Assembly (NCBI RefSeq): GCF_900109145.1
Contig: NZ_FNYY01000014.1
Location: 1-64,000, forward strand
Origin: Marinovum algicola
Lineage (GTDB): Bacteria > Pseudomonadota > Alphaproteobacteria > Rhodobacterales > Rhodobacteraceae
Direction of reading: 5' to 3'
Length of the DNA: 64,000 bases
Below the pieces are notes generated by a model, which was not told the origin of the DNA, did not search any database, and saw only the letters and a list, made by a program, of their open reading frames with translations. The position numbers and the translations under genes were made by a program. Of the stretch, positions 1-64,000 are shown piece by piece; within the stretch, counting starts at the first letter, position 1, and each line of letters opens with the position of its first letter.

Positions 1-120
1 CGCGCCGGGACCCCTTCCCCCACCCCGCACCGCAAGCCGCCACGAGGCCCGGATCAGGTCCGGGGCGCGACGTGACCGGCATCCAGACCAGCAGCGCCAA
101 CCCCCGGGCCCCCGCCCAAC

Positions 121-153
121 AAAAAACCGCGTCAGCCCAGAGGACCGACGCGG
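121..153 (-). terminator. Rho-independent terminator of the ABC importer operon
   Basis: Read on the minus strand, a 7-bp GC stem (CCGCGTC at 127-133 pairing with GACGCGG at 147-153) is followed immediately by six U residues (A run at 121-126). It lies about 40 bp beyond the stop of the ATPase gene, the expected place for the end of the minus-strand ABC operon. The sequence from 1 to 120 shows nothing recognisable. Confidence 0.8.
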
Positions 154-193
154 GTGAAGTCGCCCCGAAGGGCCAGGGAGGTTCCCGTGAGTG

Positions 194-949
194 TCAGTGA
201 TCCAGCATCCCCCACAAACGGCGCTTGATGGCGAGGAACTCTTCGGTCAGCCGCATCTCGTCATTGCGCGGCCGTGGCAGGCTGACCTCTTCGATATGGT
301 GCACCCGGCCGGGGCGCGACGACAGAACGATGATCTTGTCCGACAGAAAGATCGCCTCTTCGATGTCATGGGTGACAAAGACCACGGTCTTTTTCGACTT
401 CTGCCAGGTGGTCAGCAGGTCGGATTGCATCCGCTCCTTGGTCTGGGCGTCCAGCGCCCCGAACGGCTCGTCCATCAACAGCACATCGGGATCATTGGCA
501 TAGACCCGGCCGATATCGACCCGCTTGCGCATCCCGCCCGACAACTCACGCGGCCAGCGGTCTTCAAAGCCCCTGAGCCCCACCATCTCGGTCCATTTCG
601 CCTCGATCTCGGATTGCTCGGCCTTCGAGGCGCCGCGCAGGCGCGGGCCGTAAGAGATGTTCTTGGCCACGGTCATCCAGGGAAACACCGCATCCTGCTG
701 GAACACCATGCCCCGGCGCCGGTCGGTGCCCTCGATCACCTCGCCATCGAGCGTCATCTGCCCGTCCGAGGGGGTAAACAGCCCGGCCATCATCTTGAGC
801 AGCGTGGACTTGCCACAGCCCGAGGTGCCGATGATCGAATTGAACGACCCGGATTCGAAGGTCAGGTTGATCTTGTCCAGCACGGTGAGCGCACCGGGCT
901 CGCCCTTGCCGAAGGTATGGGTGAGATTGTCGACGAGGATCTCTGGCAT
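194..949 (-). CDS. ABC transporter ATP-binding protein (TauB/SsuB type)
   Basis: Cytoplasmic ATPase of a nitrate/sulfonate/taurine-type importer; it energises the permease encoded just upstream. Visible motifs in order: Walker A TSGCGKST, Q-loop VFQQD, signature LSGGMRKR, Walker B VLLMDEPF, D-loop ALDAQT and H-loop THD, about 250 residues as usual for the family. An in-frame start at 970 exists, but the ATG at 949 is preferred: it overlaps the permease stop as TAATG, has a GGAGG about 10 nt upstream, and removes an atypical seven-residue extension. It is the last gene of a three-gene operon (binding protein, permease, ATPase). The substrate cannot be read from the ATPase. Confidence 0.9.
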   Translation of the reverse strand: MPEILVDNLTHTFGKGEPGALTVLDKINLTFESGSFNSIIGTSGCGKSTLLKMMAGLFTPSDGQMTLDGEVIEGTDRRRGMVFQQDAVFPWMTVAKNISYGPRLRGASKAEQSEIEAKWTEMVGLRGFEDRWPRELSGGMRKRVDIGRVYANDPDVLLMDEPFGALDAQTKERMQSDLLTTWQKSKKTVVFVTHDIEEAIFLSDKIIVLSSRPGRVHHIEEVSLPRPRNDEMRLTEEFLAIKRRLWGMLDH

Positions 950-1725
950 TATTCGCGGGCCTCCGACCATTGCATGAGATGAGCCTGAATCTTGCGGAAG
1001 ATGCGATCCATGATGAAGGCGCAGCCGCCGATGATCACGATGATCATCATCACCTGATCGGTCAGGAAATAGCGCCGTCCTTCCTGCAACAGAAAGCCGA
1101 GGCCGTTCTGCGCCGCCAGCAGTTCCGAGGCGACCAGCGTCGTCCAGGCGGCAGCCAGCGCAATCCGGTAGCCGGTGATGATGAACGGCGTGGCGGCGGG
1201 CACGGCGACGGTGCGGAACACCTGGAACCGGCTAGCGCCCATGGTCGATGCGGCATCGACATAGACCTGCGGCACGTTCTTCATGCCGGCGATCACGTTG
1301 ACCACGCAGACCATGAAACAGGCGATGGTGATGATCAGCACCCGGCTGAATTCGCCGATCCCGAACCAGATGATGATGATCGGAATATAGGCCAGCGGCG
1401 GGATCGGCCGCAGCGCCTCGATTAGCGGGTCGAGCAGATATTCCACCGTCTTGTACCAGCCCACCAGGCAACCGACGATCAGCGCCAGCGTGGTGCCGAT
1501 GAAAAAGCCCATGGCAATGCGGAACAGGCTCGCCCCCAGCGCGGTCAGCAGGCTGCCGCTGGTCAGGTTGGTCTTGAACGAGGCCAGGATATCCAGGATC
1601 GGCGGCAACAGCGCCGGATTGTTGTCGGGCTGGTTCGTGATCCAGATATAGACCCCGAAGACCGTGGCGATCGACAAGGCGCCCAACCACAGGCGCCTTG
1701 ACCGGAGAGAATGCAACAGAGCCAT
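949..1725 (-). CDS. ABC transporter permease (TauC/SsuC type)
   Basis: Inner-membrane permease of the same importer, 258 residues. An N-terminal hydrophobic segment (LGALSIATVFGVYIW) is followed by the typical BPD_transp_1 region, including the EAA-like loop around VYVDAASTMGASRFQVF, which contacts the ATPase. Further hydrophobic stretches such as YIPIIIIWFGIGEF and VMMIIVIIGGCAFIM support about six membrane spans. It starts 5 bp after the stop of the binding-protein gene and its stop overlaps the ATPase start, so the three are translationally coupled. The family usually imports sulfonates, nitrate, pyrimidine precursors or aromatic acids; the substrate here is open. Confidence 0.9.
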   Translation of the reverse strand: MALLHSLRSRRLWLGALSIATVFGVYIWITNQPDNNPALLPPILDILASFKTNLTSGSLLTALGASLFRIAMGFFIGTTLALIVGCLVGWYKTVEYLLDPLIEALRPIPPLAYIPIIIIWFGIGEFSRVLIITIACFMVCVVNVIAGMKNVPQVYVDAASTMGASRFQVFRTVAVPAATPFIITGYRIALAAAWTTLVASELLAAQNGLGFLLQEGRRYFLTDQVMMIIVIIGGCAFIMDRIFRKIQAHLMQWSEARE

Positions 1726-1730
1726 CGGTC

Positions 1731-2765
1731 TCAGAGCCGGGTCACGATCTGATCCGACACCAGCGCATCGAGGTCGGGCATGTTGCGGATGCGGTCATTC
1801 TCGACCAGGAACTCCGATTGCACCCGCAGCGCGTTTTTCAGGATGTCATCGGCATAGACCGATTTGATCTCGGGCACGTCGAAATAGAAGTAGTTGTTCA
1901 GCAGCGGCTCGACTTCCGCCGCGGTCACGCCGGCCCGGCCGATGCCGCTTTGCCATTTGATCATGCGCTGCACGACCTCGGCATTGTCTTCGCGCAGCAT
2001 CTTGACGCCGTTCTCGTGGAAGGCGCGCACCACTTCGGTCAGCGCCTCTTCCTTGGCGTCCATGGTCTGCTGGGTGGTCATGAAGACATCCATGATCGAG
2101 GGCCGCTTGCCGATCGGCATCGCCGAGCCGTCGGCCAGCATGCTGGCGCCCGGCAGCTTGTCGAAGATCAGCTGGCGCGAGGTGGCCAGCGGCACGGTGG
2201 CATCCACCGCCCCGGCGATCAGCGCCGCCTGGGCGTCGATCGGCTCCATGTTGATCCGGGTCAGCTTCATGTCCGACAGCCCGGCCTGCTCGAGCGCGAC
2301 GCCGAGGAAGAAATCGAAGTTCGACCCCGAGGTCACCGCGATCCGCTTGCCTTCGAGATCGGCCAGGCTGGTCATCCCCGGACGGCCGACGATGGTGAAG
2401 AGCCCCGAGGCATCGCCACAGACCGAGATCTCGCGGAAATCGGCGACATTGCGCGCCATCGCCGCCAGCGGCGGCACCGAGCCCACGGTGATCGCATCGA
2501 CCGAGCCGCCGACCATCGCCTCGATGGCGGGGGGGCCCGAGGGGAAGACGCTGAAATCCATCTCGACGCCGGGGGCAAAGCCCTGATCCTGGACCAGCCA
2601 GTAGATGCCGAAAGAATAGGCCGGAATGATGCCGATGTTCAGCTTTTCGGTGGCGGCATGCGCCTTGCCGACAAAGAACGTCGGAGCGGCCAGCGCGACC
2701 CCGGTCGCGGCCCCCGCTCTCAGGAATGCGCGGCGTGACACATAGCTGGTTTTCGAGTTTGCCAT
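1731..2765 (-). CDS. ABC transporter substrate-binding protein, NMT1/THI5-like, Tat signal
   Basis: Periplasmic binding protein of the importer, 344 residues. The N terminus carries a twin-arginine signal (SRRAFLRAG followed by a hydrophobic stretch and a likely cleavage near KAHA, residues 10-38), suggesting export in the folded state. The mature part begins EKLNIGIIPAYSFGIYW and contains VTSGSNFDFFLGVALEQAGL, typical of the NMT1/SsuA fold. First gene of the operon; a sigma-70-like promoter lies about 60 bp upstream. The ligand is unknown: the family binds alkanesulfonates, taurine, nitrate or thiamine-pyrimidine precursors. Confidence 0.85.
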   Translation of the reverse strand: MANSKTSYVSRRAFLRAGAATGVALAAPTFFVGKAHAATEKLNIGIIPAYSFGIYWLVQDQGFAPGVEMDFSVFPSGPPAIEAMVGGSVDAITVGSVPPLAAMARNVADFREISVCGDASGLFTIVGRPGMTSLADLEGKRIAVTSGSNFDFFLGVALEQAGLSDMKLTRINMEPIDAQAALIAGAVDATVPLATSRQLIFDKLPGASMLADGSAMPIGKRPSIMDVFMTTQQTMDAKEEALTEVVRAFHENGVKMLREDNAEVVQRMIKWQSGIGRAGVTAAEVEPLLNNYFYFDVPEIKSVYADDILKNALRVQSEFLVENDRIRNMPDLDALVSDQIVTRL

Positions 2766-3163
2766 CTTGTCCTCCCTCGTGGCAGATCACAGAGCCTGCG
2801 GAACAGGTACTCAATCCCCGGCCACTATTCCCGCTGTTTTTACTTTTGTCAATTTTTTTCTCATATGACAATTTTTCCGGATCTCCCGAAATCCGCCTGC
2901 AACCCTGCGCAGGGGCCTGAAAACGCGGGCTTTGGCCGCGAGGAACCCGCACGCAGGGCCGGGCCGCGCCGGCAGGCAAACGGGCCGGGCGCCTCCCGCA
3001 CCGGGGCTTTTCGCGCCCTGCGGCCATCGGCACATAACGGCCCAGCCCGCCGCGCCGATCACGAATCCGTTTACAAAAGCGATGTGACAGGCCAATAGGA
3101 TGACGGCGCATCGGCGCTATAATCGGGTGACCGGGCCCCTCTGGCGGAAGTGGCGGCGCTTTC
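2766..3163. other. Divergent intergenic region with an AT-rich promoter island
   Basis: About 400 bp between divergent genes. The left part is AT-rich and holds the minus-strand promoter at 2824-2852. Around it is an inverted repeat TTGTCA (2846-2851) and TGACAA (2866-2871), 14 bp apart, which could be an operator. The middle (about 2900-3060) is very GC-rich with no convincing ORF or RNA. On the right a perfect TATAAT hexamer at 3118-3123 faces the plus-strand gene, but no good -35 box sits at the right distance. Confidence 0.5.
2824..2852 (-). promoter_or_regulatory. Sigma-70-like promoter of the NMT1-type ABC operon
   Basis: On the minus strand TTGACA (2852-2847, perfect consensus) is followed after exactly 17 bp by AATAGT (2829-2824, four of six matches to TATAAT). 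The start codon of the binding-protein gene is about 60 bp downstream. Confidence 0.6.
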
Positions 3164-4318
3164 GTGATGTCGGCACCAGATCTTTTCCAGCCGCCTGGAC
3201 GTGTTCACATCATGACACAACACCCCTCCCCGACCGGAGGCGCGCCGCACAGCGGCGCCCCGGCCAGATCCATGCTTTCCTATCTCAAATGGGCCTTCAT
3301 CGTCACCGGCCTGGGCCTTGCGCTCGGCGGCTGGCTGGGCTGGACGACAACCGGCACCCTCGCCGGCATGCTGACCATCCTCTTTATCTGCGCGGTGCTT
3401 GCCGTGCTGGAGATCTCGCTGTCCTTCGACAATGCCATCGTCAACGCCAACAAGCTGAAATCGATGACCCCGATCTGGCAGCGCCGGTTCCTGACCTGGG
3501 GCATCCTGATCGCCGTCTTCGGCATGCGCATCGTCTTTCCGCTGCTGATCGTGGTGATCTCGGCCCGCATCGGCCCCTGGGAGGCGATCACCCTGGCCGC
3601 CGCCCGCCCCGAGGAATACGCCCATATCATGGAAGAGGCGCATCTGCCGATCGCGGCCTTCGGCGGCACCTTCCTGATGATGGTCGGCCTCAGCTTTTTC
3701 TTCGATCACGAAAAGGACGTGCATTGGGTGCAATGGCTGGAAAGGCGCATGGCGCGCCACGCCACCATTCGCGGCATCGAGGTGGCCATCGTGCTGGTCA
3801 CGGTGCTGATCTTCTCGCGCTTGCTGGACGGCGCCGACACCCAGGTGTTTTTCAGCTCGGCGATCTGGGGCCTGCTGACCTTCCTGCTGGTCGAAGTTCT
3901 GGGCGGATTGCTCGACAGCACGCAAAAGGCGGTCAAGGGCGCGGCCCAGGGCGGGCTCGGCGCCTTTCTCTATCTCGAGGTGCTCGACGCCTCGTTCAGC
4001 TTTGACGGGGTGATCGGCGCCTTCGCCCTGACCCAGAACCTCTTCATCATCGCCATCGGCCTCGGCATTGGCGCGATGTACGTGCGTTCGATGACGATCA
4101 TGCTGGTCGAAAACGGCACCCTGACCGAATACCGCTATCTCGAACACGGCGCCTTTTACGCCATCATCGCGCTGTCGGTGATCATGTTCATGCAATCGCT
4201 GGTGCATATCCCCGAGGTCATCACCGGGCTTGGCGGCGCGGCGCTGATCGGCGTTTCGCTCTGGTCGTCGATCCGCTGGAACCGGGTCGAGCGCGGCAAC
4301 GCCCCGGCCAGCGGCTGA
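3164..4318 (+). CDS. TerC-superfamily integral membrane protein (DUF475)
   Basis: Polytopic membrane protein of 384 residues, about nine hydrophobic segments. The paired acidic motifs of the TerC/DUF475 superfamily are visible: LSFDNAIVNA near residue 90 and FSFDGVIGAFA near residue 280, placed pseudo-symmetrically in membrane segments as in a two-repeat metal-ion transporter fold. Relatives are linked to tellurite resistance or Mn/Ca export, but this subfamily has no firm function. The open frame starts with GTG at 3164 (ATG at 3167); an ATG at 3212 would remove 16 residues and is also plausible. It stands alone, with a hairpin after its stop. Confidence 0.8.
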   Translation: MMSAPDLFQPPGRVHIMTQHPSPTGGAPHSGAPARSMLSYLKWAFIVTGLGLALGGWLGWTTTGTLAGMLTILFICAVLAVLEISLSFDNAIVNANKLKSMTPIWQRRFLTWGILIAVFGMRIVFPLLIVVISARIGPWEAITLAAARPEEYAHIMEEAHLPIAAFGGTFLMMVGLSFFFDHEKDVHWVQWLERRMARHATIRGIEVAIVLVTVLIFSRLLDGADTQVFFSSAIWGLLTFLLVEVLGGLLDSTQKAVKGAAQGGLGAFLYLEVLDASFSFDGVIGAFALTQNLFIIAIGLGIGAMYVRSMTIMLVENGTLTEYRYLEHGAFYAIIALSVIMFMQSLVHIPEVITGLGGAALIGVSLWSSIRWNRVERGNAPASG

Positions 4319-4334
4319 CGCTGCCGTTACGGAA

Positions 4335-4365
4335 CCCCCGGCGCCGCCTTGGCGCGGCGCGGGGG
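4335..4365 (+). terminator. Terminator-like hairpin after the TerC-family gene
   Basis: CCCCCG (4335-4340) and CGCCGC (4342-4347) pair with GCGGCG (4354-4359) and CGGGGG (4360-4365), a 12-bp stem with one bulged G and a short loop. No U run follows, so it may be a weak terminator or a 3'-end stabiliser. Confidence 0.45.
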
Positions 4366-4396
4366 CGTGCATAGGTGCGCCAAAAGGATATCACCG

Positions 4397-5386
4397 ATGC
4401 AGCATTTCTCCCTACTTGATCTCTCGCCCGTGCCCGAAGATGCCGGCGCCGGCGACGCGCTGGCCAATACCGCCGATCTTGCGGTGGCGGCCGAACGGGC
4501 CGGCTATCACCGCTTCTGGCTGGCCGAGCATCACAACATGCCGGGCATTGCCAGCGCCGCGACCGCCGTGGTGATCGGCCATGTCGCCGCGGCCACGACC
4601 ACCATGCGCATCGGCGCCGGCGGCATCATGCTGCCCAACCACGCCCCGCTGATGGTGGCCGAGCAATTCGGCACCCTGGCCACGCTTTACCCCGGCCGGA
4701 TCGATCTCGGCCTCGGCCGCGCACCCGGCACCGACGGCGCCACCGCCCGCGCCCTGCGGCGCAACATGTCGCCCGAGGACAGTTTTCCGCAGGATGTGCA
4801 GGAGCTGATCGGCTATTTCGCCAGCGGCCCCGCCGGCCCGGTCCGCGCCATTCCCGGCGAGGGCACCGAGGTGCCGGTCTGGATCCTCGGCTCCAGCCTC
4901 TACGGCGCGCAGCTCGCGGCGCATTTCGGCCTGCCATATGCCTTTGCCTCGCATTTCGCGCCGGACCTGCTGGACCAGGCGATCGCCACCTACCGCGCCC
5001 AATTCCGCCCCTCGGCGACGCTCTCGGCGCCGCATGTGATGATGGCCGCCGGGGTCTGCGTGGCCGATACGGACGAGCAGGCCGAGGTGTTGCGCTCGTC
5101 GCAATATCTCGCCTTTGCGAACCTGCGCATGGGCCGGCCTGGCAAGCTGCCGCACCCGGTCGCGGATGTGGCGCAACAGATCCCCGCGCCGGTGCTGGCG
5201 CAGGTGAAACACGCGCTTTCGGTCTCGGCCACCGGCACGCCCGAGATGGTCCGCGACCAACTTGCCAGCCTGCTGGCGCGTCACCAGCCCGACGAACTCA
5301 TGGTCACCGGCATGATCCACGACCACAGCGCCCGGGTCCGCTCCTTCACGCTGGCCGGTGAGGTGCTTTCCGAGCTGCGCGCCTGA
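4397..5386 (+). CDS. LLM-class flavin-dependent oxidoreductase (luciferase-like)
   Basis: Cytoplasmic TIM-barrel enzyme of the bacterial-luciferase-like superfamily, 329 residues, expected to use FMNH2 and O2 or F420-like chemistry on an unknown substrate. Characteristic stretches: [37 protein letters not shown] and [16 protein letters not shown], the hallmarks of the YhbW/MsnO8 type. The ATG at 4397 is preferred over an in-frame start at 4349 because AAAGGAT lies 8 nt upstream and the sequence then begins [12 protein letters not shown], as in relatives. It converges on the RND efflux operon with a strong hairpin between them. Substrate and physiological role cannot be inferred. Confidence 0.85.
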
Positions 5387-5408
5387 GCGGCGGGGCTCAC
5401 CCCGCCGC
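5387..5408. terminator. Hairpin between convergent genes
   Basis: A perfect 9-bp stem (GCGGCGGGG at 5387-5395, CCCCGCCGC at 5400-5408) with a 4-nt loop lies between the convergent luciferase-like and RND genes and overlaps the RND stop. It has no U run but could act on both strands. Confidence 0.5.
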
Positions 5409-8400
5409 CAGCCGTTCGGTTTCCAGCCGCCGCGCCGCCGCCCCCGGCGCGGCGCCCCAGACCGCGATCCAGCGATAGAAGATCGGCGTCAGGAACAGGG
5501 TGAACACCGTGGCAAAGCCCAGGCCGCCGACGATCACCCAGCCCACCGCCACCCGCGCCTCGGCGCCGGCGCCCGAGGTCAGGATCAGCGGCAGCCCGCC
5601 AAGCGCGGTCGAGACCATGGTCATCATCACCGGCCGGATGCGCAGGCTCAGCGCGTCGCGGATGGCGCTGTCGATATCCTGGCCCGCTTCGCGCAACTGA
5701 TTGGCGAATTCGACGATCAGAATGCCGTTCTTGGCCATCACCCCGATCAGCATCACCAGCCCGATCTGGCTGTAGTAGTTCAGCGATCCGCCCGACAAGG
5801 AGATCGCCATCAGCGCCGCCGCCAACCCGAAAGGCACCGTCAGCATGATCACCACCGCGCTGGCAAAGCTTTCGAACTGCGCCGCCAGCACCAGCAACAC
5901 CACCAGAAGCGCCACGCCAAAGACCATCAGCATCGCGTCGGTGCTGTCATCCAGCGTCGCCGCCTCGCCGGTAAAGACCAGCCGCAGGCCCTCGGGCAGC
6001 ACCTCGTCCGCCAGGGCGCTGACCCGCGCCATCGCCTCGGACATGTCGGTGCCCTCGCCCAGATTGGCCTGTGCCGCCACCGACAGCGCCCCGCCCTGCC
6101 GCTCGATCTGCGCCTGGGTCACCACCGTCTCGAGCGCGGCAATCGTCGACAGCGGCACATATGACCCGTCCGACAGCCTGAGCGGCATCGAGGCGATGTC
6201 CGAGGGATCATCGATCGGCGCGCCGCCGGGCACCACCGTCACATCGACCTCGGCGTCGTTCTCGAACACGCTCACCGCCGTGGTGCCCCGCACCAGCGCG
6301 CTGACCAGCGCCGTGGCCTCGGAGGAGGTCAGCCCCATGTCATTGGCGGCGGCATCGTCCACCACCACCTGAAGCTGGGCATCGACGCTGTCGTTCGACA
6401 ATTGCGGATTGAGAAAGGCGGCATCGCCCGCCATCGCCGCCACCAGCGCCTCGGTGCCCTCGGTGATCGCGGCGATATTGGTTCCGGTGACCGCAAAGCT
6501 CAGCCCACCGCCGGCGCCGCGGATATTGAGACTGTTGGTCGCCCGCGCGCTGACCCGCACGCCGGGCACCGACGCCAGCTGCCGGCTGATCTGCGCCACC
6601 AGCTCATCCTGCGCAAAGTCGCGCTCGGCCCAGTCCGGCAGCCGCACCACGATAAAGGCGCTGGTGCCGCCGCCGACCCCGACGATGCTTTGCACCACCT
6701 CGATTTCGCCGCTCTCGAGATAGGGGGTCAGGATCGCCTCGACCCGCTGCACCTGGCCGTCGAGATAGCTCACCGTGGTATCCGAGGCGCCGCGCGCCTG
6801 CACCAGAAAGAAACCCCGGTCCTCCGAGGGCGTCACCTCCGACGGCAGGGTCAGCGCCGCCCCCCAGGCCAGCAGCACAAAGGCCCCGGCCAGCGACAGC
6901 ACCAGCACCGGCGTGCGGATCGCCCGGTCCATCACCGCATCGAACACAAGCATCACCCGGCCCTTGCCCGCGCGCTCCGCCTGCCCCGAGGGCCTGCCGG
7001 GATCGAGCAGGGCCGCCAGCACCGGCGCCAGGGTCAGCGCGGTCAGCGATGACAGGGTGACGGCAAAGGCCAGCACAAAACCGAACTCGGAAAACACCCC
7101 GCCGGCCTGTCCGGGCAGAAAGGAAATCGGGATGAACACCGCCGCCAGCGTCGCGGTCGTCGAAATCACCGCAAAGAACACCTCGTTGGTGCCCGCCGCT
7201 GCCGCCGCAAAGGCGCCCATGCCGGCCTTGCGCTTGCGCACGATGTTCTCGATCACCACGATGGCGTCATCGACCACCATGCCTGTCGCCAGCACCAGCG
7301 CCAGAAGGCTGATGGTATTGACTGAAAACCCGGTCAGCCAGATCGCCGCCAACGTGCCGACCAGCGCCACCGGAATGGTGACCGCCGGGATCAGCGTGGC
7401 GCGCGGCGAGCGCAGGAACAGAAAGATCACCGCCACGACGATCGCCGTCGCCATCAGGATCGACTTCACCACCTCGGTCAGCGAACCCTCGACAAACACC
7501 CCGTCATCCGAGGCCACCACCAGCCGCACCCCCTCGGGCAAGTCGCCGCGCAGCTCTTCGACCGCGGCATTCACCGCGCGCGAGATATCAAGCGTGTTGC
7601 CCACCGATTGCCGTGTGATGTCGAGCCCCACCGCCGTCTGGCCATTGACCCGTGTGAACACGCTGGCCTCTTCCGGCAAGAGCTGCACCAGCGCCACATC
7701 GGCAATCTGTGTCGTGCGGTTGATCTGCAATTCCTCGATCATCTCGACGGTGACATTTTCATTCGCCACGCTCAGGCTCATGGTCTGGTTCTGGCTCTCG
7801 ATCTCGCCCAGCGGCGTGTCGTCGCGCAGCGCTCCGAGCGCTTCGCTGACGTCAAAGATCGTCAGCCCCCGGCTCAGCAGCGACGGCATGCTGAGTGTCA
7901 CCCGGAACTCGTTCGACCGGTCGCCGCGCACCGTGACCTCGGCGATACCGTCGATCGTCGACAACCGCTCATAGACCATGCCCTCGGCCAGCTGCGTCAG
8001 CTCGGCCAGCGAGGCATTGCCCAGCAGCGCCAGCCGGATGATCGCATCGGCATTGCTGTCGGATTTGCTCACCGAAGGATCGTCGATGTCATCCGGCAGC
8101 GAACGCAGGGTTTCCGACACGATCTCGCGCGCCTCATTGGCCGCCACATCGACATCGGTGCCATCGGTCAGATCGATGGTGATCCGGCTCGATTCCGCGC
8201 TCGAGGTGGATTCCATGTAAGCCAGCCCGTCCAGCGCGCTCAGCGCATCCTCCAGCACCTGCGTCACCTCGGTGTCGACCGTGGCCGGCACCGCGCCGTC
8301 ATAGCTGGTGCGGACCGAGAGCACTGGCTGATCCACATCCGGCATTTCGCGCACGTCCACGCCGCTCAGCGCCGCCAGCCCGGCCACCACGATCAACAGG

Positions 8401-8480
8401 TTGACGACAATGCCGAAAATCGGCCGCGCCACAAAGGTATCGGCAAAGCCCGCGCGGTGCAGCATCTTTTCCAAGCTCAT
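5397..8480 (-). CDS. RND efflux transporter permease (HAE1/AcrB family)
   Basis: Inner-membrane proton-driven drug/solute exporter, 1027 residues, the normal length for AcrB-like pumps. Seen: the first membrane helix after ARPIFGIVVNLLIVV, a large periplasmic porter domain, TM4 with ATGMVVDDAIVVIENIV (the paired Asp of the proton relay near residue 401), a second periplasmic domain, and the C-terminal helices with GLVMLIGVMAKNGILIVEF. The ATG at 8480 overlaps the stop of the adaptor gene as ATGA; upstream in-frame codons are Arg/Gly-rich shadow. It forms an adaptor-pump operon; no outer-membrane TolC partner is present, so a chromosomal one would be needed. Substrate unknown. Confidence 0.93.
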   Translation of the reverse strand: MSLEKMLHRAGFADTFVARPIFGIVVNLLIVVAGLAALSGVDVREMPDVDQPVLSVRTSYDGAVPATVDTEVTQVLEDALSALDGLAYMESTSSAESSRITIDLTDGTDVDVAANEAREIVSETLRSLPDDIDDPSVSKSDSNADAIIRLALLGNASLAELTQLAEGMVYERLSTIDGIAEVTVRGDRSNEFRVTLSMPSLLSRGLTIFDVSEALGALRDDTPLGEIESQNQTMSLSVANENVTVEMIEELQINRTTQIADVALVQLLPEEASVFTRVNGQTAVGLDITRQSVGNTLDISRAVNAAVEELRGDLPEGVRLVVASDDGVFVEGSLTEVVKSILMATAIVVAVIFLFLRSPRATLIPAVTIPVALVGTLAAIWLTGFSVNTISLLALVLATGMVVDDAIVVIENIVRKRKAGMGAFAAAAAGTNEVFFAVISTTATLAAVFIPISFLPGQAGGVFSEFGFVLAFAVTLSSLTALTLAPVLAALLDPGRPSGQAERAGKGRVMLVFDAVMDRAIRTPVLVLSLAGAFVLLAWGAALTLPSEVTPSEDRGFFLVQARGASDTTVSYLDGQVQRVEAILTPYLESGEIEVVQSIVGVGGGTSAFIVVRLPDWAERDFAQDELVAQISRQLASVPGVRVSARATNSLNIRGAGGGLSFAVTGTNIAAITEGTEALVAAMAGDAAFLNPQLSNDSVDAQLQVVVDDAAANDMGLTSSEATALVSALVRGTTAVSVFENDAEVDVTVVPGGAPIDDPSDIASMPLRLSDGSYVPLSTIAALETVVTQAQIERQGGALSVAAQANLGEGTDMSEAMARVSALADEVLPEGLRLVFTGEAATLDDSTDAMLMVFGVALLVVLLVLAAQFESFASAVVIMLTVPFGLAAALMAISLSGGSLNYYSQIGLVMLIGVMAKNGILIVEFANQLREAGQDIDSAIRDALSLRIRPVMMTMVSTALGGLPLILTSGAGAEARVAVGWVIVGGLGFATVFTLFLTPIFYRWIAVWGAAPGAAARRLETERLAAG

Positions 8481-9613
8481 GCGCTCGGCCTCGCTTCGGC
8501 GGCATCGTTCACCTGTGCGCCCTCGCGCAGTTTCGCGGCCCCCTCGGCCACGATCTGCGCCCCCAGCGGCACATCGGTCTCGACCCAGAGCTGATCGCCC
8601 TCGCGGTAGCGGATCGCCACCGGATGGCGGGTGACGCGGCCCGCGTCGGAGACCCAGATGCCGGCGCCCGACCGGTCCCAAGTCACCGCGGTCGAGGGCA
8701 CCACCGGCAGCGGCTCGGTCTCTTCGATCATCCGCACCGCAAAGGTCATCCCCGAGAGCAGCTCGCCCTCGGAATTGTCGATCCGCGCGCGCACCGTGGC
8801 ACTGCGGGTCACGCTGTCGAGCCGGCTGTCAAAGGCGGTGATCACCCCTTCGAACACGCGGCCCACATAGGTCGGCGTGCCGACCTGCACCACCCGGCCG
8901 ACCTCAAGCAGGCCGATCGAGCGCTCGGGCACCTCGAACTCCGCGATCAGCGCCGATGAATCGTCGATCGTCACCAGGGCGGTTCCGGCGCTGACATAGG
9001 TGCCCGTTTCCAGCGTGCTCAGCCCCAGGCGGCCACTCATCGGCGCCCGGATCGTGCGATCCTCCAGCGCCACCTGCGCCAGCGCCAGATTTGCCTCGGC
9101 CAGCCGAAGCGCCACCTCGGCCTCGGCCATGGCGACATCGGTGATCGTCAGGTTGCCGTTGTCCTTCAGCGTATTGTAGCGATTCAACGAGGCCTGCGCC
9201 TCGTCGCGCTCGGTTTCGGCGATCTCCACCGCCAGCCGCTGCGCCCGGTCGTCCAGCCGCAAGAGCACATCGCCCTTGGCCACCGAGGCATTGGCCGCCA
9301 TCCGCACCTCGGCCACCTCGCCCGAGACGCTGGCCACCACCTCGACATTGCGCAGCGAGGTGGCGCTGCCGATGGTCCGCAGCACCAGGTCGTGCGGCCG
9401 CGCCTCGAGCGGCGCCAGCACCACCGACGTCGCGCCGCCGCGCCCGCCCGGCCGGCCCGCGCCGCCGCCGGGCCGCGCCTCGGCCGATGGTGCCGCCTCG
9501 GCGCCGGCCGCCGCTCCGAGATAGGACGCCAGACGCTCCGGCACGCCGAAACTGATGACATAGGCGCCGAACAACAGGCCCGCGCCGGCCAGGACGGAAA
9601 TGAGGGTTCGCAA
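8477..9613 (-). CDS. RND efflux periplasmic adaptor subunit (membrane fusion protein)
   Basis: Links the RND pump to an outer-membrane channel. It has an N-terminal membrane anchor (LISVLAGAGLLFGAYVIS), a Gly/Ala/Pro-rich linker (AGRPGGRGGATSVV), then the biotinyl-lipoyl, alpha-hairpin (AETERDEAQASLNRYN) and beta-barrel regions, with IRAPMSGRLGLSTLETGTYV marking the split lipoyl half. Start choice: a TTG at 9613 has AAAGGA 8 nt upstream and places the anchor directly at the N terminus; an ATG at 9688 would add 25 basic residues and lacks a clear ribosome site. Stop and pump start overlap (ATGA). Confidence 0.85.
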   Translation of the reverse strand: MRTLISVLAGAGLLFGAYVISFGVPERLASYLGAAAGAEAAPSAEARPGGGAGRPGGRGGATSVVLAPLEARPHDLVLRTIGSATSLRNVEVVASVSGEVAEVRMAANASVAKGDVLLRLDDRAQRLAVEIAETERDEAQASLNRYNTLKDNGNLTITDVAMAEAEVALRLAEANLALAQVALEDRTIRAPMSGRLGLSTLETGTYVSAGTALVTIDDSSALIAEFEVPERSIGLLEVGRVVQVGTPTYVGRVFEGVITAFDSRLDSVTRSATVRARIDNSEGELLSGMTFAVRMIEETEPLPVVPSTAVTWDRSGAGIWVSDAGRVTRHPVAIRYREGDQLWVETDVPLGAQIVAEGAAKLREGAQVNDAAEARPSA

Positions 9614-9726
9614 GAGAGATGTCCTTTCAAGGCTCCGAAGCGCCCGCTGCTGCGGCGCACGTCCCTTGGTACGATCCGGCCGTCGCATTCCGTCGCGGTT
9701 TTTTTTTAGGTTTACGCGGCGGTCCG

Positions 9727-9753
9727 AAAACCGCCCGGAACGCAGGCGGTTTT
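9727..9753 (-). terminator. Intrinsic terminator after the GntR gene
   Basis: AAAACCGCC (9727-9735) and GGCGGTTTT (9745-9753) form a perfect 9-bp stem with a 9-nt loop and A/U runs on both sides, so it can work in both directions. It lies 30 bp beyond the GntR stop and separates that gene from the RND operon, which then needs its own promoter within 9614-9726. Confidence 0.7.
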
Positions 9754-9782
9754 GCCCACCAAAGCCGCGAAAGGCGCCGGCC

Positions 9783-10448
9783 TCAGGTCGCCAAAGTCCG
9801 CCGCAACACGCCGGAGAAATGGGTGCGCAGCGCCGCGACCGCGCCGTCGGCATCGCCCGCCGCCACCCGCTCGATCACCTGCGCATGTTCGCGGAACGCC
9901 GTCGCCGTATTGGCGAGGTTGACGGATTCCGGCCGCAGCAGGCGAAACAGATACATCTTCTGCATCGTCCGGTCATAGTTCGCCGAAATCTGGCGGTTGT
10001 GAAAGGCGGCGATGAGACTGCCATGAAACCGATCTTCCAACGCCTTGACCTCGATCCGGTAGCCCTCGGCGGTCTTTGCCCGTTCGGCATGCGCCAGGGT
10101 CTCGGCATGAAGCTGCGTCATCTCGGCCACCCAATTGTCCGGCGGCGCTTCCACCAGCCGGCGCAGCCCCTCGCATTCCAGCAGCTCGCGATATTGGAAG
10201 GTGTCCCGCACAAAGGCGACATCGGGGTAGAAGATCTTGACGCCCACCCGCTTGCGCACCTCGATCAGCCCTTCCGCCTCGAGCAGCAGGCAGACCTCGC
10301 GCAGCCCGGCCAGCGAAATGCCCAGCACGTCGCAGAGCGCGCTCTGCTTGACCGTCTGGCCAAGCGAAAGCCGCCCTTCAACCAGCGCGTCAAAGAATTC
10401 TTGCACGCCCTGGGCGGCGTTCGAGGGCACTGGCGTCTGAGTGTTCAC
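9783..10448 (-). CDS. GntR-family transcriptional regulator, FCD domain
   Basis: DNA-binding regulator of 221 residues. The N-terminal winged helix-turn-helix (about residues 12-75, with SALCDVLGISLAGLREV and EAEGLIEVRKRVGVKI) is followed by an all-helical FCD ligand-binding domain with the usual metal-site residues (Asp/His in EDRFHGSL, His in REHAQVIE and THFSG). FCD proteins typically sense sugar acids, uronates or organic acids and repress adjacent catabolic genes. It is divergent from the long sugar-acid operon beginning at 10585, so local control of that operon is likely. GTG start with AAGGAA 8 nt upstream. Confidence 0.9.
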   Translation of the reverse strand: MNTQTPVPSNAAQGVQEFFDALVEGRLSLGQTVKQSALCDVLGISLAGLREVCLLLEAEGLIEVRKRVGVKIFYPDVAFVRDTFQYRELLECEGLRRLVEAPPDNWVAEMTQLHAETLAHAERAKTAEGYRIEVKALEDRFHGSLIAAFHNRQISANYDRTMQKMYLFRLLRPESVNLANTATAFREHAQVIERVAAGDADGAVAALRTHFSGVLRRTLAT

Positions 10449-10491
10449 TGTCCGGTTCCTTCAAAAACAGTCTGCGGTCATTCTAACAGAC

Positions 10492-10541
10492 TTGACTCCG
10501 CCGGAAACGACCTTTATCGATATCTAAGTCGATAACAGATA
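10492..10541. promoter_or_regulatory. Candidate promoter and GntR operator of the sugar-acid operon
   Basis: TTGACT at 10492-10497 is followed 17 bp later by TATCGA (10515-10520), a possible promoter for the plus-strand operon. A perfect inverted repeat TTATCGA (10514-10520) and TCGATAA (10529-10535), 8 bp apart, overlaps the -10 position, and an outer pair TATCT (10521-10525) and AGATA (10537-10541) is interleaved with it. Repression by the divergent GntR protein is inferred from position. Confidence 0.45.
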
Positions 10542-10584
10542 TATTTAAAGAGCCACAAAGGCAAAAAACGGCAGGGAGGGACAG

Positions 10585-11628
10585 ATGGGAATGCGTGTTG
10601 CCATCGGCCAGTTCAACGAGATCACCACCGAGACCATGGCGTTTGCGCGGCAGTTGGGCATCGACAGCGTGCAGATGAACACGCCGCTGCTGCCGGGCGC
10701 CGACACCTGGGACGCCGCCGACGTTCAGCGCCTGGCCGATGCGGTGGCGGCCGAGGGCCTGAAGCTCGAGGCGATCGAAAACGTGCCGGTGCATTTCTAT
10801 GACAAGGTCATGACCGGCGCGCCGGGCCGCGAGGCGCAGATCGAGAACTATTGCGCCATCATCCGCGCCCTGGGCGCTGCCGGGATCGGCATCCTCGGCT
10901 ACCATTTCATGCCCAACTCGGTCTGGCGCACCAACCGCCGGATCAAGGGGCGCGGCGGGGCACGCAATACCGGGTTCGATCTGGCCGAGGCGACGGCCGC
11001 GACGACGCGGGCCGAGGCCGAGCGGTTCCTGCCCAGTGTCCTGGGCGACCTCTCTGCCATGCCGCTGCGTTTCGGCGATGACGCCGGCATTTCCCACGAC
11101 CAGATGTGGGACAATTACGCCTGGTTCCTTGACCGCGTGCTGCCGGTCGCCGAAGAGGCCGGCGTGCGGCTGGCACTGCACCCCGACGATCCGCCCGCCT
11201 CCGAGCTTGGCGGCGTCGCGCGGCTCTTTACCGGCGTCGAGAACTTCAAGCGGGCCGAAGCCCTGGCCAAGGACAGCCCCGCCTGGGCGCTGGATCTGTG
11301 CCTCGGCTCCTGTTCGTCGATGCTCGGCGGCGCGCAGACGGTGCGCGAGATGATTTCCCACTTCGGCCCGCGCGGCAAGATCGCCTATGTCCATTTCCGC
11401 GACGTGCAGGGCAGCGTGCCCCGCTTTGTCGAATGCTTCCTCGGCGAGGGCAATTTCAATCCCTCCGAGATGATCGGATTGCTGCGCGACAACGGGTTCG
11501 ACGGCTTCCTGCTGGATGATCACGTGCCGCAGATCGAGAATGACAGCCCCTGGGGCCACCGCGCCCGGGGCCATGCCATCGGATATCTTCAAGGGCTGCT
11601 GAACGCCCATCCGCAACGCGAGGTCTGA
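10585..11628 (+). CDS. uxuA: Mannonate dehydratase-like protein (UxuA family)
   Basis: Predicted cytosolic TIM-barrel enzyme, 347 residues, of the UxuA type that converts D-mannonate to 2-keto-3-deoxy-D-gluconate in hexuronate breakdown. Family hallmarks visible: IENVPVHFYDKVMTG, ILGYHFMPN, LALHPDDPP, LDLCLGSCSSM, AYVHFRDVQG and LLDDHVP followed by HAIGYLQGLL. The His, Cys and Asp residues in these blocks match the metal site of the family. It opens a plus-strand operon and is followed by AldA-like and FAH-family genes, an unusual pairing for plain glucuronate use, so a related aldonate is possible. A second, unrelated mannonate-type dehydratase ends the same operon at 20203. Confidence 0.78.
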   Translation: MGMRVAIGQFNEITTETMAFARQLGIDSVQMNTPLLPGADTWDAADVQRLADAVAAEGLKLEAIENVPVHFYDKVMTGAPGREAQIENYCAIIRALGAAGIGILGYHFMPNSVWRTNRRIKGRGGARNTGFDLAEATAATTRAEAERFLPSVLGDLSAMPLRFGDDAGISHDQMWDNYAWFLDRVLPVAEEAGVRLALHPDDPPASELGGVARLFTGVENFKRAEALAKDSPAWALDLCLGSCSSMLGGAQTVREMISHFGPRGKIAYVHFRDVQGSVPRFVECFLGEGNFNPSEMIGLLRDNGFDGFLLDDHVPQIENDSPWGHRARGHAIGYLQGLLNAHPQREV

Positions 11629-11629
11629 G

Positions 11630-13099
11630 ATGCTGGACGAACGGAATATCGACCTGATTGCGCTGGGGCGCGAGGTCTTTGTCAACGGAAGCTGGAGCCA
11701 GGAGGGCGCAACCGGCAGCCTCCTCGTCGACAATCCGGCCACCGGCGAGGTGATCTCGGAAACGCCGGATGGCGGCGCCGGGATGGCCGAAGCGGCGCTG
11801 GCCGCGGCCCGGGCCGCTGCGCCGGGATGGGCCATGACCCCGGCGATCGAACGCGGCCGCGCGGTGCAGGCGCTGGCCAAGGCGGTGCGCGACAATGCCG
11901 AAACCTATGCGCGGATCATCACCGCCGAACAGGGCAAGCCCATCGGCCAGGCGCGGGGCGAGGTTGCCGCCTGTGCCGAATTCCTCAGCCATGCGGCCTC
12001 GGGCGCGCGGCGGATTTCCGGCGATATCGTGGCCTCGGACAACCGCAACGAGGAAATCCATATTCGCCGCCATCCCTATGGCGTCGTTGTCGCCCTGACG
12101 GCCTGGAACTATCCGGCGGCCCTGGCCGGGCGCAAGGCCGGCCCGGCGCTGGTGGCCGGCAACACCCTTGTGCTGATGTCGCATGAGCTGACGCCGCTGT
12201 CGGGGCTGTTCCTGGCGCGTCTGGCCGAACAGGTCGGGCTTCCCGCCGGCGTCTTCAACGTGGTGACCGGGCGCGGCCCGACCCTGGGCGCGGCGCTTGT
12301 CTCCAGCCCCGAGACCGATCTGGTAACCATGACCGGCAGCCTGCGGGCGGGGCGCGACATCTATGCCGCCGGGGCCGCCGATCTCAAGGTGTTGCGGCTG
12401 GAACTCGGCGGCAAGGCGCCCTTCATCGTCATGGAAGACGCCGACATCGACGCGGCGGTCGATGCCGCGGTGGCCGCGCGCTTTACCAATTGCGGCCAGA
12501 TCTGCACCTGCAACGAACGGATGTACCTGCACCGCGCCATTGCCGACAGCTTCCTCGAACGCTTCGTCGCCAAGACCCGCGCCCTGACCATGGACGATCC
12601 GATGCAGAATCCCGATCTCGGCCCCAAGATCAGCGCCGTCGAGGTCGACAAGGTCGCCGCCATGGTCGCCGCCGGCCGCGCCGCCGGCGACGAGGTATTG
12701 CTGGCCGGCGGCCCGCGCCACGACGGCGCCTTTGCCCAGGGCCACTGGTATGCGCCCACGGTGCTGGAAAGCCGCGATGCCCAATCGCCGCTGCTGCGCG
12801 ACGAGATTTTCGGGCCGGTGATCTCGGCCCTGCGGGTCGATGGCTTCGACGAGGCGGTGGCGCTGGCCAATGCCAGCCGGTTCGGCCTCTCCGCCTATCT
12901 CTTTACCGAAGACCGTCACCGCCTGATGCGCGCGCCCGCCGCGCTGAAATTCGGCGAATTGTACCTCAACCGCAGCAATGGCGAGCAGGTTCAGGGCTTT
13001 CACACCGGCTGGCGGCACTCCGGCCTGGGCGGCGAAGACGGCGCCTACGGCTTTGACGGCTATTTCCGCAAACAGACAGCCTACAGCACCTGGGCATGA
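11630..13099 (+). CDS. NAD(P)-dependent aldehyde dehydrogenase (AldA-like)
   Basis: Oxidises an aldehyde, most like lactaldehyde/glycolaldehyde dehydrogenase, 489 residues. Seen: the NAD-binding region VVALTAWNYPAALAGRKAGPAL, the general-base Glu in LRLELGGKAPF, the catalytic Cys292 in CGQICTCNERM and the C-terminal EIFGPVISALR. The NCGQ(I/V)C pattern resembles AldA. It begins one base after the UxuA stop, so the two are translated together. Within the operon it could oxidise an aldehyde released by retro-aldol cleavage of a deoxy-keto sugar acid; no aldolase for this step is adjacent. Confidence 0.88.
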   Translation: MLDERNIDLIALGREVFVNGSWSQEGATGSLLVDNPATGEVISETPDGGAGMAEAALAAARAAAPGWAMTPAIERGRAVQALAKAVRDNAETYARIITAEQGKPIGQARGEVAACAEFLSHAASGARRISGDIVASDNRNEEIHIRRHPYGVVVALTAWNYPAALAGRKAGPALVAGNTLVLMSHELTPLSGLFLARLAEQVGLPAGVFNVVTGRGPTLGAALVSSPETDLVTMTGSLRAGRDIYAAGAADLKVLRLELGGKAPFIVMEDADIDAAVDAAVAARFTNCGQICTCNERMYLHRAIADSFLERFVAKTRALTMDDPMQNPDLGPKISAVEVDKVAAMVAAGRAAGDEVLLAGGPRHDGAFAQGHWYAPTVLESRDAQSPLLRDEIFGPVISALRVDGFDEAVALANASRFGLSAYLFTEDRHRLMRAPAALKFGELYLNRSNGEQVQGFHTGWRHSGLGGEDGAYGFDGYFRKQTAYSTWA

Positions 13100-13130
13100 C
13101 CCGCCCGGCTGCAAGACAGGATACCCCAAG

Positions 13131-13997
13131 ATGAAACTCGTGCGATTTGGCCCTGCGGGCGCCGAGAAACCCGGACTTGTCGACGCCGATGGCGCCCTGC
13201 GCGATGCGTCGGCCCTCGTGCCCGATATCGATGGTGCCTTTCTGAGCCGCCTCGACGGGCTCGCGCTCGATGACATCGGCGCGCTGCCCATCGTCGAAGG
13301 CCAGCCCCGACTGGGCCCCTGCGTGACCGGCGTGGGAAAATTCATCGGCATCGGGCTGAACTATGCCGATCACGCCGCCGAAAGCGGGCTGCCGGTGCCG
13401 TCCGAACCGATTGTCTTTCTCAAGGCCAACAGCTGTCTGAGCGGCCCAAATGATGCCATCCGCCTGCCGGCCGGCGCGGCCAAGACCGATTGGGAGGTCG
13501 AGTTGGGCGTGGTCATCGGACAGGTGGCACACAATGTCCGCCCGGCGGACGCCCTGCGCCATGTCGCCGGATATTGCATCGTCAACGATGTCTCCGAGCG
13601 CAGCTGGCAGCTGGAGGGCACCGGCCAATGGACCAAGGGCAAGAGCGCCGACAGCTTCGGGCCGATCGGCCCCTGGCTGGTGACCGCCGACGAGATCGCC
13701 GATCCGCAGGCGCTGGGGATGTGGCTCGAGGTCAATGGCGTGCGCAAACAGACCGGCTCGACCGCGACGATGATCTTTTCGGTGGCCGAAGTTGTCAGCT
13801 ATCTCAGCCGACTGTTCACCCTGCACCCCGGCGATCTGATCACCACCGGCACGCCGCCGGGCGTCGGCATGGGCATGACACCGCCGCAATACCTGCGCCC
13901 CGGCGACCGGGTGCAACTCGGGATCGACGGGCTGGGCGCGCAGGGCTGCGCGGTCATCACCCGTGATACCGCAAGGCCGGTCACCGCCCCGGCCTGA
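13131..13997 (+). CDS. Fumarylacetoacetate hydrolase-family protein
   Basis: 288 residues. The FAH catalytic fold is evident from GIGLNYADHAAE, PSEPIVFLKANSC, TDWEVELGVVIG (metal ligands about E122 and E124), GYCIVNDVSER (metal-binding Asp) and LITTGTPPGVGMG. Relatives hydrolyse 2,4-diketo-3-deoxy sugar acids (rhamnonate or fuconate pathways), acylpyruvates or ureidoglycolate. Beside a sugar-acid dehydratase and an aldehyde dehydrogenase, diketo-deoxy-sugar-acid hydrolysis is the best guess. The ATG at 13131 is chosen: the sequence then starts MKLVRFGPAG, the usual N terminus of this subfamily. Confidence 0.85.
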   Translation: MKLVRFGPAGAEKPGLVDADGALRDASALVPDIDGAFLSRLDGLALDDIGALPIVEGQPRLGPCVTGVGKFIGIGLNYADHAAESGLPVPSEPIVFLKANSCLSGPNDAIRLPAGAAKTDWEVELGVVIGQVAHNVRPADALRHVAGYCIVNDVSERSWQLEGTGQWTKGKSADSFGPIGPWLVTADEIADPQALGMWLEVNGVRKQTGSTATMIFSVAEVVSYLSRLFTLHPGDLITTGTPPGVGMGMTPPQYLRPGDRVQLGIDGLGAQGCAVITRDTARPVTAPA

Positions 13998-14079
13998 CCG
14001 GCACGGACATACAAACGCATGCCTGGAACGGTCCGTCCCCGCATCGCGCGTCTTTCATCCGGACCTTGGGAGGAGAACC

Positions 14080-15399
14080 ATGAACACCAAACTTCTGTCA
14101 TCCGCCGCCGCCGCGGCCCTGCTGCTGGGCACCGCCGCCACGGCCGATCTGTCGATCATGTACCGGTCGCAATTCGCCTCGCTGATCGAACCGGGGATCG
14201 AGGCCTACGAAGCCGCCACCGGCGAGGCCGTCGAGCGCATCCCGCTGCCCAACGAAGGCTATGACAACCGTATCGCCCTTGATGTTGCCTCTGGCACTGC
14301 GCCGGACGTGCTGCATATCGACACCGGCATGGTGCAGCGCCTGTCCGCCAATGGTGACCTTCTGCCGCTGAACGGGATGGCCGAGACATGGGATCAGTGG
14401 CAATTCTACCCGCAGCGCACGCTGGATGCGACCAGCCTGGACGGCAAGGTCTATGCGCTTCTGACCGACACCGACGCCCGGATGCTGTGGTATTCGGTCA
14501 AGGCCTTTGAGGCGGCCGGGATCGAAACCCCGTGGAAACCGCAGACATGGGACGAGTTGCTCGACACCGCCCGCAAGGTCAAGGAAGCGACCGGCACCGA
14601 AAACGCGCTGGTCGTGCCGGCCGGCACCAAGAACGAAGAAGCCACCACGATGCAGGGCTTCTACATGGTGCTGCTGGGCGCCGACACCCCCGAAGGCGAC
14701 CGCAACCGCCTGCGCAACCGCGACACCGGCCAGTGGATCGGCAAGAGCCCGGCGCTGCGCCGCACCTTCGAGTTCTATGAAACGATCTACACCACCGATG
14801 CCCTGGCCGAACCCGGCGACCAGTACTCCAGCGACGTGGGCGCCATCATGCGCCCGGGGCTGATCAGCGGCGAGGTCGGCATCTGGGCCTCGGGGTCCTG
14901 GGAAAACAACTGCATCTGGGATTGCGGCGGCACCGACATTCCGCCGCAGGCCGAGCGGGACAAAGCGGTCTACTGGGCGCCCTTCCCCGGCTCCGGTGTC
15001 GCGGGCGCACCGGCCTATTCCAACATCTCCGCCGGCTGGACGGTTGGCGTCTCGGCCGCGACCGACCAACCGGAAGAGGCCAAGGCGCTGGTGGCCAAGA
15101 TCTTCGACCGCGAGACGTTCGAGCCCTGGGTGATCGAGAACGGCCGCATGGCGGTGCGGACCGACATCGCGGAAACCCCGGCCTATCAGTCGGACAAGTT
15201 CTTTTCCGACGTGACGCCGCTGAACGACCAGACGACCAAGCGCGACGCGGTGCCGGGCTATTACTTCGTCTCGGCGCTGGTGCAGCAATCGACCGCCGAT
15301 ATCCTCGACGGGATCAGCGTCGACGAGGTGATGGAAACCTACCACGAAACGCTGATCGACGAATTCGGCGAAGATCAGGTGATGGTCATCGAAGACTGA
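14080..15399 (+). CDS. Sugar ABC transporter substrate-binding protein (family 1)
   Basis: Periplasmic binding protein, 439 residues, with a Sec signal (MNTKLLSSAAAAALLLGTAA, cleavage near ATA-DL). The mature sequence begins DLSIMYRSQFASLIEPGIEA and contains LDVASGTAPDVLHIDTG, typical of the maltose/glycerol-3-phosphate-type cluster. The ATG is preceded by AGGAGA. First gene of the transporter section (binding protein, two permeases, ATPase). Gene context suggests a sugar acid or its oligomer as ligand; the sequence does not fix it. A very stable hairpin follows the stop. Confidence 0.88.
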   Translation: MNTKLLSSAAAAALLLGTAATADLSIMYRSQFASLIEPGIEAYEAATGEAVERIPLPNEGYDNRIALDVASGTAPDVLHIDTGMVQRLSANGDLLPLNGMAETWDQWQFYPQRTLDATSLDGKVYALLTDTDARMLWYSVKAFEAAGIETPWKPQTWDELLDTARKVKEATGTENALVVPAGTKNEEATTMQGFYMVLLGADTPEGDRNRLRNRDTGQWIGKSPALRRTFEFYETIYTTDALAEPGDQYSSDVGAIMRPGLISGEVGIWASGSWENNCIWDCGGTDIPPQAERDKAVYWAPFPGSGVAGAPAYSNISAGWTVGVSAATDQPEEAKALVAKIFDRETFEPWVIENGRMAVRTDIAETPAYQSDKFFSDVTPLNDQTTKRDAVPGYYFVSALVQQSTADILDGISVDEVMETYHETLIDEFGEDQVMVIED

Positions 15400-15408
15400 C
15401 CTCCCGGC

Positions 15409-15441
15409 CCGGCCCGGGCGCGCCCACCGCGCCCGGGCCGG
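15409..15441 (+). promoter_or_regulatory. Perfect 14-bp hairpin between binding-protein and permease genes
   Basis: CCGGCCCGGGCGCG (15409-15422) pairs exactly with CGCGCCCGGGCCGG (15428-15441) around a 5-nt loop. In many sugar ABC operons such a stem between binding protein and permease protects the upstream mRNA and lowers downstream expression. No U run is present, so partial termination or mRNA stabilisation is more likely than full termination. Confidence 0.55.
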
Positions 15442-15466
15442 CATTAGAACAGAAATCGAGGCCCCC

Positions 15467-16357
15467 ATGTTCGACGATGCCAAACCCTGGATTCAGCGCG
15501 ACTGGAAACTTGTCGCCGCAATGCTGATCCCCGCGATCGCGGTGATCGCCCTGCTGCTCTACATGGCAGGCTGGATTCTGGTGATGTCCTTTACCGACCT
15601 CGCGCTCTTTGGCCGCAAGGCCACGGAATGGAGCTTCGTCGGGTTCGACAATTACGAACGGCTGTTCAAGCGGCGCGGGTTCCTCAACTCGCTCTGGGTG
15701 ACAACCGTCTTCACCGTCTTCTCGGCGATCATCGGCCAGAACATCCTCGGCTTTGCCATGGCGGCGGCACTGCGCAACACCGGCCGGTTCACCAAATCCT
15801 TTGTCGAGGGCGCGGTGATCCTGGGCTGGATCCTGCCCGATGTGGTGGCCGCCTACGTCTGGTCGGCGACCTTCACGGAAAACGGCCTGGTGGATCTGGC
15901 GATCCTGCAACCCTTCGGCATCGAAACCCGCAATTTCATCAACGACCACCCGCTGTTCGTGGTGATCGTCGCCAATGTCTGGAAAGGCGCGGCCTGGTCC
16001 TACATCCTCTATTCCGCCGCGCTCGACACCGTGCCGTCGGAAGTGGTCGAGGCGGCCCGGGTCGATGGCGCCACGCCGCTGCAACGGGCCTGGCATATCA
16101 CCCTGCCGATCCTGCGGCCGCATATCGCCACCAACTGCCTGTTCATCACGATCTCCAGCTTCGTCTACTTCCCGCTGATCTATGCGCTGACCGGCGGCGG
16201 GCCGGGCCGCAAGACCCAGGTGCTATCGATCTTCGTCTACCAGGAAAGCTTTGCCGTCGGAAAGCTCGGCTATGGCTCGGCGATCTCGGTCGCAATGGTG
16301 CTGATCGTCGCCTTCCTGTCGATCTTCTATGTCCGGCTCCTCAAAGACCCTCGGTGA
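15467..16357 (+). CDS. Sugar ABC transporter permease (MalF type)
   Basis: First inner-membrane permease of the sugar importer, 296 residues, about six membrane spans beginning with MLIPAIAVIALLLYMAGWILV. The EAA loop that docks the ATPase is seen as EVVEAARVDGATPLQRAWHITLP, followed by ITISSFVYFPLIYALTGGGP. It follows the hairpin and is 6 bp upstream of the second permease. Together they form the heterodimeric channel of a carbohydrate-uptake ABC importer. Confidence 0.9.
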   Translation: MFDDAKPWIQRDWKLVAAMLIPAIAVIALLLYMAGWILVMSFTDLALFGRKATEWSFVGFDNYERLFKRRGFLNSLWVTTVFTVFSAIIGQNILGFAMAAALRNTGRFTKSFVEGAVILGWILPDVVAAYVWSATFTENGLVDLAILQPFGIETRNFINDHPLFVVIVANVWKGAAWSYILYSAALDTVPSEVVEAARVDGATPLQRAWHITLPILRPHIATNCLFITISSFVYFPLIYALTGGGPGRKTQVLSIFVYQESFAVGKLGYGSAISVAMVLIVAFLSIFYVRLLKDPR

Positions 16358-16363
16358 TCTCTC

Positions 16364-17176
16364 ATGACTGACACACGCAAATCCCCGACCCTCGCCCTGG
16401 CGCTGGCCCTCGTGGCGCTGTTCTGGATCAGCCCGCTGAGCTGGGTGGCCTTCAATGCGGTCGATCCGTTGGCCGACGGCACCCTGCGCTGGCCCCAGGC
16501 CTTCGGGCTGGCCAATTTCTCCAAGGCGGTGGCCGGCGAAAGCGGCCGGCAGTTCCTGAACTCGGTCTATGTCGCCCTGCTGACCTCCACGCTGACCACG
16601 GTTTTTGCCGGCCTCGCCGCCTATCCGCTGTCGCGAGTGCGCATTCCGGGGCGCAACGCCATCCTCTGGGCGCTGGTGCTCTTGCGCATGCTGCCGGCCA
16701 CCGGGATCATCGTGCCGATCTTTTTCATGGCGCAATCGACCGGGCTGCTCAGCCTGACCGGGGTGGCGCTGGCGATCACCATGATCAACCTGCCGTTCAC
16801 CCTGCTGCTGCTCAAGAACTTCTTCGACACGGTGCCGCTCGAGCTGGAGGAAGCGGCCTATTCCGAAGGCGCCTCGCTGTTCCGGATCCTGTGGAACGTG
16901 GTGCTGCCGATGTCGCGGGCGGGGCTCTCGGTGGTCTGGTTCTTTTCCTTCATCAACGCCTGGAACGAATTTCTGCTGCCGCTGATCTTTGTCCGCAAGA
17001 CCGCCGATTTCCCGATGTCGGTGGGCCTGTTCAACTCGTTCGGCGAACACAGCTCCGTCGATTACGGATTTCTCGCGGCCTATTCGCTGGTCTACGCGCT
17101 GCCGGCGGTGGCGGTCTATTTCCTGCTGCGGCGCAATCTCAGCACCGGCTTTGCCGGCGTCGGGGTCAAGGGCTGA
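16364..17176 (+). CDS. Sugar ABC transporter permease (MalG type)
   Basis: Second permease, 270 residues, six predicted spans. The N terminus has TLALALALVALFWISPLSWV; the EAA loop is ELEEAAYSEGASLFRILWNVVLP; the segment FSFINAWNEFLLPLIFVR is highly typical of MalG-like proteins. It starts 6 bp after the first permease, and the ATPase follows 38 bp downstream. Confidence 0.9.
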   Translation: MTDTRKSPTLALALALVALFWISPLSWVAFNAVDPLADGTLRWPQAFGLANFSKAVAGESGRQFLNSVYVALLTSTLTTVFAGLAAYPLSRVRIPGRNAILWALVLLRMLPATGIIVPIFFMAQSTGLLSLTGVALAITMINLPFTLLLLKNFFDTVPLELEEAAYSEGASLFRILWNVVLPMSRAGLSVVWFFSFINAWNEFLLPLIFVRKTADFPMSVGLFNSFGEHSSVDYGFLAAYSLVYALPAVAVYFLLRRNLSTGFAGVGVKG

Positions 17177-17214
17177 TGCGGCGTGACACAACCAAAGAAA
17201 GAAGGGAGGCCGAC

Positions 17215-18330
17215 ATGACCGGCGTAGTTCTCAATGACGTTCGCAAATCCTACGGAGACCTTCAGGTCATTCACGGGATCGACCTGTCGATCGATCCGGG
17301 CGACTTCATTGTCTTCGTGGGCCCCTCCGGCTGCGGCAAGTCCACCCTGCTGCGGATGATCGCCGGGCTGGAACGGATCTCGGACGGCACGGTCAGCATT
17401 TCCGGCCGGGTGGTCAATGACGTCCCCGCCCCGGATCGCGGCATCTCGATGGTGTTCCAGTCCTATGCGCTCTATCCGCATATGACCGTGGGCGACAACA
17501 TGGCCTTTGGCCTGCGCATCCGCCGCACCCCGGCCGAGCGCATCCGCGAGACCGTGGGACAGGCGGCCGAGGCCTTGCAGCTCGGACAATACATCGACCG
17601 GCTGCCCAAGGCGTTGTCGGGCGGCCAGCGCCAGCGGGTGGCCATCGGCCGCGCCATCGTGCGCGAACCGGAGGTCTTTCTCTTCGACGAACCGCTGTCG
17701 AACCTCGATGCGGCGCTGCGCAACCAGACCCGGATGGAGATCGCCCGACTGCACCGCGAGATCGGGGCGACGATGATCTATGTCACCCACGACCAGATCG
17801 AGGCGCTGACCCTGGCCACCAAGATCGCGGTACTGAAAGACGGCGAGTTGCAGCAATTCGACACGCCCGACCGGGTCTACAATCAGCCCGCCAACACCTT
17901 TGTCGCCGGGTTCATGGGCGCGCCGCCGATGAACCTTGTCGCCGCCGAGATCATCGCCGGCGACGGCGGCGCGGCGGTGGCCGTGCTGGAGCGCGCCGGC
18001 CAGCCCCCTGTCCACGTCGGCCTGCCGGCCTCCCGCAAGCGGCTTGTCGGCCGTCGCGTGGTGTTTGGTCTGCGGCCCGAAGCGATTTGCAGCGGCCCGG
18101 TCGGATCGCGGCCGGATCACGCCGAAATCGATGTCGATATCGATTATGTCGAGGTCACTGGCGCCGACCGGATCGCGGTGACCAATTTCACCTCCGGTCC
18201 CTTCTATGCCCGGCTGCCCGCCGATGCCGATGTGCATGAGGGCCGGCGCGCGCGCCTGAACTTCGACCGCGACAAGATCAATGTCTTCGACGCCGATACC
18301 GGCGCCCGCATCGCGGAGGAGACGCCATGA
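17215..18330 (+). CDS. Sugar ABC transporter ATP-binding protein (UgpC/MalK type)
   Basis: ATPase of the sugar importer, 371 residues. Walker A GPSGCGKST, signature LSGGQRQRVAIGRA, Walker B VFLFDEPLSNLDA and H-loop VTHDQIEALTL are all present, followed by the C-terminal TOBE/OB domain (about residues 245-371) that marks the MalK/UgpC class. The ATG at 17215 is chosen: GGGAGG lies just upstream and the protein then begins MTGVVLNDVRKSYGD; an open frame upstream is a shadow of the permease gene. The stop overlaps the next start (ATGA). Confidence 0.92.
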   Translation: MTGVVLNDVRKSYGDLQVIHGIDLSIDPGDFIVFVGPSGCGKSTLLRMIAGLERISDGTVSISGRVVNDVPAPDRGISMVFQSYALYPHMTVGDNMAFGLRIRRTPAERIRETVGQAAEALQLGQYIDRLPKALSGGQRQRVAIGRAIVREPEVFLFDEPLSNLDAALRNQTRMEIARLHREIGATMIYVTHDQIEALTLATKIAVLKDGELQQFDTPDRVYNQPANTFVAGFMGAPPMNLVAAEIIAGDGGAAVAVLERAGQPPVHVGLPASRKRLVGRRVVFGLRPEAICSGPVGSRPDHAEIDVDIDYVEVTGADRIAVTNFTSGPFYARLPADADVHEGRRARLNFDRDKINVFDADTGARIAEETP

Positions 18331-19142
18331 AGATCGCGGTAACCGGCGGCCAGGGCGGCTTTGGCCGCGTGGTGGTGCGCGAGGCGCGCGCCGCCGGTCA
18401 TGCGGTGATCAGCATCGACCGCACGGCCGCCGTCGCGGAACCGGTCGATGGCGTGGAATATCGTGCGGCCGATGCGGCGGATTACGCCCAGGTCACCGCC
18501 GCGCTGACCGGCGCCGATGCGGTCATTCACCTTGCCGCCTTTCCGGCCGCCGGGCTGGCCCCGGACGACGTGACCCACAACAACAACGTCACCGCCAGCT
18601 ACAACGTTCTGTTGGCCAGTGCCGAACTGGGCCTGCGCCGGATCTGCAACGCGTCGAGCGTGAATGCCATCGGCCATTCCTACAGCCGCGCGCCGGAATA
18701 TGACTACTTCCCGATCGACGAAGATCATCCGACCCGCGCCGAGGATCCCTATTCCCTGTCGAAATGGCTGGGCGAGATGCAGGCCGATGCCATCGTGCGC
18801 CGCTATGACGGCATGAAGATCGCCAGCCTGCGCCTGCACTGGATCGTCGAGGATGTCGCCCGCGCCGCCCAAGCCTGGCAACAGGAACCCGACCCCGGCA
18901 AGCATCTCTGGGCCTGGACCCCGGCCGTGCCGGCCGCCCGCGCGGCGCTGCGGTCGCTGGAGGCGGATTTCGACGGCCACCAGCGCATGTTCCTGGTGTC
19001 GCACGCCACCACCGAGGCCACGCCAAGCCGCGACCTGGCGCGCCGGCATTTTCCCGGAGTGCGGTTGAAAGCCGGGTTCGACGGCACCGCCAGCTTCTTT
19101 GACAGCAGCCGCGCCCGCCGGCTTCTGGGGTGGTCGGCGTGA
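18327..19142 (+). CDS. NAD(P)-dependent sugar dehydrogenase/epimerase (extended SDR)
   Basis: Rossmann-fold protein of 271 residues with an N-terminal TGGQGGFGRVV dinucleotide-binding loop and the catalytic YSLSK pair (Tyr-x-x-x-Lys) in DPYSLSKWLGEMQ, preceded by the active-site Ser region CNASSVNAIG. Size and motifs fit uronate dehydrogenase-like or nucleotide-sugar-epimerase-like enzymes. Directly followed by a lactonase and a sugar-acid dehydratase, it plausibly oxidises an aldose or uronate to its lactone; this is inference. ATGA overlap with the ATPase gene and GTGA overlap with the lactonase gene indicate tight coupling. Confidence 0.8.
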   Translation: MKIAVTGGQGGFGRVVVREARAAGHAVISIDRTAAVAEPVDGVEYRAADAADYAQVTAALTGADAVIHLAAFPAAGLAPDDVTHNNNVTASYNVLLASAELGLRRICNASSVNAIGHSYSRAPEYDYFPIDEDHPTRAEDPYSLSKWLGEMQADAIVRRYDGMKIASLRLHWIVEDVARAAQAWQQEPDPGKHLWAWTPAVPAARAALRSLEADFDGHQRMFLVSHATTEATPSRDLARRHFPGVRLKAGFDGTASFFDSSRARRLLGWSA

Positions 19143-20206
19143 CGGCACCGCTGACTCTGCTGATCGGAACCTATACCGAGGGTCCGTCGGGCCTTGGCGC
19201 CGGGCTCTACCGCTGCCCGGTCGTGGCCGCCACCGGCGCCCTCGGCGCCCCGCGCCGCATCGCCGCGCTGCGCAACCCGACCTATCTGGCCACGCATCCC
19301 GCTCTGGACGGCACGCTCTATGCCATCGAAGAGACCGCGGCCCCGGCCCTGGTCCGCCTGCACCTCACAAGCAGCGGCGCCCGCGTCCTTCAGCGCCGCA
19401 GGCTCACCGGATCGGGCGCCTGCCATCTGGCGGTGTCGCCCGATGGCCGCTACCTGGCGACCGCGCAATATCAGAGCGGCCATGTCGATCTTTTCAGCCT
19501 GGGCGGCGACGGCGCGATCGGCGCGCATCTGGCCGCCTTCCACGCCGAGGGCAACGGCCCCAATCCAGCCCGCCAGCGCGGACCGCATGCCCATTGCGTG
19601 CTGTTCCTGACCGACCCGGACGTTCTGGCCGTCGCCGATCTGGGGCGCGATTGCGTCACCCTGTTCGACCTGGCCGCCGGCGCGCCGGAGCTGCGCGCGA
19701 ACACCGCCCGTCAGATCGCCTTCCCGCCCGGCTCCGGCCCGCGCCACATCACCCGGATCGCCGGCAGCGACGATCTCGCCGTGCTCTGCGAGCTTGACGA
19801 AAACCTGACGCTGCTGCGCCGCGACCAAGCCGGATGGCACCTCGCCTCCCGCAGGCGGGTCTTTCCGGCCACCCCACAGGACGGCGCCGCGGCCGCCCTG
19901 CGCACCGGGCCGACCGGCCTGCTGTATGCCTCCGGCCGCAGCGGACATGAAATCGCCTGCATCGCCTGCCCTGCCGGCCAGGCGCCAAAGGTGATCCAGA
20001 CCGTGCCAAGCGGTGGGCATCATCCCCGCGACATCCTGCTGTCGCCCGATGGGCGCCTGCTGTTGGCGGCCAACCAGCACAGCCATTCGATCACCGCATT
20101 CGCCGTCGCGCCCGACAGCCTGCTTCGCCAAACGCCCCATCGGGCCGAAATCGGCAGCCCCGCCTGCCTGATCTGGTCCACCGCCCCATCAGGAGACCTG
20201 CCGTGA
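19139..20206 (+). CDS. Lactonase family protein (Pgl/YbhE-type beta-propeller)
   Basis: 355-residue beta-propeller of the 6-phosphogluconolactonase (YbhE) type. Hallmarks: [10 protein letters not shown] at the start, [35 protein letters not shown] and [20 protein letters not shown], one per blade. It would hydrolyse an aldono-lactone from the preceding dehydrogenase to the open aldonate for the dehydratase downstream. Start: the GTG at 19139 overlaps the previous stop as GTGA; another GTG at 19130 is possible. The substrate is inferred from context. Confidence 0.85.
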
Positions 20207-21408
20207 AAATCGAAGCCATCAAGACCATCGTCACCTCGCCGGGGCAGAATTTCGTGACCGTGCGGATCGTCACCGAATGCGGTCTGAGCGGGGTTGGCGA
20301 CGGCACGCTGAACGGCCGCGAACTGGCGGTCGCCTCCTATCTGGACGATCATGTCATTCCCTGCCTGCTGGGCAGGGATCCGCGCCGGATCGAGGAGATC
20401 TGGCAATATCTCTATCGCGGGGCCTATTGGCGGCGCGGACCGGTGACCATGGCGGCGATTGCCGCCATCGACATGGCGCTGTGGGACATCAAGGCCAAGG
20501 CCGCCGGCATGCCGCTCTATCAACTGCTGGGCGGCGCGTCGCGCCGGCATCTGATGACCTATACCCACGCCAGCGGCGCCACCATCGAAGACACCGTCGC
20601 CGCCGTCAGCGCCAAGGTCTCGGCCGGGTATCCGGCGGTACGCGCGCAATGCGGCATTCCCGGCCTGGGCGCCATGTACGGCGTGCATCCGCTGCATTCC
20701 GGCGATGCGGACGCGCCGAAACTGCCCGAAGAGCAGGTCTGGTCGACCTCGCGCTACCTGCAACATGTGCCGCAGCTCTTCGAGGCGCTGCGCGCGGCCG
20801 TGGGCTGGGATGTGCATCTGTTGCATGACGTGCACCACCGGCTCACACCGATCGAGGCGGCGCGGCTGGGCAAGGATCTCGAGCCCTACCGGCTGTTCTG
20901 GATGGAGGATGCGGTGCCCGCCGAAGCCCAGGACAGCTTTCGCCTGATCCGCCAGCACACCACCACGCCGCTGGCGGTGGGCGAGGTATTCAATGCCATC
21001 TGGGACGCCCGCGAGCTGATTTCGAACCAGCTCATCGATTACATCCGCGCCACCAGCACCCATGCCGGCGGCGTGACCGGCCTGCGCCGGATCTTCGAAT
21101 TCGCCGCCCTGCATCACGTGCGGACCGGATGCCACGGACCGGTCGACATTTCGCCGATCTCGGCGGGGGTCAACGCGCATCTGGGCCTTTGGGCTCCCAA
21201 TGCCGCGATCCAGGAATTCGCCGATTACAGCCCCGAGATGCACGCGATGTTTCCGCATGCCTGGACCCATCACCAAGGCTACATCCATCCCGGAGACGCG
21301 CCCGGCCACGGCGTCGACTTCGATGAAACCCTGGCCGGGGAGCATCCCTACGAACCGGCCTATCTGCCGGTCTGCCGGCTCGAGGACGGCACGCTCTGGA
21401 ACTGGTGA
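20203..21408 (+). CDS. D-mannonate dehydratase-type enzyme, enolase superfamily (ManD/RspA)
   Basis: 401 residues, the usual length for ManD. Enolase-superfamily metal ligands are visible as Asp in LLHDVHHRL, Glu in [10 protein letters not shown] and Glu in PLAVGEVFN; the His following the first Asp and the HG of [11 protein letters not shown] match the ManD active site. ManD enzymes dehydrate D-mannonate or D-gluconate to 2-keto-3-deoxygluconate. It starts with GTG overlapping the lactonase stop (GTGA) and is the last gene of the operon. Having this and a UxuA-type dehydratase in one operon is unusual; they may act on different aldonates. Confidence 0.85.
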
Positions 21409-21446
21409 GGCGGCTGCGATCCGGCCGCCCGAACCGCGGCGACCCT

Positions 21447-21488
21447 GCATGTCCCGGCCACCAAACCGGCATTGGTGCCGGGACATGC
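21447..21488. terminator. Long hairpin between convergent operons
   Basis: GCATGTCCCGGC (21447-21458) pairs with GCCGGGACATGC (21477-21488), and ACCAA (21460-21464) with TTGGT (21472-21476): a 17-bp stem with one bulged C and a 7-nt loop. It lies between the convergent ManD-like and Lrp-type genes and has no U run. Most likely a bidirectional terminator. Confidence 0.6.
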
Positions 21489-21551
21489 TCCGCCGCCGGC
21501 AGGTCCGATGCGCGATACCGACGCTGACTCGAGACGCCCGGCGCGGCCCTG

Positions 21552-22013
21552 TCAGATCGGCAGGGCCGTGGTTTTCTTGACCACGTCGAGAATGACCGAA
21601 CTTTCCATTTCCTGCACCCCGGGCAGGGTGACAAGCCGGTCCTGCACCAGCGCCTGATAATGATCGATATCCCGCACCACGACGTGCAGGTGATAATCGA
21701 ACCCGCCCAGCAGCAGCACCGCATACTGGATTTCCGGGATCGCCCGGATTTCGCGGCGAAAGGCTTCGAGCGCGGGCCGGTCATGCTTGTTCAGCTTGAC
21801 CCGCGCCACCACCAGCATGTTGAAGCCCAGCCGCCGCCGGTCGAGATCGACATTCTTGCCGCGAATGACCCCCATCTCCTGAAGATGGATGATCCGGCGC
21901 GAACAGGGCGATTGCGATATCCCCGCCTGTTCGGCAATCTCGGTCACCGTGCGGCTGCCATCGGCCTGCATCGCGCGCAGTATGCGCATGTCGGTTTCAT
22001 CCAATTCCGGCAT
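21552..22013 (-). CDS. Lrp/AsnC-family transcriptional regulator (BkdR-like)
   Basis: 153-residue regulator with an N-terminal helix-turn-helix (LDETDMRILRAMQADG, then AEQAGISQSPCSRRI) and a C-terminal RAM/AsnC ligand-binding domain (ARVKLNKH, LLLGGFDYHLHVVVRD, VVKKTTALPI). Lrp-family proteins bind amino acids, and BkdR members activate branched-chain keto-acid dehydrogenase operons. It is divergent from exactly such an operon, which supports that role. The start at 22013 has GGGGGAAG just upstream; the longer open frame beyond it is antisense to the thiolase gene. Confidence 0.9.
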   Translation of the reverse strand: MPELDETDMRILRAMQADGSRTVTEIAEQAGISQSPCSRRIIHLQEMGVIRGKNVDLDRRRLGFNMLVVARVKLNKHDRPALEAFRREIRAIPEIQYAVLLLGGFDYHLHVVVRDIDHYQALVQDRLVTLPGVQEMESSVILDVVKKTTALPI

Positions 22014-22145
22014 ATTCTTCCCCCAAATATCGGACCTCATGGCTGTTTCATGCCGGAAGCAGGGGATCTTGTCCAGCTTTGGGAATTTCAGACCGGCCTG
22101 CCCGGCTAGTCTCGCGGTCAGCGAAAAGTCGGGCGGGAGGACACT

Positions 22146-23321
22146 ATGACCGATGTTGTGATCTGTGGCGCGAAACGCACGCCCATGGGCGGCTTTCAGG
22201 GCGAGCTGAGCAGCCTTGCGGCGCCGGACCTGGGCGCCACCGCGATCCGCGGCGCGCTGGACGAGGCCGGCGCGGATGGCGCGGCCATCGACGAGACCCT
22301 GATGGGCATCGTGCTGCCGGCCGGCGTCGGCCAGGCCCCGGCGCGTCAGGCCAGCCTCGGCGCCGGGCTGCCGCTCTCCACCCCCGCCACGGCGATCAGC
22401 AAGGTCTGCGGCTCGGGGATGCAGGCGGTCATCCAGGGCGCGACCCAGATCCTCGCCGGCCACGCCAGCCTGGTTGTCGCCGGCGGCATGGAAAGCATGT
22501 CGAACGCGCCGTACCTCTCGCCCGCCACCCGCGCGGGCGCGCGGCTGGGCCATGCCAGAATGCTCGATCACATGTTCCTCGACGGTCTGGAAGACGCCTA
22601 TGAGGGCGGGCTGATGGGCAGCTTCGCCGAGACCTGCGCCGGTGCCTACGATTTCTCCCGCGCCGCGCAGGACGCCTATGCCATCGCCTCGCTCGATCGC
22701 GCCCGCGCCGCCACCGAGGCCGGCATTCTCGCGGCGGAAATCGCGCCGGTGACCGTCACCACCCGCAAGGGCGCGGCGACGATTGCCACCGACGAGCAGC
22801 CGCGCAATGCCCGCCCCGAGAAGATCCCGATGCTGAAACCCGCCTTTGCCAGGGACGGCACCGTCACCGCCGCCAATGCCTCCTCGATCTCGGATGGCGC
22901 GGCGGCGCTGGTCCTGGCCGCGGACGCGGCGGCGGCAGACCGGGGCCTGCCGGTCCGGGCGCGGATTCGGGGCTTTGCCGGCCACGCGCAAGAGCCCGGC
23001 TGGTTCACCACCGCGCCGATCGGGGCGACGCGAAAACTGCTCGACCGGCTCGGCTGGCGCACGGCCGATGTCGATCTCTGGGAGGTCAACGAAGCCTTTG
23101 CCGTGGTCGCCATGGCCTTCATGCAGGATCTCGACATCGATCACGACCGGCTCAACGTGCATGGCGGCGCCTGCGCGCTGGGCCACCCGATCGGCGCCTC
23201 CGGCGCGCGCATTCTCGTGACGCTTCTCAACGCGATGGAACAGCGTAAAGTGAAACGAGGCATAGCGGCGATCTGCATCGGCGGCGGCGAGGCGCTGGCG
23301 GTGGCGCTGGAACGGGGGTAA
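22146..23321 (+). CDS. Thiolase (acetyl-CoA C-acyltransferase)
   Basis: 391-residue thiolase, cytosolic tetramer in the family. Catalytic residues are visible: nucleophile Cys88 in [10 protein letters not shown], His in [17 protein letters not shown] and the second Cys in [11 protein letters not shown]. As first gene of a branched-chain amino acid operon it probably cleaves 2-methylacetoacetyl-CoA, the last step of isoleucine breakdown, to acetyl-CoA and propionyl-CoA; general acetoacetyl-CoA thiolase activity is also possible. The ATG follows GGGAGGA. The acyl-CoA dehydrogenase gene begins 4 bp after its stop. Confidence 0.9.
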
Positions 23322-23325
23322 TCCG

Positions 23326-24477
23326 ATGACCGGCCTTCTGACCGAAGAACAGGGCATGATCCGCGACATGGCGCGGCAATTCGCGCGCGACAGGCTGGCC
23401 CCCGGGGCGGCGGCGCGCGAGGCGGCGGGCGTCATAGACCCCGGGATCATCGACGAGATGGCCGGCTTGGGCTTTCTCGGCATGACCGTGCCCGAAGAGA
23501 CCGGCGGCGTCGGCGCCGATTACACCTCTTACGCGCTGGCGCTGATCGAGATCGCGGCGGCCGACGGGGCGGTCTCGACCATGATGTCGGTGCACAACGC
23601 GCCGTTCTGCGCCATCCTCCAGCGCTTCGCCACGCCCGCGCAACAGGAGAAATGGCTGAAACCGGCGGCCCGGGGCGAATTCATCGGCTGTTTCGCCCTG
23701 ACCGAGCCCGGCACCGGCACCGATGCCGCGGCGATCACGTCGCGCGCCCGGCGCACCAACCACGGGTATGTCCTCGACGGCGCCAAGCAATTCATCACCT
23801 CGGCCCGGATCGGCGGCGCCACCATCGTCTTTGCAGTGACCGATCCCGAGGCGGGCAAGAAGGGCTTATCGGCCTTCTATGTCCCCCAGGACACGCCCGG
23901 CCTGACCGTCGGCGCGCCGGAGCACAAGCTCGGCCAGAAAGCCTCCGATACCTGCGCGCTCGGCTTCGAGGACATGAAGCTCGACCACGGCGCCCTGATC
24001 GGCGAAGAGGGCCAGGGCCTCGCCATTGCGCTGTCCTCGCTCGAGGCCGGCCGGATCGGCATCGCCTCGCAATCGGTCGGCATGGCCCAGGCGGCACTGG
24101 AACTGGCGGTGACCTATGCGCTGGAGCGCACCGCCTTCGGCAAGCCGATCTTCGAGCATCAGGCGGTGGCCTTCCGGCTGGCCGACATGGACGCCCGGCT
24201 CGAGGCCGCCCGCCAGCTGGTGCTGCACGCCGCCGCGCTCAAGGACGCCGGCCGGCCCTGCCTGCGCGAAGCCTCGATCGCCAAGCTGACCGCCAGCGAG
24301 ATGGCCGAAGGCGTCGTGTCCGACGCGATCCAGACGCTGGGCGGCTATGGCTATCTGGCGGAATTCCCGCTCGAGCGGATCTATCGCGATGTCCGGGTCT
24401 GCCAGATCTACGAAGGCACCTCGGACGTGCAACGCATCAATATCTCACGCGATCTGAAACGGAGGTTCCAGCAATGA
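23326..24477 (+). CDS. Acyl-CoA dehydrogenase (short/branched-chain type)
   Basis: FAD-dependent acyl-CoA dehydrogenase, 383 residues. Seen: [15 protein letters not shown] (FAD/substrate loop), the [15 protein letters not shown] helix and catalytic Glu363 in [12 protein letters not shown], placed as in short-chain and branched-chain members. In this operon it would desaturate 2-methylbutyryl-CoA, isobutyryl-CoA or isovaleryl-CoA. Electrons go to ETF, which is not encoded here. Stop and SDR start overlap as ATGA. No enoyl-CoA hydratase gene follows, leaving one gap in the isoleucine route. Confidence 0.92.
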
Positions 24478-25241
24478 AGCTAGGCGAACAGACCCCGGCC
24501 ATCATCACCGGCGGCGCCTCGGGGCTCGGGGCGGCGGTGGCCACGGCCCTGCGCGCCGAGGGCGTGCCGGTGGGCATCCTCGACATGAACGCCGACACGG
24601 GCGCGGAGTTTGCCCGCGACATCGGCGCCAGTTTCGCGCAATGCGACATCTCCGATCCCGCAGCGGTGACACCCGCCCTCGACAGCCTGCGCGACCGGCA
24701 AGGCCAGGAACGGCTCTGCGTCAACTGTGCCGGGATCGCCCCCGCCGCCAAGACGATATCGCGCGGTGCGGCGCATGATCCGGCGCTGTTCGCCAAGGTG
24801 GTGGGCGTCAATCTGATCGGCACCTTCAATGTTGCCACGCAATCGGCGCTCGGCATGTCGCAGGCCGAACCGCTGAACGACGATGGCGAACGCGGCGTGA
24901 TCGTCAACACCGCCTCGATTGCCGCTTACGAGGGCCAGATGGGCCAGCTTGCCTATGCCTCCTCCAAGGCCGGCGTGGTCGGTCTGACCCTGCCGATGGC
25001 GCGCGATCTGGCCAAGAGCGGCATTCGCGTCGCCGCCATCGCGCCGGGCATCTTTGCCACGCCGATGGTCACCGCCTTCCCGCAAGAGCTGCAAGACGCC
25101 CTGGCGCAGACCTCGGAATTTCCCCGCCGGTTGGGCCGGGTCGCGGAATTTGCCGAGCTGGTGATGCACATCGCCCGCAACACGATGCTCAACGGCGAGG
25201 TGATCCGTCTCGACGCCGCCACGAGGATGCAAGCCAAATGA
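24474..25241 (+). CDS. 3-hydroxyacyl-CoA dehydrogenase, SDR type (HSD10-like)
   Basis: Classical SDR of 255 residues: NAD-binding ITGGASGLGAAVA, NCAGIAPA, catalytic Ser in VNTASIAAYEG and YASSK (Tyr161, Lys165). The sequence closely follows the type II 3-hydroxyacyl-CoA dehydrogenase / HSD17B10 pattern, including GQLAYASSKAGVVGLTLPMA and AAIAPGIFATPM. HSD10 enzymes oxidise 2-methyl-3-hydroxybutyryl-CoA, matching a thiolase plus acyl-CoA dehydrogenase set for isoleucine. ATGA overlaps at both ends show tight translational coupling. Confidence 0.88.
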   Translation: MKLGEQTPAIITGGASGLGAAVATALRAEGVPVGILDMNADTGAEFARDIGASFAQCDISDPAAVTPALDSLRDRQGQERLCVNCAGIAPAAKTISRGAAHDPALFAKVVGVNLIGTFNVATQSALGMSQAEPLNDDGERGVIVNTASIAAYEGQMGQLAYASSKAGVVGLTLPMARDLAKSGIRVAAIAPGIFATPMVTAFPQELQDALAQTSEFPRRLGRVAEFAELVMHIARNTMLNGEVIRLDAATRMQAK

Positions 25242-26473
25242 CCGGACAGCCCAAGCTCAATTTTCCCCATCCGCCGGCGCGCCCCGACCAGACGCCGAAT
25301 TTCTCGGCCATCGAGATCCCCGCCGCCGGGGCGCTTGACGTGCCGCCGCTGGATCTGCAATCGGTCGACAGCCGCGATTATGCCAACGGCATGATCCGGG
25401 TGCTCGATGACGAAGGCACGGCGGTCGGCCCCTGGGCCGAGTACATCGCCGATCTCGACAGCGATGCGCTGCTGCAAGGCCTGCGCGACATGCTGCGGAT
25501 GCGCGCCGTCGACAAGCGGCTGCTGAACGCCCAGCGGCAGGGCAAGACCTCGTTCTACCTGCAATGCACCGGCGAAGAGGCGATTGGCTGCGGCTTTCAG
25601 CGGCAATTGTCCGGCGGCGACATGAACTTTCCCACCTATCGCCAGCAAAGCCTGCTGATCGCCGCCGATTATCCGCTGCGCGACCTGATGGGGCAGGTCT
25701 ATTCCAATGGCTGCGATCCGCTCGAAGGCCGGCAATTGCCGATCATGCATTCCTCGCGCGATTACGGCTTCTTCAGCATCTCCGGCAACCTCGGCACCCA
25801 GTATATCCAGGCCGTCGGCTGGGCCATGGCCAATGCCCTGAGCGAGACCGGAGAGATTGCCGCCGGCTGGATCGGCGACGGCGCCACGGCGTCGAACGAT
25901 TTCCACGCCGCGCTGCTCTGCGCCTCGACCTATCGCCCGCCGGTGATCCTCAACATCGTCAACAACCAATGGGCGATTTCCACCTATACCGGCGTCGCCA
26001 CCGGCGGCGCGCGCACCTATGCGGCGCGGGCACGGGGCTATGGCATTCCGGCGCTGCGGGTCGACGGCAACGATTACCTCGCCGTGGCGGCGGTATCGAA
26101 ATGGGCCGTGGCGCGCACCCGGGCGGGCCATGGCCCGGTGGCGATCGAATGGTTCACCTATCGCGTCGCCGCCCATTCCACCTCGGACGACCCCTCGGCC
26201 TATCGGGCAAAGGACGAGGCCGCGGCCTGGCCGCTGGGGGATCCGGTCGCGCGGCTGAAGACCCATCTGATCGGCCGTGGCGCCTGGTCCGAGGAGCGCC
26301 ATGTGCAGGCCGAGGCCGAGATCCTCGACGAGGTCACCAAGGTGCAGAAGGAGGTCGAGGCGCAGGGCACCTTCGTGAACCCGCAACCGACCTCACCGGC
26401 CACGATCTTCAAGGGCGTCTATGCCGAGATGCCCGCGCATCTGCGCCGCCAGCGCCAGGAAATGGGGTACTGA
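25238..26473 (+). CDS. bkdA1: 2-oxoisovalerate dehydrogenase E1 subunit alpha
   Basis: Alpha subunit of the thiamine-diphosphate-dependent E1 of the branched-chain keto-acid dehydrogenase complex, 411 residues. The ThDP motif is visible as GWIGDGATASNDFHAALL ending in NIVNNQWAIST (GDG...NN). The phosphorylation-loop region of the family appears around RVAAHSTSDDPSAYR. An N-terminal extension (residues 1-90) with KLNFPHPPARPDQTPNFS is characteristic of BCKDH rather than pyruvate dehydrogenase. The complex converts keto-acids of Val, Leu and Ile to acyl-CoAs. It overlaps the SDR gene (ATGA); the E1 beta gene starts after one base. Confidence 0.93.
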   Translation: MTGQPKLNFPHPPARPDQTPNFSAIEIPAAGALDVPPLDLQSVDSRDYANGMIRVLDDEGTAVGPWAEYIADLDSDALLQGLRDMLRMRAVDKRLLNAQRQGKTSFYLQCTGEEAIGCGFQRQLSGGDMNFPTYRQQSLLIAADYPLRDLMGQVYSNGCDPLEGRQLPIMHSSRDYGFFSISGNLGTQYIQAVGWAMANALSETGEIAAGWIGDGATASNDFHAALLCASTYRPPVILNIVNNQWAISTYTGVATGGARTYAARARGYGIPALRVDGNDYLAVAAVSKWAVARTRAGHGPVAIEWFTYRVAAHSTSDDPSAYRAKDEAAAWPLGDPVARLKTHLIGRGAWSEERHVQAEAEILDEVTKVQKEVEAQGTFVNPQPTSPATIFKGVYAEMPAHLRRQRQEMGY

Positions 26474-26474
26474 G

Positions 26475-27488
26475 ATGCCGCGAATGACCATGATCGAAGC
26501 CCTGCGCGACGCGATGGACGTCAAGCTGGCGCAGGACCCCAAGGTGCTGATCTTTGGCGAGGACGTGGGCTATTTCGGCGGCGTCTTCCGCTGCACCGCC
26601 GGGTTGCAGGCCAAACATGGCGAGGAACGGGTGTTCGACACGCCGATCAACGAAAGCGCCATCGTCGGCATGGCCGTGGGCATGGCGGCCCAGGGCATGC
26701 GGCCCTGCGTCGAGGTGCAGTTTGCCGATTACGTCTATCCCGCCTTCGACCAGATCACCCAGGAGGCCGCGCGCCTCCGGTATCGCTCGAACGAAACCTT
26801 CACCTGCCCGCTGGTGGTGCGCATGCCCACCGGCGGCGGCATCTTTGGCGGCCAGACCCACAGCCAGAGCCCCGAGGCGCTGTTTACCCATGTGGCCGGG
26901 CTCAAGGTGGTGATCCCCTCGACGCCCTATGACGCCAAGGGCCTGCTGATCGCCGCCATCGAAGACCCGGACCCGGTGATCTTTCTCGAACCCAAGCGGC
27001 TCTACAACGGGCCGTTCCACGGCGATCACGCCGGCAAGTCCACCGGCTGGTCGCAGCACCCCGCCGGCGAGGTGCCCGAAGGCCATTACAGCATCGATAT
27101 CGGCACCGCCGAGGTGCGCCGCGCCGGCACGGATGTTACCGTTCTGGCCTATGGCACCATGGTCTATGTCGCCGAAGCCGCCGCCGAACGCGCCGGCGTC
27201 GACGCCGAGATCATCGACCTGCGCAGCCTGCTGCCGCTCGATCTCGACACCATCCGGGCCTCGGTGGAAAAGACCGGGCGCTGCGTGGTGGTGCATGAAG
27301 CCACCCGCACCAGCGGCTTTGGCGGCGAACTGATCGCCGAGGTGCAGGAGGCCTGTTTCTGGCACCTCAAGTCGCCGCTGCAACGGATCACCGGCTGGGA
27401 CGCGCCCTATCCGCATGCCACCGAATGGGATTACTTCCCCGGGCCCGACCGCGTGGCGCGCGCCCTGACCAAAGCGATGGAGGACTGA
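26475..27488 (+). CDS. bkdA2: 2-oxoisovalerate dehydrogenase E1 subunit beta
   Basis: Beta subunit of E1, 337 residues. Typical blocks: MTMIEALRDAMD, VLIFGEDVGYFGGVFR (with the Glu that activates ThDP), FADYVYPAFDQI, MPTGGGIFGGQTHSQSPE and the C-terminal domain beginning VTVLAYGTMVYVA with KTGRCVVVHEATRT. The ATG at 26475 is used: it follows the alpha-subunit stop by one base and matches the usual MPRMTMIEA start; an earlier in-frame start is a shadow of the alpha gene. The E2 gene follows directly. Confidence 0.93.
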   Translation: MPRMTMIEALRDAMDVKLAQDPKVLIFGEDVGYFGGVFRCTAGLQAKHGEERVFDTPINESAIVGMAVGMAAQGMRPCVEVQFADYVYPAFDQITQEAARLRYRSNETFTCPLVVRMPTGGGIFGGQTHSQSPEALFTHVAGLKVVIPSTPYDAKGLLIAAIEDPDPVIFLEPKRLYNGPFHGDHAGKSTGWSQHPAGEVPEGHYSIDIGTAEVRRAGTDVTVLAYGTMVYVAEAAAERAGVDAEIIDLRSLLPLDLDTIRASVEKTGRCVVVHEATRTSGFGGELIAEVQEACFWHLKSPLQRITGWDAPYPHATEWDYFPGPDRVARALTKAMED

Positions 27489-28775
27489 ATGAATATTCTT
27501 TCCGTCAAACTGCCCGATGTGGGCGAAGGCGTGACCGAGGCCGAACTGGCCGAATGGACCGTCAAGGTCGGCGATATCGTCAAGGAAGACGATGTCATCG
27601 CCGCCGTCATGACCGACAAGGCGACGGTGGAAATCCCCTCGCTCTACGACGGCCGGATCACCTGGCTCGCCGGCGAGGTCGGGGATGTGCTGGCCGTCGG
27701 CTCGGATCTGGTGCGGATCGAAACCGAGGCCGAGGCGGTGGCCGGCGACACCCCCGAGCCCATCGCCGAGCCGGCCCCCGACCCAGGCCCCGACCCCGCG
27801 CCCGAACCGCCGTCAGAGACCGCCGAGGCCCCTGCCCCGGCGCCGCGGAAACCCGCCCCGGCGACACCCGCACAGCCCGGGCCGCCACGCGCCGAAGGCC
27901 AGGCGCCGCTGGCCTCGCCCTCGGTGCGCGCCCGCGCCCGCCAAGGTGGCCTCGATCTGCGGCAGGTGCCCGGCACCGGCCCGGCCGGGCGGATCACCCA
28001 TGACGATCTCGACACCCTGTTCGCCCAGCCGCCCCGGGGCCGACAGCCGGGCGCCGCCGCCGGGCGCGCCAAACGCAGCGGCACCGAAGAGATCAAGGTC
28101 ATCGGCATGCGCCGCAAGATCGCCGAGCGCATGGCGCTGGCCAATCAGCGCATCCCGCATATCACCGTGGTCGAAGAGGTCGATGTCACCGCGCTCGAGG
28201 ATCTCCGCACCCGGATGAACGCCACCCGTGGCGACCGCCCCAAGCTCACCGTCCTGCCGCTTGTCGCGGCGGCGCTGGCGCGGGCGGTTGTCGACCACCC
28301 CGAGATGAACGCCCATTACATGGACGACGAGGGCCATGTGCTGCGCCACGCCGGGGTGCATGTCGGCATGGCGACGATGACCGAGGCCGGGCTGGTGGTG
28401 CCGGTGCTGCGCCATGTCGAGGCGCTGGGCCTGTTCGAGATCGCCGCCGAGATCGCCCGGCTCTCCGAGGCCGCCCGCGCCGGCAAGGCCGGGCGCGACG
28501 AGCTGACCGGATCGACGATCACCATCACCTCGCTCGGCCCGCTGGGCGCCCTGGCGACCACGCCGATCATCAATCACCCCGAGGTCGCCATCCTGGGCAT
28601 CAACAAGATGGCCACCCGCCCGATGTGGGATGGCAGCCAGTTCGTGCCGCGCAAGATGATGAACATCTCGGCCAGTTTCGATCACCGGGTGATCGACGGC
28701 TGGGACGCCGCGGTCTTTGTCCAGCGCATGAAAACCCTGCTGGAAACCCCGGCGCTGATCTTTGTGGAGGCGTAA
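27489..28775 (+). CDS. bkdB: Dihydrolipoamide acyltransferase E2 of branched-chain keto-acid dehydrogenase
   Basis: Core subunit of the complex, 428 residues, three parts: an N-terminal lipoyl domain (residues 1-80) with lipoyl-lysine Lys44 in MTDKATVEIPS; a Pro/Ala/Glu-rich hinge leading to the E1/E3-binding domain (about 138-178, SPSVRARARQGGLDL then GTGPAGRITHDDL); and a C-terminal acyltransferase domain with the catalytic SFDHRVIDGWDAA (His and Asp). It starts directly after the E1 beta stop codon. One lipoyl domain only, as usual for branched-chain E2. Confidence 0.94.
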   Translation: MNILSVKLPDVGEGVTEAELAEWTVKVGDIVKEDDVIAAVMTDKATVEIPSLYDGRITWLAGEVGDVLAVGSDLVRIETEAEAVAGDTPEPIAEPAPDPGPDPAPEPPSETAEAPAPAPRKPAPATPAQPGPPRAEGQAPLASPSVRARARQGGLDLRQVPGTGPAGRITHDDLDTLFAQPPRGRQPGAAAGRAKRSGTEEIKVIGMRRKIAERMALANQRIPHITVVEEVDVTALEDLRTRMNATRGDRPKLTVLPLVAAALARAVVDHPEMNAHYMDDEGHVLRHAGVHVGMATMTEAGLVVPVLRHVEALGLFEIAAEIARLSEAARAGKAGRDELTGSTITITSLGPLGALATTPIINHPEVAILGINKMATRPMWDGSQFVPRKMMNISASFDHRVIDGWDAAVFVQRMKTLLETPALIFVEA

Positions 28776-28778
28776 GCG

Positions 28779-30161
28779 ATGAAAACCGAAAGCTGCACCC
28801 TCCTGATCATCGGCGCCGGCCCCGGCGGATATGTCTGCGGCATCCGCGCCGGTCAACTGGGCCTCGATACCATCGTCGTCGAAGGCGACCGCCCCGGCGG
28901 CACCTGCCTCAACGTCGGCTGCATCCCCTCCAAGGCGCTGATCCACGCGGCGGATGAATTTGCCAAGGTCAGCCAGTTCGCCGGCGACAACGAGCTGGGC
29001 ATTTCCACCACCGCGCCCCGGATCGACCTCGCCAGAACCCTTGCCTGGAAGGATGGCATCGTCAAACGGCTGACCGGCGGCGTCTCGAGCCTGCTGAAGA
29101 AATCCGGCACCAGGGTTGTCTCGGGCACTGCCCGCATCCTCGACGGCAAGACCGTCGAGGTCGCCACCCGGGACGGGCCCCGGCGCATCAGCTGCGAACA
29201 TATGGTGATCGCCACCGGCTCGAAACCCTTGGAACTGCCCGCCCTGCCCTTCGGCGGGCCGGTGATCTCCTCGACCGAGGCGCTGGATCTGCAAGAGCTG
29301 CCGAAGCGGCTGACCGTGGTCGGCGGTGGCTATATCGGGCTGGAAATCGGCACCGCCCTGGCCAAGCTCGGCGCCGAGGTCACGGTGGTCGAGGCCGCCG
29401 ACCGCATCCTGCCGCAATATGACGCCGAGCTGACCAAGCCGGTGATGGCGCGGCTCGCCGCACTCGGGATCACCCTGCACCTTTCGGCCCGGGCCAGCGG
29501 CCTGACCGACGAGGGCCGCGCCCTGACGGTCGAGAGCGCCGAGGGCCGGCAGGAAATCGCGGCCGACAAGGTGCTAGTCACCGTCGGCCGCGCGCCGGTG
29601 ACCCGCGGCTTCGGGCTGCAAGATCTCGGTCTGACAATGAACGGCGAATTCCTGGCGATTGATGACCGATGCGCCACCTCGATGCGTGGCGTCTATGCCA
29701 TCGGTGACGTGACCGGCGATCCGATGCTGGCCCATCGCGCCATGGCCCAGGGCGTGATCGTGGCCGAGCATCTGGCCGGCCAGCCCGCGCTCTGGGACAA
29801 GCACGCCATTCCGGCGGTCTGTTTCACCGATCCCGAAATCGTCACCGTCGGCCAGCTTCCGGGCGACGCGGCCGCTGATGTCCAGACGGCGGTTTTCCCC
29901 TTCGCCGCCAATGGCCGGTCCCTGACGGTCGAACGCAGTGACGGGTTCGTGCGCATTCTCCACGCCGCCGATACCGGTCTGGTCCTGGGCATTCAGGCGG
30001 TGGGCGCGGGGGTTTCGGAACTGGCCGGCGAATTCGCCCTGGCCATCGAGATGGGCGCCACGCTGACCGATATCGCCGAGACGATCCATGCCCATCCGAC
30101 GCTCTCCGAGACGGTTCAGGAAACCGCGCTCAAGGGCCTCGGCCGCGCCCTGCATATCTAG
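28779..30161 (+). CDS. lpdA: Dihydrolipoyl dehydrogenase E3
   Basis: Flavin disulfide reductase that reoxidises E2-bound dihydrolipoamide with NAD+, 460 residues. Seen: FAD loop IIGAGPGGYVCGIRAG, redox disulfide GGTCLNVGCIPSK (Cys residues about 43 and 48), NAD loop VVGGGYIGLEIG, second FAD motif GVYAIGDVTG and catalytic His-Glu in AHPTLSETV near the C terminus. Last gene of the operon, 3 bp after the E2 stop; the complex thus has its own dedicated E3. A GC-rich hairpin after the stop probably ends transcription. Confidence 0.94.
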   Translation: MKTESCTLLIIGAGPGGYVCGIRAGQLGLDTIVVEGDRPGGTCLNVGCIPSKALIHAADEFAKVSQFAGDNELGISTTAPRIDLARTLAWKDGIVKRLTGGVSSLLKKSGTRVVSGTARILDGKTVEVATRDGPRRISCEHMVIATGSKPLELPALPFGGPVISSTEALDLQELPKRLTVVGGGYIGLEIGTALAKLGAEVTVVEAADRILPQYDAELTKPVMARLAALGITLHLSARASGLTDEGRALTVESAEGRQEIAADKVLVTVGRAPVTRGFGLQDLGLTMNGEFLAIDDRCATSMRGVYAIGDVTGDPMLAHRAMAQGVIVAEHLAGQPALWDKHAIPAVCFTDPEIVTVGQLPGDAAADVQTAVFPFAANGRSLTVERSDGFVRILHAADTGLVLGIQAVGAGVSELAGEFALAIEMGATLTDIAETIHAHPTLSETVQETALKGLGRALHI

Positions 30162-30167
30162 ACCGGC

Positions 30168-30204
30168 GGGCGCGCGCAGGCCCTGCCCCGGTCTGCGCGC
30201 GCCC
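30168..30204. terminator. Terminator-like hairpin between lpdA and the glyoxalase gene
   Basis: GGGCGCGCGCAG (30168-30179) pairs perfectly over 12 bp with CTGCGCGCGCCC (30193-30204), 13-nt loop, between convergent genes. No U run; probably serves both strands. Confidence 0.55.
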
Positions 30205-30209
30205 GAGCC

Positions 30210-30605
30210 TCAGCCAAACCGGCCGCTGCGCTCCAGCACCTCGATCTCGTAACCGTCGGGATCGGTGACAAAGAAGAACCGCGCCACCAGCGTGCCGCCC
30301 GGCGCGAACTCCACCAGCTTGCGCGGCTTCAGCCCCGCGCGCTCGAACCGCGCGTGTTCGGCCGCCAGATCCTCGACCGAAACCGCGAAATGGCCATAGC
30401 CGTCGCCCAGGTCATACGGCGTGTCGCGGTCCTTGTTCACCGTCAGCTCAAGCTCGAAGCCGCTTTCGGCGTTCGACAGATAGATTAGCGTGAAACTGTC
30501 GAAATCCAGCCGGTCCGCCACCTCGAGGCCAAAGGCCGTGCGATAGAAGGCGACCGATTGCGCCTCGTCGCGGACGCGGATCATGCTGTGGATGGCTCTG
30601 GCCAT
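30210..30605 (-). CDS. gloA: Lactoylglutathione lyase-like VOC protein (glyoxalase I)
   Basis: 131-residue vicinal-oxygen-chelate protein. All four metal ligands of Ni-type glyoxalase I can be placed: His6 in RAIHSMIRV, Glu in GFELELTVN, His in DGYGHFAVSV and Glu in PDGYEIEVLER, spaced as in E. coli GloA. It would convert the methylglyoxal-glutathione hemithioacetal to S-lactoylglutathione. The ATG at 30605 is chosen because MARAIHSMIRVRD aligns with the family start; the in-frame extension upstream is Arg/Pro-rich. It converges on the keto-acid dehydrogenase operon and is divergent from sqdB. Confidence 0.82.
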   Translation of the reverse strand: MARAIHSMIRVRDEAQSVAFYRTAFGLEVADRLDFDSFTLIYLSNAESGFELELTVNKDRDTPYDLGDGYGHFAVSVEDLAAEHARFERAGLKPRKLVEFAPGGTLVARFFFVTDPDGYEIEVLERSGRFG

Positions 30606-30852
30606 GGGATACCTCGGAAATCTGTGTCGGTTTCGCCCCACATGCGCCGCCGCGGGACCGGGGTCAACCGCCCGGGGCATACGCCCCCGGCCGGCAGGAA
30701 TTTGCCGGCGCCCCGCCCGGGGCACGGCGGCCCGCCGCAGGCCGGGCCGCGACATAAAACCTTCAAATGACTTTGCCCCGGCCGCGCCCTATCTCCTTGG
30801 CGCAGAAGCCGGGCGGGCGCCGCGCCGCGCCCGGCAGCAAAGGAGAGATCCG

Positions 30853-32070
30853 ATGAAAATCGCAGTTCTTGGCGGCGATGGTTTCTGCGGCTGGCCGACC
30901 GCGCTTCACCTGTCCGACGCCGGACACGAGGTCCATATCATCGACAACCTCTCGCGCCGCTGGATCGATACCGAGCTGGGCGTGCAATCGCTGACCCCGA
31001 TGGACAGCATCCAGGAACGCTGCCGGATCTGGAAGCAGGAAACCGGCCGCAGCTTGCAGTTTCACCTGCTCGACCTGGCCCGCGACTATGACCGGCTGCG
31101 GCAATGGCTGGCCGAACACCGCCCCGAGGCGATCGTGCATTTCGCCGAACAGCGCGCCGCGCCCTATTCGATGAAATCCGACCGCCACAAGGTCTACACC
31201 GTCAACAACAACGTCAATGCCACCCACAACCTGCTGACCGCGCTGGTGGAAACCGGCATCGACGCGCATCTGGTGCATCTCGGCACCATGGGGGTCTATG
31301 GCTATTCCTCGGTCGGCGCACCGATCCCCGAGGGCTATCTCGACGTCGATATCGACACGCCTACGGGCAAGAAGGGGCAGGAGATCCTGTACCCCACCCG
31401 CCCCGGTTCGGTCTATCACATGACCAAATCGCTCGATCAGATCCTGTTTCAGTTCTATGCCCAGAACGACGGCCTCAGGATCACCGATCTGCACCAGGGC
31501 ATCGTCTGGGGCACCCATACCGAGCAGACCCGCCGCCATGAACAACTGATCAACCGCTTCGACTACGATGGCGATTACGGCACGGTGCTGAACCGCTTTC
31601 TCATCCAGGCCGCCATCGGCTATCCGCTGACCGTGCATGGCACCGGCGGCCAGACCCGCGCCTTCATCCACCTGCAAGACAGCGTGCGCTGCGTCGCGCT
31701 GGCGCTGTCGGATGCGCCGCAGGCCGGCCAACGGGTCAAGATCTTCAACCAGATGACCGAAACCCACCGGGTGCGCGACCTGGCCGAGCTGGTGGCGCGC
31801 CAGACCGGCGCCGAGGTCGCCTATCTGCCCAACCCGCGCAAGGAAGCGGCGGAAAACGACCTTTTGGTGAAAAACGAGCAATTCCTCGCCTTGGGGCTAA
31901 AGCCCACGACCCTGGCCGAAGGGCTTCTGGCCGAGGTGGTCGAGGTGGCGCAGAAATACGCCCATCGCATCGACCGCAGCCGCATCCCCGCAATCAGCGC
32001 CTGGACCCGCGACATCGGCAGCCGGGTCGAGACCGACCCGGAACACAAACGCCTCAAATCCGTGTCATGA
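30853..32070 (+). CDS. sqdB: UDP-sulfoquinovose synthase
   Basis: Makes UDP-sulfoquinovose from UDP-glucose and sulfite, the committed step of sulfolipid (SQDG) synthesis; 405 residues. Rossmann loop LGGDGFCGWPTALHL, the Tyr-x-x-x-Lys pair in SVYHMTKSLDQ (about residue 188), and family blocks IDNLSRRWID, HFAEQRAAPYSMK, LGTMGVYG, HQGIVWGTHT and GGQTRAFIHLQDSV make the assignment strong. AAAGGAGAG lies upstream of the ATG. It is followed by SqdD- and SqdC-like genes with 4-base overlaps, reproducing the sqdBDC order known from Rhodobacter sphaeroides. Acts in the cytoplasm; the lipid ends in the membrane. Confidence 0.95.
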   Translation: MKIAVLGGDGFCGWPTALHLSDAGHEVHIIDNLSRRWIDTELGVQSLTPMDSIQERCRIWKQETGRSLQFHLLDLARDYDRLRQWLAEHRPEAIVHFAEQRAAPYSMKSDRHKVYTVNNNVNATHNLLTALVETGIDAHLVHLGTMGVYGYSSVGAPIPEGYLDVDIDTPTGKKGQEILYPTRPGSVYHMTKSLDQILFQFYAQNDGLRITDLHQGIVWGTHTEQTRRHEQLINRFDYDGDYGTVLNRFLIQAAIGYPLTVHGTGGQTRAFIHLQDSVRCVALALSDAPQAGQRVKIFNQMTETHRVRDLAELVARQTGAEVAYLPNPRKEAAENDLLVKNEQFLALGLKPTTLAEGLLAEVVEVAQKYAHRIDRSRIPAISAWTRDIGSRVETDPEHKRLKSVS

Positions 32071-32867
32071 CCGTCCGCGCCTATGTGACCCTGGTCACCA
32101 ACGCCGATTTTGCCCGCGGCGCGCGCGCGCTCCTGCGCTCGCTGGCGCTGACCGGCACCACCGCCGACCGCGTGGTGATGCACACCGGCGGCGTCCCGGC
32201 CGAGGCGCTGGCCCCGCTCGAGGCGCAGGGCGCCAAGCTCTGCAAAGTCGCGCTCCTGCCCACCTCGGAGGCCTTCAACCAGCGCCACGGACGCCGCGCG
32301 CTGCACGGCGCCGCGCCGTTCACCAAGGGCGAGAAACCGGCCTTTCACACCCCGCTCGACAATTTCGCCAAGCTGCGGCTCTGGCAATTGCCTTATGACC
32401 GGGTGGTGTTTCTCGATGCCGACACGCTGGTCCTGCGCAACATCGACCGGCTGTTCCGCTACCCCGAGTTCTGCGCCGCCCCGAATGTCTACGAAGGCCT
32501 CGCCGATTTTCATCGGCTGAATTCCGGCGTCTTCACCGCCCGGCCCGATCCCGCCACCTTCGAGGCGATGCTGGCCCGGCTCGACACGCCCGGGGCCTTC
32601 TGGCGCCGCACCGACCAGACCTTCCTGCAAGACTTCTTCCCCGGATGGCACGGGCTGCCGATCACCATGAACATGCTGCAATACGTCTGGTTCAACCTGC
32701 CCGAGCTCTGGAGCTGGGACCACATCCACGTGCTGCACTACCAATACGAAAAGCCCTGGCAAGACCACGCCAAGGCACCCCGCCTGCACCCGCTGATCGA
32801 TCTCTGGCGGGCCTATGCCGGCGACGGGCCGGTGCCGGATCTGGCCGGCCTGCCCGCCCCGACATGA
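32067..32867 (+). CDS. sqdD: Sulfolipid biosynthesis glycosyltransferase SqdD
   Basis: 266-residue GT8/glycogenin-like glycosyltransferase. The donor-binding DxD motif is in VVFLDADTLVLRN; LRLWQLPYDR and the LNSGVFTARPD block are typical of the family. Position directly after sqdB (ATGA overlap) and before an SqdC-like gene identifies it as SqdD, which transfers sulfoquinovose from UDP-sulfoquinovose to the acceptor in anoxygenic phototrophs and relatives. No membrane segment is evident. No SqdA acyltransferase-like gene is present in this window. Confidence 0.9.
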   Translation: MTVRAYVTLVTNADFARGARALLRSLALTGTTADRVVMHTGGVPAEALAPLEAQGAKLCKVALLPTSEAFNQRHGRRALHGAAPFTKGEKPAFHTPLDNFAKLRLWQLPYDRVVFLDADTLVLRNIDRLFRYPEFCAAPNVYEGLADFHRLNSGVFTARPDPATFEAMLARLDTPGAFWRRTDQTFLQDFFPGWHGLPITMNMLQYVWFNLPELWSWDHIHVLHYQYEKPWQDHAKAPRLHPLIDLWRAYAGDGPVPDLAGLPAPT

Positions 32868-33688
32868 AAATCGCCCTGACCGGCGCCACCGGCCTTGTCG
32901 GTCGCTTCATCGCCAGCGAGATCACCTCGGCCGGCGATTGCCTGCTGCCGCTCTCCCGGCCCGGCTATCACCTGGGTGCCCGCCCCGATCTCGCCGGCTG
33001 CGACGCCCTCGTCCATTGCGCCTTTGCCCATGTCCCCGGCCGCTATCGGGGCGGCGAAGGCGACGACCCCGAGGGGTTCGTCCGCGCCAATCTCGACGGC
33101 TCCCGCGCGCTCTTCGAAGCCGCGCGAAAGGCCGCGGTGCGCCGGGTGATCTTTGTCAGCAGCCGCGCCGTCTATGGCGGCCATCCCCCCGGCACCGAGC
33201 TGAACGAAGCCCTTCCGCCGCGCCCCGACACGCTTTATGGCCAGGTCAAATGGCAGGCCGAACAGGCGCTGGCCGACATGGCCTCCGAGAGCTTTCGCCC
33301 CGCCGTGCTGCGCGCCACCGGCGTCTATGGCCCGGGCCCCGCGCACAAGTGGCAACAGCTCTTCGCCGAGTTCCACGCCGGCCAAGAGATCGCCCCCCGC
33401 CGCAGTACCGAGCTTCATGGCGCCGATCTCGCCCGCGCCCTCCGCCTGTTGCTTGCCAGCGACGCCACCGGGCCGTTCAATGCCTCTGACATCCTGCTCG
33501 ACCGCCACGATCTCCTGACCCGCGTCGCCAGGCTCACCGGCACCCGCCACAAGCCGCCTGCCCCGTCAGATGCCGTGGTCAGCGTGATGCGCTGCGACCG
33601 GCTGCATGCCCTCGGCTGGCGGCCTTCCGGCTTCTCTGGCCTCGCCGCCGCGCTGCCCGCGATGGTCGCCGACGGCCCCACCGGCTGA
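32864..33688 (+). CDS. sqdC: NAD(P)-dependent oxidoreductase SqdC
   Basis: 274-residue extended SDR/epimerase-like protein: N-terminal ALTGATGLVGRFIA, VIFVSSRAVYGG and YGQVKWQAEQ (Tyr-x-x-x-Lys). By gene order (sqdB, sqdD, this gene, all ATGA-overlapping) it is SqdC, needed for efficient sulfolipid synthesis in R. sphaeroides; its exact reaction there is not firmly established. It ends 15 bp from the stop of the convergent plasmid initiator gene, so the sulfolipid operon abuts the replication module. Confidence 0.85.
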   Translation: MKIALTGATGLVGRFIASEITSAGDCLLPLSRPGYHLGARPDLAGCDALVHCAFAHVPGRYRGGEGDDPEGFVRANLDGSRALFEAARKAAVRRVIFVSSRAVYGGHPPGTELNEALPPRPDTLYGQVKWQAEQALADMASESFRPAVLRATGVYGPGPAHKWQQLFAEFHAGQEIAPRRSTELHGADLARALRLLLASDATGPFNASDILLDRHDLLTRVARLTGTRHKPPAPSDAVVSVMRCDRLHALGWRPSGFSGLAAALPAMVADGPTG

Positions 33689-33703
33689 CAGGCCCTCGGC
33701 CCG

Positions 33704-34411
33704 TCATTCGCAGGTCACCCGCACCTCGCGCACCCCCTGCCCGCTCACCGCCGCCAAAAGCCGGCTGTGGTAATGCGTGGTCACATATTCCGCCAGGAAC
33801 CGCGACGGCGCCAGCAGGGTCAGGATGCCGCTCTCGACCCCGACCGGCACCAGCGGCGCGAACCAGGCCCCCCAGACCGCCGGGTCCTGCGCCTGAAGCT
33901 GCGTCGCCGCCCGCGCCCAGCCGCTGCCATCCTCTTCCGGCAACGCCGCTTCGCGGCGCAGCGGCACCACGTTGCTGGCCTCCGGCGCGGGGTCCGGTGC
34001 GGCCACCATTCGGGCGGCGAAATCCGGGCCGACAGCCTGCCAATGCGGCATGGTGATTGCCAGCACGCGCGGCAACTCGATCCGGTATTGCGCCACCCGG
34101 CCGCGCGCCGCCGGCACATGCACCGCGATCCAGCCACGCGCCCGCATCTCGGCGATCTCGCGTTTCGCGGTGCGTTCGGTCACCCCCCACATCCGCGCCA
34201 TCTCGCGGCGACCAACAGAGAAAGTGCCGCTGCGCCAGTTGAACCGGGCGGTGATCAGCAAGGAGAGTCGCAGCGCCAGCCGTGCCTCGGTGGCCTCGCC
34301 CTGCGTCGCCGTCACCAGCAACGCGGTCAGAATGTCGTATTTGAGTGCCGCCGATCCCGGGCCGGTGATGTTCCGTGCCCCGTCCAACAGGCCACTGCGC
34401 CCGTTCTGCAT
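33704..34411 (-). CDS. DnaA-like plasmid replication initiator
   Basis: 235 residues. The central part carries a winged-helix DNA-binding segment (MARMWGVTERTAKREIAEM, about residues 69-90). The C-terminal 60 residues resemble the N-terminal domain of DnaA: VWGAWFAPLVPVG, then LLAPSRFLAEYVTTHYHSRLL. There is no AAA+ ATPase and no DnaA domain IV. This architecture, divergent from parA-parB, matches the DnaA-like replicon type described for Rhodobacterales plasmids. GAGGGAAG precedes the ATG and a good promoter lies about 100 bp upstream. It presumably binds the iteron-like repeats in the adjacent 34.4-34.9 kb region. An alternative reading as a plain helix-turn-helix regulator is less likely given the parAB context. 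Confidence 0.82.
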   Translation of the reverse strand: MQNGRSGLLDGARNITGPGSAALKYDILTALLVTATQGEATEARLALRLSLLITARFNWRSGTFSVGRREMARMWGVTERTAKREIAEMRARGWIAVHVPAARGRVAQYRIELPRVLAITMPHWQAVGPDFAARMVAAPDPAPEASNVVPLRREAALPEEDGSGWARAATQLQAQDPAVWGAWFAPLVPVGVESGILTLLAPSRFLAEYVTTHYHSRLLAAVSGQGVREVRVTCE

Positions 34412-34514
34412 GGTCTTCCCTCGTCAGCGCCAGAGGCGCGGTGACTGCCTCGCCGGTCGGCGCCTCCCCGATCTGTGCCGAGGTGTTTAAAACGCTTTTC
34501 CCGATCTTGCAGTG

Positions 34515-34543
34515 ATTAGCGTTGGAATGGCCGCCTTTGTCAA
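34515..34543 (-). promoter_or_regulatory. Sigma-70-like promoter of the DnaA-like initiator
   Basis: On the minus strand TTGACA (34543-34538) is followed after 17 bp by GCTAAT (34520-34515, four of six matches). The start codon is about 100 bp downstream. Confidence 0.6.
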
Positions 34544-34610
34544 GGATTCGAGTGGGTTTCGGCAAAACTGAAAAACCAGAGAGAAAGAAAATGGGTATGA
34601 TATTGGTAAT

Positions 34611-34694
34611 GGGGGACGTTTAGAATGTCCCCCTAAATCCTCTGGATGTCCCCTCAAGATGTGGCGGGCGCCTGTGGGACGTCCCCCCAAATGC
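34611..34694. repeat. Iteron-like GTCCCC repeats
   Basis: Three direct copies of a 16-mer of the form A(T/C)GTCCCC..AA.. start at 34625, 34646 and 34679; the first two are 21 bp apart (two helical turns). A fourth copy in the opposite orientation (GGGGGACGTT, 34611-34620) forms a dyad with the first. Such clusters next to an initiator gene are the usual binding sites of plasmid replication proteins. Confidence 0.6.
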
Positions 34695-34767
34695 TCCGGT
34701 CGGTGGCAGTCCTGGGCCCGGGTCTTGCGAATCGGGGGCCCGCTGTCCGCGCCCTGCCTGACTGGGC

Positions 34768-34801
34768 TTTGCCGAAAGGCGACACTCTCTATATCGGCAA
34801 A
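34768..34801 (+). promoter_or_regulatory. Inverted repeat in front of parAB (candidate operator)
   Basis: TTTGCCGA (34768-34775) and TCGGCAAA (34794-34801) are perfect inverse copies 18 bp apart, about 75 bp upstream of the parA start. TATAT sequences lie between them, so a promoter is likely here. ParA autorepression is common in such operons; the binding protein is not known. Confidence 0.45.
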
Positions 34802-34873
34802 ATAACCATCTCGACAGAAATGGCAAATTAAGCGTAAATCGGCATTGAGCAGAAATTAACGTCCGAGGCAAAG

Positions 34874-36214
34874 ATGCTGACACATGCAGAGCTCCGCGAA
34901 CTCCAGACCAAGTCGCTCAAGATGCAGGGCTGGATCCGGCAACAGACCTTCTCACCGGAAAACGAAAAGACCCTGCGCCGGTTTTCCTCCTGGGAGGTGG
35001 CCGAGCTGATCCTCGGCCTCAACCAGTCGACCTTTCGGGGCAAGATGGCGGCGGATCCGACACTGCCCGCCGGCATGGTCGAACCCGAGGGCCGGCAGCG
35101 CTGGTTCACGCTCGATGAGGTCAACACCCTGCGCCGCCGGATCAAGCCGCGCGGCAAGTCGCTGCTGCCGCCGCGCCCCAAGGGCCGCGCCTTCCGCACC
35201 GCCATCGCCAACTTCAAGGGCGGCGCCGGCAAATCCACCGTGGCGCTGCATTTCGCCCATGCCGCGGCTCTGGATGGCTACCGCGTGCTCTGCGTCGATT
35301 TCGACCCGCAGGCCACGCTGTCGCATTCCATGGGGCTGACCGACGTATCCGAGGAACACACCGTCTGGGGCATCATGGCGCGCGACCTGATCCGCGAGAC
35401 CGAGGCCCAGAACAACGCCCCCCGGGGCGCCGCCTCGGGCACCGCCCTGCCCCGGCGGACCATTCCCGCGGCGATCACCGATCTTGGGCTGCACGACCTG
35501 CGGGTGCCCGATTTCATCCAGCGCACCAACTGGCCGACGATCGATCTGATCCCGTCCTGCGCCAATGCCGCCTTTGTCGAATTCGCCTCGGCGCAATACC
35601 GGCATCTCAATCCCGAATGGTCGTTCTTTGCCGCCGTCTCGCGGTTTCTCGATCAGCTGCCGGATGACCAGTGGGATCTGATCTTCTTCGATTGCCCGCC
35701 GGCGATCGGTTACCAGTCGATGAATGCGGTGTTCGCCGCCGACATGCTCTATATCCCCTCCGGCCCCGGCTATTGGGAATATGACAGCACCACCAGTTTC
35801 ATCGGCCAGCTTTCCGAGGCGCTCGAGGATCTGGCTTACGGCTTCGAAGGCACCTTATCCGCGGATAAGGTCACCCTGCCCAAGGCGTTTCACGACGTGC
35901 GCTTCCTGCTCACCCGGTACGAGCCCGGCAACGATCTGCACCGCGCCATGTTCGAGGCCTTCGGCAAGGTCTTTGGCGACCGGCTGGCGCAGCACCCGGT
36001 CGAGATGACCCGCGCGGTCGAGCAATCGGGCCGCTTCCTGAGTTCGATCTACGAGATGGATTACCGCGACATGACGCGGGAGACCTGGCGCCGGGCGCGG
36101 GCCAGTTTCGACCGGGCTTATGGCGAGTTTCGCGAGGTGATGTTGCCGCATTGGCAAAGCCTCGATGCGCCGGGCTTACCCGCGGATAAGGTGCTGGAAG
36201 GAGATGAGGCATGA
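34874..36214 (+). CDS. parA: Plasmid partition ATPase ParA
   Basis: 446 residues, a long (type Ia-like) ParA. The N-terminal 110 residues hold a helix-turn-helix region (SSWEVAELILGLNQSTFRGK), often used for autoregulation. Then come the deviant Walker A FKGGAGKSTVAL (about residues 113-124), Walker A' VLCVDFDPQAT and Walker B DLIFFDCPPAIG (about 270). It drives segregation of the replicon with ParB. The stop overlaps parB as ATGA. Two of the three parS-like palindromes lie inside this gene, one near codon 327 and one at its 3' end, both encoding Leu-(Ser/Pro)-Ala-Asp-Lys-Val. Confidence 0.92.
   Translation: MLTHAELRELQTKSLKMQGWIRQQTFSPENEKTLRRFSSWEVAELILGLNQSTFRGKMAADPTLPAGMVEPEGRQRWFTLDEVNTLRRRIKPRGKSLLPPRPKGRAFRTAIANFKGGAGKSTVALHFAHAAALDGYRVLCVDFDPQATLSHSMGLTDVSEEHTVWGIMARDLIRETEAQNNAPRGAASGTALPRRTIPAAITDLGLHDLRVPDFIQRTNWPTIDLIPSCANAAFVEFASAQYRHLNPEWSFFAAVSRFLDQLPDDQWDLIFFDCPPAIGYQSMNAVFAADMLYIPSGPGYWEYDSTTSFIGQLSEALEDLAYGFEGTLSADKVTLPKAFHDVRFLLTRYEPGNDLHRAMFEAFGKVFGDRLAQHPVEMTRAVEQSGRFLSSIYEMDYRDMTRETWRRARASFDRAYGEFREVMLPHWQSLDAPGLPADKVLEGDEA
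35852..35871. repeat. parS-like palindrome 1 (within parA)
   Basis: ACCTTATCCGCGGATAAGGT is a perfect 20-bp palindrome inside the parA coding sequence. It is the best of three related copies in the parAB locus and the likely reference form of the ParB-binding site. Confidence 0.7.
36173..36192. repeat. parS-like palindrome 2 (parA 3' end)
   Basis: GGCTTACCCGCGGATAAGGT differs from copy 1 at three of 20 positions and lies 18 bp upstream of the parB start, still within parA. Confidence 0.65.
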
Positions 36215-37293
36215 CCCGCAAACGCCGCATGTTCCAGATCGACATTCCCGAAGAGGCGGTGGCGCCGCCGGCGCCGTCCGGCAACAGCGCGCGGCGCGGG
36301 CCGATGGCCAGCGCGATTGCCGAGAACGCCGAGGCCTTGCAGGCGCGCAAGACCGCCGCCGAACAGATCCGCGAAGAGAACGACGCGCTGGCGCATGAGT
36401 TCGTGGCGCTGCGCGAGGCCGGCCATGTGGTGCAGAGGCTGCCGCTCGATCAGGTGCATTGCGCCATGCTGGTGCGCGACCGGATGCCGGGCGAGGACGT
36501 CGAGCTTGGCGAGCTGGTGACCTCGATCCGCGACACCGGGCTGTCGAACCCGATCCGCGTGCTGCCGCGCCCGGACGGCGGCGGTTACGAGCTGGTGCAG
36601 GGCTACCGCCGTCTTGGCGCCTACCGGGTATTGTACCAGGAGACCGAGGCGGAGGACTGGGCCGAGATCCCGGCGCTGATCATGCCCGGCGCGCCGGATG
36701 TTGCCGGGCTCTATCGGCGGATGGTGGATGAGAACGTGATCCGCAAGGACCTCTCCTTTGCCGAGATGGCGCGGGCGGCACAGGTCTATGCCGAGGATCC
36801 CTCGACCTCGGTGAGCACGGCGCATGATGCGGTGGCCGAGCTGTTTCAGTCGGCGCCTTATTCCAAGCGCAGCTACATCCGGCTGTTCGCGGTGATGCTC
36901 GAGCATTTGGGCGAGGTGCTGTTCTATCCGACCGAGATCCCCCGCGCGCTTGGCATCGAGCTGGGGCGGGCGCTGAAAACCTCGCCCGATCTGGCGCGGC
37001 GGATCGCAGAGACGCTGAAGCCGATGGCCGGGCGCGATCCCGACGAAGAGATCGCCGTGCTGCGCGAGCTGGTGGGCATCGGTCATCCGGCGCCGCCGGC
37101 CCGGGAGCCGGCGGAAAGGAAGGGCCGCGCCTCGCGGACCAAGACGACGTTTCACATCCGGTCGAACGCCGGTCAGGTGAAATGCACCGCGGCGCAGGGC
37201 CGGCTGGAGATCAAGGTCGATCGCGACTTCTCGTCGATCGAACGCAAGCGGCTGGAACAGGCGATCACCGCGCTGATCGACGGGCTGGAATAA
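36211..37293 (+). CDS. parB: Plasmid partition protein ParB
   Basis: 360-residue DNA-binding partner of ParA. The ParB/Srx-type N-terminal domain contains LPLDQVHCAMLVRDRM, then DTGLSNPIRVLPRPDG and VQGYRRLGAYRV (about residues 128-140, the CTP-binding arginine-patch position), and ENVIRKDLSFAEMARAAQ. A helix-turn-helix region follows and the C-terminal 70 residues form the dimerisation part. The ATG overlaps the parA stop. A parS-like palindrome and an intrinsic terminator lie just after its stop. Confidence 0.92.
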   Translation: MTRKRRMFQIDIPEEAVAPPAPSGNSARRGPMASAIAENAEALQARKTAAEQIREENDALAHEFVALREAGHVVQRLPLDQVHCAMLVRDRMPGEDVELGELVTSIRDTGLSNPIRVLPRPDGGGYELVQGYRRLGAYRVLYQETEAEDWAEIPALIMPGAPDVAGLYRRMVDENVIRKDLSFAEMARAAQVYAEDPSTSVSTAHDAVAELFQSAPYSKRSYIRLFAVMLEHLGEVLFYPTEIPRALGIELGRALKTSPDLARRIAETLKPMAGRDPDEEIAVLRELVGIGHPAPPAREPAERKGRASRTKTTFHIRSNAGQVKCTAAQGRLEIKVDRDFSSIERKRLEQAITALIDGLE

Positions 37294-37302
37294 ACACCGG
37301 CA

Positions 37303-37322
37303 ATCTTATCCGCGGGTAAGGT
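37303..37322. repeat. parS-like palindrome 3 (downstream of parB)
   Basis: ATCTTATCCGCGGGTAAGGT, two differences from copy 1, lies 10 bp beyond the parB stop and just before the operon terminator. Confidence 0.68.
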
Positions 37323-37328
37323 TCTGGC

Positions 37329-37361
37329 GGCGTCTTGTCCTTGGGGCAGGGCGCCTTTTTT
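37329..37361 (+). terminator. Rho-independent terminator of parAB
   Basis: A 12-bp stem including several G-U pairs (GGCGTCTTGTCC at 37329-37340 with GGGCAGGGCGCC at 37344-37355) and a 3-nt loop is followed by six T residues (37356-37361), 35 bp after the parB stop. Confidence 0.75.
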
Positions 37362-37675
37362 ACACCGGAGGCGGCGGGCCCGGTTCCGGATGCTGCAAAA
37401 GGGGCGCCGGGAGGTCTGTCATTACCGGACATAGCGGGCCGGTGCACATGGCGGCGGTTACTGGGTCAAGGTATCCGTAAAAGCGCCGCCGTCGGCTGAG
37501 CCGGTGCAAAAATATCCGTCCGGTGCAAGCCGAAACGTTACCCTCGGCCGGCGCTTGTGTGATCGGCCAAAAGACAGATTAAGTTATTGAAAATGTTTAG
37601 GGTATTTCCTGAATGGGCATATCGAACCGCCACAGGCACGCCCGTTCGGCCTGCGGGGCAGGGGGCCGACTAGCC
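37362..37675. other. Gap between convergent parAB and the TRAP/sulfatase operon
   Basis: About 310 bp with no credible gene. The octamer CCGGTGCA occurs three times (37439-37446, 37501-37508, 37520-37527), and an AT-rich stretch with ATTAAGTTATTGAAAATG lies near 37578-37596. No RNA gene was recognised. Confidence 0.5.
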
Positions 37676-37963
37676 TCAGCCGGGTTCCCAGACCCCGACG
37701 CCTGCCGTTTCGACGATGGGGGGCGCGGTCAGCTGGTGCTGAACCTTGTCCCATTCGGCGCGGATGCGGGGCAGGGCGGCCATCGCCTCGACCTTGGTTT
37801 CCCAAAGCGCGACCACGGTCCAGCTGCCGTCGTCGTTGGGGACATGGGCGGCGCTGACAAAGCCCTCGAACGCCTCCGGGCGGATATTGGCGCGCATGTC
37901 GCGTTCGAAACCGGGCTGATCGATGTCGGGTTTCAGTCGGTATGTCGTGCGGCGGATGAACAT
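37676..37963 (-). CDS. Small dimeric alpha/beta-barrel protein (ABM-like)
   Basis: 95 residues. The pattern starting MFIRRTTYRLKPDIDQPGFE with a WTVVALWETK strand resembles antibiotic-biosynthesis-monooxygenase/EthD-like dimeric barrels, small cofactor-free enzymes or degradation accessories. No catalytic residues can be assigned. AGGAA lies 8 nt before the ATG. It is the last gene of a minus-strand series (sulfatase, TRAP permease, TAXI binding protein, this gene), so it may act on the same substrate. The family call is tentative. Confidence 0.6.
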   Translation of the reverse strand: MFIRRTTYRLKPDIDQPGFERDMRANIRPEAFEGFVSAAHVPNDDGSWTVVALWETKVEAMAALPRIRAEWDKVQHQLTAPPIVETAGVGVWEPG

Positions 37964-38021
37964 GGAGGGGTTCCTGTCAAATGGTCCCGGGGCGCGCGGG
38001 TGCCGCGCCCCGGGGATGGCC

Positions 38022-38996
38022 TCAGTTCAGGGCGCCGATCTCGCGGTAATAGCGCGCGGCACCGGGATGCAGGGGCATTCCGGCCAGGGACTGCACCGCG
38101 AATTCGAGATTCAGTGCCTTGGCCCAGGGCGCATCCGAAGTGATGGAATCGAGATTGTCCCAGAAGGCCTTGGTCACCTGATAGACGGTGTCCTCGTCCA
38201 GATCGGCGCGCACGCCGATGCCGACGGCGGTGTCGTTCGACATGACAGGGGCCTCGTTCACCTGGTTCTCGTACAGACCGGCGGGCACTTCGGCGAGGTA
38301 GCGGAAAGTGCCGAGAAACTTTTCGACGGCCTCGCCGGAATGATCCTCGGGTCCGATAAAGCGGATCGTTTCGGTTTCGGTGAACTGGATGAACTGTTGG
38401 CAGGGGTCGATGCAGCCGTTGACGTACATGTCGACCTTGCCGTCCTGAAAGGCCTGGAACCCGGTTGCCCAGTTGGCGGTGATCGCCTCGTAATCTTCGC
38501 CGACCACCAGGCCGGTGGTGGCTTCGATCCAGCCGGCCGAGGCGTTGAAGGCGCCGCCGCCGGCGGGGCCGAGAAACACGGTGGTTCCTTCGATGTCGTC
38601 AAGAACCTCGATGTCGCTCTCGCCGCGCACGGCATAGTGATATTGGCCATAGGGGAACCACATCAGCAGGGCGACATTCCTGGCCAGTTCGGGCGCTTCG
38701 GCCTCGTTCTGGTACATGGCCACACCCTTGGAGAAGAAGTTGTAGATCGTCGGCGAGACCATGAACATGTCAAGGTTGCCACGCGCCGTTTCGAGCTGAT
38801 GCACGGTGGCGGCGCCGCCGCCGGCGACCTCGATGTCCACCGCGTCCTGGTTGCTGTTCACCACGTTGGCAAAGGTGGCCATGGTGATCGCCTGGCCGAG
38901 GCTGGGTTCGATGGTGGCCATCTTGAGGGTTTCGGCGCCGGCATTGCCGGCGGTGACGGTAGCGGCAGTCAGGGCTGCCAGGGTCAGGTGTCGCAT
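38022..38996 (-). CDS. TAXI-family TRAP transporter solute-binding protein
   Basis: Periplasmic receptor, 324 residues, with a Sec signal (MRHLTLAALTAATVTAGNAGA, cleavage before ETLKMATIE). TAXI features: NLDMFMVSPTIYNFFSKG, VFLGPAGGGAFNASAG, YVNGCIDPCQQFIQF and the C-terminal LNLEFAVQSLAGMPLHPGAARYY. GGGAGGAA precedes the start at 38996; the longer open frame upstream is a shadow. It partners the fused TRAP permease 34 bp upstream and feeds a secondary, ion-driven importer. Ligands of TAXI systems are mostly unknown; the operon sulfatase suggests a sulfated organic acid. Confidence 0.88.
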   Translation of the reverse strand: MRHLTLAALTAATVTAGNAGAETLKMATIEPSLGQAITMATFANVVNSNQDAVDIEVAGGGAATVHQLETARGNLDMFMVSPTIYNFFSKGVAMYQNEAEAPELARNVALLMWFPYGQYHYAVRGESDIEVLDDIEGTTVFLGPAGGGAFNASAGWIEATTGLVVGEDYEAITANWATGFQAFQDGKVDMYVNGCIDPCQQFIQFTETETIRFIGPEDHSGEAVEKFLGTFRYLAEVPAGLYENQVNEAPVMSNDTAVGIGVRADLDEDTVYQVTKAFWDNLDSITSDAPWAKALNLEFAVQSLAGMPLHPGAARYYREIGALN

Positions 38997-39030
38997 CAGG
39001 TTCCTCCCAGTTGAATGCGTCGTGTGAAGG

Positions 39031-41139
39031 TCAGGGGGCCGCCGGTCCGGCGCGCCGGGCCAGCCGCGGACTGGCCAGAAGCAGGGCCAGCCCGAGCCCG
39101 GCGGCGGGGGCCGCGATGGCAAGTTGCGGCAGCAGGGCCGCGCCACCCAGCGTCAGGCGCAGCGCCCGTTCGACGACGGACAGGCGGCTGCGGTCAAAGC
39201 CGGCCAGCGCCGAGGCGATGAGCCACATGGCCAGGGTGAAGGCGCCAAGGATCCAGAAGAAATCAAACCAGGTCACGGTGGCGATATCGATCATGGCCCG
39301 AGAGTTCACCCGGTCTTCGCCGAACCATTCGAAGATCACCTGCAACTTGTAGAGCACCGCCGGGTGATAGACGAAGACAAAGGGGATCAGGAAGCCGGCC
39401 AGCGAAATCTTTGCGGCCTCGAAGCCGGTCTTGATCGGATCTGCCCCGGCGATCGGGGCGGCGGCAAAGGCGGCGAGGGCGACCGGGGGCGTGACCGTCG
39501 ACATCATGGCAAAGACCACCACAAAGAGATGCAGCGTCAGCGGCGCGATACCCACCGTATCGATGCCCGAGGAGAGCGCGATCACGATGATGAAATAGGT
39601 CGCCCCCGGCGGCAGGCCCATGCCCAGGACGATGGCGCCGAGCGCCACCACCAGCAGGACCAGCGGCAGCGGGCCGTCGGCCACCTCGGCCAGAAGCTGC
39701 GACAGCCGTCCGGCAAAGCCCGAAGTCTGGATCAAGCCGACGATCAGGCCGATGGCGGTGACGATGATGACGATGGTGGCGGCCATCCGGCCGGCATCGA
39801 CAAAGGCGGTCCAGAGCCGGCGGCCGGACCGGAAATCGCGAAACAGCAGGCTGGCCGAGGCCAGCGCCGCGATCAGCCCGTAGAAGCCGGCCTTGGGCAC
39901 CGAGGGCTGGGCAAAGAGGAAATAGCTCAGCGTGCCGAGCGGGATCACGAAGACCAGGCATTGCACCCATTCGCTGCGGGTCAGCTTGGGCCGTTCCGAG
40001 GCGGGAAGGGCGCCGACGCCGCGTTTGCGGGCCTCGAAATAAACCGCGAGGAAGGTGCCGAGATAGTAGAAGATCGCCGGAATGATCGCGGCGACGACGA
40101 TGTAGCGGTATTCCAGCCCGATCTGGCCCGCCACGAAGAAGGCGACGACGCCCATTACCGGCGGCATGATCTGGCCGCCGGTGGAGGCCGCGGCCTCGAC
40201 CGCGCCGGCGAAGGCGGGTTTGAACCCGGCCTTGCGGATCACCGGAATGGTCATCACCCCGGTCGAGACGACATTGGAGATCGCCGCGCCCGACAGCGTG
40301 CCGAAGAGCGCGGAAGAGGCGACGGAGGCATGCGCCGCGCCGCCGGTCAGCCCGCCGGTCAGCCGGTTGGCGATCTTCATCAGGAGGTCGCCGGCGCCGC
40401 TGGCCATCAGCACCGCGCCGAAGACGATGAAGATCAGCACATTGCCGGTCACCACCTGGATCGGCTGGCCGAACATGCCGCCGGTCTGGGCCCAGAATTG
40501 CAGGATCATCTGCCGCAGGTTCTGGCTGAATGTGGCCTCGGACCCGGCCAGGATGCCGGTCCAGTCGGGCAGCCAGCCCTTGACGAAGAAGTAGACCACC
40601 CAGAACAGGCAGAAACCGACGATGAAGCCGCCGAACAGGCGCCATGTCAGATAGAGCGTGATCGCCGTGGCCAGCGGGAACATGACGTAATCGATGCCGC
40701 GCGCGGTGGGCAAGATGCCGGCGTCGGAGGCAAAGATTGCCACGATCCAGCTGGTGAAGGCGCTCACCGCCAACGCCGTCAGCGCCCAGTTGACCGCCCG
40801 CAGCCCGGGCTTGCGGTGCAGGGTCAGCAGCGTGATGGCAAAGCTCAGCACGATCGGCAGGCCGATGATCAGCCCGGTGGGCAGCAGGAAGCCCTGTTCG
40901 AAGGCGCGATGGGCGGCGCCCAGCCAATGTTCGCGCAGGAAGACCCGCTGGTCGCGGCGGCTCATCTCGTCGAAGGCCGGGGTTGTTGTCTCGATGACCC
41001 AGCGGATGAATTCGTTGAGCGGCCCGGAGGCGGCGTAGAGCACGATCACCGTGACAAAGAGCGCCGCGATCACGTCTGCGACGTGTTTTTCGAACAGGGC
41101 GCCGCGCGGCGGCGGCGATGTCTCAACCTCGGACGTCAT
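39031..41139 (-). CDS. TRAP transporter fused permease (4TM/12TM)
   Basis: Large inner-membrane permease, 702 residues and well over twelve hydrophobic spans. The central and C-terminal part is DctM-like: LTGGAAHASVASSALFGTLSG, IMPPVMGVVAFFVAG, LGMGLPPGATYFIIVIAL and FVVVFAMMSTVTPPVALAAF. The N-terminal section replaces the small DctQ subunit, the normal arrangement for TAXI-type TRAP systems. The ATG at 41139 has GAGGAGG upstream and the gene overlaps the sulfatase 3' end by 17 bp, so transport and sulfatase are co-expressed. Confidence 0.9.
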   Translation of the reverse strand: MTSEVETSPPPRGALFEKHVADVIAALFVTVIVLYAASGPLNEFIRWVIETTTPAFDEMSRRDQRVFLREHWLGAAHRAFEQGFLLPTGLIIGLPIVLSFAITLLTLHRKPGLRAVNWALTALAVSAFTSWIVAIFASDAGILPTARGIDYVMFPLATAITLYLTWRLFGGFIVGFCLFWVVYFFVKGWLPDWTGILAGSEATFSQNLRQMILQFWAQTGGMFGQPIQVVTGNVLIFIVFGAVLMASGAGDLLMKIANRLTGGLTGGAAHASVASSALFGTLSGAAISNVVSTGVMTIPVIRKAGFKPAFAGAVEAAASTGGQIMPPVMGVVAFFVAGQIGLEYRYIVVAAIIPAIFYYLGTFLAVYFEARKRGVGALPASERPKLTRSEWVQCLVFVIPLGTLSYFLFAQPSVPKAGFYGLIAALASASLLFRDFRSGRRLWTAFVDAGRMAATIVIIVTAIGLIVGLIQTSGFAGRLSQLLAEVADGPLPLVLLVVALGAIVLGMGLPPGATYFIIVIALSSGIDTVGIAPLTLHLFVVVFAMMSTVTPPVALAAFAAAPIAGADPIKTGFEAAKISLAGFLIPFVFVYHPAVLYKLQVIFEWFGEDRVNSRAMIDIATVTWFDFFWILGAFTLAMWLIASALAGFDRSRLSVVERALRLTLGGAALLPQLAIAAPAAGLGLALLLASPRLARRAGPAAP

Positions 41140-42802
41140 GGGAGTCCTCCTCGGCCGCAGGGCCGTCCAGATGGACCTGCCGCGCAGGTCCGCGATATTT
41201 CTCGGTGAGTTCCGCAGGCACTTCGCTGCCATCGACAAGGAAGGGCAGGATGCCGCGGCGCATCGAACTGCCGCGGGCGGCGCGGATGTCGTCGTCGGAC
41301 ATCGTCACCCGCTGGGCCATGCGGCGGCCCCAGTGCCCGAGGCGTGCATACAGCCGGTCGATCTGGTCGGCATGGTCCGCCTCTGCCCCGAGATCGGTGA
41401 ATTCGTCCGGGTCGGTCTCCAGATCGAACAGCATCGGACGGAAGCCGCCCTCGAAGTGAATGAGCTTCCAGCGGCCGTCGAACACCATGCACATCCGCGC
41501 GTCGCGCGGGCTCACCCCCAGGGCATCGGCGCGGGGGGTGACCGAATAATCGTATTCGCTGATCACGACGTCGCGCCAGTCGGCGGGAGCCTCGCCGCGG
41601 ATCCAGGGCATCAGGGACCGGCCTTCGAGGATATGATCGGCCACCTGTCCGCCGGCGGCCTCGACGAAGGTGGGCGCCAGATCGATGGCCTCGACCAGCG
41701 CATCGCAGGTGGTGCCGCGGGTGGCGTCGGCGCTGGCGCGAGGGTCGTAGACGATCAGCGGGATCTTGACCGAGGCTTCGTGGAAGAAATCCTTTTCGCC
41801 AAGCCAGTGATCGCCGAGGTAATCGCCATGGTCCGAGGTCAGCACGATCATCGTGTCCTCCATCCGGCCGGTCGCCTCGAGATGATCCAGCAGGCGCCCC
41901 AACTGATCGTCGCATTGCTTGATCAGCCCCATGTAGGCGGGGATGACCTTGTTGCGAACTTCGGTCTGCTGAAAGGCCTGGGCGACGCGGGCCTCGTGAT
42001 AGGCGCCCAGCACCGGATGCGGATCATCGAGTTCGAGCGGATGACGCACGGGGGGCTGAATCTGGTTGTGGCCGTACATGTCGTGATAGGGCGCCGGCAC
42101 GATATAGGGCCAGTGCGGCTTGATGAAGGAAACATGCGCGCACCACGGGCCTTCGGCGGCCTCGATGAACCGGATCGTCTCAGAGGTCAGCCAGGGGGTT
42201 TCGCTGTCCTCTTCGCGGATATTGGCCGGCTTGTCGGCGTTGCGGAACATCCAGCCCGAGGCGATTTCGCCGGCATCGACCGCGCCATTGGCATAATCCG
42301 CCCAGGGGTTCTCGCCGTCATAGCCCTTAGATTTCAGGTATTCGTTGTAAGGAGAGCGCTTCTGGTCGTAGAGACCGTCGGGCCCCGCGCCCCAGAGCCC
42401 GTCATCACGCGCCCAGGCGTCGAAGCCGCAATCGGCCTGCCGCGCGCCGATCACGCTGTCCGGCGAGAGGCCCAGCCGCGCCATGCCCTTGGCGTCGGCC
42501 TTCATGTGGGTCTTGCCCAGCAGCCAGCAGTTCATGCCGGCCTCGCGCAGGTGATCGCCCAGCGTCACCTCGCCCACGCGCAGCGGAAAGCCGTTCCACT
42601 GTGCCCCATGCGACGACACGTAGCGCCCGGTATAAAAGCTCATCCGCGAGGCGCCACAGATCGGCGATTGCACATAGGCCCTGGTAAAGCGGACGCCCCT
42701 GGCGGCGACGCGGTCGAAATTCGGCGTTTCCAGCGCGGCATGACCGGCGCAACTCAGGTAATCGAAGCGCAATTGATCATACATGACGAAAAGGATATTC
42801 AT
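41123..42802 (-). CDS. Sulfatase-family hydrolase 1
   Basis: 559-residue alkaline-phosphatase-superfamily hydrolase acting on sulfate or possibly phosphonate/phosphate esters. Metal-binding Asp-Gln in FVMYDQLRFD (D9, Q10); formylglycine motif C49-G-A-S-R in SPICGASRMSFYTGRY, with Ala in place of the usual Pro; KTHMKADAKG; second metal site LTSDHGDYLGDH. No signal peptide is present, so it is predicted cytoplasmic and depends on a formylglycine-generating enzyme encoded elsewhere. It is first in an operon with a TRAP transporter and is preceded by a LysR-type gene and a shared operator-like sequence. Substrate unknown. Confidence 0.85.
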   Translation of the reverse strand: MNILFVMYDQLRFDYLSCAGHAALETPNFDRVAARGVRFTRAYVQSPICGASRMSFYTGRYVSSHGAQWNGFPLRVGEVTLGDHLREAGMNCWLLGKTHMKADAKGMARLGLSPDSVIGARQADCGFDAWARDDGLWGAGPDGLYDQKRSPYNEYLKSKGYDGENPWADYANGAVDAGEIASGWMFRNADKPANIREEDSETPWLTSETIRFIEAAEGPWCAHVSFIKPHWPYIVPAPYHDMYGHNQIQPPVRHPLELDDPHPVLGAYHEARVAQAFQQTEVRNKVIPAYMGLIKQCDDQLGRLLDHLEATGRMEDTMIVLTSDHGDYLGDHWLGEKDFFHEASVKIPLIVYDPRASADATRGTTCDALVEAIDLAPTFVEAAGGQVADHILEGRSLMPWIRGEAPADWRDVVISEYDYSVTPRADALGVSPRDARMCMVFDGRWKLIHFEGGFRPMLFDLETDPDEFTDLGAEADHADQIDRLYARLGHWGRRMAQRVTMSDDDIRAARGSSMRRGILPFLVDGSEVPAELTEKYRGPARQVHLDGPAAEEDSHDVRG

Positions 42803-42899
42803 CCTGGCCTCCCAACCCTGACGACGCGCAATTCGGCGCTCTTCTGGTTGCGGGAGTCTACGGGCTTGCAGGCGGTGGCGGGAGGCTCCGAAAGTTGAT

Positions 42900-42925
42900 G
42901 GGTATACCTTCAGGGAATAGGGGGG
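42900..42925. promoter_or_regulatory. Candidate LysR operator upstream of the sulfatase-TRAP operon
   Basis: GGGTATA-N7-GGAATAGGGGGG. Within it, TATACC (42903-42908) and GGAATA (42914-42919) form a near-perfect dyad with a 5-bp centre and a T-N11-A core, as in LysR boxes. It lies about 100 bp upstream of the sulfatase start and overlaps the 3' end of lysR. The same composite motif recurs inverted at 43828-43853. Confidence 0.5.
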
Positions 42926-43821
42926 CCGATCTCGTTCCGGGCCACCTGAAGCACGCAATCCGCGAAATATTGCATCGCCGGGGTTGGCGGCCGTTCAGAG
43001 GCGGTGACCAGGGCGATGCGCGAGGCTTGCAGCGACTCGTCCAGATCGAGCGCGCAAATCCGCCATTTGGCGCACACCCGGTCGATCAGCAGGCCGGGAA
43101 AGGTGCAGAGAAAATCGCCATCCTCGACCATCGCCAGAATGCTGGTGATCGAATCCGAGGTCACCATCGGATCGGGCGGCGGCAGGCCGCGGCTGATGAA
43201 ATGCCGTTGCAGGTAGGGCAGGCGCTTGTAGGTGCCGATCATCAGCCAGTCGGCGGCGGCGATCGCCTCGAGCCGGGTTTCGCCGGCCCAGCGCGACGCG
43301 GTGCTGGCGATGACCGAAATCGGCGTTTCCACCAGATGGGCGACAGACAGCCCGGCGGCGTCGGCCTCGCGCGGTTCGGGGCCGATCACGAAATCGACGA
43401 GACCGTCCCGGACCGGGCCGAAGGCCATCGGCTCGTGGCCGCCGGTGATCTGCACCCGAACCTTGGGAAAGCGCCGCCGAAAGCGCCGGATGGTGCCGCC
43501 GATGATCCGGCTGGCCGCCAGCGGTGACACCGTGACGTTCAACCGGCCGGTGCCGTCGCCGCGGCGCTGTTCGACCTCTTCCTGCATCTTGCGCAATTCC
43601 GCCTGGATGATGCCGGCGCGGCGCAGAATCTGCTTGCCATCCTCGGTCACGGCGACGCCGCTGGGCGCGCGTTTGAAAATCGCCGCGCCCAGTTCGGTTT
43701 CCGCCTGGCGCAGCGCCTTGGTCACGGCCGGCTGGGTCTTGCCCAGGCGTTTCGAAGCCGCGCGGATGCTGCCGGCCTGCTCGATGGCGAGCAGCATTTC
43801 GACGTGCTGAAGCTTGATCAT
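42910..43821 (-). CDS. LysR-family transcriptional regulator
   Basis: 303 residues. The N-terminal HTH (LQHVEMLLAIEQAGSIRAAS, then RLGKTQPAVTKALRQAE, residues 4-60) is followed by a linker helix and a periplasmic-binding-like effector domain (from about 92: GRLNVTVSPLAASRIIGG). The arrangement resembles the GbpR/CbbR-like subgroup that responds to sugars and acids. It is transcribed in the same direction as the sulfatase-TRAP operon and ends 108 bp before it. Operator-like copies flank the gene at both ends, suggesting autoregulation plus control of the operon. Confidence 0.9.
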   Translation of the reverse strand: MIKLQHVEMLLAIEQAGSIRAASKRLGKTQPAVTKALRQAETELGAAIFKRAPSGVAVTEDGKQILRRAGIIQAELRKMQEEVEQRRGDGTGRLNVTVSPLAASRIIGGTIRRFRRRFPKVRVQITGGHEPMAFGPVRDGLVDFVIGPEPREADAAGLSVAHLVETPISVIASTASRWAGETRLEAIAAADWLMIGTYKRLPYLQRHFISRGLPPPDPMVTSDSITSILAMVEDGDFLCTFPGLLIDRVCAKWRICALDLDESLQASRIALVTASERPPTPAMQYFADCVLQVARNEIGPPIP

Positions 43822-43827
43822 CCCGAT

Positions 43828-43853
43828 CCCCCCTATTCCGGGAGTTTATACCC
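43828..43853. promoter_or_regulatory. Candidate LysR autoregulatory operator
   Basis: CCCCCCTATTCC-N7-TATACCC, immediately upstream of the lysR start codon, is the exact inverse of the conserved 19 positions at 42900-42925, with the same 7-bp spacing. The spacer bases differ, so it is not a simple recent copy of the whole segment. Confidence 0.5.
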
Positions 43854-43872
43854 GTAAAGCTTGGGGTGGCCA

Positions 43873-43900
43873 CCCGGGCCGGGGGGCCTGGCCGGCCGGG
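43873..43900 (-). terminator. Hairpin after the large surface-protein gene
   Basis: CCCGGGCCGG (43873-43882) pairs with CCGGCCGGG (43892-43900) with one bulge, directly beyond the stop of the 5.9-kb gene. No U run; weak evidence for termination. Confidence 0.35.
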
Positions 43901-43901
43901 C

Positions 43902-46900
43902 TCAGGGATCGATGCGCACCTTGAAAGAGACCGAACCGTCGGAGGCCGGAGGATAGCTGCCGGCGCAATCCCAGCGCAACGGGCCGGAATAGCCCGCGAT
44001 ATTGCTGGCGGGCACAACCACCGCGCAGCTGAGCGCGCCGCCGACGGCGACCGGGCTGGGCACCGGCTCGGCCAGGCTGGTATAGGCCGGGGTGCGGTCA
44101 AAGATCACCACGTCGAGCGCCGCCGCGTTGCTCTGGTTCTCGAGCCGGATACGGTATTCCAGCACGTCGCCGGCGGCGCCGGCATTGGCGGTGCCCTCGG
44201 CGGTGCCCTGGGTTTCGTTGCGCACCGTCTTGGTCAGCTTGAGCTGGCCCAGGCCGCTGCCGGTCTCGACCCGGTCGGTGTTGCTGGCAACATGGGTCAG
44301 CGGGGTGGCATCCAGCGCCGTCGCGGCGTCGAGCCGGTAGGTCAGCCGCGCGCCCTGGGTGACGCCGCCGCTGGCCATGACCCGCGAGATCACGCAGAGC
44401 CGGTCGCCCGCCTGCACCGCCACCGCCGCGTTCAGCGGCGCCTCGGGTTCGCCGTCGCAATCGGTGTCGGCGTAGATCGCGGCGCTGAAGGCGTTTTCGG
44501 GTGTCATCGACACCTGGCTGTAGCTGAACAGCACGGTGCCGGTGGTGGTCGCGGCGTATTCATGGCTCAGAAGCGCGACCTGGCCGGCGGCGATGGCGGC
44601 GGTCTGGTCCTCGGTCAGGCGCGGTGCGGCGATCAGGCCGAAGTCGAGCCCGGCGTAATCGGTCTCGGTCGCCGGGGTGAAGGTGAAGCTGCCGTCGCGC
44701 GGATCGGGATCAACCAGCGTCGGCAGGCCCCTCTTGGTTTCGGAGACCGGCATGTAATCCGGGTTGTCGGTGACGCTCAGGGTGATCGGCCCGCTGTGGG
44801 CGGCATCGAGCGCGTAGTTCCAGCTTCCGTCGTCATCGATCAGCGGCGCGGCGATCACGCCGCCGGTGCTGTCGGTGATCAGCAGCCGGACCTCGGGCGC
44901 GCCGACTTCGCCGCCATTGACCAGCCCGTCATGCGCGGTGCCGCCGCCGCTGCCGTTGTCGAGGAAAATCCGCCCAGAGAGCCGCCGCTCGCCGGCATAA
45001 AGCGAGATCGCATAGCTGTCTTCGTCGTCGTCGGCCAGGCCATCGTTGAGATCGTCGACCGCGGCGCCGACCGCGGGATCGCTGTCGCGGTCGTCGAGCG
45101 AGCTTGCGATGATCTCGACCGAGTTGACGTGGTTGCCGGTCGCCAGCACCCGCGCGGTGATGCGCAGTTCCTCGATCGCGCCGGGCAGGATTTCATCGAC
45201 GAACCAGACGCCGTTGGCGGGATCGTAATAGTCGCCGGTCGCGGGGGCATCGTCGCTGACGTATTGGAAGCCCGAGGGCAGGTTCTCGATCACCGTCACC
45301 CCCGACGGCGAGCCGGGACCGGCGTTGTTGATCGAGATCACGAAGTCGATCAGGTCGCCCGGTGCCGCCTGGGTGATGACGGTATTGCCGCCGTTGGCAT
45401 AGGCCACCTTGGTAAGCGACAGGTCGCTTTCCTGCGGGTCGAAACCGAAATTGATGTCGGGCGTGTTGCCATAGGGGGTGACCGTCACCCCGACAATCGG
45501 GTTGGAGGTGCCGATCTGCGACCCCGCAGGCAGATCGCTGTCGGTCACGTCGACCTCGACGCGATAGGTCGTGCCGGGTGAGAGATCGCCGACATTGAAG
45601 GTGCCGTCGGCCAGGGTGTCGACCGTCTTGAGGAAGATATCGTCGGTAATGTCGTTGGGCGTGCCCCGGTCGTCATGGACATTGATCGCGATGCCGCCGC
45701 CCAGGTTGATTTCGGCGCCGTCCTTGGCGTCAGAGCCGTCCTGGTCGATATAGACGTTGCCGGACATGCTGCCGTAGGGAATGGCCGAGGGGCCGCGGCA
45801 GGACGCGCCGTCATTGGTGCCGCCCTCGTCATCCTGGCTGACCGCGATCAGCTGACGCAGCCCGGTGGTGGTGTCGACCAGAAAGATCTCGTTGGTATTG
45901 TTGTCATAGATGTAGAACCGCCCGGTGTCGTCGAACCAGACCGCGCCATAGGTGCCGGTATAGGTGGCCGGGCCGAACAGGGTGACCGCCTCGGTGCCGA
46001 CGCTGGCATTGCCGCCATTGGCCGAGACCCGGAAGATCCGGTCGGTGCTGCCGTCGATGCCGTAGAGGTTTCCGTCGATTGCGTTATAGGCGAAATCGAC
46101 GGTGTTGACGTTGGTGTCGAGCTCCAGAAGCCCATTGTCCACTGCGGCATCGGCGTTCGAAATGTCGAGCAGCTGAAAGGTGTTGTTGTCGGCCTTGTAG
46201 ACCATCACCCCGTTTTCGAGGATGTCGCCGGCATTGGTGCCTTTCTTGATGCTGCCCGGCGGATCGGGCATCCGGGTGAAGGTGCCGCCGCCGTCGACGC
46301 GCCAGAGCTCGCGCTTGCCGCTTCGGACGGCATAGAGATAGCCATCGACCACGCTGTAGCCCCAGCCGCCGTTCAGGTTTTGCCCGGCCGAGCCGATGTC
46401 CTGGAGGTTGAGGGTATAGCCGGTCAGCCCGGCGGTGAAGGCCAGCCGCTTCAGCGTCGAATTGGTGGTGGCGATCTGGTAGAGCCCGGCATCGCAGGTC
46501 ACCGGCGGGGCATCGCCCGAGATGGTCAGCTGATAATCCTCGACCTCGCCATCGATCGCCAGTTGCACCACGCCCGCGGTTGTCGACCAGCGGAAGCGCG
46601 CAAAGGTGGGAAAGAGCGTGGCATTGGCCGGCGTGTCGACGTCAAAGACGATGATGCCGTTCAGCACGCCGTCCTTGTCGCCGGCCGAGCCATCCTGAAG
46701 GTCCGCGGCGATCATGTCGCCGGCGTCGAAGCTGCCGTCGCCGTCGAAATCGATCCAGGCCTGAAGATAGGCGACCGCGCCGGTCACTCCGCTGACGCCG
46801 CCGGTGACTTCGTTGACCACCACCGAGATCTCGGTGGTTCCGCCCTGAAAGAGCTGCGGCAGGATCACGCCGTCTTCGTCGTCGCTGCCATCGAGATCAT

Positions 46901-49769
46901 CGCCGGTGGCATTGGCGCTGTATTGCGTGGTGGCATCGGGGTCGGGCGGCACCGAGCCGAGGTAGGTGCCGGCCACCCCGGCCTCGGCAATGACGTGCTG
47001 CGGATCGCCGTAGCTTTCCGGCGCATCGCCACGGTCGACCACCGGGGCGGCGGCGACAACCACGGCGTAATCCTCGACCTCGCCGTTGCCGGCCGGCGTG
47101 GTCACGCCAAGCGCCGGCTGGCTCGACCAGCGAAAGCGCGCATATGTCTGGTCGAGTACCGCATCGCCGGGCACCACCACATCGAACTGGATCTGGCCGT
47201 CGCCCGCCGCCACATCGGCGCCGGTGCCGTCATCGGCCAGGTCGGTGGCGATCTGCTCGGCGGTGCCTGCCTCGAGCGTGCCATTGCCGTTCCAGTCGAC
47301 CCAGGCTTGCAGCAGGCCGCCGGTGCCGGTCACATCGGCGGTGATGGTGGTCAGGATCCCCTGGGTCATCGGCGGGATCGACACGCCGTCGTCATCGTCG
47401 CTGTCGGCATTGGCGGCATTGCCGGGGCCGCCGTCGCCGGAGATCGACGCGCCGATCCGATAGGCGTCGCCATCGATGAAATTGTGCAGCGCATCGCCAA
47501 GACCGCTGGGCGCATCGGTGAAATCTGCGCAGGCCTGGATGTCGGCCAGATGCATGCCATCCGCCCCCGAAAGGCCGGCCGCGCTGAACACCAGCGGGGT
47601 GTGGCGGATGATCAGCGTGTCGATCGGCTGGGAAAAGCCCACCAAGAGGGCCTGGCCCGCGTCCGAGGCCAGCGTGGTGGTGCGCTCGCCGGTGACCGAG
47701 CCGTCGTCATTGGCGACCCGGGCCATGGGAAAGCTGCCGGGGCCGTTTGTCATCGCCGGGCTGACACGCTGGCCCACCAGCTCGCCGTATACCGTCACGG
47801 ATTCGTCGGCGTTGAGATCGGCGAGGTAGAAATAGACGCCGTTTGTGGGCTGGCTCAGGGTCACCCGCAGATCCACATATTGAGCGTCGAGCATCGGGTT
47901 GCCGCCGGTGCCGGCGTAAAGCGTGTTGGCGGTGGCGATCGCCGCCGGGCGGAACGGCTGCGACAGGTCGGAGGCCACCACCGAGCCGGTGATGCCATAG
48001 CGCGAGATCGCGACGTTCTGCCCGACCAGCGCCGGGGCGTCGGTGGCCCAGTCGACCAGTGAAAAGCGGGTGCCGGTGCAGCCCGGCAGGGCCTCGACCG
48101 GGGCGGCGGTGACATTGACGCTCACGCTGTCGGTGACCGGGCCGGATTCATTGGCCACGATCCGGGTGTCGGCCTGCACGGTGGCGCCGCCGGGGGCATT
48201 GGTGGTGACGTCGAATTCGACCGCGCCGGAGCCCAGGCCGTTGAGCACCGGGATATTGGCGAAGCTGAAGGTGCCGCCGGACGGATTTGAGGCGGGGCGG
48301 ATGTCATCGCCCGAGATCACCTCGAAATTGGCGGTTGACGTGGTCTGGGCCGGCAGGGTCGCCTGCAAGGCCGCATCGGTCAGCGGCGAAAGCGAGGTAT
48401 TGGCATAGGCCACCCGGTAGCGCACCGTGGCCGAGGGCGGGATGTCGCCGCCGCCATAAGGCGCGCCGTTGACCTCGACGATCGAGATTCCGACGACGAT
48501 GTCCTCGCTGCCAGGCACCGCGTAGGAGGACGAGCCGGCCACCCAGTAGCGCCAAGGGTTGTCGTTGCCGGCGGCGCCGCCCTGGGCGCTGTCACCGCCG
48601 TGGCCTTCGGCATTGATCGGCCCCAGCGCATCGGGATCGGTAATCCGCAGCCGCAGCGCGCCGTAATAGACCTCGTTCTCGGCGATGCCGCCGAAGGCAA
48701 AGCGCACGGCGTTGGTGCCGGCGGGCAGGGCGGTGAGGTCGGAGGTGTTGAGATCGAAGCCGGTGGTCGAGGCATCGCTACAGACCGCGACCGAGTTCAC
48801 GCCGGGATCGGTGGTTTCGGGATAGACCGAGCCGTCGCCGTTGGCCGGGCCTTCGCCGCCGGGAATGGCCGGATCGTCGGCCCGGCAGGAGCCGTCGTAC
48901 TGGATGCGTTGCCAGGGGCCGGTTGTGCCGTAGCGGTCCCAGTCGCTGCCGCTGTCGGGGCCGGCCACCGGGCTGCCCGAGCGGAACGGCGTGGCGCCGC
49001 GCCCGCCGGTGATCGAGGTCTGTTCGGCGGTTGAAAAGCCGTTGTCGAAGATCGAGCCGCCCGACCCGAAGGCATTGACCTGCACCGCGTCCCATTTGTT
49101 GTGCACCCGAGCGGTGCCGGTGCCGCCGACGGTTGTCCAGGGGGTGCCGTTGGTCGGATCGACCAGATAGCCGTTTTCCAGCGTCGCCCGGTCCGACCCG
49201 TTGGCAAAGAGCGCGGTGTCGTCGCGGGTGGAATAGAAGATGCCGGTGTCGCCGTAGATATAGGCGAGCCCGTTGTTGCAATCGGCGGTGGTATAGCCCG
49301 CGACGGAACAGAGCGTGTCGTCCTCGGGCTGCCAGCCGAACAGGGAATCGTCGAAGGCCTGCTGCCCCTTCGGCCCCCAGCCCTTGGCGACGCCGCTGCC
49401 GGTCGAGGCCAGCCCCGGGCGCGCCGGAATCGGATTTCCGCTGGCATCCGTGATATAGGCGCCGACCACTTCGGCGCCGGCAGGAACATACATGGTGGCA
49501 TAGCCGCCCGGACCGTCCTGCGTGCCCGCCACGATGGCCGGAAAGCTGGAATAGACCTCGACGATGTCGCCCGGCGAGAGCGCCGGCTGTCCGCTCTGGA
49601 TGCGGGCCCGGATCTCGTTGCGCGAGGCGTCTGACACGTCGATGGTGCCGGTCCCGAGCCAGGCCCCGTGCCCGAGCGCGGCGACCGCCGTGACCAGCCA
49701 GATCAGGATGACCCAGCCGGTCCGGCGGCTTTTCTGGAGGAGAGATACCCAGCTGAAATCGTTATACAT
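43902..49769 (-). CDS. Very large modular surface/secreted protein (GEVED, SdrD-B, DUF11 repeats)
   Basis: 1955 residues. After a short basic N terminus there is one hydrophobic segment (GWVILIWLVTAVAALGHGAWL, residues 17-37), a signal peptide or anchor. Domains in approximate order: a 600-residue beta-rich extracellular region; two calcium-type GEVED domains (GEVEDYAVVV near 895 and GEVEDYQLTI near 1073), each preceded by Asp-rich DDDGVSIP or DDEDGVILP; a DUF6923-like propeller (about 1090-1330); an SdrD-B-like domain (SGNVYIDQDGSDAKDG, about 1333); a DUF11 domain (LSLTKVAYANGG, about 1450); another SdrD-B-like domain (about 1596); and a C-terminal DUF11-like domain. No LPxTG, PEP-CTERM or type I secretion repeats were seen. 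It probably acts in adhesion or as an envelope structure. ATG chosen at 49769 with AAAGGAA upstream; GTG at 49772 is also possible. Confidence 0.85.
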   Translation of the reverse strand: MYNDFSWVSLLQKSRRTGWVILIWLVTAVAALGHGAWLGTGTIDVSDASRNEIRARIQSGQPALSPGDIVEVYSSFPAIVAGTQDGPGGYATMYVPAGAEVVGAYITDASGNPIPARPGLASTGSGVAKGWGPKGQQAFDDSLFGWQPEDDTLCSVAGYTTADCNNGLAYIYGDTGIFYSTRDDTALFANGSDRATLENGYLVDPTNGTPWTTVGGTGTARVHNKWDAVQVNAFGSGGSIFDNGFSTAEQTSITGGRGATPFRSGSPVAGPDSGSDWDRYGTTGPWQRIQYDGSCRADDPAIPGGEGPANGDGSVYPETTDPGVNSVAVCSDASTTGFDLNTSDLTALPAGTNAVRFAFGGIAENEVYYGALRLRITDPDALGPINAEGHGGDSAQGGAAGNDNPWRYWVAGSSSYAVPGSEDIVVGISIVEVNGAPYGGGDIPPSATVRYRVAYANTSLSPLTDAALQATLPAQTTSTANFEVISGDDIRPASNPSGGTFSFANIPVLNGLGSGAVEFDVTTNAPGGATVQADTRIVANESGPVTDSVSVNVTAAPVEALPGCTGTRFSLVDWATDAPALVGQNVAISRYGITGSVVASDLSQPFRPAAIATANTLYAGTGGNPMLDAQYVDLRVTLSQPTNGVYFYLADLNADESVTVYGELVGQRVSPAMTNGPGSFPMARVANDDGSVTGERTTTLASDAGQALLVGFSQPIDTLIIRHTPLVFSAAGLSGADGMHLADIQACADFTDAPSGLGDALHNFIDGDAYRIGASISGDGGPGNAANADSDDDDGVSIPPMTQGILTTITADVTGTGGLLQAWVDWNGNGTLEAGTAEQIATDLADDGTGADVAAGDGQIQFDVVVPGDAVLDQTYARFRWSSQPALGVTTPAGNGEVEDYAVVVAAAPVVDRGDAPESYGDPQHVIAEAGVAGTYLGSVPPDPDATTQYSANATGDDLDGSDDEDGVILPQLFQGGTTEISVVVNEVTGGVSGVTGAVAYLQAWIDFDGDGSFDAGDMIAADLQDGSAGDKDGVLNGIIVFDVDTPANATLFPTFARFRWSTTAGVVQLAIDGEVEDYQLTISGDAPPVTCDAGLYQIATTNSTLKRLAFTAGLTGYTLNLQDIGSAGQNLNGGWGYSVVDGYLYAVRSGKRELWRVDGGGTFTRMPDPPGSIKKGTNAGDILENGVMVYKADNNTFQLLDISNADAAVDNGLLELDTNVNTVDFAYNAIDGNLYGIDGSTDRIFRVSANGGNASVGTEAVTLFGPATYTGTYGAVWFDDTGRFYIYDNNTNEIFLVDTTTGLRQLIAVSQDDEGGTNDGASCRGPSAIPYGSMSGNVYIDQDGSDAKDGAEINLGGGIAINVHDDRGTPNDITDDIFLKTVDTLADGTFNVGDLSPGTTYRVEVDVTDSDLPAGSQIGTSNPIVGVTVTPYGNTPDINFGFDPQESDLSLTKVAYANGGNTVITQAAPGDLIDFVISINNAGPGSPSGVTVIENLPSGFQYVSDDAPATGDYYDPANGVWFVDEILPGAIEELRITARVLATGNHVNSVEIIASSLDDRDSDPAVGAAVDDLNDGLADDDEDSYAISLYAGERRLSGRIFLDNGSGGGTAHDGLVNGGEVGAPEVRLLITDSTGGVIAAPLIDDDGSWNYALDAAHSGPITLSVTDNPDYMPVSETKRGLPTLVDPDPRDGSFTFTPATETDYAGLDFGLIAAPRLTEDQTAAIAAGQVALLSHEYAATTTGTVLFSYSQVSMTPENAFSAAIYADTDCDGEPEAPLNAAVAVQAGDRLCVISRVMASGGVTQGARLTYRLDAATALDATPLTHVASNTDRVETGSGLGQLKLTKTVRNETQGTAEGTANAGAAGDVLEYRIRLENQSNAAALDVVIFDRTPAYTSLAEPVPSPVAVGGALSCAVVVPASNIAGYSGPLRWDCAGSYPPASDGSVSFKVRIDP

Positions 49770-49845
49770 CACAAAACTCGTTTCCTTTACCGGAGGCGCC
49801 GGACACATGGCGCCTTGCCGCGACGGCCAGGCGGCGCCCGGCCGG

Positions 49846-50085
49846 TCAGATGTCCCTTTTGCCGTGCAACCTCGGGACGCCGGCCCCGGGCGCGCGCATG
49901 TCTTCGGTGCGGATGTCCGCGCGGACCGGCTGTGGCGAACCGACAAGCGGCATCAGCAGAAAGGGCATCAGGCCGACAACCGCATAGATCATCAGCGATT
50001 GCATTGCCCCGAACTCGGCGCAGAACGCCGCGATGCCGCAGGCGCCGCCGAAGAGGATGGAGAGCGTTGCGAGGCCTATAATCAT
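49846..50085 (-). CDS. Small membrane protein of unknown function
   Basis: 79 residues, not recognised. Two hydrophobic segments (IIGLATLSILFGGACGIAAF and LMIYAVVGLMPFLLMPLVG) are followed by a polar, charged tail of about 27 residues. The start at 50085 is supported by AAAGGAG about 10 nt upstream. It lies 76 bp ahead of the large surface-protein gene on the same strand, probably in one transcript, so it may assist its export or anchoring; this is inference only. Confidence 0.6.
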   Translation of the reverse strand: MIIGLATLSILFGGACGIAAFCAEFGAMQSLMIYAVVGLMPFLLMPLVGSPQPVRADIRTEDMRAPGAGVPRLHGKRDI

Positions 50086-50486
50086 GACCGGGTTACTCCT
50101 TTGCTCTGAAGGGCAGGGCGCGCGGATTGCGCGGCATGCGGCCCGGGTTTGGCGTGCCCGGCCCGGCTGCGGCGGGGAAACATGACCGCTTGCCGTGGGC
50201 CGTGCCGTGTTGTCCGGGTGATCTTGGGCACCGCGCCTCTGCTCCCTTGGTGAATGAACTTGTCCTGAGGGAGCATAGGCGACGAAATAGTCCCGGTGCG
50301 CAGCGCCAAGGTCTAGCGACCCGGCGCAGATGGCGACACGACTATACGAAGGTGCAGGTCGGGCTGGCCCGAGGCAGAGGGTCGCCCGGATTTCAGGCCG
50401 CCCGAGGGGCGGCACCCGGCCCTTTGCCGCCGGCGCGCGGCCGGGGGCGGCGGTGCGCGGGAATCGCCTGGGCGGTGATCCGTCGG
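50086..50486. other. Intergenic region between the peptide-type ABC operon and the surface-protein locus
   Basis: About 400 bp without a credible gene. It should hold the promoter of the small membrane protein and surface-protein genes, but no convincing -35/-10 pair was found. A 7-bp perfect stem (GCCGCCC at 50397-50403, GGGCGGC at 50407-50413) may end the ABC operon coming from the right. Confidence 0.4.
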
Positions 50487-51472
50487 TCACCCGTCGGGGT
50501 GATGGCAGGCCACGTCACGCCCGTCCGGCCGCCGCCGGAGCGGCGGCACGTCGCGGCTGCAAAGCGCGGTGGCGATCGGGCACCTGGGATGGAACGGACA
50601 GCCTGCGGGTGGCGTGATCGGGTTGGGCATCTCCACCGAGGTCTTGCCGGTGCGGCTGCGGCTGCGGCGCGACAGCAGCCGCGGGGCGGCGCCCAGGAGC
50701 ATCCGTGTATACGGATGCGCCGGCCGGTCATACAGCTGCTCGGTCGGGGCAAGCTCGACGATGCGTCCGAGATACATCACCGCGACGCGATCCGAGATAT
50801 AGCGCACCACCTGAAGGTCATGGGCCACGAACAGCGTTGTGAGGCCCAGCTCTTTCTGCAAGTCGCGCAGCAGGTTCACGATCTGCGCCTGGATCGAGAG
50901 GTCGAGGGCGGATACCGCCTCGTCGCAGACCAGGAACCGCGGCGTCAGCGCCAGCGCCCGCGCGATCCCGATGCGCTGCCGCTGCCCCCCGAGAACTGAT
51001 GCGGATAGCGGTCGGCCATCGACCGGGGCAGGCCGACCCGGTCGAGCAATTCGTCAACCCGCGCATGGCGGGCGGCACGGTCCATGGTGCCGGCGATGAC
51101 CATCGGTTCGGAAATGATCCGCCGGGCGGTCATGCGCGGGTTGAGCGAACCGAATGGATCCTGAAACACGATCTGCATCTGGCTGCGCAGCGCCTTCAGG
51201 TCGCGCCCCCGGAGCGCCGTCACGTCATGGCCGTCAAAGCGGATCTGCCCGGCGCTGGTGTCGAGCAACCGCAGCAGCATGCGGCTGACCGTGGTCTTGC
51301 CCGATCCGCTTTCGCCAACCAGCCCGAGGGTCTCGCCCGAGCGGATGTCAAAGCTGATGCCGTCCACCGCCCTGACATGGCCCGCGGCCCGGCCGAGCAG
51401 GCCGGACCTGATCGGGAAAAGCTTCTGAAGATCGCGGACCTCGATCAGCGGCGCATCCAGGGTGTCGCTCAT
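50487..51472 (-). pseudogene. Peptide-type ABC transporter ATPase (DppF/OppF type), frameshifted
   Basis: The full-length family product would be about 327 residues, but the frame is broken. The first part (from ATG 51472) has Walker [15 protein letters not shown] and the Q-loop [13 protein letters not shown], then runs out of frame just after PHQFSGG. The continuation, with signature [13 protein letters not shown], Walker [15 protein letters not shown]-loop [14 protein letters not shown] and the C-terminal Cys-rich oligopeptide motif [10 protein letters not shown], lies in another frame. A run of six C (50984-50989; six G on the coding strand) needs one more base to restore the frame. Either a real one-base deletion or a homopolymer sequencing error. 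The start overlaps the preceding ATPase stop (ATGA). Confidence 0.85.
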
Positions 51473-52461
51473 GAGGCCACCTCGAGTTTGGTCATCTGGT
51501 CGAGCCTGAGACAGGCGGCGACATGCTGCGGCCCGATCGGCTGAAGCCCGGGCACCGATTGTGCGCATTGCGCTGCGGCATGGGGACAGCGCGAGGCAAA
51601 GCGGCAGCCCGGCGGAAATTGCAGCGGCGGCGGCACCTGGCCCTCGATCGTGGGCAGGCGGGAGGTGCCGGTTTCGAGCCCGATGGCGCAGGCGATCAGC
51701 CCCCGGGTGTAAGGATGCATCGCGGCCTCGAAGATCGTGTCGGCCGGCGCGATTTCCGCCACCCGCCCGGCGTACATCACCATCACCTGCTCGGCGAATT
51801 CCGCCACCAGCGGCAGATCGTGGCTGATCAGCATGACCGCGACGCCGGTTTCCTCCTGAAGCGCGGCCAGAAGGTCGATGATCTGTTCCTGAATGGTGGC
51901 GTCGAGCGCGGTGGTCGGCTCGTCGGCGATCAGCAGCCGGGGGCGGCAGGCCAGCGCCATGGCGATCATCACCCGCTGGCGCATGCCGCCTGACATCTGG
52001 TGCGGATAATCCGAGATCCGCCGCTCGGGCGCCGGAATGCCGACCTGGCGGAACAGCTCGATGGTGCGGTTGCGGGCCTCGCGCGCCGAGATCTTCTCGT
52101 GTTCTCGCAGCACCTCGGAGACCTGGCGGCCGGTGGTGAAGACCGGGTTCAGCGCCGTCGCCGGCTCCTGGAACACCAGCGAGATGTCGCGGCCCCGGAT
52201 TTGGCGCATGCGCGCCGGGGGGGCCAGTTCCAGCGCCTCGCCCTGGAACCGGATCGAGCCCGACACAAGCTGCATGACATTGGGCAGCAGCCCCGTCAGC
52301 GCCAGGGCGATCATGCTCTTGCCGGAGCCGGATTCCCCCACCACCCCCAGCCGGCCACCGGGGTCGATGCGAAAGGAGATGCCGTCGACGATGTTGATCG
52401 AGCGGGCTCCGATCTTGAGGGCGATGGTCAGGTCGGAGACGTCGAGAAGGGGCTCGGCCAT
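51469..52461 (-). CDS. Peptide-type ABC transporter ATP-binding protein (DppD/OppD type)
   Basis: 330 residues: Walker [16 protein letters not shown]-loop [14 protein letters not shown], signature [15 protein letters not shown], Walker [15 protein letters not shown]-loop ISHDLPLV and the C-terminal oligopeptide/dipeptide-type tail with [14 protein letters not shown] (possible Fe-S or structural Cys). The reading frame is intact, unlike its partner. It belongs to a four-gene minus-strand set with two permeases. Ligands of such systems include peptides, nickel and oligosaccharides; here a sulfated saccharide is possible from context only. Confidence 0.9.
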
Positions 52462-52464
52462 CGG

Positions 52465-53331
52465 TCAGGTTACCTTTTTCAGTCTGGGGTCGAGCAGATC
52501 GCGCAGACCGTCGCCCATGAGGTTCAGGGACAGCACGGTCAGAAAGATCGCGAGCCCGGGGAACAGGGTGATCCAGGAGGCGGAGTAGAGATAGGTTCTG
52601 CCGTCGGCGATGATATTGCCCCAGGTCGGCGCCGGCGGCGGCGGGCCGACCCCGATAAAGCTCAGCGCCGCCTCGGCGAGGACCGCATCGGCAAAGATGA
52701 AGGTCATCTGCACCACCACCGGCGCCATGGCATTGGGCAGCAGATGCAGGCCGATGATCCGCAACGGCCCGGCGCCGGAGGCGCGGGCGGCCTCGACGAA
52801 CTGTTGTTGCGACAGCACCAGGATCGAGGCCCGTACGATGCGCGCGGTGCGCGGCGCATAGGCCACCCCGAGCGCCAGGATGACATTGGTGATCCCCGGC
52901 CCGAGCACGGCGGCAAGGGCGATGGCCATCAGCAGGGTGGGAAAGGCCTCGCCGGCATCCATCACCCGCATGATCGGGTTGTCGAGCCTGGGAAAATACC
53001 CCGCCGTGGCGCCGATCGCGATGCCCAGCCCGGCCGAGATGGTGATCACCGCCAGCCCGATGCCCAGAGAGACATGGCCGCCGTGCAGGACACGCGACAG
53101 GATATCCCGGCCAAAGCTGTCGGTGCCGAAGGGATGCGCCAGCGAGGGGCCCTTGAACCGCTCCATCAGCGAGGTGTCCTCGGGGCCGTAGGGGGTGAGG
53201 AAGGGGCCAAGGGCGGCGGCCAGCACGATAAGGCCGAAGATGACGCCGCCGATCAGCAGCGGCAGATGGGCCGCCGACATCCGGGTTGTCAGCCGTGTCG
53301 AAAAGCTTCGGAAGGCAGTCAGGTCAGTCAT
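52465..53331 (-). CDS. Peptide-type ABC transporter permease (DppC type)
   Basis: 288-residue permease. N-terminal span LPLLIGGVIFGLIVLAAAL is followed by the DppC signature PFGTDSFGRDILSRVLHGGH, then LGIGLAVITISAGLGIAIG and the EAA-like loop FVEAARASGAGPLRIIGLHLLPN. The ATG at 53331 is chosen; the longer frame upstream is antisense-like Ser/Pro-rich sequence overlapping the other permease. Overlap with the DppB-type gene is 8 bp. Confidence 0.9.
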   Translation of the reverse strand: MTDLTAFRSFSTRLTTRMSAAHLPLLIGGVIFGLIVLAAALGPFLTPYGPEDTSLMERFKGPSLAHPFGTDSFGRDILSRVLHGGHVSLGIGLAVITISAGLGIAIGATAGYFPRLDNPIMRVMDAGEAFPTLLMAIALAAVLGPGITNVILALGVAYAPRTARIVRASILVLSQQQFVEAARASGAGPLRIIGLHLLPNAMAPVVVQMTFIFADAVLAEAALSFIGVGPPPPAPTWGNIIADGRTYLYSASWITLFPGLAIFLTVLSLNLMGDGLRDLLDPRLKKVT

Positions 53332-54268
53332 AGCGCACCCGGGGGTCGAGCCAGGAATAGAGGATATCCACCAGCAGGTTGATGATGACGAAGGAAAAGG
53401 CGATGACGAGCATGCCGCCCTGAAGAACGGGGTAGTCGCGGCGCTGGATGCCATGCAGCATCAGCCGGCCGAGGCCGTTCAGGGAAAACACCGATTCCAC
53501 GATGATCGCCCCGGCCATGGTCAGCGAGAAGGAAATGCCGATCACCGTCAGGATCGGGATCATCGCGTTCTTGAGCGCGTGCCGGCCGATGACATTTCCC
53601 TGCCCCAGCCCCTTGGCCCGCGCGGTGCGCACATAGTCCTGGCCCAGTTGTTCCAGCATCACCGAGCGGGAAAACCGCGAAATCTGGCCCATCGAGGCGG
53701 TGCCCAGCGTCAGCGCTGGCAGCGCCATGGCCGACAGCCAGCCGGTGAACGACTCGGTCGGTGAGACATAGCCGCCCGGGGGGAACCAGCCGAGGCCGAC
53801 GGCAAAGATCAGGATCGCGATCAGGCCGAACCAGAAGTTCGGCACCGAGACGCCGAACAGCGCGACCGTCATCGCCAGCGCGTCGATCCAGCTGCGGTGA
53901 AAGACCGCCGCCAGCACGCCCAGGGCCACCCCGAGGACGGTGGCGAAGATGATCGAGAGGCCGGCCAGCGACAGGGTGACCGGCAGCCGTTCGAGGATCG
54001 CCTCGGTCACCGGCCGGTTCAGGATGTAGGAATAGCCCAGGTCGCCCTGGGCCAGCCCGAAGATCCAATCCTGGAGCCGCAGCGGCCAGGGGCGGTCGAG
54101 GCCGAGCTGGCGGCGCACGAATTCGACCTCGTCATTCGAGGCATCGGGTCCGGCGATGATCGCGGCGGCATCGCCCGGCACCAGCTGGATCAGCACGAAG
54201 GCGGCAATGCTGACCAGCAGCAGCACCGGGATCGCGCTGAGCAAACGTTTGAGGATGTATCTGGACAT
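53324..54268 (-). CDS. Peptide-type ABC transporter permease (DppB type)
   Basis: 314-residue permease. The N-terminal MSRYILKRLLSAIPVLLLVS is the classic DppB start; then DRPWPLRLQDWIFGLAQGDLG, GVSVPNFWFGLIAILIFAVG, the EAA loop YVRTARAKGLGQGNVIGRHA and the C-terminal SWLDPRVRYD. First gene of the transporter set on the minus strand, 5 bp after the LysR gene stop, so regulator and transporter may share a transcript. Confidence 0.92.
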   Translation of the reverse strand: MSRYILKRLLSAIPVLLLVSIAAFVLIQLVPGDAAAIIAGPDASNDEVEFVRRQLGLDRPWPLRLQDWIFGLAQGDLGYSYILNRPVTEAILERLPVTLSLAGLSIIFATVLGVALGVLAAVFHRSWIDALAMTVALFGVSVPNFWFGLIAILIFAVGLGWFPPGGYVSPTESFTGWLSAMALPALTLGTASMGQISRFSRSVMLEQLGQDYVRTARAKGLGQGNVIGRHALKNAMIPILTVIGISFSLTMAGAIIVESVFSLNGLGRLMLHGIQRRDYPVLQGGMLVIAFSFVIINLLVDILYSWLDPRVRYD

Positions 54269-54273
54269 GATTT

Positions 54274-55215
54274 TCAGCGCTCGTGTTCAAGGGAATCGGA
54301 AGGCTCCATCCCGGCATCGCGGTCCGCTATGAAGGCCCGGGCGGTCTCCATGATGAAGTGCAGCCCCGAGGGGATCTGCCGGTTCTTGCGCCAGACCATG
54401 CCGGTGGCGCGCATCCGGGCGACGCGCACCTCGGAGATGACGGCGAGCTGGCCGGTGCGCACCGCCTTGGCGTTGCGCGGCTGGAATCCCAGAAGATCGC
54501 TGTTGATCAGCGCCTGGGTGGCCAGTTCCCGCTGCGGGGTTTCCAGGATCACGTTGGGTTTGGGCAGGCCCCGGTTCTGCGCGGTGCTGGTCAGCCAGTT
54601 CCAGGTGAGATCGCTTTCGCTGCATTCGCCGACCACCCAGTCATAGCCCATCATCTCGTGAAAGCGGCAGGGTCGGTCGAGCCGGGCCAGCGGGTGGCCG
54701 GGGCGCGCCACGACACGCAACTGGCCATAGGTCAGGTTTTCCGAACACAGGTCGGGGCCGAGCGGCACGGTCATGGCGGTAAAGGCCAGATCGATCTGGC
54801 CGGACTTCAGCCGGGCCAGGATATCGGTGACCGAGCCGGTAAAGACGCTGATCCGCAGCCCGGGGCGCTGCCGGTGCATGCGCACGAAGATCTCGGGCAG
54901 CTGGTCGGAAACCCAGGTCTGGCCGGCGCCGATGCGGAAATGCCCGCTCTGGCCCTTGCGCATCGAGGTGGCCACGCTCTTGAGATCGCGGGTCTCGCGC
55001 TCGAGCACCGTGGCATATTCCAGGAACAGCCGGCCAAAGGGCGTCAGCGCCGCGCCCTGCGGCCCCCGGTCGAAGACCTTGAAGCCGAATTCATCCTCGA
55101 TGCGCATGACGATCTTGCTCAGGGCCGATTGCCCCATGCCAAGCCGCTCTGCCGCTTTCGAGAACCGGCCCGTCTCGGCGATCTCGCGAACGATATGTGC
55201 GTGGCGTGTTTCCAT
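54274..55215 (-). CDS. LysR-family transcriptional regulator
   Basis: 313 residues with N-terminal HTH (HIVREIAETGRFSKAAERLG, GQSALSKIVMRIEDEFGFKV) and an effector domain from about residue 95 (GHFRIGAGQTWVSDQLPEIF). GGGGAGG precedes the ATG at 55215; an in-frame start 20 codons upstream lacks support. It is divergent from a peptide-type binding-protein gene and co-directional with the cognate permeases, and a clear LysR-like dyad (55313-55329) lies in the shared intergenic region. It probably controls the transporter and the sulfatase pair. Confidence 0.9.
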   Translation of the reverse strand: METRHAHIVREIAETGRFSKAAERLGMGQSALSKIVMRIEDEFGFKVFDRGPQGAALTPFGRLFLEYATVLERETRDLKSVATSMRKGQSGHFRIGAGQTWVSDQLPEIFVRMHRQRPGLRISVFTGSVTDILARLKSGQIDLAFTAMTVPLGPDLCSENLTYGQLRVVARPGHPLARLDRPCRFHEMMGYDWVVGECSESDLTWNWLTSTAQNRGLPKPNVILETPQRELATQALINSDLLGFQPRNAKAVRTGQLAVISEVRVARMRATGMVWRKNRQIPSGLHFIMETARAFIADRDAGMEPSDSLEHER

Positions 55216-55312
55216 GTCCTCCCCTCCGGCCCTGTGTGCATCAGGCGCCGGCTTGCCCGTCCAGAATGGCGACAAGGCCCGCCGGCACGCAACGCCTAAG
55301 CCTCGATGACAT

Positions 55313-55329
55313 CATTCCGGATTGGAATG
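55313..55329. promoter_or_regulatory. Candidate LysR operator in the divergent region
   Basis: CATTCC-N5-GGAATG, a perfect 6-bp inverted repeat with a 5-bp centre and T-N11-A core, midway between the LysR start (55215) and the binding-protein start (55412). Confidence 0.55.
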
Positions 55330-55411
55330 GTAAAGCTCGAAACTCCGCGTTGCGAGGAAAGGCAAAATGCCGGCTAATCGGCCCAAGCCTACAACAACGG
55401 GAGGACTTGAA

Positions 55412-56866
55412 ATGAAATTCAGAGCAATGGCGGCCGCCGCGCTGGCCGCGACGCTTGGCCTGACGGCCCCCGCCTCGGCCCAGGATCCGGCCAAGGGCGG
55501 CGACCTTGTCGTCGCGATGGCCGTGACGCTTCCAAGTGTCGATCCGCATGCCTCGACCGGTGTGGCGACGCGGTATGTGTCGGCCCATATGTTCGAAGGC
55601 GTGGTCACGCGCGGCGAGACCGGCGACATCATTCCGCAACTGGCCGCCAGCTACGAGATGAGCGACGACGCCCGGACCTATACCTTCACCCTGCGCGACG
55701 GCGTGCGCTTTCACGACGGCAGCACGCTGGACGCCGGCGACGTTGTGGCCTCGTTGCAGCGCATGAAGGACGCCGGCGTCGACCAGGGTGTCATGGCGCT
55801 TGTCGAGAACCTGGAGGCGGTCGACGATCTGACCGTACGGGTCACCATGAGCGAGCCGCATCCGACCTTTCTCGACAGCCTGTCTTCGCCGCGGGTGATC
55901 GTCGGGATCATGCCCGAAGAGATCGCGGCGCTGCCCAAGGAAGAGTTCAAGCCGGTCGGCACCGGGCCGTTCGAATTCGTCGAATGGGTGCCCGACAGCC
56001 ACATCAGGCTGGCCCGTTTCGAGGCGTACAGCCAGCAGGCCGAAGCCACGCCGCGCGACGGATTCGGCGGCAAACGCACGGTGTATGTGGATACCGTGAC
56101 CTTCCGCACCGTGCCGGAAGCGGGGGCGCAGATCGCCGGGTTGCTGACCGGCGACTACCATATCGCCGACCAGGTTTCGCCGCAGGATGTGCCACGGCTC
56201 GAGGCCTCGGACGAGGTCAGCGCCGTCAAGGTGCTGCCGTGGTACATGGTTCACCAGACCTTCAACCTGACCAAGCCTCTGGGCGCGGACGAGTATTTCC
56301 GCAAGGCGGTGCAGGTCGGGCTCGACCTCGAGGTGCTGCTCGATTTCGCCACCGGCGGCAATTACGTGCTTGGCCACGGCTGGCAGTATGACGGTTTCCC
56401 CTATTACTCCGATGCCGGGATCGAGACCTACAACCTCGGCGATGTCGACAAGGCGAAAGAGCTGCTGGCGCAGAGCGCCTATGATGGTGAAGAGATCGAG
56501 ATCCTGACGATCTCGGACGAGGCGGCGCTGCGGGATTATGCCATCGCGCTGGCCGATCAGCTCGGCAAGCTGGGCATCAAGACCCGCATCAACGCGCAGA
56601 ACGCCGCCACCTGGTCGGCGCTGCGGGTCGAGCGCGAGAGCTGGACGATCATCATTGGCGGTTTCGGCATGGCTCCGTCGATCGGGCCGTTCGGCATGCT
56701 GCGCCACTTTTCCGGAGACGGGTCGCTTCAGGGCGTGACCTTTCCCGAAATCGAGGACGCCGCCCATCGCGTCAGAACCGGCCTGACCTTCGAGGAGCGC
56801 AAAAAGGCCTTCGAAGACTATCAGGCCGGGGTGTTGGGCAAGGCGATCTCGATCCGCGCCGGGTGA
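55412..56866 (+). CDS. Peptide-type ABC transporter substrate-binding protein (SBP family 5)
   Basis: 484 residues with a Sec signal (MKFRAMAAAALAATLGLTAP, cleavage near ASA-QD). The mature part begins DPAKGGDLVVAMAVTLPSVDPH and contains FEGVVTRGETGDIIPQLAASY and YTFTLRDGVRFHDGSTLDAGD, diagnostic of the DppA/OppA family. GGGAGGA precedes the start. It supplies the receptor for the permeases and ATPases encoded divergently at 50.5-54.3 kb. A strong hairpin follows, then two sulfatase genes on the same strand, suggesting the imported ligand is a sulfate ester or its breakdown product. Confidence 0.9.
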   Translation: MKFRAMAAAALAATLGLTAPASAQDPAKGGDLVVAMAVTLPSVDPHASTGVATRYVSAHMFEGVVTRGETGDIIPQLAASYEMSDDARTYTFTLRDGVRFHDGSTLDAGDVVASLQRMKDAGVDQGVMALVENLEAVDDLTVRVTMSEPHPTFLDSLSSPRVIVGIMPEEIAALPKEEFKPVGTGPFEFVEWVPDSHIRLARFEAYSQQAEATPRDGFGGKRTVYVDTVTFRTVPEAGAQIAGLLTGDYHIADQVSPQDVPRLEASDEVSAVKVLPWYMVHQTFNLTKPLGADEYFRKAVQVGLDLEVLLDFATGGNYVLGHGWQYDGFPYYSDAGIETYNLGDVDKAKELLAQSAYDGEEIEILTISDEAALRDYAIALADQLGKLGIKTRINAQNAATWSALRVERESWTIIIGGFGMAPSIGPFGMLRHFSGDGSLQGVTFPEIEDAAHRVRTGLTFEERKKAFEDYQAGVLGKAISIRAG

Positions 56867-56908
56867 TCCGCGCCTGGGACATCTGGCTCGCTCCCTGAGC
56901 CGGACCTT

Positions 56909-56940
56909 CGCCCCGCATCCGCCTCCTCGGATGCGGGGCG
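56909..56940 (+). terminator. Strong hairpin after the binding-protein gene
   Basis: CGCCCCGCATCCG (56909-56921) pairs perfectly over 13 bp with CGGATGCGGGGCG (56928-56940), 6-nt loop, 43 bp beyond the stop. Without a U run it may cause partial termination or stabilise the upstream message, keeping receptor expression above that of the sulfatases. Confidence 0.55.
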
Positions 56941-57039
56941 TGGGCCCCCAAGTCGTAAGGAAATTCCCCCAGGGTGCCGGCGGGCACCGGCACGGCGAAG
57001 GCCGACGCCGCAGCTGCGTCCGGCAGACGGAGACAGGAC

Positions 57040-58257
57040 ATGCACAAGCACCCCGACATACTTCTCATCCTCGCCAACAGGCACAGGCGCGACTACACCG
57101 GCGCCGGCGGGGGGCAGCTTGTCCATACGCCCCACATCGACCGGCTGGCGGCCGAGGGGGTCTGGTTCGACAAGGCCGCCACGATCTTTCCCGCCCCCGG
57201 TCCGTCGCGGATGTCGATCCTCAGCGGTCGCTATCCGGCCGCGGATGCCGCGCCGGTGACGCTGGCCGAAAGCCCGCTGGGCCGCTGTCTGGCCGCGGCC
57301 GGATACGCGCTGACCGAGATCACGCCCGCGCCGGGCCCCGAGGGGCTGCGCCGCACTGCGGAACGGGCCCGCGATGCGTTGGCCGGCGGCACCGGGCCGC
57401 GCTTTACCCTGGTCACCCTTCCGGAACTGGACGGGGAAACCGACGATCTGCCGGCGGAGGTTCTGGATCTCTATCGCGGCAAGGGCATTCCGCTGGCCAT
57501 GCACCACGCGGCGGTGACCGCCTGCGACCGCGCGGTCGGGCAGATCCTCGACGCGCTTGCGGCCACGGGCAGGGCCGGGACCACGGCGGTGATCTACAGT
57601 TCGGTGGTCGGCGATCAGTTCAAGTTTCGCGATGCCGTCAACCGGGGCGGCCACACCTGTTACGACGATTGCATCCGGGTGCCGCTGGTGATCCGGGGGC
57701 CCGGCGGGCCGGCGGGGGTGCGGCTGGCGCAGATTGTCGGATTGCACGATCTGGCCCCCACCATCGCGGCGATGGCCGGGGCCGATCTGGCGGATGCCGA
57801 TGGTGAGAGCCTTCTGCCGCTGATGGCCGGCCGGCCGACGGCCTGGCGCCGGGCGCTCTATATCCACAACCGCCACCTGCGCCATATCGCGGTGACCTTT
57901 GAGGCCGAGAAGGGCCGGGCCTATTACGGCACCTTTCCGTCCTGGGATCAGCGCGCCATCTGGACCGGGCGCCACAAGCTGATCCTGAGCTTCGACAAGG
58001 GCCGGCACAGCCTGTTCGACACCTGCATCGACCCGGAAGAGGAATTCGATCTGTTCGGCGCGCCGCACCGGCGCACGCCGATGGACGAGCTCACCAGGTT
58101 CAAGGACACCATGCCGCTGGTTCGGGAACTGGCGCAGGAGATGGCCGCGCTTGCCGAGCGGGTTGGCGACCGGGCGGGCGCGGATCTGGCGCGCGAGATC
58201 GCCCGCTCGGCCGATCCGCTGCACCGGCCGGCCGGCACACCGTTTCATCATCTTTGA
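57040..58257 (+). CDS. Sulfatase-fold protein lacking catalytic residues (pseudo-sulfatase)
   Basis: 405 residues, clearly of the sulfatase fold (HTPHIDRLAAEGVWFDKA, PSRMSILSGRYP, VGLHDLAPTIAAMAGADL, WTGRHKLILSF). The catalytic sites are all altered: the N-terminal metal Asp-Gln is Asn13-Arg14 (LANRHRRD); the formylglycine Cys position is Pro53 (PGPSR); and the Asp-His of the second metal motif is Val-Val (SSVVGDQF). The gene is intact, has GACAGGA upstream of its ATG and normal codon use, so it looks retained rather than decayed. It lies 12 bp before an active-looking sulfatase of nearly equal length. A binding or regulatory partner role is possible; enzymatic sulfatase activity is not expected. 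Confidence 0.85.
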   Translation: MHKHPDILLILANRHRRDYTGAGGGQLVHTPHIDRLAAEGVWFDKAATIFPAPGPSRMSILSGRYPAADAAPVTLAESPLGRCLAAAGYALTEITPAPGPEGLRRTAERARDALAGGTGPRFTLVTLPELDGETDDLPAEVLDLYRGKGIPLAMHHAAVTACDRAVGQILDALAATGRAGTTAVIYSSVVGDQFKFRDAVNRGGHTCYDDCIRVPLVIRGPGGPAGVRLAQIVGLHDLAPTIAAMAGADLADADGESLLPLMAGRPTAWRRALYIHNRHLRHIAVTFEAEKGRAYYGTFPSWDQRAIWTGRHKLILSFDKGRHSLFDTCIDPEEEFDLFGAPHRRTPMDELTRFKDTMPLVRELAQEMAALAERVGDRAGADLAREIARSADPLHRPAGTPFHHL

Positions 58258-58269
58258 CAGGAGAGCCCC

Positions 58270-59517
58270 ATGACAGACCAACCGAATATCCTCGTCCTGT
58301 TCAGCGATCAGCAGCGCGCCGACAGCCTGCCCAGCTATGGCAACAGCTTCGTCTCGGCGCCCTACCTTGACCGGATGGCGCGCGATGGCGCGCGGTTCAG
58401 CCAGTGCCGGACGGTGTTTCCGGTCTGCACCCCGGCGCGGGCCTCGATGTGGACCGGCAAGTTCCCCCACAGCCACGGCATCGAGAAAAACGTCTATGGC
58501 GTGCCCGATCTGCTGGCCGACCGCGGGCTGACCGATCGGACCGTCTTTGCCCTGCTGCGCGGCGCCGGCTATCAATGCGGCTATTGGGGAAAATGGCATC
58601 TGGGCGAGGCCAACCCGGGGCCGTTCGACGAATGGCATGCGTTCAATTCCTGGGGCGGGCACTGGCAGGATCACCGCCAGCATTTTCAGGGCGGCACCTA
58701 TATTCCCGACCGCGACACCGACGCGATGATCACCTGGCTGCGCGAACGCGAGACGACGCGCCCGTTCTGTTCGGTGATCTCCTGGTATCCGCCGCATGAT
58801 CCGTTCTCCTGCCCGCTGGACACGATGGACCATTACCGGCGCATGGGCGTGCCGTGCCCGGGCTACTACGGTTCGGTCACCGCGCTCGACCGCTGTGTCG
58901 GCCGGATCATGGCGGCGCTGGAAGAGACCGGGCAGGCCGGGAATACCATCGTGTTCTACTACTCCGATCACGGCGAGACCTTTCGCGCCCGCGACGGGGT
59001 GACATCGAAATTCGTCTGCACCGAGGATTCCGTGCATGTGCCGTTTCTGATGCGGGGGCCGGGCATTGCCGACAATCTGGTCATCGACGAATTGATCGGC
59101 CTGCAAGACCTGATGCCGACGATGCTGGATATCGCCGGGGTGGCGGCGCCGGCGGACCTGCAAGGCCGCAGCCTGATGCCTCTGATCCGCGGCGAGGCGC
59201 CGGACTGGCGCGACATCGCCTATATCGAGAACGAGACCCACAACATCATGCGCGACAGCGATGCCGACCCGAGGGCGCGGCGGCGCCAGCGGGCGGTGTT
59301 CGACGGACGCCACAAGCTCATCCTCGAGGATGGGCAGGCCATCCTGTTCGATCTCGCCGCGGACCCCGAAGAGCGCATTGACGTCTCGGCCGCGAACCCC
59401 GCCGAGGTCGCGCGTCTGGCGGGCCGTCTCGGGGCCGAGGCGGCGCGGCTTGACGATCCGCTGGGATGCAAGCTGGCCGAAGCGGCGCTTGGCGGGCGGG
59501 CGGCGCTGGCGTCATGA
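58270..59517 (+). CDS. Sulfatase-family hydrolase 2
   Basis: 415 residues with an intact active site: Asp13-Gln14 in LFSDQQRADS, formylglycine motif C53-T-P-A-R in FPVCTPARASMWTGKFPHSHG, KWHLGEANPG, and YYSDHGETFRARDG for the second metal site. No signal peptide, so cytoplasmic. CAGGAGAG precedes the ATG. Residue numbering of the active Cys equals that of the Pro in the preceding pseudo-sulfatase, supporting origin by duplication. Family members hydrolyse sulfated sugars, choline sulfate or heparan-type units; the substrate here is unknown. Confidence 0.9.
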   Translation: MTDQPNILVLFSDQQRADSLPSYGNSFVSAPYLDRMARDGARFSQCRTVFPVCTPARASMWTGKFPHSHGIEKNVYGVPDLLADRGLTDRTVFALLRGAGYQCGYWGKWHLGEANPGPFDEWHAFNSWGGHWQDHRQHFQGGTYIPDRDTDAMITWLRERETTRPFCSVISWYPPHDPFSCPLDTMDHYRRMGVPCPGYYGSVTALDRCVGRIMAALEETGQAGNTIVFYYSDHGETFRARDGVTSKFVCTEDSVHVPFLMRGPGIADNLVIDELIGLQDLMPTMLDIAGVAAPADLQGRSLMPLIRGEAPDWRDIAYIENETHNIMRDSDADPRARRRQRAVFDGRHKLILEDGQAILFDLAADPEERIDVSAANPAEVARLAGRLGAEAARLDDPLGCKLAEAALGGRAALAS

Positions 59518-59592
59518 GCCGGCACGCGCCCCGGCGGTCCTGACGGAGAAGACCCGGCGCCGGCCTGTCTCGGGGTGGCTGTCCGGCCGGTG

Positions 59593-60735
59593 TCAGGGAT
59601 AGGTCGTTGAGCCGTCGGCGCGGGTTTCGACCCGGCGTTCCCAATGCAGGTAACCCGAGGTCTCCAGCGCCGTTTCGTCGATCTCGATGCCCCAGCCGGG
59701 GCGGTCCGGGCGCAGGCCCAGGTAGCCATCGACAGGCTCATAGGGATCGACCGCCCAGGGCGCATGATGCGGCGGGCGGTATTCCAGCAGGCGGAAATTC
59801 GTCTGGGCGGCGGCGAAATGCACGTTATGCGCCGTCGCCAGCGGGCCCATCGGATTATGCGGCATCACCGAGACGTAATGCGCATCGGCCAGATCGGCGA
59901 TCCGGCGCATCTCGGTCAGCCCGCCGACGACGGCAATGTCGGGCTGGACGATATCGGCGCCCTGGGCGGCCAGCAGCGACAGGAACTCGAACCGGTTGTA
60001 CAGGCATTCGCCGGTGGCAATCGGGATCGCCACCTTGGATTTCAGCGCGGTCCAGGCCGGGATATGCTCGGGCCGGATCGGCTCTTCGAGAAACAGCGGA
60101 TCGTAAGGCGCCAGCGCCTGCGCCAGTTGCACCGCGCGGATCGGCTCGAAGATCATCGCATGGGCGTCGAAGGCAAATTCCAGATCTTCGGGCAGGGCCT
60201 CGCGGATCGCGCCGAACCAGTGTGCGGCGCTGGCACAGGTGACCCCCCATCGCCCGGCATGGGGGTTGCGCCGATAGGGCGACAGCTTGAAGGCGCGATA
60301 GCCTGCCGTGGCGCGCAACCGGGTGACGATATCGATGGTCTCGCCGACATCTGGCGCGGTATAGACACCGCAATAGACCTCGACCCGGTCACGGACGTTG
60401 CCGCCCAGAAGCCTGTAGACCGGCACGTCCAGGGCCTTGGCCGCGATGTCCCAGAGCGCGTGGTCGATGGCGGCAATCGCCGCCAGCCCGAGCGCGCCGG
60501 GCGGAAACCGGCAATGCTGAAGAAGCTTCTGGTTGAGATAGGTCACCCGCGTCGCATCCTCGCCCGCAAGCTGGTGCGCCAGCCAGTCGATGACCGGGGC
60601 AAGCGCAAGGTCGGGCCCGTGGTTGTAGGCCTCGCCCCAGCCGGTGAGCCCGTCCGTGGTGGTGATCGAGACCAGCAGGCGCGGGCGGTCATCGACCCGG
60701 GTCATGAAACAGCGGATTCGGTCGATCTTGGTCAT
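59593..60735 (-). CDS. Enolase-superfamily sugar-acid dehydratase (galactonate dehydratase-like)
   Basis: 380 residues of the mandelate racemase/muconate lactonising group. N-terminal capping part TTTDGLTGWGEAYNHGP, then YRLLGGNVRDRVEVYCGVY, FKLSPYRR, metal ligands Asp in EFAFDAHAMI, Glu in PLFLEEPIRPE and Glu in IATGECLYNRFEF, Asp in ADIVQPDIAVVGGL and the His in VSVMPHNPMGPLATA. This pattern fits D-galactonate or similar aldonate dehydratases making 2-keto-3-deoxy acids. It overlaps the DapA-family gene (ATGA), so dehydration and aldol cleavage are coupled on one mRNA. Confidence 0.87.
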   Translation of the reverse strand: MTKIDRIRCFMTRVDDRPRLLVSITTTDGLTGWGEAYNHGPDLALAPVIDWLAHQLAGEDATRVTYLNQKLLQHCRFPPGALGLAAIAAIDHALWDIAAKALDVPVYRLLGGNVRDRVEVYCGVYTAPDVGETIDIVTRLRATAGYRAFKLSPYRRNPHAGRWGVTCASAAHWFGAIREALPEDLEFAFDAHAMIFEPIRAVQLAQALAPYDPLFLEEPIRPEHIPAWTALKSKVAIPIATGECLYNRFEFLSLLAAQGADIVQPDIAVVGGLTEMRRIADLADAHYVSVMPHNPMGPLATAHNVHFAAAQTNFRLLEYRPPHHAPWAVDPYEPVDGYLGLRPDRPGWGIEIDETALETSGYLHWERRVETRADGSTTYP

Positions 60736-61646
60736 TCTGTCCCTTCTCGGATCAGGGCGTTGGCCGCAAGGAAGTGCTCGAGCCGCCGGGCCTGCGACGG
60801 GCTCAGCGGCCAGGCCGAGGGCGGGCGCGTCGGGCCGCAGGCATGCCCCTGCGCCAGAAGCGCGGCCTTGACGGCGGTGACATTCGTGCCGTTCAGCTCT
60901 TCGGCGCGGATATCCTCGAAAGCGCGCATTCCGTTGATCAGCGCCGAGGCGCCGGGATAGTCGCCGGCCGCCAGCGCGGCATGGATCGCGACCGAGCGTT
61001 CGGGCCAGACATTGATCAGCCCGGAGGTGAAACCGCGCGCGCCCACGGCATAGAGCGGCGGTGCCCAGACCTCGGCCAGACCGGCGACCCAGATGATGCC
61101 GGGATCGCAGGCGGCGATCGCGGCGGCGAGGTTCAGCGGGTTCGGCGTGGCCCATTTCACGCCCCGGACGCCCGGTATGGCGCAGAGATCTGCGATCCGC
61201 GCCGTCCCCATAGCGTCGTTGCGAAGGTAGAGCACCAGCGGCAGCCCGTCGGCCGCATCGGCAATCGCGCGGATGTAATCAACCGTCCCGCGCGGGCTGA
61301 CAAAGGGATCGGGCGGCTGGTGGATCATCAGCCCGCTGGCCCCGGCCTCTGCCGAGGCCCGGGCCAGGCGGCAGGCATCGGGCAGGCTGCGCCCGACGCC
61401 GGCCAGAAGCGGCGCGCGATTTCCCACCAGAACGGCGACCGCGCGGACCATCGTGCAGGCCTCGTCACACGACAGGGCGGAGAACTCGCCGGTGTTGCCG
61501 TTGACCACCGGCAGGTGGACCCCGGCCGCAAGCGCCCGGTCCAGCAGCGGCGCAAGGCGCGAAGGCGCCACCATGCCGGAGCTGTCGAAAGGGGTGACCA
61601 GAATGCCCGAAATGCCGGTCAGCGCGGCGGCGAAATCCAGTGTCAT
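60732..61646 (-). CDS. Dihydrodipicolinate synthase-family lyase
   Basis: 304-residue TIM-barrel Schiff-base aldolase/dehydratase. Conserved parts: GILVTPFDSSG, VVNGNTGEFSALS (family GTTGE position), LPLVLYLRND (catalytic Tyr) and the Schiff-base Lys in GVRGVKWATPN. With the aldonate dehydratase on the same transcript it probably cleaves or further dehydrates a 2-keto-3-deoxy sugar acid rather than making dihydrodipicolinate. The ATG at 61646 has AAAGGG upstream; a TTG at 61664 is an alternative start. Confidence 0.83.
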   Translation of the reverse strand: MTLDFAAALTGISGILVTPFDSSGMVAPSRLAPLLDRALAAGVHLPVVNGNTGEFSALSCDEACTMVRAVAVLVGNRAPLLAGVGRSLPDACRLARASAEAGASGLMIHQPPDPFVSPRGTVDYIRAIADAADGLPLVLYLRNDAMGTARIADLCAIPGVRGVKWATPNPLNLAAAIAACDPGIIWVAGLAEVWAPPLYAVGARGFTSGLINVWPERSVAIHAALAAGDYPGASALINGMRAFEDIRAEELNGTNVTAVKAALLAQGHACGPTRPPSAWPLSPSQARRLEHFLAANALIREGTE

Positions 61647-61721
61647 GGCGGCCCTTTCGGTCAAGATCGCGCGGGCGCATCCCCGCGACTCCGGCGGCGG
61701 CGGAATGCCCGCGGTTTCACG

Positions 61722-63179
61722 TCATGCCGGGGCCGGGGTGAAGGGAATGTCGGCGGAGGCCGCGATTTCGGCGCGGCCGCCGTTGGCCGCAATCCGTGCG
61801 GCCTGATCGGCAAAGGCGCCGGCGTTGACGGCCTCGGGGTCGCATTGGCTGCGCAATACCGTATCGAGGCGCTGGCGCACCGCCGCAAAGGACGGGTCCT
61901 GGCCAAGATCGTGCCGTTCCTGCGGATCGCTCCAAAGATCGAAGAGCTGCGGCGCGAACCCGGGATAATGGATGTATTTCCAGCGCCCCTGACGGATCAT
62001 GAACATGCCGGTATTGGAACTGGTGGCGTGATATTGCGACAGGACCGGGCGGTTCGGCGGCGGGTTGCGGGCTATGTCGAGCAGCGAGGTGCCCGCCCAG
62101 GCCGGATCGGAGACCACAGGGGCGCAGATCGCCGCCGCCGTCGGGGCGATATCGACCAGCGAGACCGGCGCATCCACAACCGTTCCGGGCGCAAGGCGCG
62201 GGTCGCGCAGGATCAGCGGCACCGCCGCCGCGGTCTCATACATCACCGATTTGCCCCAGAGCCCGTGGCTGCCGAGGTTGTCGCCATGGTCCGAGGAATA
62301 GATCACGCTGGTCGATGGGCCGAGCCCGGTGTCCTCGAGCGTTTGCAGGACGGTGCCGATCAGCTCGTCAAGCCGGGTCACCATGCCGAAATAGGCGCAG
62401 AGCGCGCGGCGGCGGGTTTCCGGGGTGAAATGCGCGTCGTAGTCGGAAACCCGGCGCATGTGGTCCAGCACCGGATGGCCATCGACCGGCGCGTCGAGCC
62501 CAAAGCGCAGTTCGTCGAGATCGCGGCCCTCGTAGAGCGCATAACACGCGTCTGGCGCGATCAGCGGGAAATGCGGCATCACGAAACTGACGAACAGGGC
62601 AAAGCCGGGGGCATCGCGGCGGTCGGCCCGGTCGGTCAGCCAGTCGCAGGCCGTCCGGGCGATCCGCGTGTCATAGTCGGAATAGGCCGACCGGCCCGGC
62701 CCGGCCTGTGCCGCGAGATTTCCGGTGCCGGTCTTGGGCAGGGGATCGCGCCGGAACAGCCCCTTGAGGTCGCCCTTGCCATGCAGCACATGCAGCGGGA
62801 TCAGCTCTTCGGTAAAGCCATAGTCGTCACCGCCGCGATAGTGCAGTTTCCCGATCGAGGCGACATCGACACCGGCGTCGCGCAGCAGGTGATGCCAGGA
62901 ACGCGGCGCACCGGTATAGGGCGCCGCATTGTCCCAGGCGCCCAGCTCGTGCACCTGCCGTCCGGTGGCCAGCGAGGCCCGCGAGGGCACGCAGATCGGG
63001 CTGTTGCAATAGGCGGCGCCGAACCGCGCCCCGGCCTGCGCCAGTGCGTCGAGGTTCGGGGTCTGCACGAAGGGGTGGCCATAGCAGCCCAGCACATCAC
63101 GGTTGTGCTCGTCGGACAGGAGGAACACCAGGTTCCTCGGGGCCGCATCCTCGGGCGCGCCGGACGGGCGGTCTGCCAT
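61722..63179 (-). CDS. Sulfatase-family hydrolase 3
   Basis: 485 residues: metal Asp-Glu in FLLSDEHNRDVLGCYG, formylglycine motif C63-V-P-S-R in SPICVPSRASLATGRQVHELG, KLHYRGGDDYGF, and SSDHGDNLGSHGLWGK. The overall pattern resembles choline-sulfatase-like and related arylsulfatase proteins. No signal peptide, so cytoplasmic. The start at 63179 is preferred; the longer frame adds a Pro/Arg-rich shadow. It precedes the DapA-family and dehydratase genes on the same strand (75 bp gap), and a perfect dyad operator lies 91 bp upstream. Confidence 0.9.
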   Translation of the reverse strand: MADRPSGAPEDAAPRNLVFLLSDEHNRDVLGCYGHPFVQTPNLDALAQAGARFGAAYCNSPICVPSRASLATGRQVHELGAWDNAAPYTGAPRSWHHLLRDAGVDVASIGKLHYRGGDDYGFTEELIPLHVLHGKGDLKGLFRRDPLPKTGTGNLAAQAGPGRSAYSDYDTRIARTACDWLTDRADRRDAPGFALFVSFVMPHFPLIAPDACYALYEGRDLDELRFGLDAPVDGHPVLDHMRRVSDYDAHFTPETRRRALCAYFGMVTRLDELIGTVLQTLEDTGLGPSTSVIYSSDHGDNLGSHGLWGKSVMYETAAAVPLILRDPRLAPGTVVDAPVSLVDIAPTAAAICAPVVSDPAWAGTSLLDIARNPPPNRPVLSQYHATSSNTGMFMIRQGRWKYIHYPGFAPQLFDLWSDPQERHDLGQDPSFAAVRQRLDTVLRSQCDPEAVNAGAFADQAARIAANGGRAEIAASADIPFTPAPA

Positions 63180-63269
63180 TCTGTCTCCACCGTGTTGAAA
63201 TCGGGTCTCGGGTCGCCGTTTCATTCTGTCGGGTGGGGGAAGCCGCAACAACGTCGATGTGGCGGGCTT

Positions 63270-63290
63270 GGTATTCCGAGACGGAATACC
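63270..63290. promoter_or_regulatory. Perfect dyad operator upstream of sulfatase 3
   Basis: GGTATTCCG-AGA-CGGAATACC, a perfect 9-bp inverted repeat. Its core TATTCC-N5-GGAATA matches the half-sites of the other candidate LysR boxes in this region. Confidence 0.6.
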
Positions 63291-63317
63291 GAATGGCGAT
63301 TTGCGCTCCGATCAGGA

Positions 63318-63348
63318 CGGAACACCGAAGCGGGGCTTCGATGTTCCG
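63318..63348 (-). terminator. Hairpin after the HpcH-family gene
   Basis: CGGAACACCGAAG (63318-63330) pairs with CTTCGATGTTCCG (63336-63348) with one mismatch and a 5-nt loop, directly beyond the stop of the aldolase gene on the minus strand. No U run. Confidence 0.5.
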
Positions 63349-63354
63349 TGCGGC

Positions 63355-64000
63355 TCAGGCCCTGTCGGCGCCGGCGGCCTGAAAGGCTTCGGCCTCGGCG
63401 TTCGCGCCGCGCAGCATGAAGGCATGTTCGGAAGCGACAAAGAACATGGTCACCCCCATATCCAGCAGCGCCGGCGCGGCGTCGGCATTCGCCGCGAAGG
63501 TCATGAAGGCCTTGCCCGCCGCCTGTGCGGCGGCGCCGGTGTCACGCATGGCGTCCATCACCATGGGATCGGACATGTCGGTCTTGCCATAGCAGACGGC
63601 CAGGTCTGCCGGCCCGACGAAGAGGCCGTCGATCCCGTCGACCGAGGCGATCGCACTGGCGGCAGTGACGCCGGCGGGCTCTTCGATCTGGGCGATGACG
63701 ATGGTTTCGTCCGTGCTCTGTTGCAGGACATCCTTCATCGGGCGGGTGGCAAAGCCCGCCCAGCGGGTCGATCCGGCATAGCCGCGCCCGCCTTCGCCGA
63801 ACCGCGCGGCGCGGGCGATGGCTTCGGCCTTGTCGACGCTGTCGACATGCGGCACGACGACGCCCACTGCGCCGCTGTCGAGCGCTTTCAGCACTTCGAC
63901 CGGGGTGCCCACCGGCAGGCGGACCAGCACCGGAAAGTCCAGCGCCCGCGCCATGGCAAGGCAGATGTCCATCCGCGCGCGATCAAAAGGCGCGTGTTCG
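63355..64000 (-). CDS. HpcH/HpaI aldolase-family protein (partial, runs off the right edge)
   Basis: Class II metal-dependent aldolase of the HpcH/HpaI (KDG/KDR aldolase) type; the visible 214 codons lack the start, since the frame stays open to the window end with EHAPFDRARMD before the first internal Met. Seen: VLVRLPVGTPVEVLKALDSG, VVVPHVDSVDKAEA, IAQIEEPAGV (metal Glu) and DGLFVGPADLAVCYG (metal Asp). Such enzymes split 2-keto-3-deoxy sugar acids into pyruvate and an aldehyde. It is upstream of the sulfatase 3 operon on the same strand but separated from it by a hairpin and an operator. Confidence 0.87.
   Translation of the reverse strand, partial: EHAPFDRARMDICLAMARALDFPVLVRLPVGTPVEVLKALDSGAVGVVVPHVDSVDKAEAIARAARFGEGGRGYAGSTRWAGFATRPMKDVLQQSTDETIVIAQIEEPAGVTAASAIASVDGIDGLFVGPADLAVCYGKTDMSDPMVMDAMRDTGAAAQAAGKAFMTFAANADAAPALLDMGVTMFFVASEHAFMLRGANAEAEAFQAAGADRA

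Follow-up and report, generated by a model that had tools for sequence, protein, structure and literature searches.

A sulfatase paralogue that has lost its active site is retained in Marinovum, possibly as a partner of the adjacent active sulfatase

The catalytic set of the Enterococcus faecium arylsulfatase comprises D20, Q21, C61, R65, K110, H112, H220, D311, H312 and K324 (PMC12421950, excerpt). SulfAtlas notes as putatively inactive nine sequences from Lentisphaerae and Planctomycetes without Arg55 (PMC5066984, excerpt), and the periplasmic domain of YejM/LapC/PbgA, which is related to arylsulfatases and to LtaS, has a sulfatase-like fold, no catalytic residues and a regulatory role (PMC13125744, excerpt). 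Oligomers in the sulfatase superfamily typically make their larger contacts through a C-terminal helix, although PAS is monomeric and both EfAS and PsFucS1 oligomerise without such a helix (PMC12421950, excerpt). Dead paralogues that activate a partner are established in other systems (PMC10211241, excerpt), and AdoMetDC with its prozyme is a known case (PMC5201418, excerpt).

Here we set beside these systems a pair of adjacent sulfatase genes from Marinovum algicola, located in a 64,000-nucleotide stretch of DNA that was analysed as a whole and that we call the window (Table 1). An earlier note on this DNA had placed the two ORFs 12 bases apart, exactly where we find them, and had read the first as a dead copy maintained by selection for a non-catalytic role. 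The alignments confirm the first product, P0001, as an S1 sulfatase scaffold without an active site, and the presence of an orthologue in a second species, together with dN/dS, supports its maintenance. We propose that this pseudosulfatase, kept by selection in Marinovum, is most likely a non-catalytic partner of the adjacent active sulfatase, a reading to which we assign a probability of roughly one half.

Table 1. Positions in the window of the two sulfatase genes, of the altered sites in the dead copy and of neighbouring features
Feature	Coordinates	Strand	Remarks and basis
Dead sulfatase paralogue (pseudosulfatase), P0001	57040..58257	+	405 aa; ORF, homology, alignment, model
Asn13-Arg14 codons, where metal Asp and Gln are expected	57076..57081	+	Asp-His in G676 orthologue; alignments
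Pro53-Gly-Pro-Ser-Arg57, where Cys-x-Pro-x-Arg is expected	57196..57210	+	Ala-x-Pro-x-Met in G676; alignment, motif search
Residues 67-151, shortened middle	57238..57492	+	GKWH and PPH catalytic segments missing in both dead orthologues; alignment
Val189-Val190 codons, where metal Asp-His is expected	57604..57609	+	Leu-Ser in G676; alignments
Residues 266-345, C-terminal subdomain	57835..58074	+	Best-conserved part in dead pair (45/78 identical); alignment
Spacer of 12 bases ahead of active gene	58258..58269	+	AGGAG at 58259-58263; sequence
Active-type sulfatase paralogue, P0002	58270..59517	+	415 aa; 10/10 catalytic positions, CTPAR at 53-57
Oligopeptide-type ABC substrate-binding protein gene, upstream neighbour	55412..56866	+	Start as annotated in DG 898
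G+C-rich hairpin of 13 pairs between binding-protein gene and dead gene	56909..56940	+	Sequence
Third, active-type sulfatase of the cluster, P0003	61722..63179	-	Pfam match; neighbourhood comparison

Fold and active site of the dead copy

P0001 and its neighbour P0002 are homologous (BLASTP 30% identity, E 6e-49), and both score well above the 25-bit cut-off of the Pfam Sulfatase family (PF00884), P0001 with 63.5 bits and P0002 with 159.5; the C-terminal part of P0001 also has an SGSH_C match. An AlphaFold2 model of P0001 based on 29 homologues reached a mean pLDDT of 86.5 and a pTM of 0.90, with low confidence at residues 196-202, at 342-344 and in parts of the loop around 281-300. A Foldseek comparison of the model with the PDB ranks S1 sulfatases first, among them 7oz8 (E 3.1e-23, TM-score 0.74 by query length). 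Taken together, the Pfam homology and the model place P0001 in the sulfatase superfamily fold as predicted, and the matches of both sequence and model to S1 sulfatases indicate a sulfatase fold without its active site. The earlier statement that P0001 retains fold and length holds for the predicted fold and only roughly for the length: internal catalytic segments have been lost, and C-terminal segments are longer.

Ten catalytic positions, taken from the E. faecium arylsulfatase and placed on P0002 by motifs rather than by direct alignment, are all present in P0002, with its Cys at residue 53 as previously noted, and in the alignment with P0002 a single one of them, Arg57, is identical in P0001. 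The substitutions first read from the sequence, Asn13-Arg14 for Asp13-Gln14, Pro53 for Cys53 and Val-Val for Asp233-His234, prove correct by alignment. That every visible motif had been replaced is true of these sites and needs amending elsewhere, since Arg57 is retained and the losses extend to GKWH, PPH and the second lysine, the counterparts of P0002 Lys108, His110, His176 and Lys247 having gone through the shortened middle and through substitutions. The orthologue from the second species, P0006, is dead by way of different substitutions: its first metal site reads Asp-His, Cys is replaced by Ala, Arg by Met, and the Asp-His of the second site by Leu-Ser. Neither protein has the metal-site pairs sought, Asp with Asp/Gln and Asp with His/Asn, and GK..H, PPH and the second pocket Lys are absent from their places in both.

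We also scored a survey alignment of 194 rows, made up of 19 named sequences and of 175 sulfatase ORFs, from the loci gathered, that reach 400 aa and exceed 60 bits, shorter or weaker ORFs and duplicates being left out. Under loose criteria the three dead rows match two of the ten positions, a score that counts one lysine-to-arginine change as that alignment placed it. The other 191 rows match at least six (ten positions in 167 rows, nine in 13, eight in 5, seven in 3 and six in 3), and some of the lowest-scoring are truncated sequences.

Occurrence, origin and selection

Twelve genes of the window, the last compared only in part at the window end, have a DNA identity of 98.4-99.3% to their counterparts on plasmid pMaD5 of M. 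algicola DG 898 and stand in the same order; the dead protein of that plasmid (AKO99615.1) is 99.0% identical to P0001. Among four genomes of the genus, the dead gene is found in the window's own and in G676. The G676 orthologue is 45% identical to P0001, has the same segments missing, is also dead and adjoins an active paralogue, which is the arrangement in a second species that the earlier note's reading called for. In all three sequences, from two species, the dead gene directly precedes the active one. The remaining two genomes (G099 and G675) contain weak sulfatase matches only (best E 1.6e-10 and 9.9e-13), which would not fit the active gene either. With P0001 as query at E 1e-5, sulfatase matches occupy 40 places in the window's own genome (G000) and 35 in G676, compared with 2 and 7 in the remaining two genus members.

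Gene order in the window, DG 898 and G676 runs from ABC transporter genes through LysR and the binding protein to the dead and then the active gene; in G676 a likely orthologue of P0003 follows directly after the active gene. A binding-protein gene is also upstream of the sulfatase gene(s) in G676, in L027 (an alphaproteobacterial MAG labelled Baikal), in G470 and in G565, and in the last three it is followed directly by one active sulfatase. In G133, G040, G706 and G727, one active subfamily gene comes after ABC ATPase genes, with more distant sulfatases nearby. Each of these seven related loci thus has one active gene of the subfamily and no dead copy, and the full CTPAR-type active site is present in the matches from G133, G040, G706, G727, G470 and G565 (G884, found later, was left out). 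The single-gene order of the relatives marks the dead gene as an addition between binding protein and active sulfatase, most likely made by duplication.

The interval ahead of the dead gene holds a hairpin in the window (Table 1) and a different one, of 12 pairs, at the same place in G676; hairpins are common after binding-protein genes. Neither a T-tailed terminator nor a sigma-70 promoter was found in 56700-58400. Nearby enolase-type, dihydrodipicolinate-synthase-like and aldolase genes suggest a sugar-acid pathway. Compared with DG 898, an ABC transporter ATPase gene of the window (50487-51472, minus strand) has a one-base gap that splits its frame, either a real lesion or an assembly error, and the binding-protein gene is 58 bases shorter near its 3' end (56859-56860, plus strand), which curtails the C-terminus; unless these are assembly errors, the importer of this strain may be impaired.

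No further dead copy rose above threshold in 295 genomes of the family (E 1e-40) or 394 (E 1e-35), in 196 genomes of the order (E 1e-35) or in 385 of the class (E 1e-30), in overlapping samples that hold about one genome per genus for the family, leave out G676 and had 4 to 9 candidates scored per genome, which leaves room for dead copies in unsampled species. Collections of genome contigs and viral contigs yielded no close relative of P0001, and a profile of the two dead proteins had no match among the viral contigs; these contig scans are seeded with short exact peptide patterns and may omit the window's own and near genomes. When genome contigs were searched with an active-type alignment, L027 (43% identity) was the only close relative among the best 80 of 575, the next standing at 35%. 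A plasmid search with the G676 dead protein returned 304 records, and in one of them, that of DG 898, the match extends over 80% or more of the query.

Irregular sulfatase ORFs of other kinds were seen along the way. One in the window's own genome (L014 265-2103, C43) is broken by one in-frame stop into pieces of 328 and 284 aa and is a candidate for a true pseudogene, in contrast to the dead copy. Another, in G676 (L119 9885-11257), is apparently split over two frames. A Dehalococcoidia MAG (L032 4254-5762) carries, upstream of an active-type sulfatase, a sulfatase-family ORF whose nucleophile position is occupied by Thr and whose GK..H is replaced, possibly a further atypical member of the family.

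In a subfamily tree of 13 rows, the dead and the active Marinovum proteins each form a clade (100/100). A tree of a smaller set joins the two as sisters with a support of 65/79, which is not significant, the alternative that keeps all actives together having a p-AU of 0.063. The C-terminal E/HN..QR loop is 10 aa long in every one of the seven relatives outside the genus, whereas in Marinovum the two active proteins have 20 aa and the dead proteins 26-28; lengthening in both favours a local duplication, and it is this shared feature that suggests that the dead and active genes are sisters. Branch lengths of 0.82+0.72 in the dead lineage, against 0.28+0.40 in the active, indicate that the dead copies have evolved more than twice as fast.

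Conservation is also differently placed in the two lineages. The dead pair is 44% identical at residues 1-66 (29/66) and 58% at 266-345 (45/78), and in the same columns the active pair shows the opposite, with 73% in the N part (48/66) and 44% in the C part (28/63); the interaction of pair and region has a z of 3.48, and because the limits 66, 266 and 345 were chosen after seeing the alignment, the p-values by region are exploratory. The tail at 346-405 is poorly conserved in both pairs (dead 11/56, active 11/43). Of columns conserved in at least five of the seven relatives from other genera and kept by only one Marinovum partner, 13 are dead-only and 65 active-only in the N part, whereas the C part has 8 dead-only and 3 active-only (Fisher 3e-4, with 1e-3 and 2e-3 when the cut-off is tightened). 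In the C part the majority of the conserved columns are either kept by both partners (17) or lost by both (22). There is a tendency for each copy to retain ancestral residues that have been lost from the other. The stretch after DPEE measures 47-50 residues in the active Marinovum proteins, 67-71 in the dead and 54-70 in the relatives. A lengthened loop (277-304) inside the C-terminal subdomain of P0001 has residues common to both dead proteins, and of the 103 columns that do not vary among nine actives, both dead proteins retain 51.

Between the window and DG 898, the 405 codons of the dead gene differ by 16 synonymous and 4 nonsynonymous changes (dN/dS 0.087) and the active gene by 13 and 3 (dN/dS 0.072), small counts from one strain pair. 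The 16/4 split excludes neutrality (binomial p 8e-7) and is no different from that of the active gene (Fisher p 1.0). For the dead gene, the comparison with G676 rejects omega=1 (LRT 156), and dN to G676 amounts to 0.50 in the dead gene and 0.49 in the third sulfatase, as against 0.28 in the active gene and 0.29 in the binding-protein gene; because pairwise dS to G676 is saturated, we use dN and the rejection of omega=1 and set the omega values aside. The dN/dS comparison that the earlier note had proposed thus gives a value of about 0.09 between strains and no sign of neutral decay. That note had further pointed to the freedom from stops. The ORF is indeed intact, and at random composition 7.7 stops would be expected in the window's dead gene and 12.1 in that of G676, but their absence is weaker evidence when taken alone because an 830-aa ORF on the opposite strand shows how open this G+C-rich DNA is; the orthologue and dN/dS carry the case. 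Loss of motifs, purifying selection and an orthologue in another species characterise P0001, on the evidence of sequence, as a pseudoenzyme under selection.

Possible roles of the dead copy

The partner reading draws on the lost active site, purifying selection, linkage in two species and the C-terminal shift of conservation. Divided constraint, the C-terminal oligomer contacts of the superfamily and the known activating dead paralogues make a hetero-oligomer our leading hypothesis: the products of the two adjacent cistrons would assemble, the dead subunit would contribute a C-terminal surface for oligomerisation, stability or allosteric control, and the active subunit would desulfate an imported substrate. 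The physical association of the two proteins, its effect on activity and the substrate are what we infer; a cytoplasmic location is probable, as no signal peptide is apparent by eye. Because the seven related active genes do without a dead copy, the partnership would be an invention of Marinovum only, and the dead copy, as such a lineage-specific partner, is probably no broken gene but one whose product assists or regulates its neighbour. Among the three roles envisaged in the earlier note, that of partner subunit or regulator fits best, with a ligand sensor as a possibility. More tentatively, the pair may have degenerated reciprocally, the active copy keeping the catalytic lobe with a trimmed C-terminus and the dead copy keeping and elaborating the C-terminal subdomain, such that only the hetero-oligomer is fully functional; by analogy, the dead copy of such a pair would be a prozyme-like subunit for a formylglycine (FGly) sulfatase.

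The alternative that survives best, though we consider it unlikely, is that the dead copy has a function independent of its neighbour, either binding or sensing a ligand or carrying out new chemistry at a site rebuilt from residues peculiar to the dead pair. There are 49 residues present in both dead proteins and in none of nine active relatives, several of them C-terminal His, Trp, Arg and Lys, and His236, His276, Arg281, His282 and Trp302 belong to this set; moreover, in YejM a sulfatase-like fold without catalytic residues became a ligand sensor (PMC13125744, excerpt). However, the active Marinovum pair has 48 residues of its own, about equal, so the count of 49 by itself means little. Both dead proteins have lost the Lys and His of the old pocket, and the G676 protein has not retained Arg57, which makes binding of a sulfate group at the old site unlikely, and a protein acting alone sits poorly with a gene that adjoins the active one in every sequence that has it.

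It is improbable that P0001 is still an enzyme whose catalytic residues have moved to other positions. Such migration is known among pseudoenzymes (PMC10211241, excerpt), but the nucleophile motif C/S-x-P/A-x-R, found at 53-57 in P0002 and P0007, occurs nowhere in P0001, P0008 or P0006, and the dead proteins have no D-H/N/Q-G motif either. A loose GK..H match in G676 lies elsewhere in the protein, and Cys207, the sole Cys common to the dead pair, is conserved in active relatives too. The absence of the motif from the whole of P0001 argues that the nucleophile has not simply relocated; the earlier note had allowed for catalytic residues at other positions, and no relocated nucleophile motif came to light.

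Slightly less probable again is that the dead copy acts as a chaperone or decoy in the formylglycine maturation of the active sulfatase, a role listed in the earlier note. It adjoins a Cys-type sulfatase, and both genomes (the window's own and G676) have FGE-family matches (PF03781), but these are on other contigs, the dead protein offers FGE no Cys-x-Pro-x-Arg to bind, none of the seven related active genes is accompanied by a dead copy, and one can argue that a helper of this kind would be needed equally by the numerous other sulfatases of these genomes; we find no support for this role.

A leftover of tandem duplication decaying without function is very unlikely and is rejected on dN/dS and the G676 orthologue: the catalytic residues are lost, evolution is faster than in the active copy and two of the four genus genomes have no dead gene (though no match fitting the active gene either), but dN/dS between strains is near that of the active gene, the ORF is intact in three sequences of which one has diverged to 45% identity, codon-position G+C follows the pattern of a coding gene, about half of the invariant columns are kept and the fold model is confident.

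If the non-catalytic partner reading is right and the dead copy serves as a subunit, certain sulfatases may seem inactive, or of the wrong specificity, when they are expressed without their partner. Sulfatases are numerous in such marine bacteria and are named by homology, and the dead gene itself was deposited as 'Arylsulfatase A'. The pair, its counterpart in a diverged second species and the single-gene relatives as controls make the origin of a pseudoenzyme partner directly testable.

Comparison with described systems

The S1 (FGly) sulfatases near P0001, namely 7oz8 (BT1918), 5g2v (BT4656) and 9koq (EfAS), share with it the predicted fold and sequence homology; by contrast, P0001 is without nine of the ten catalytic positions and has no residue for FGE to mature. 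The putatively inactive sequences of SulfAtlas, in the excerpt of PMC5066984, have lost one residue, whereas the Marinovum dead copy has lost nearly the whole active site and selection on its gene has been tested. YejM is a membrane protein that senses lipid A, and the dead protein differs in having arisen inside a sulfatase subfamily, in a catabolic-looking cluster. The NCBIfam YejM model is not listed for P0001 at E 0.001 and gives P0002 19.1 of 825 bits, far under the cut-off; P0001 starts directly with the first core strand and is not of the YejM type with its membrane domain. Our searches of open-licence papers turned up no soluble bacterial pseudosulfatase retained next to an active paralogue. 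The AdoMetDC prozyme (PMC5201418, excerpt) offers a dead paralogue kept with an active partner, as we propose here, in an unrelated fold and organism, and activation in the Marinovum pair would be by analogy. A retained dead paralogue is thus already known in general; for the sulfatase family the papers searched gave no worked example, and the Marinovum case is limited so far to two species of one genus.
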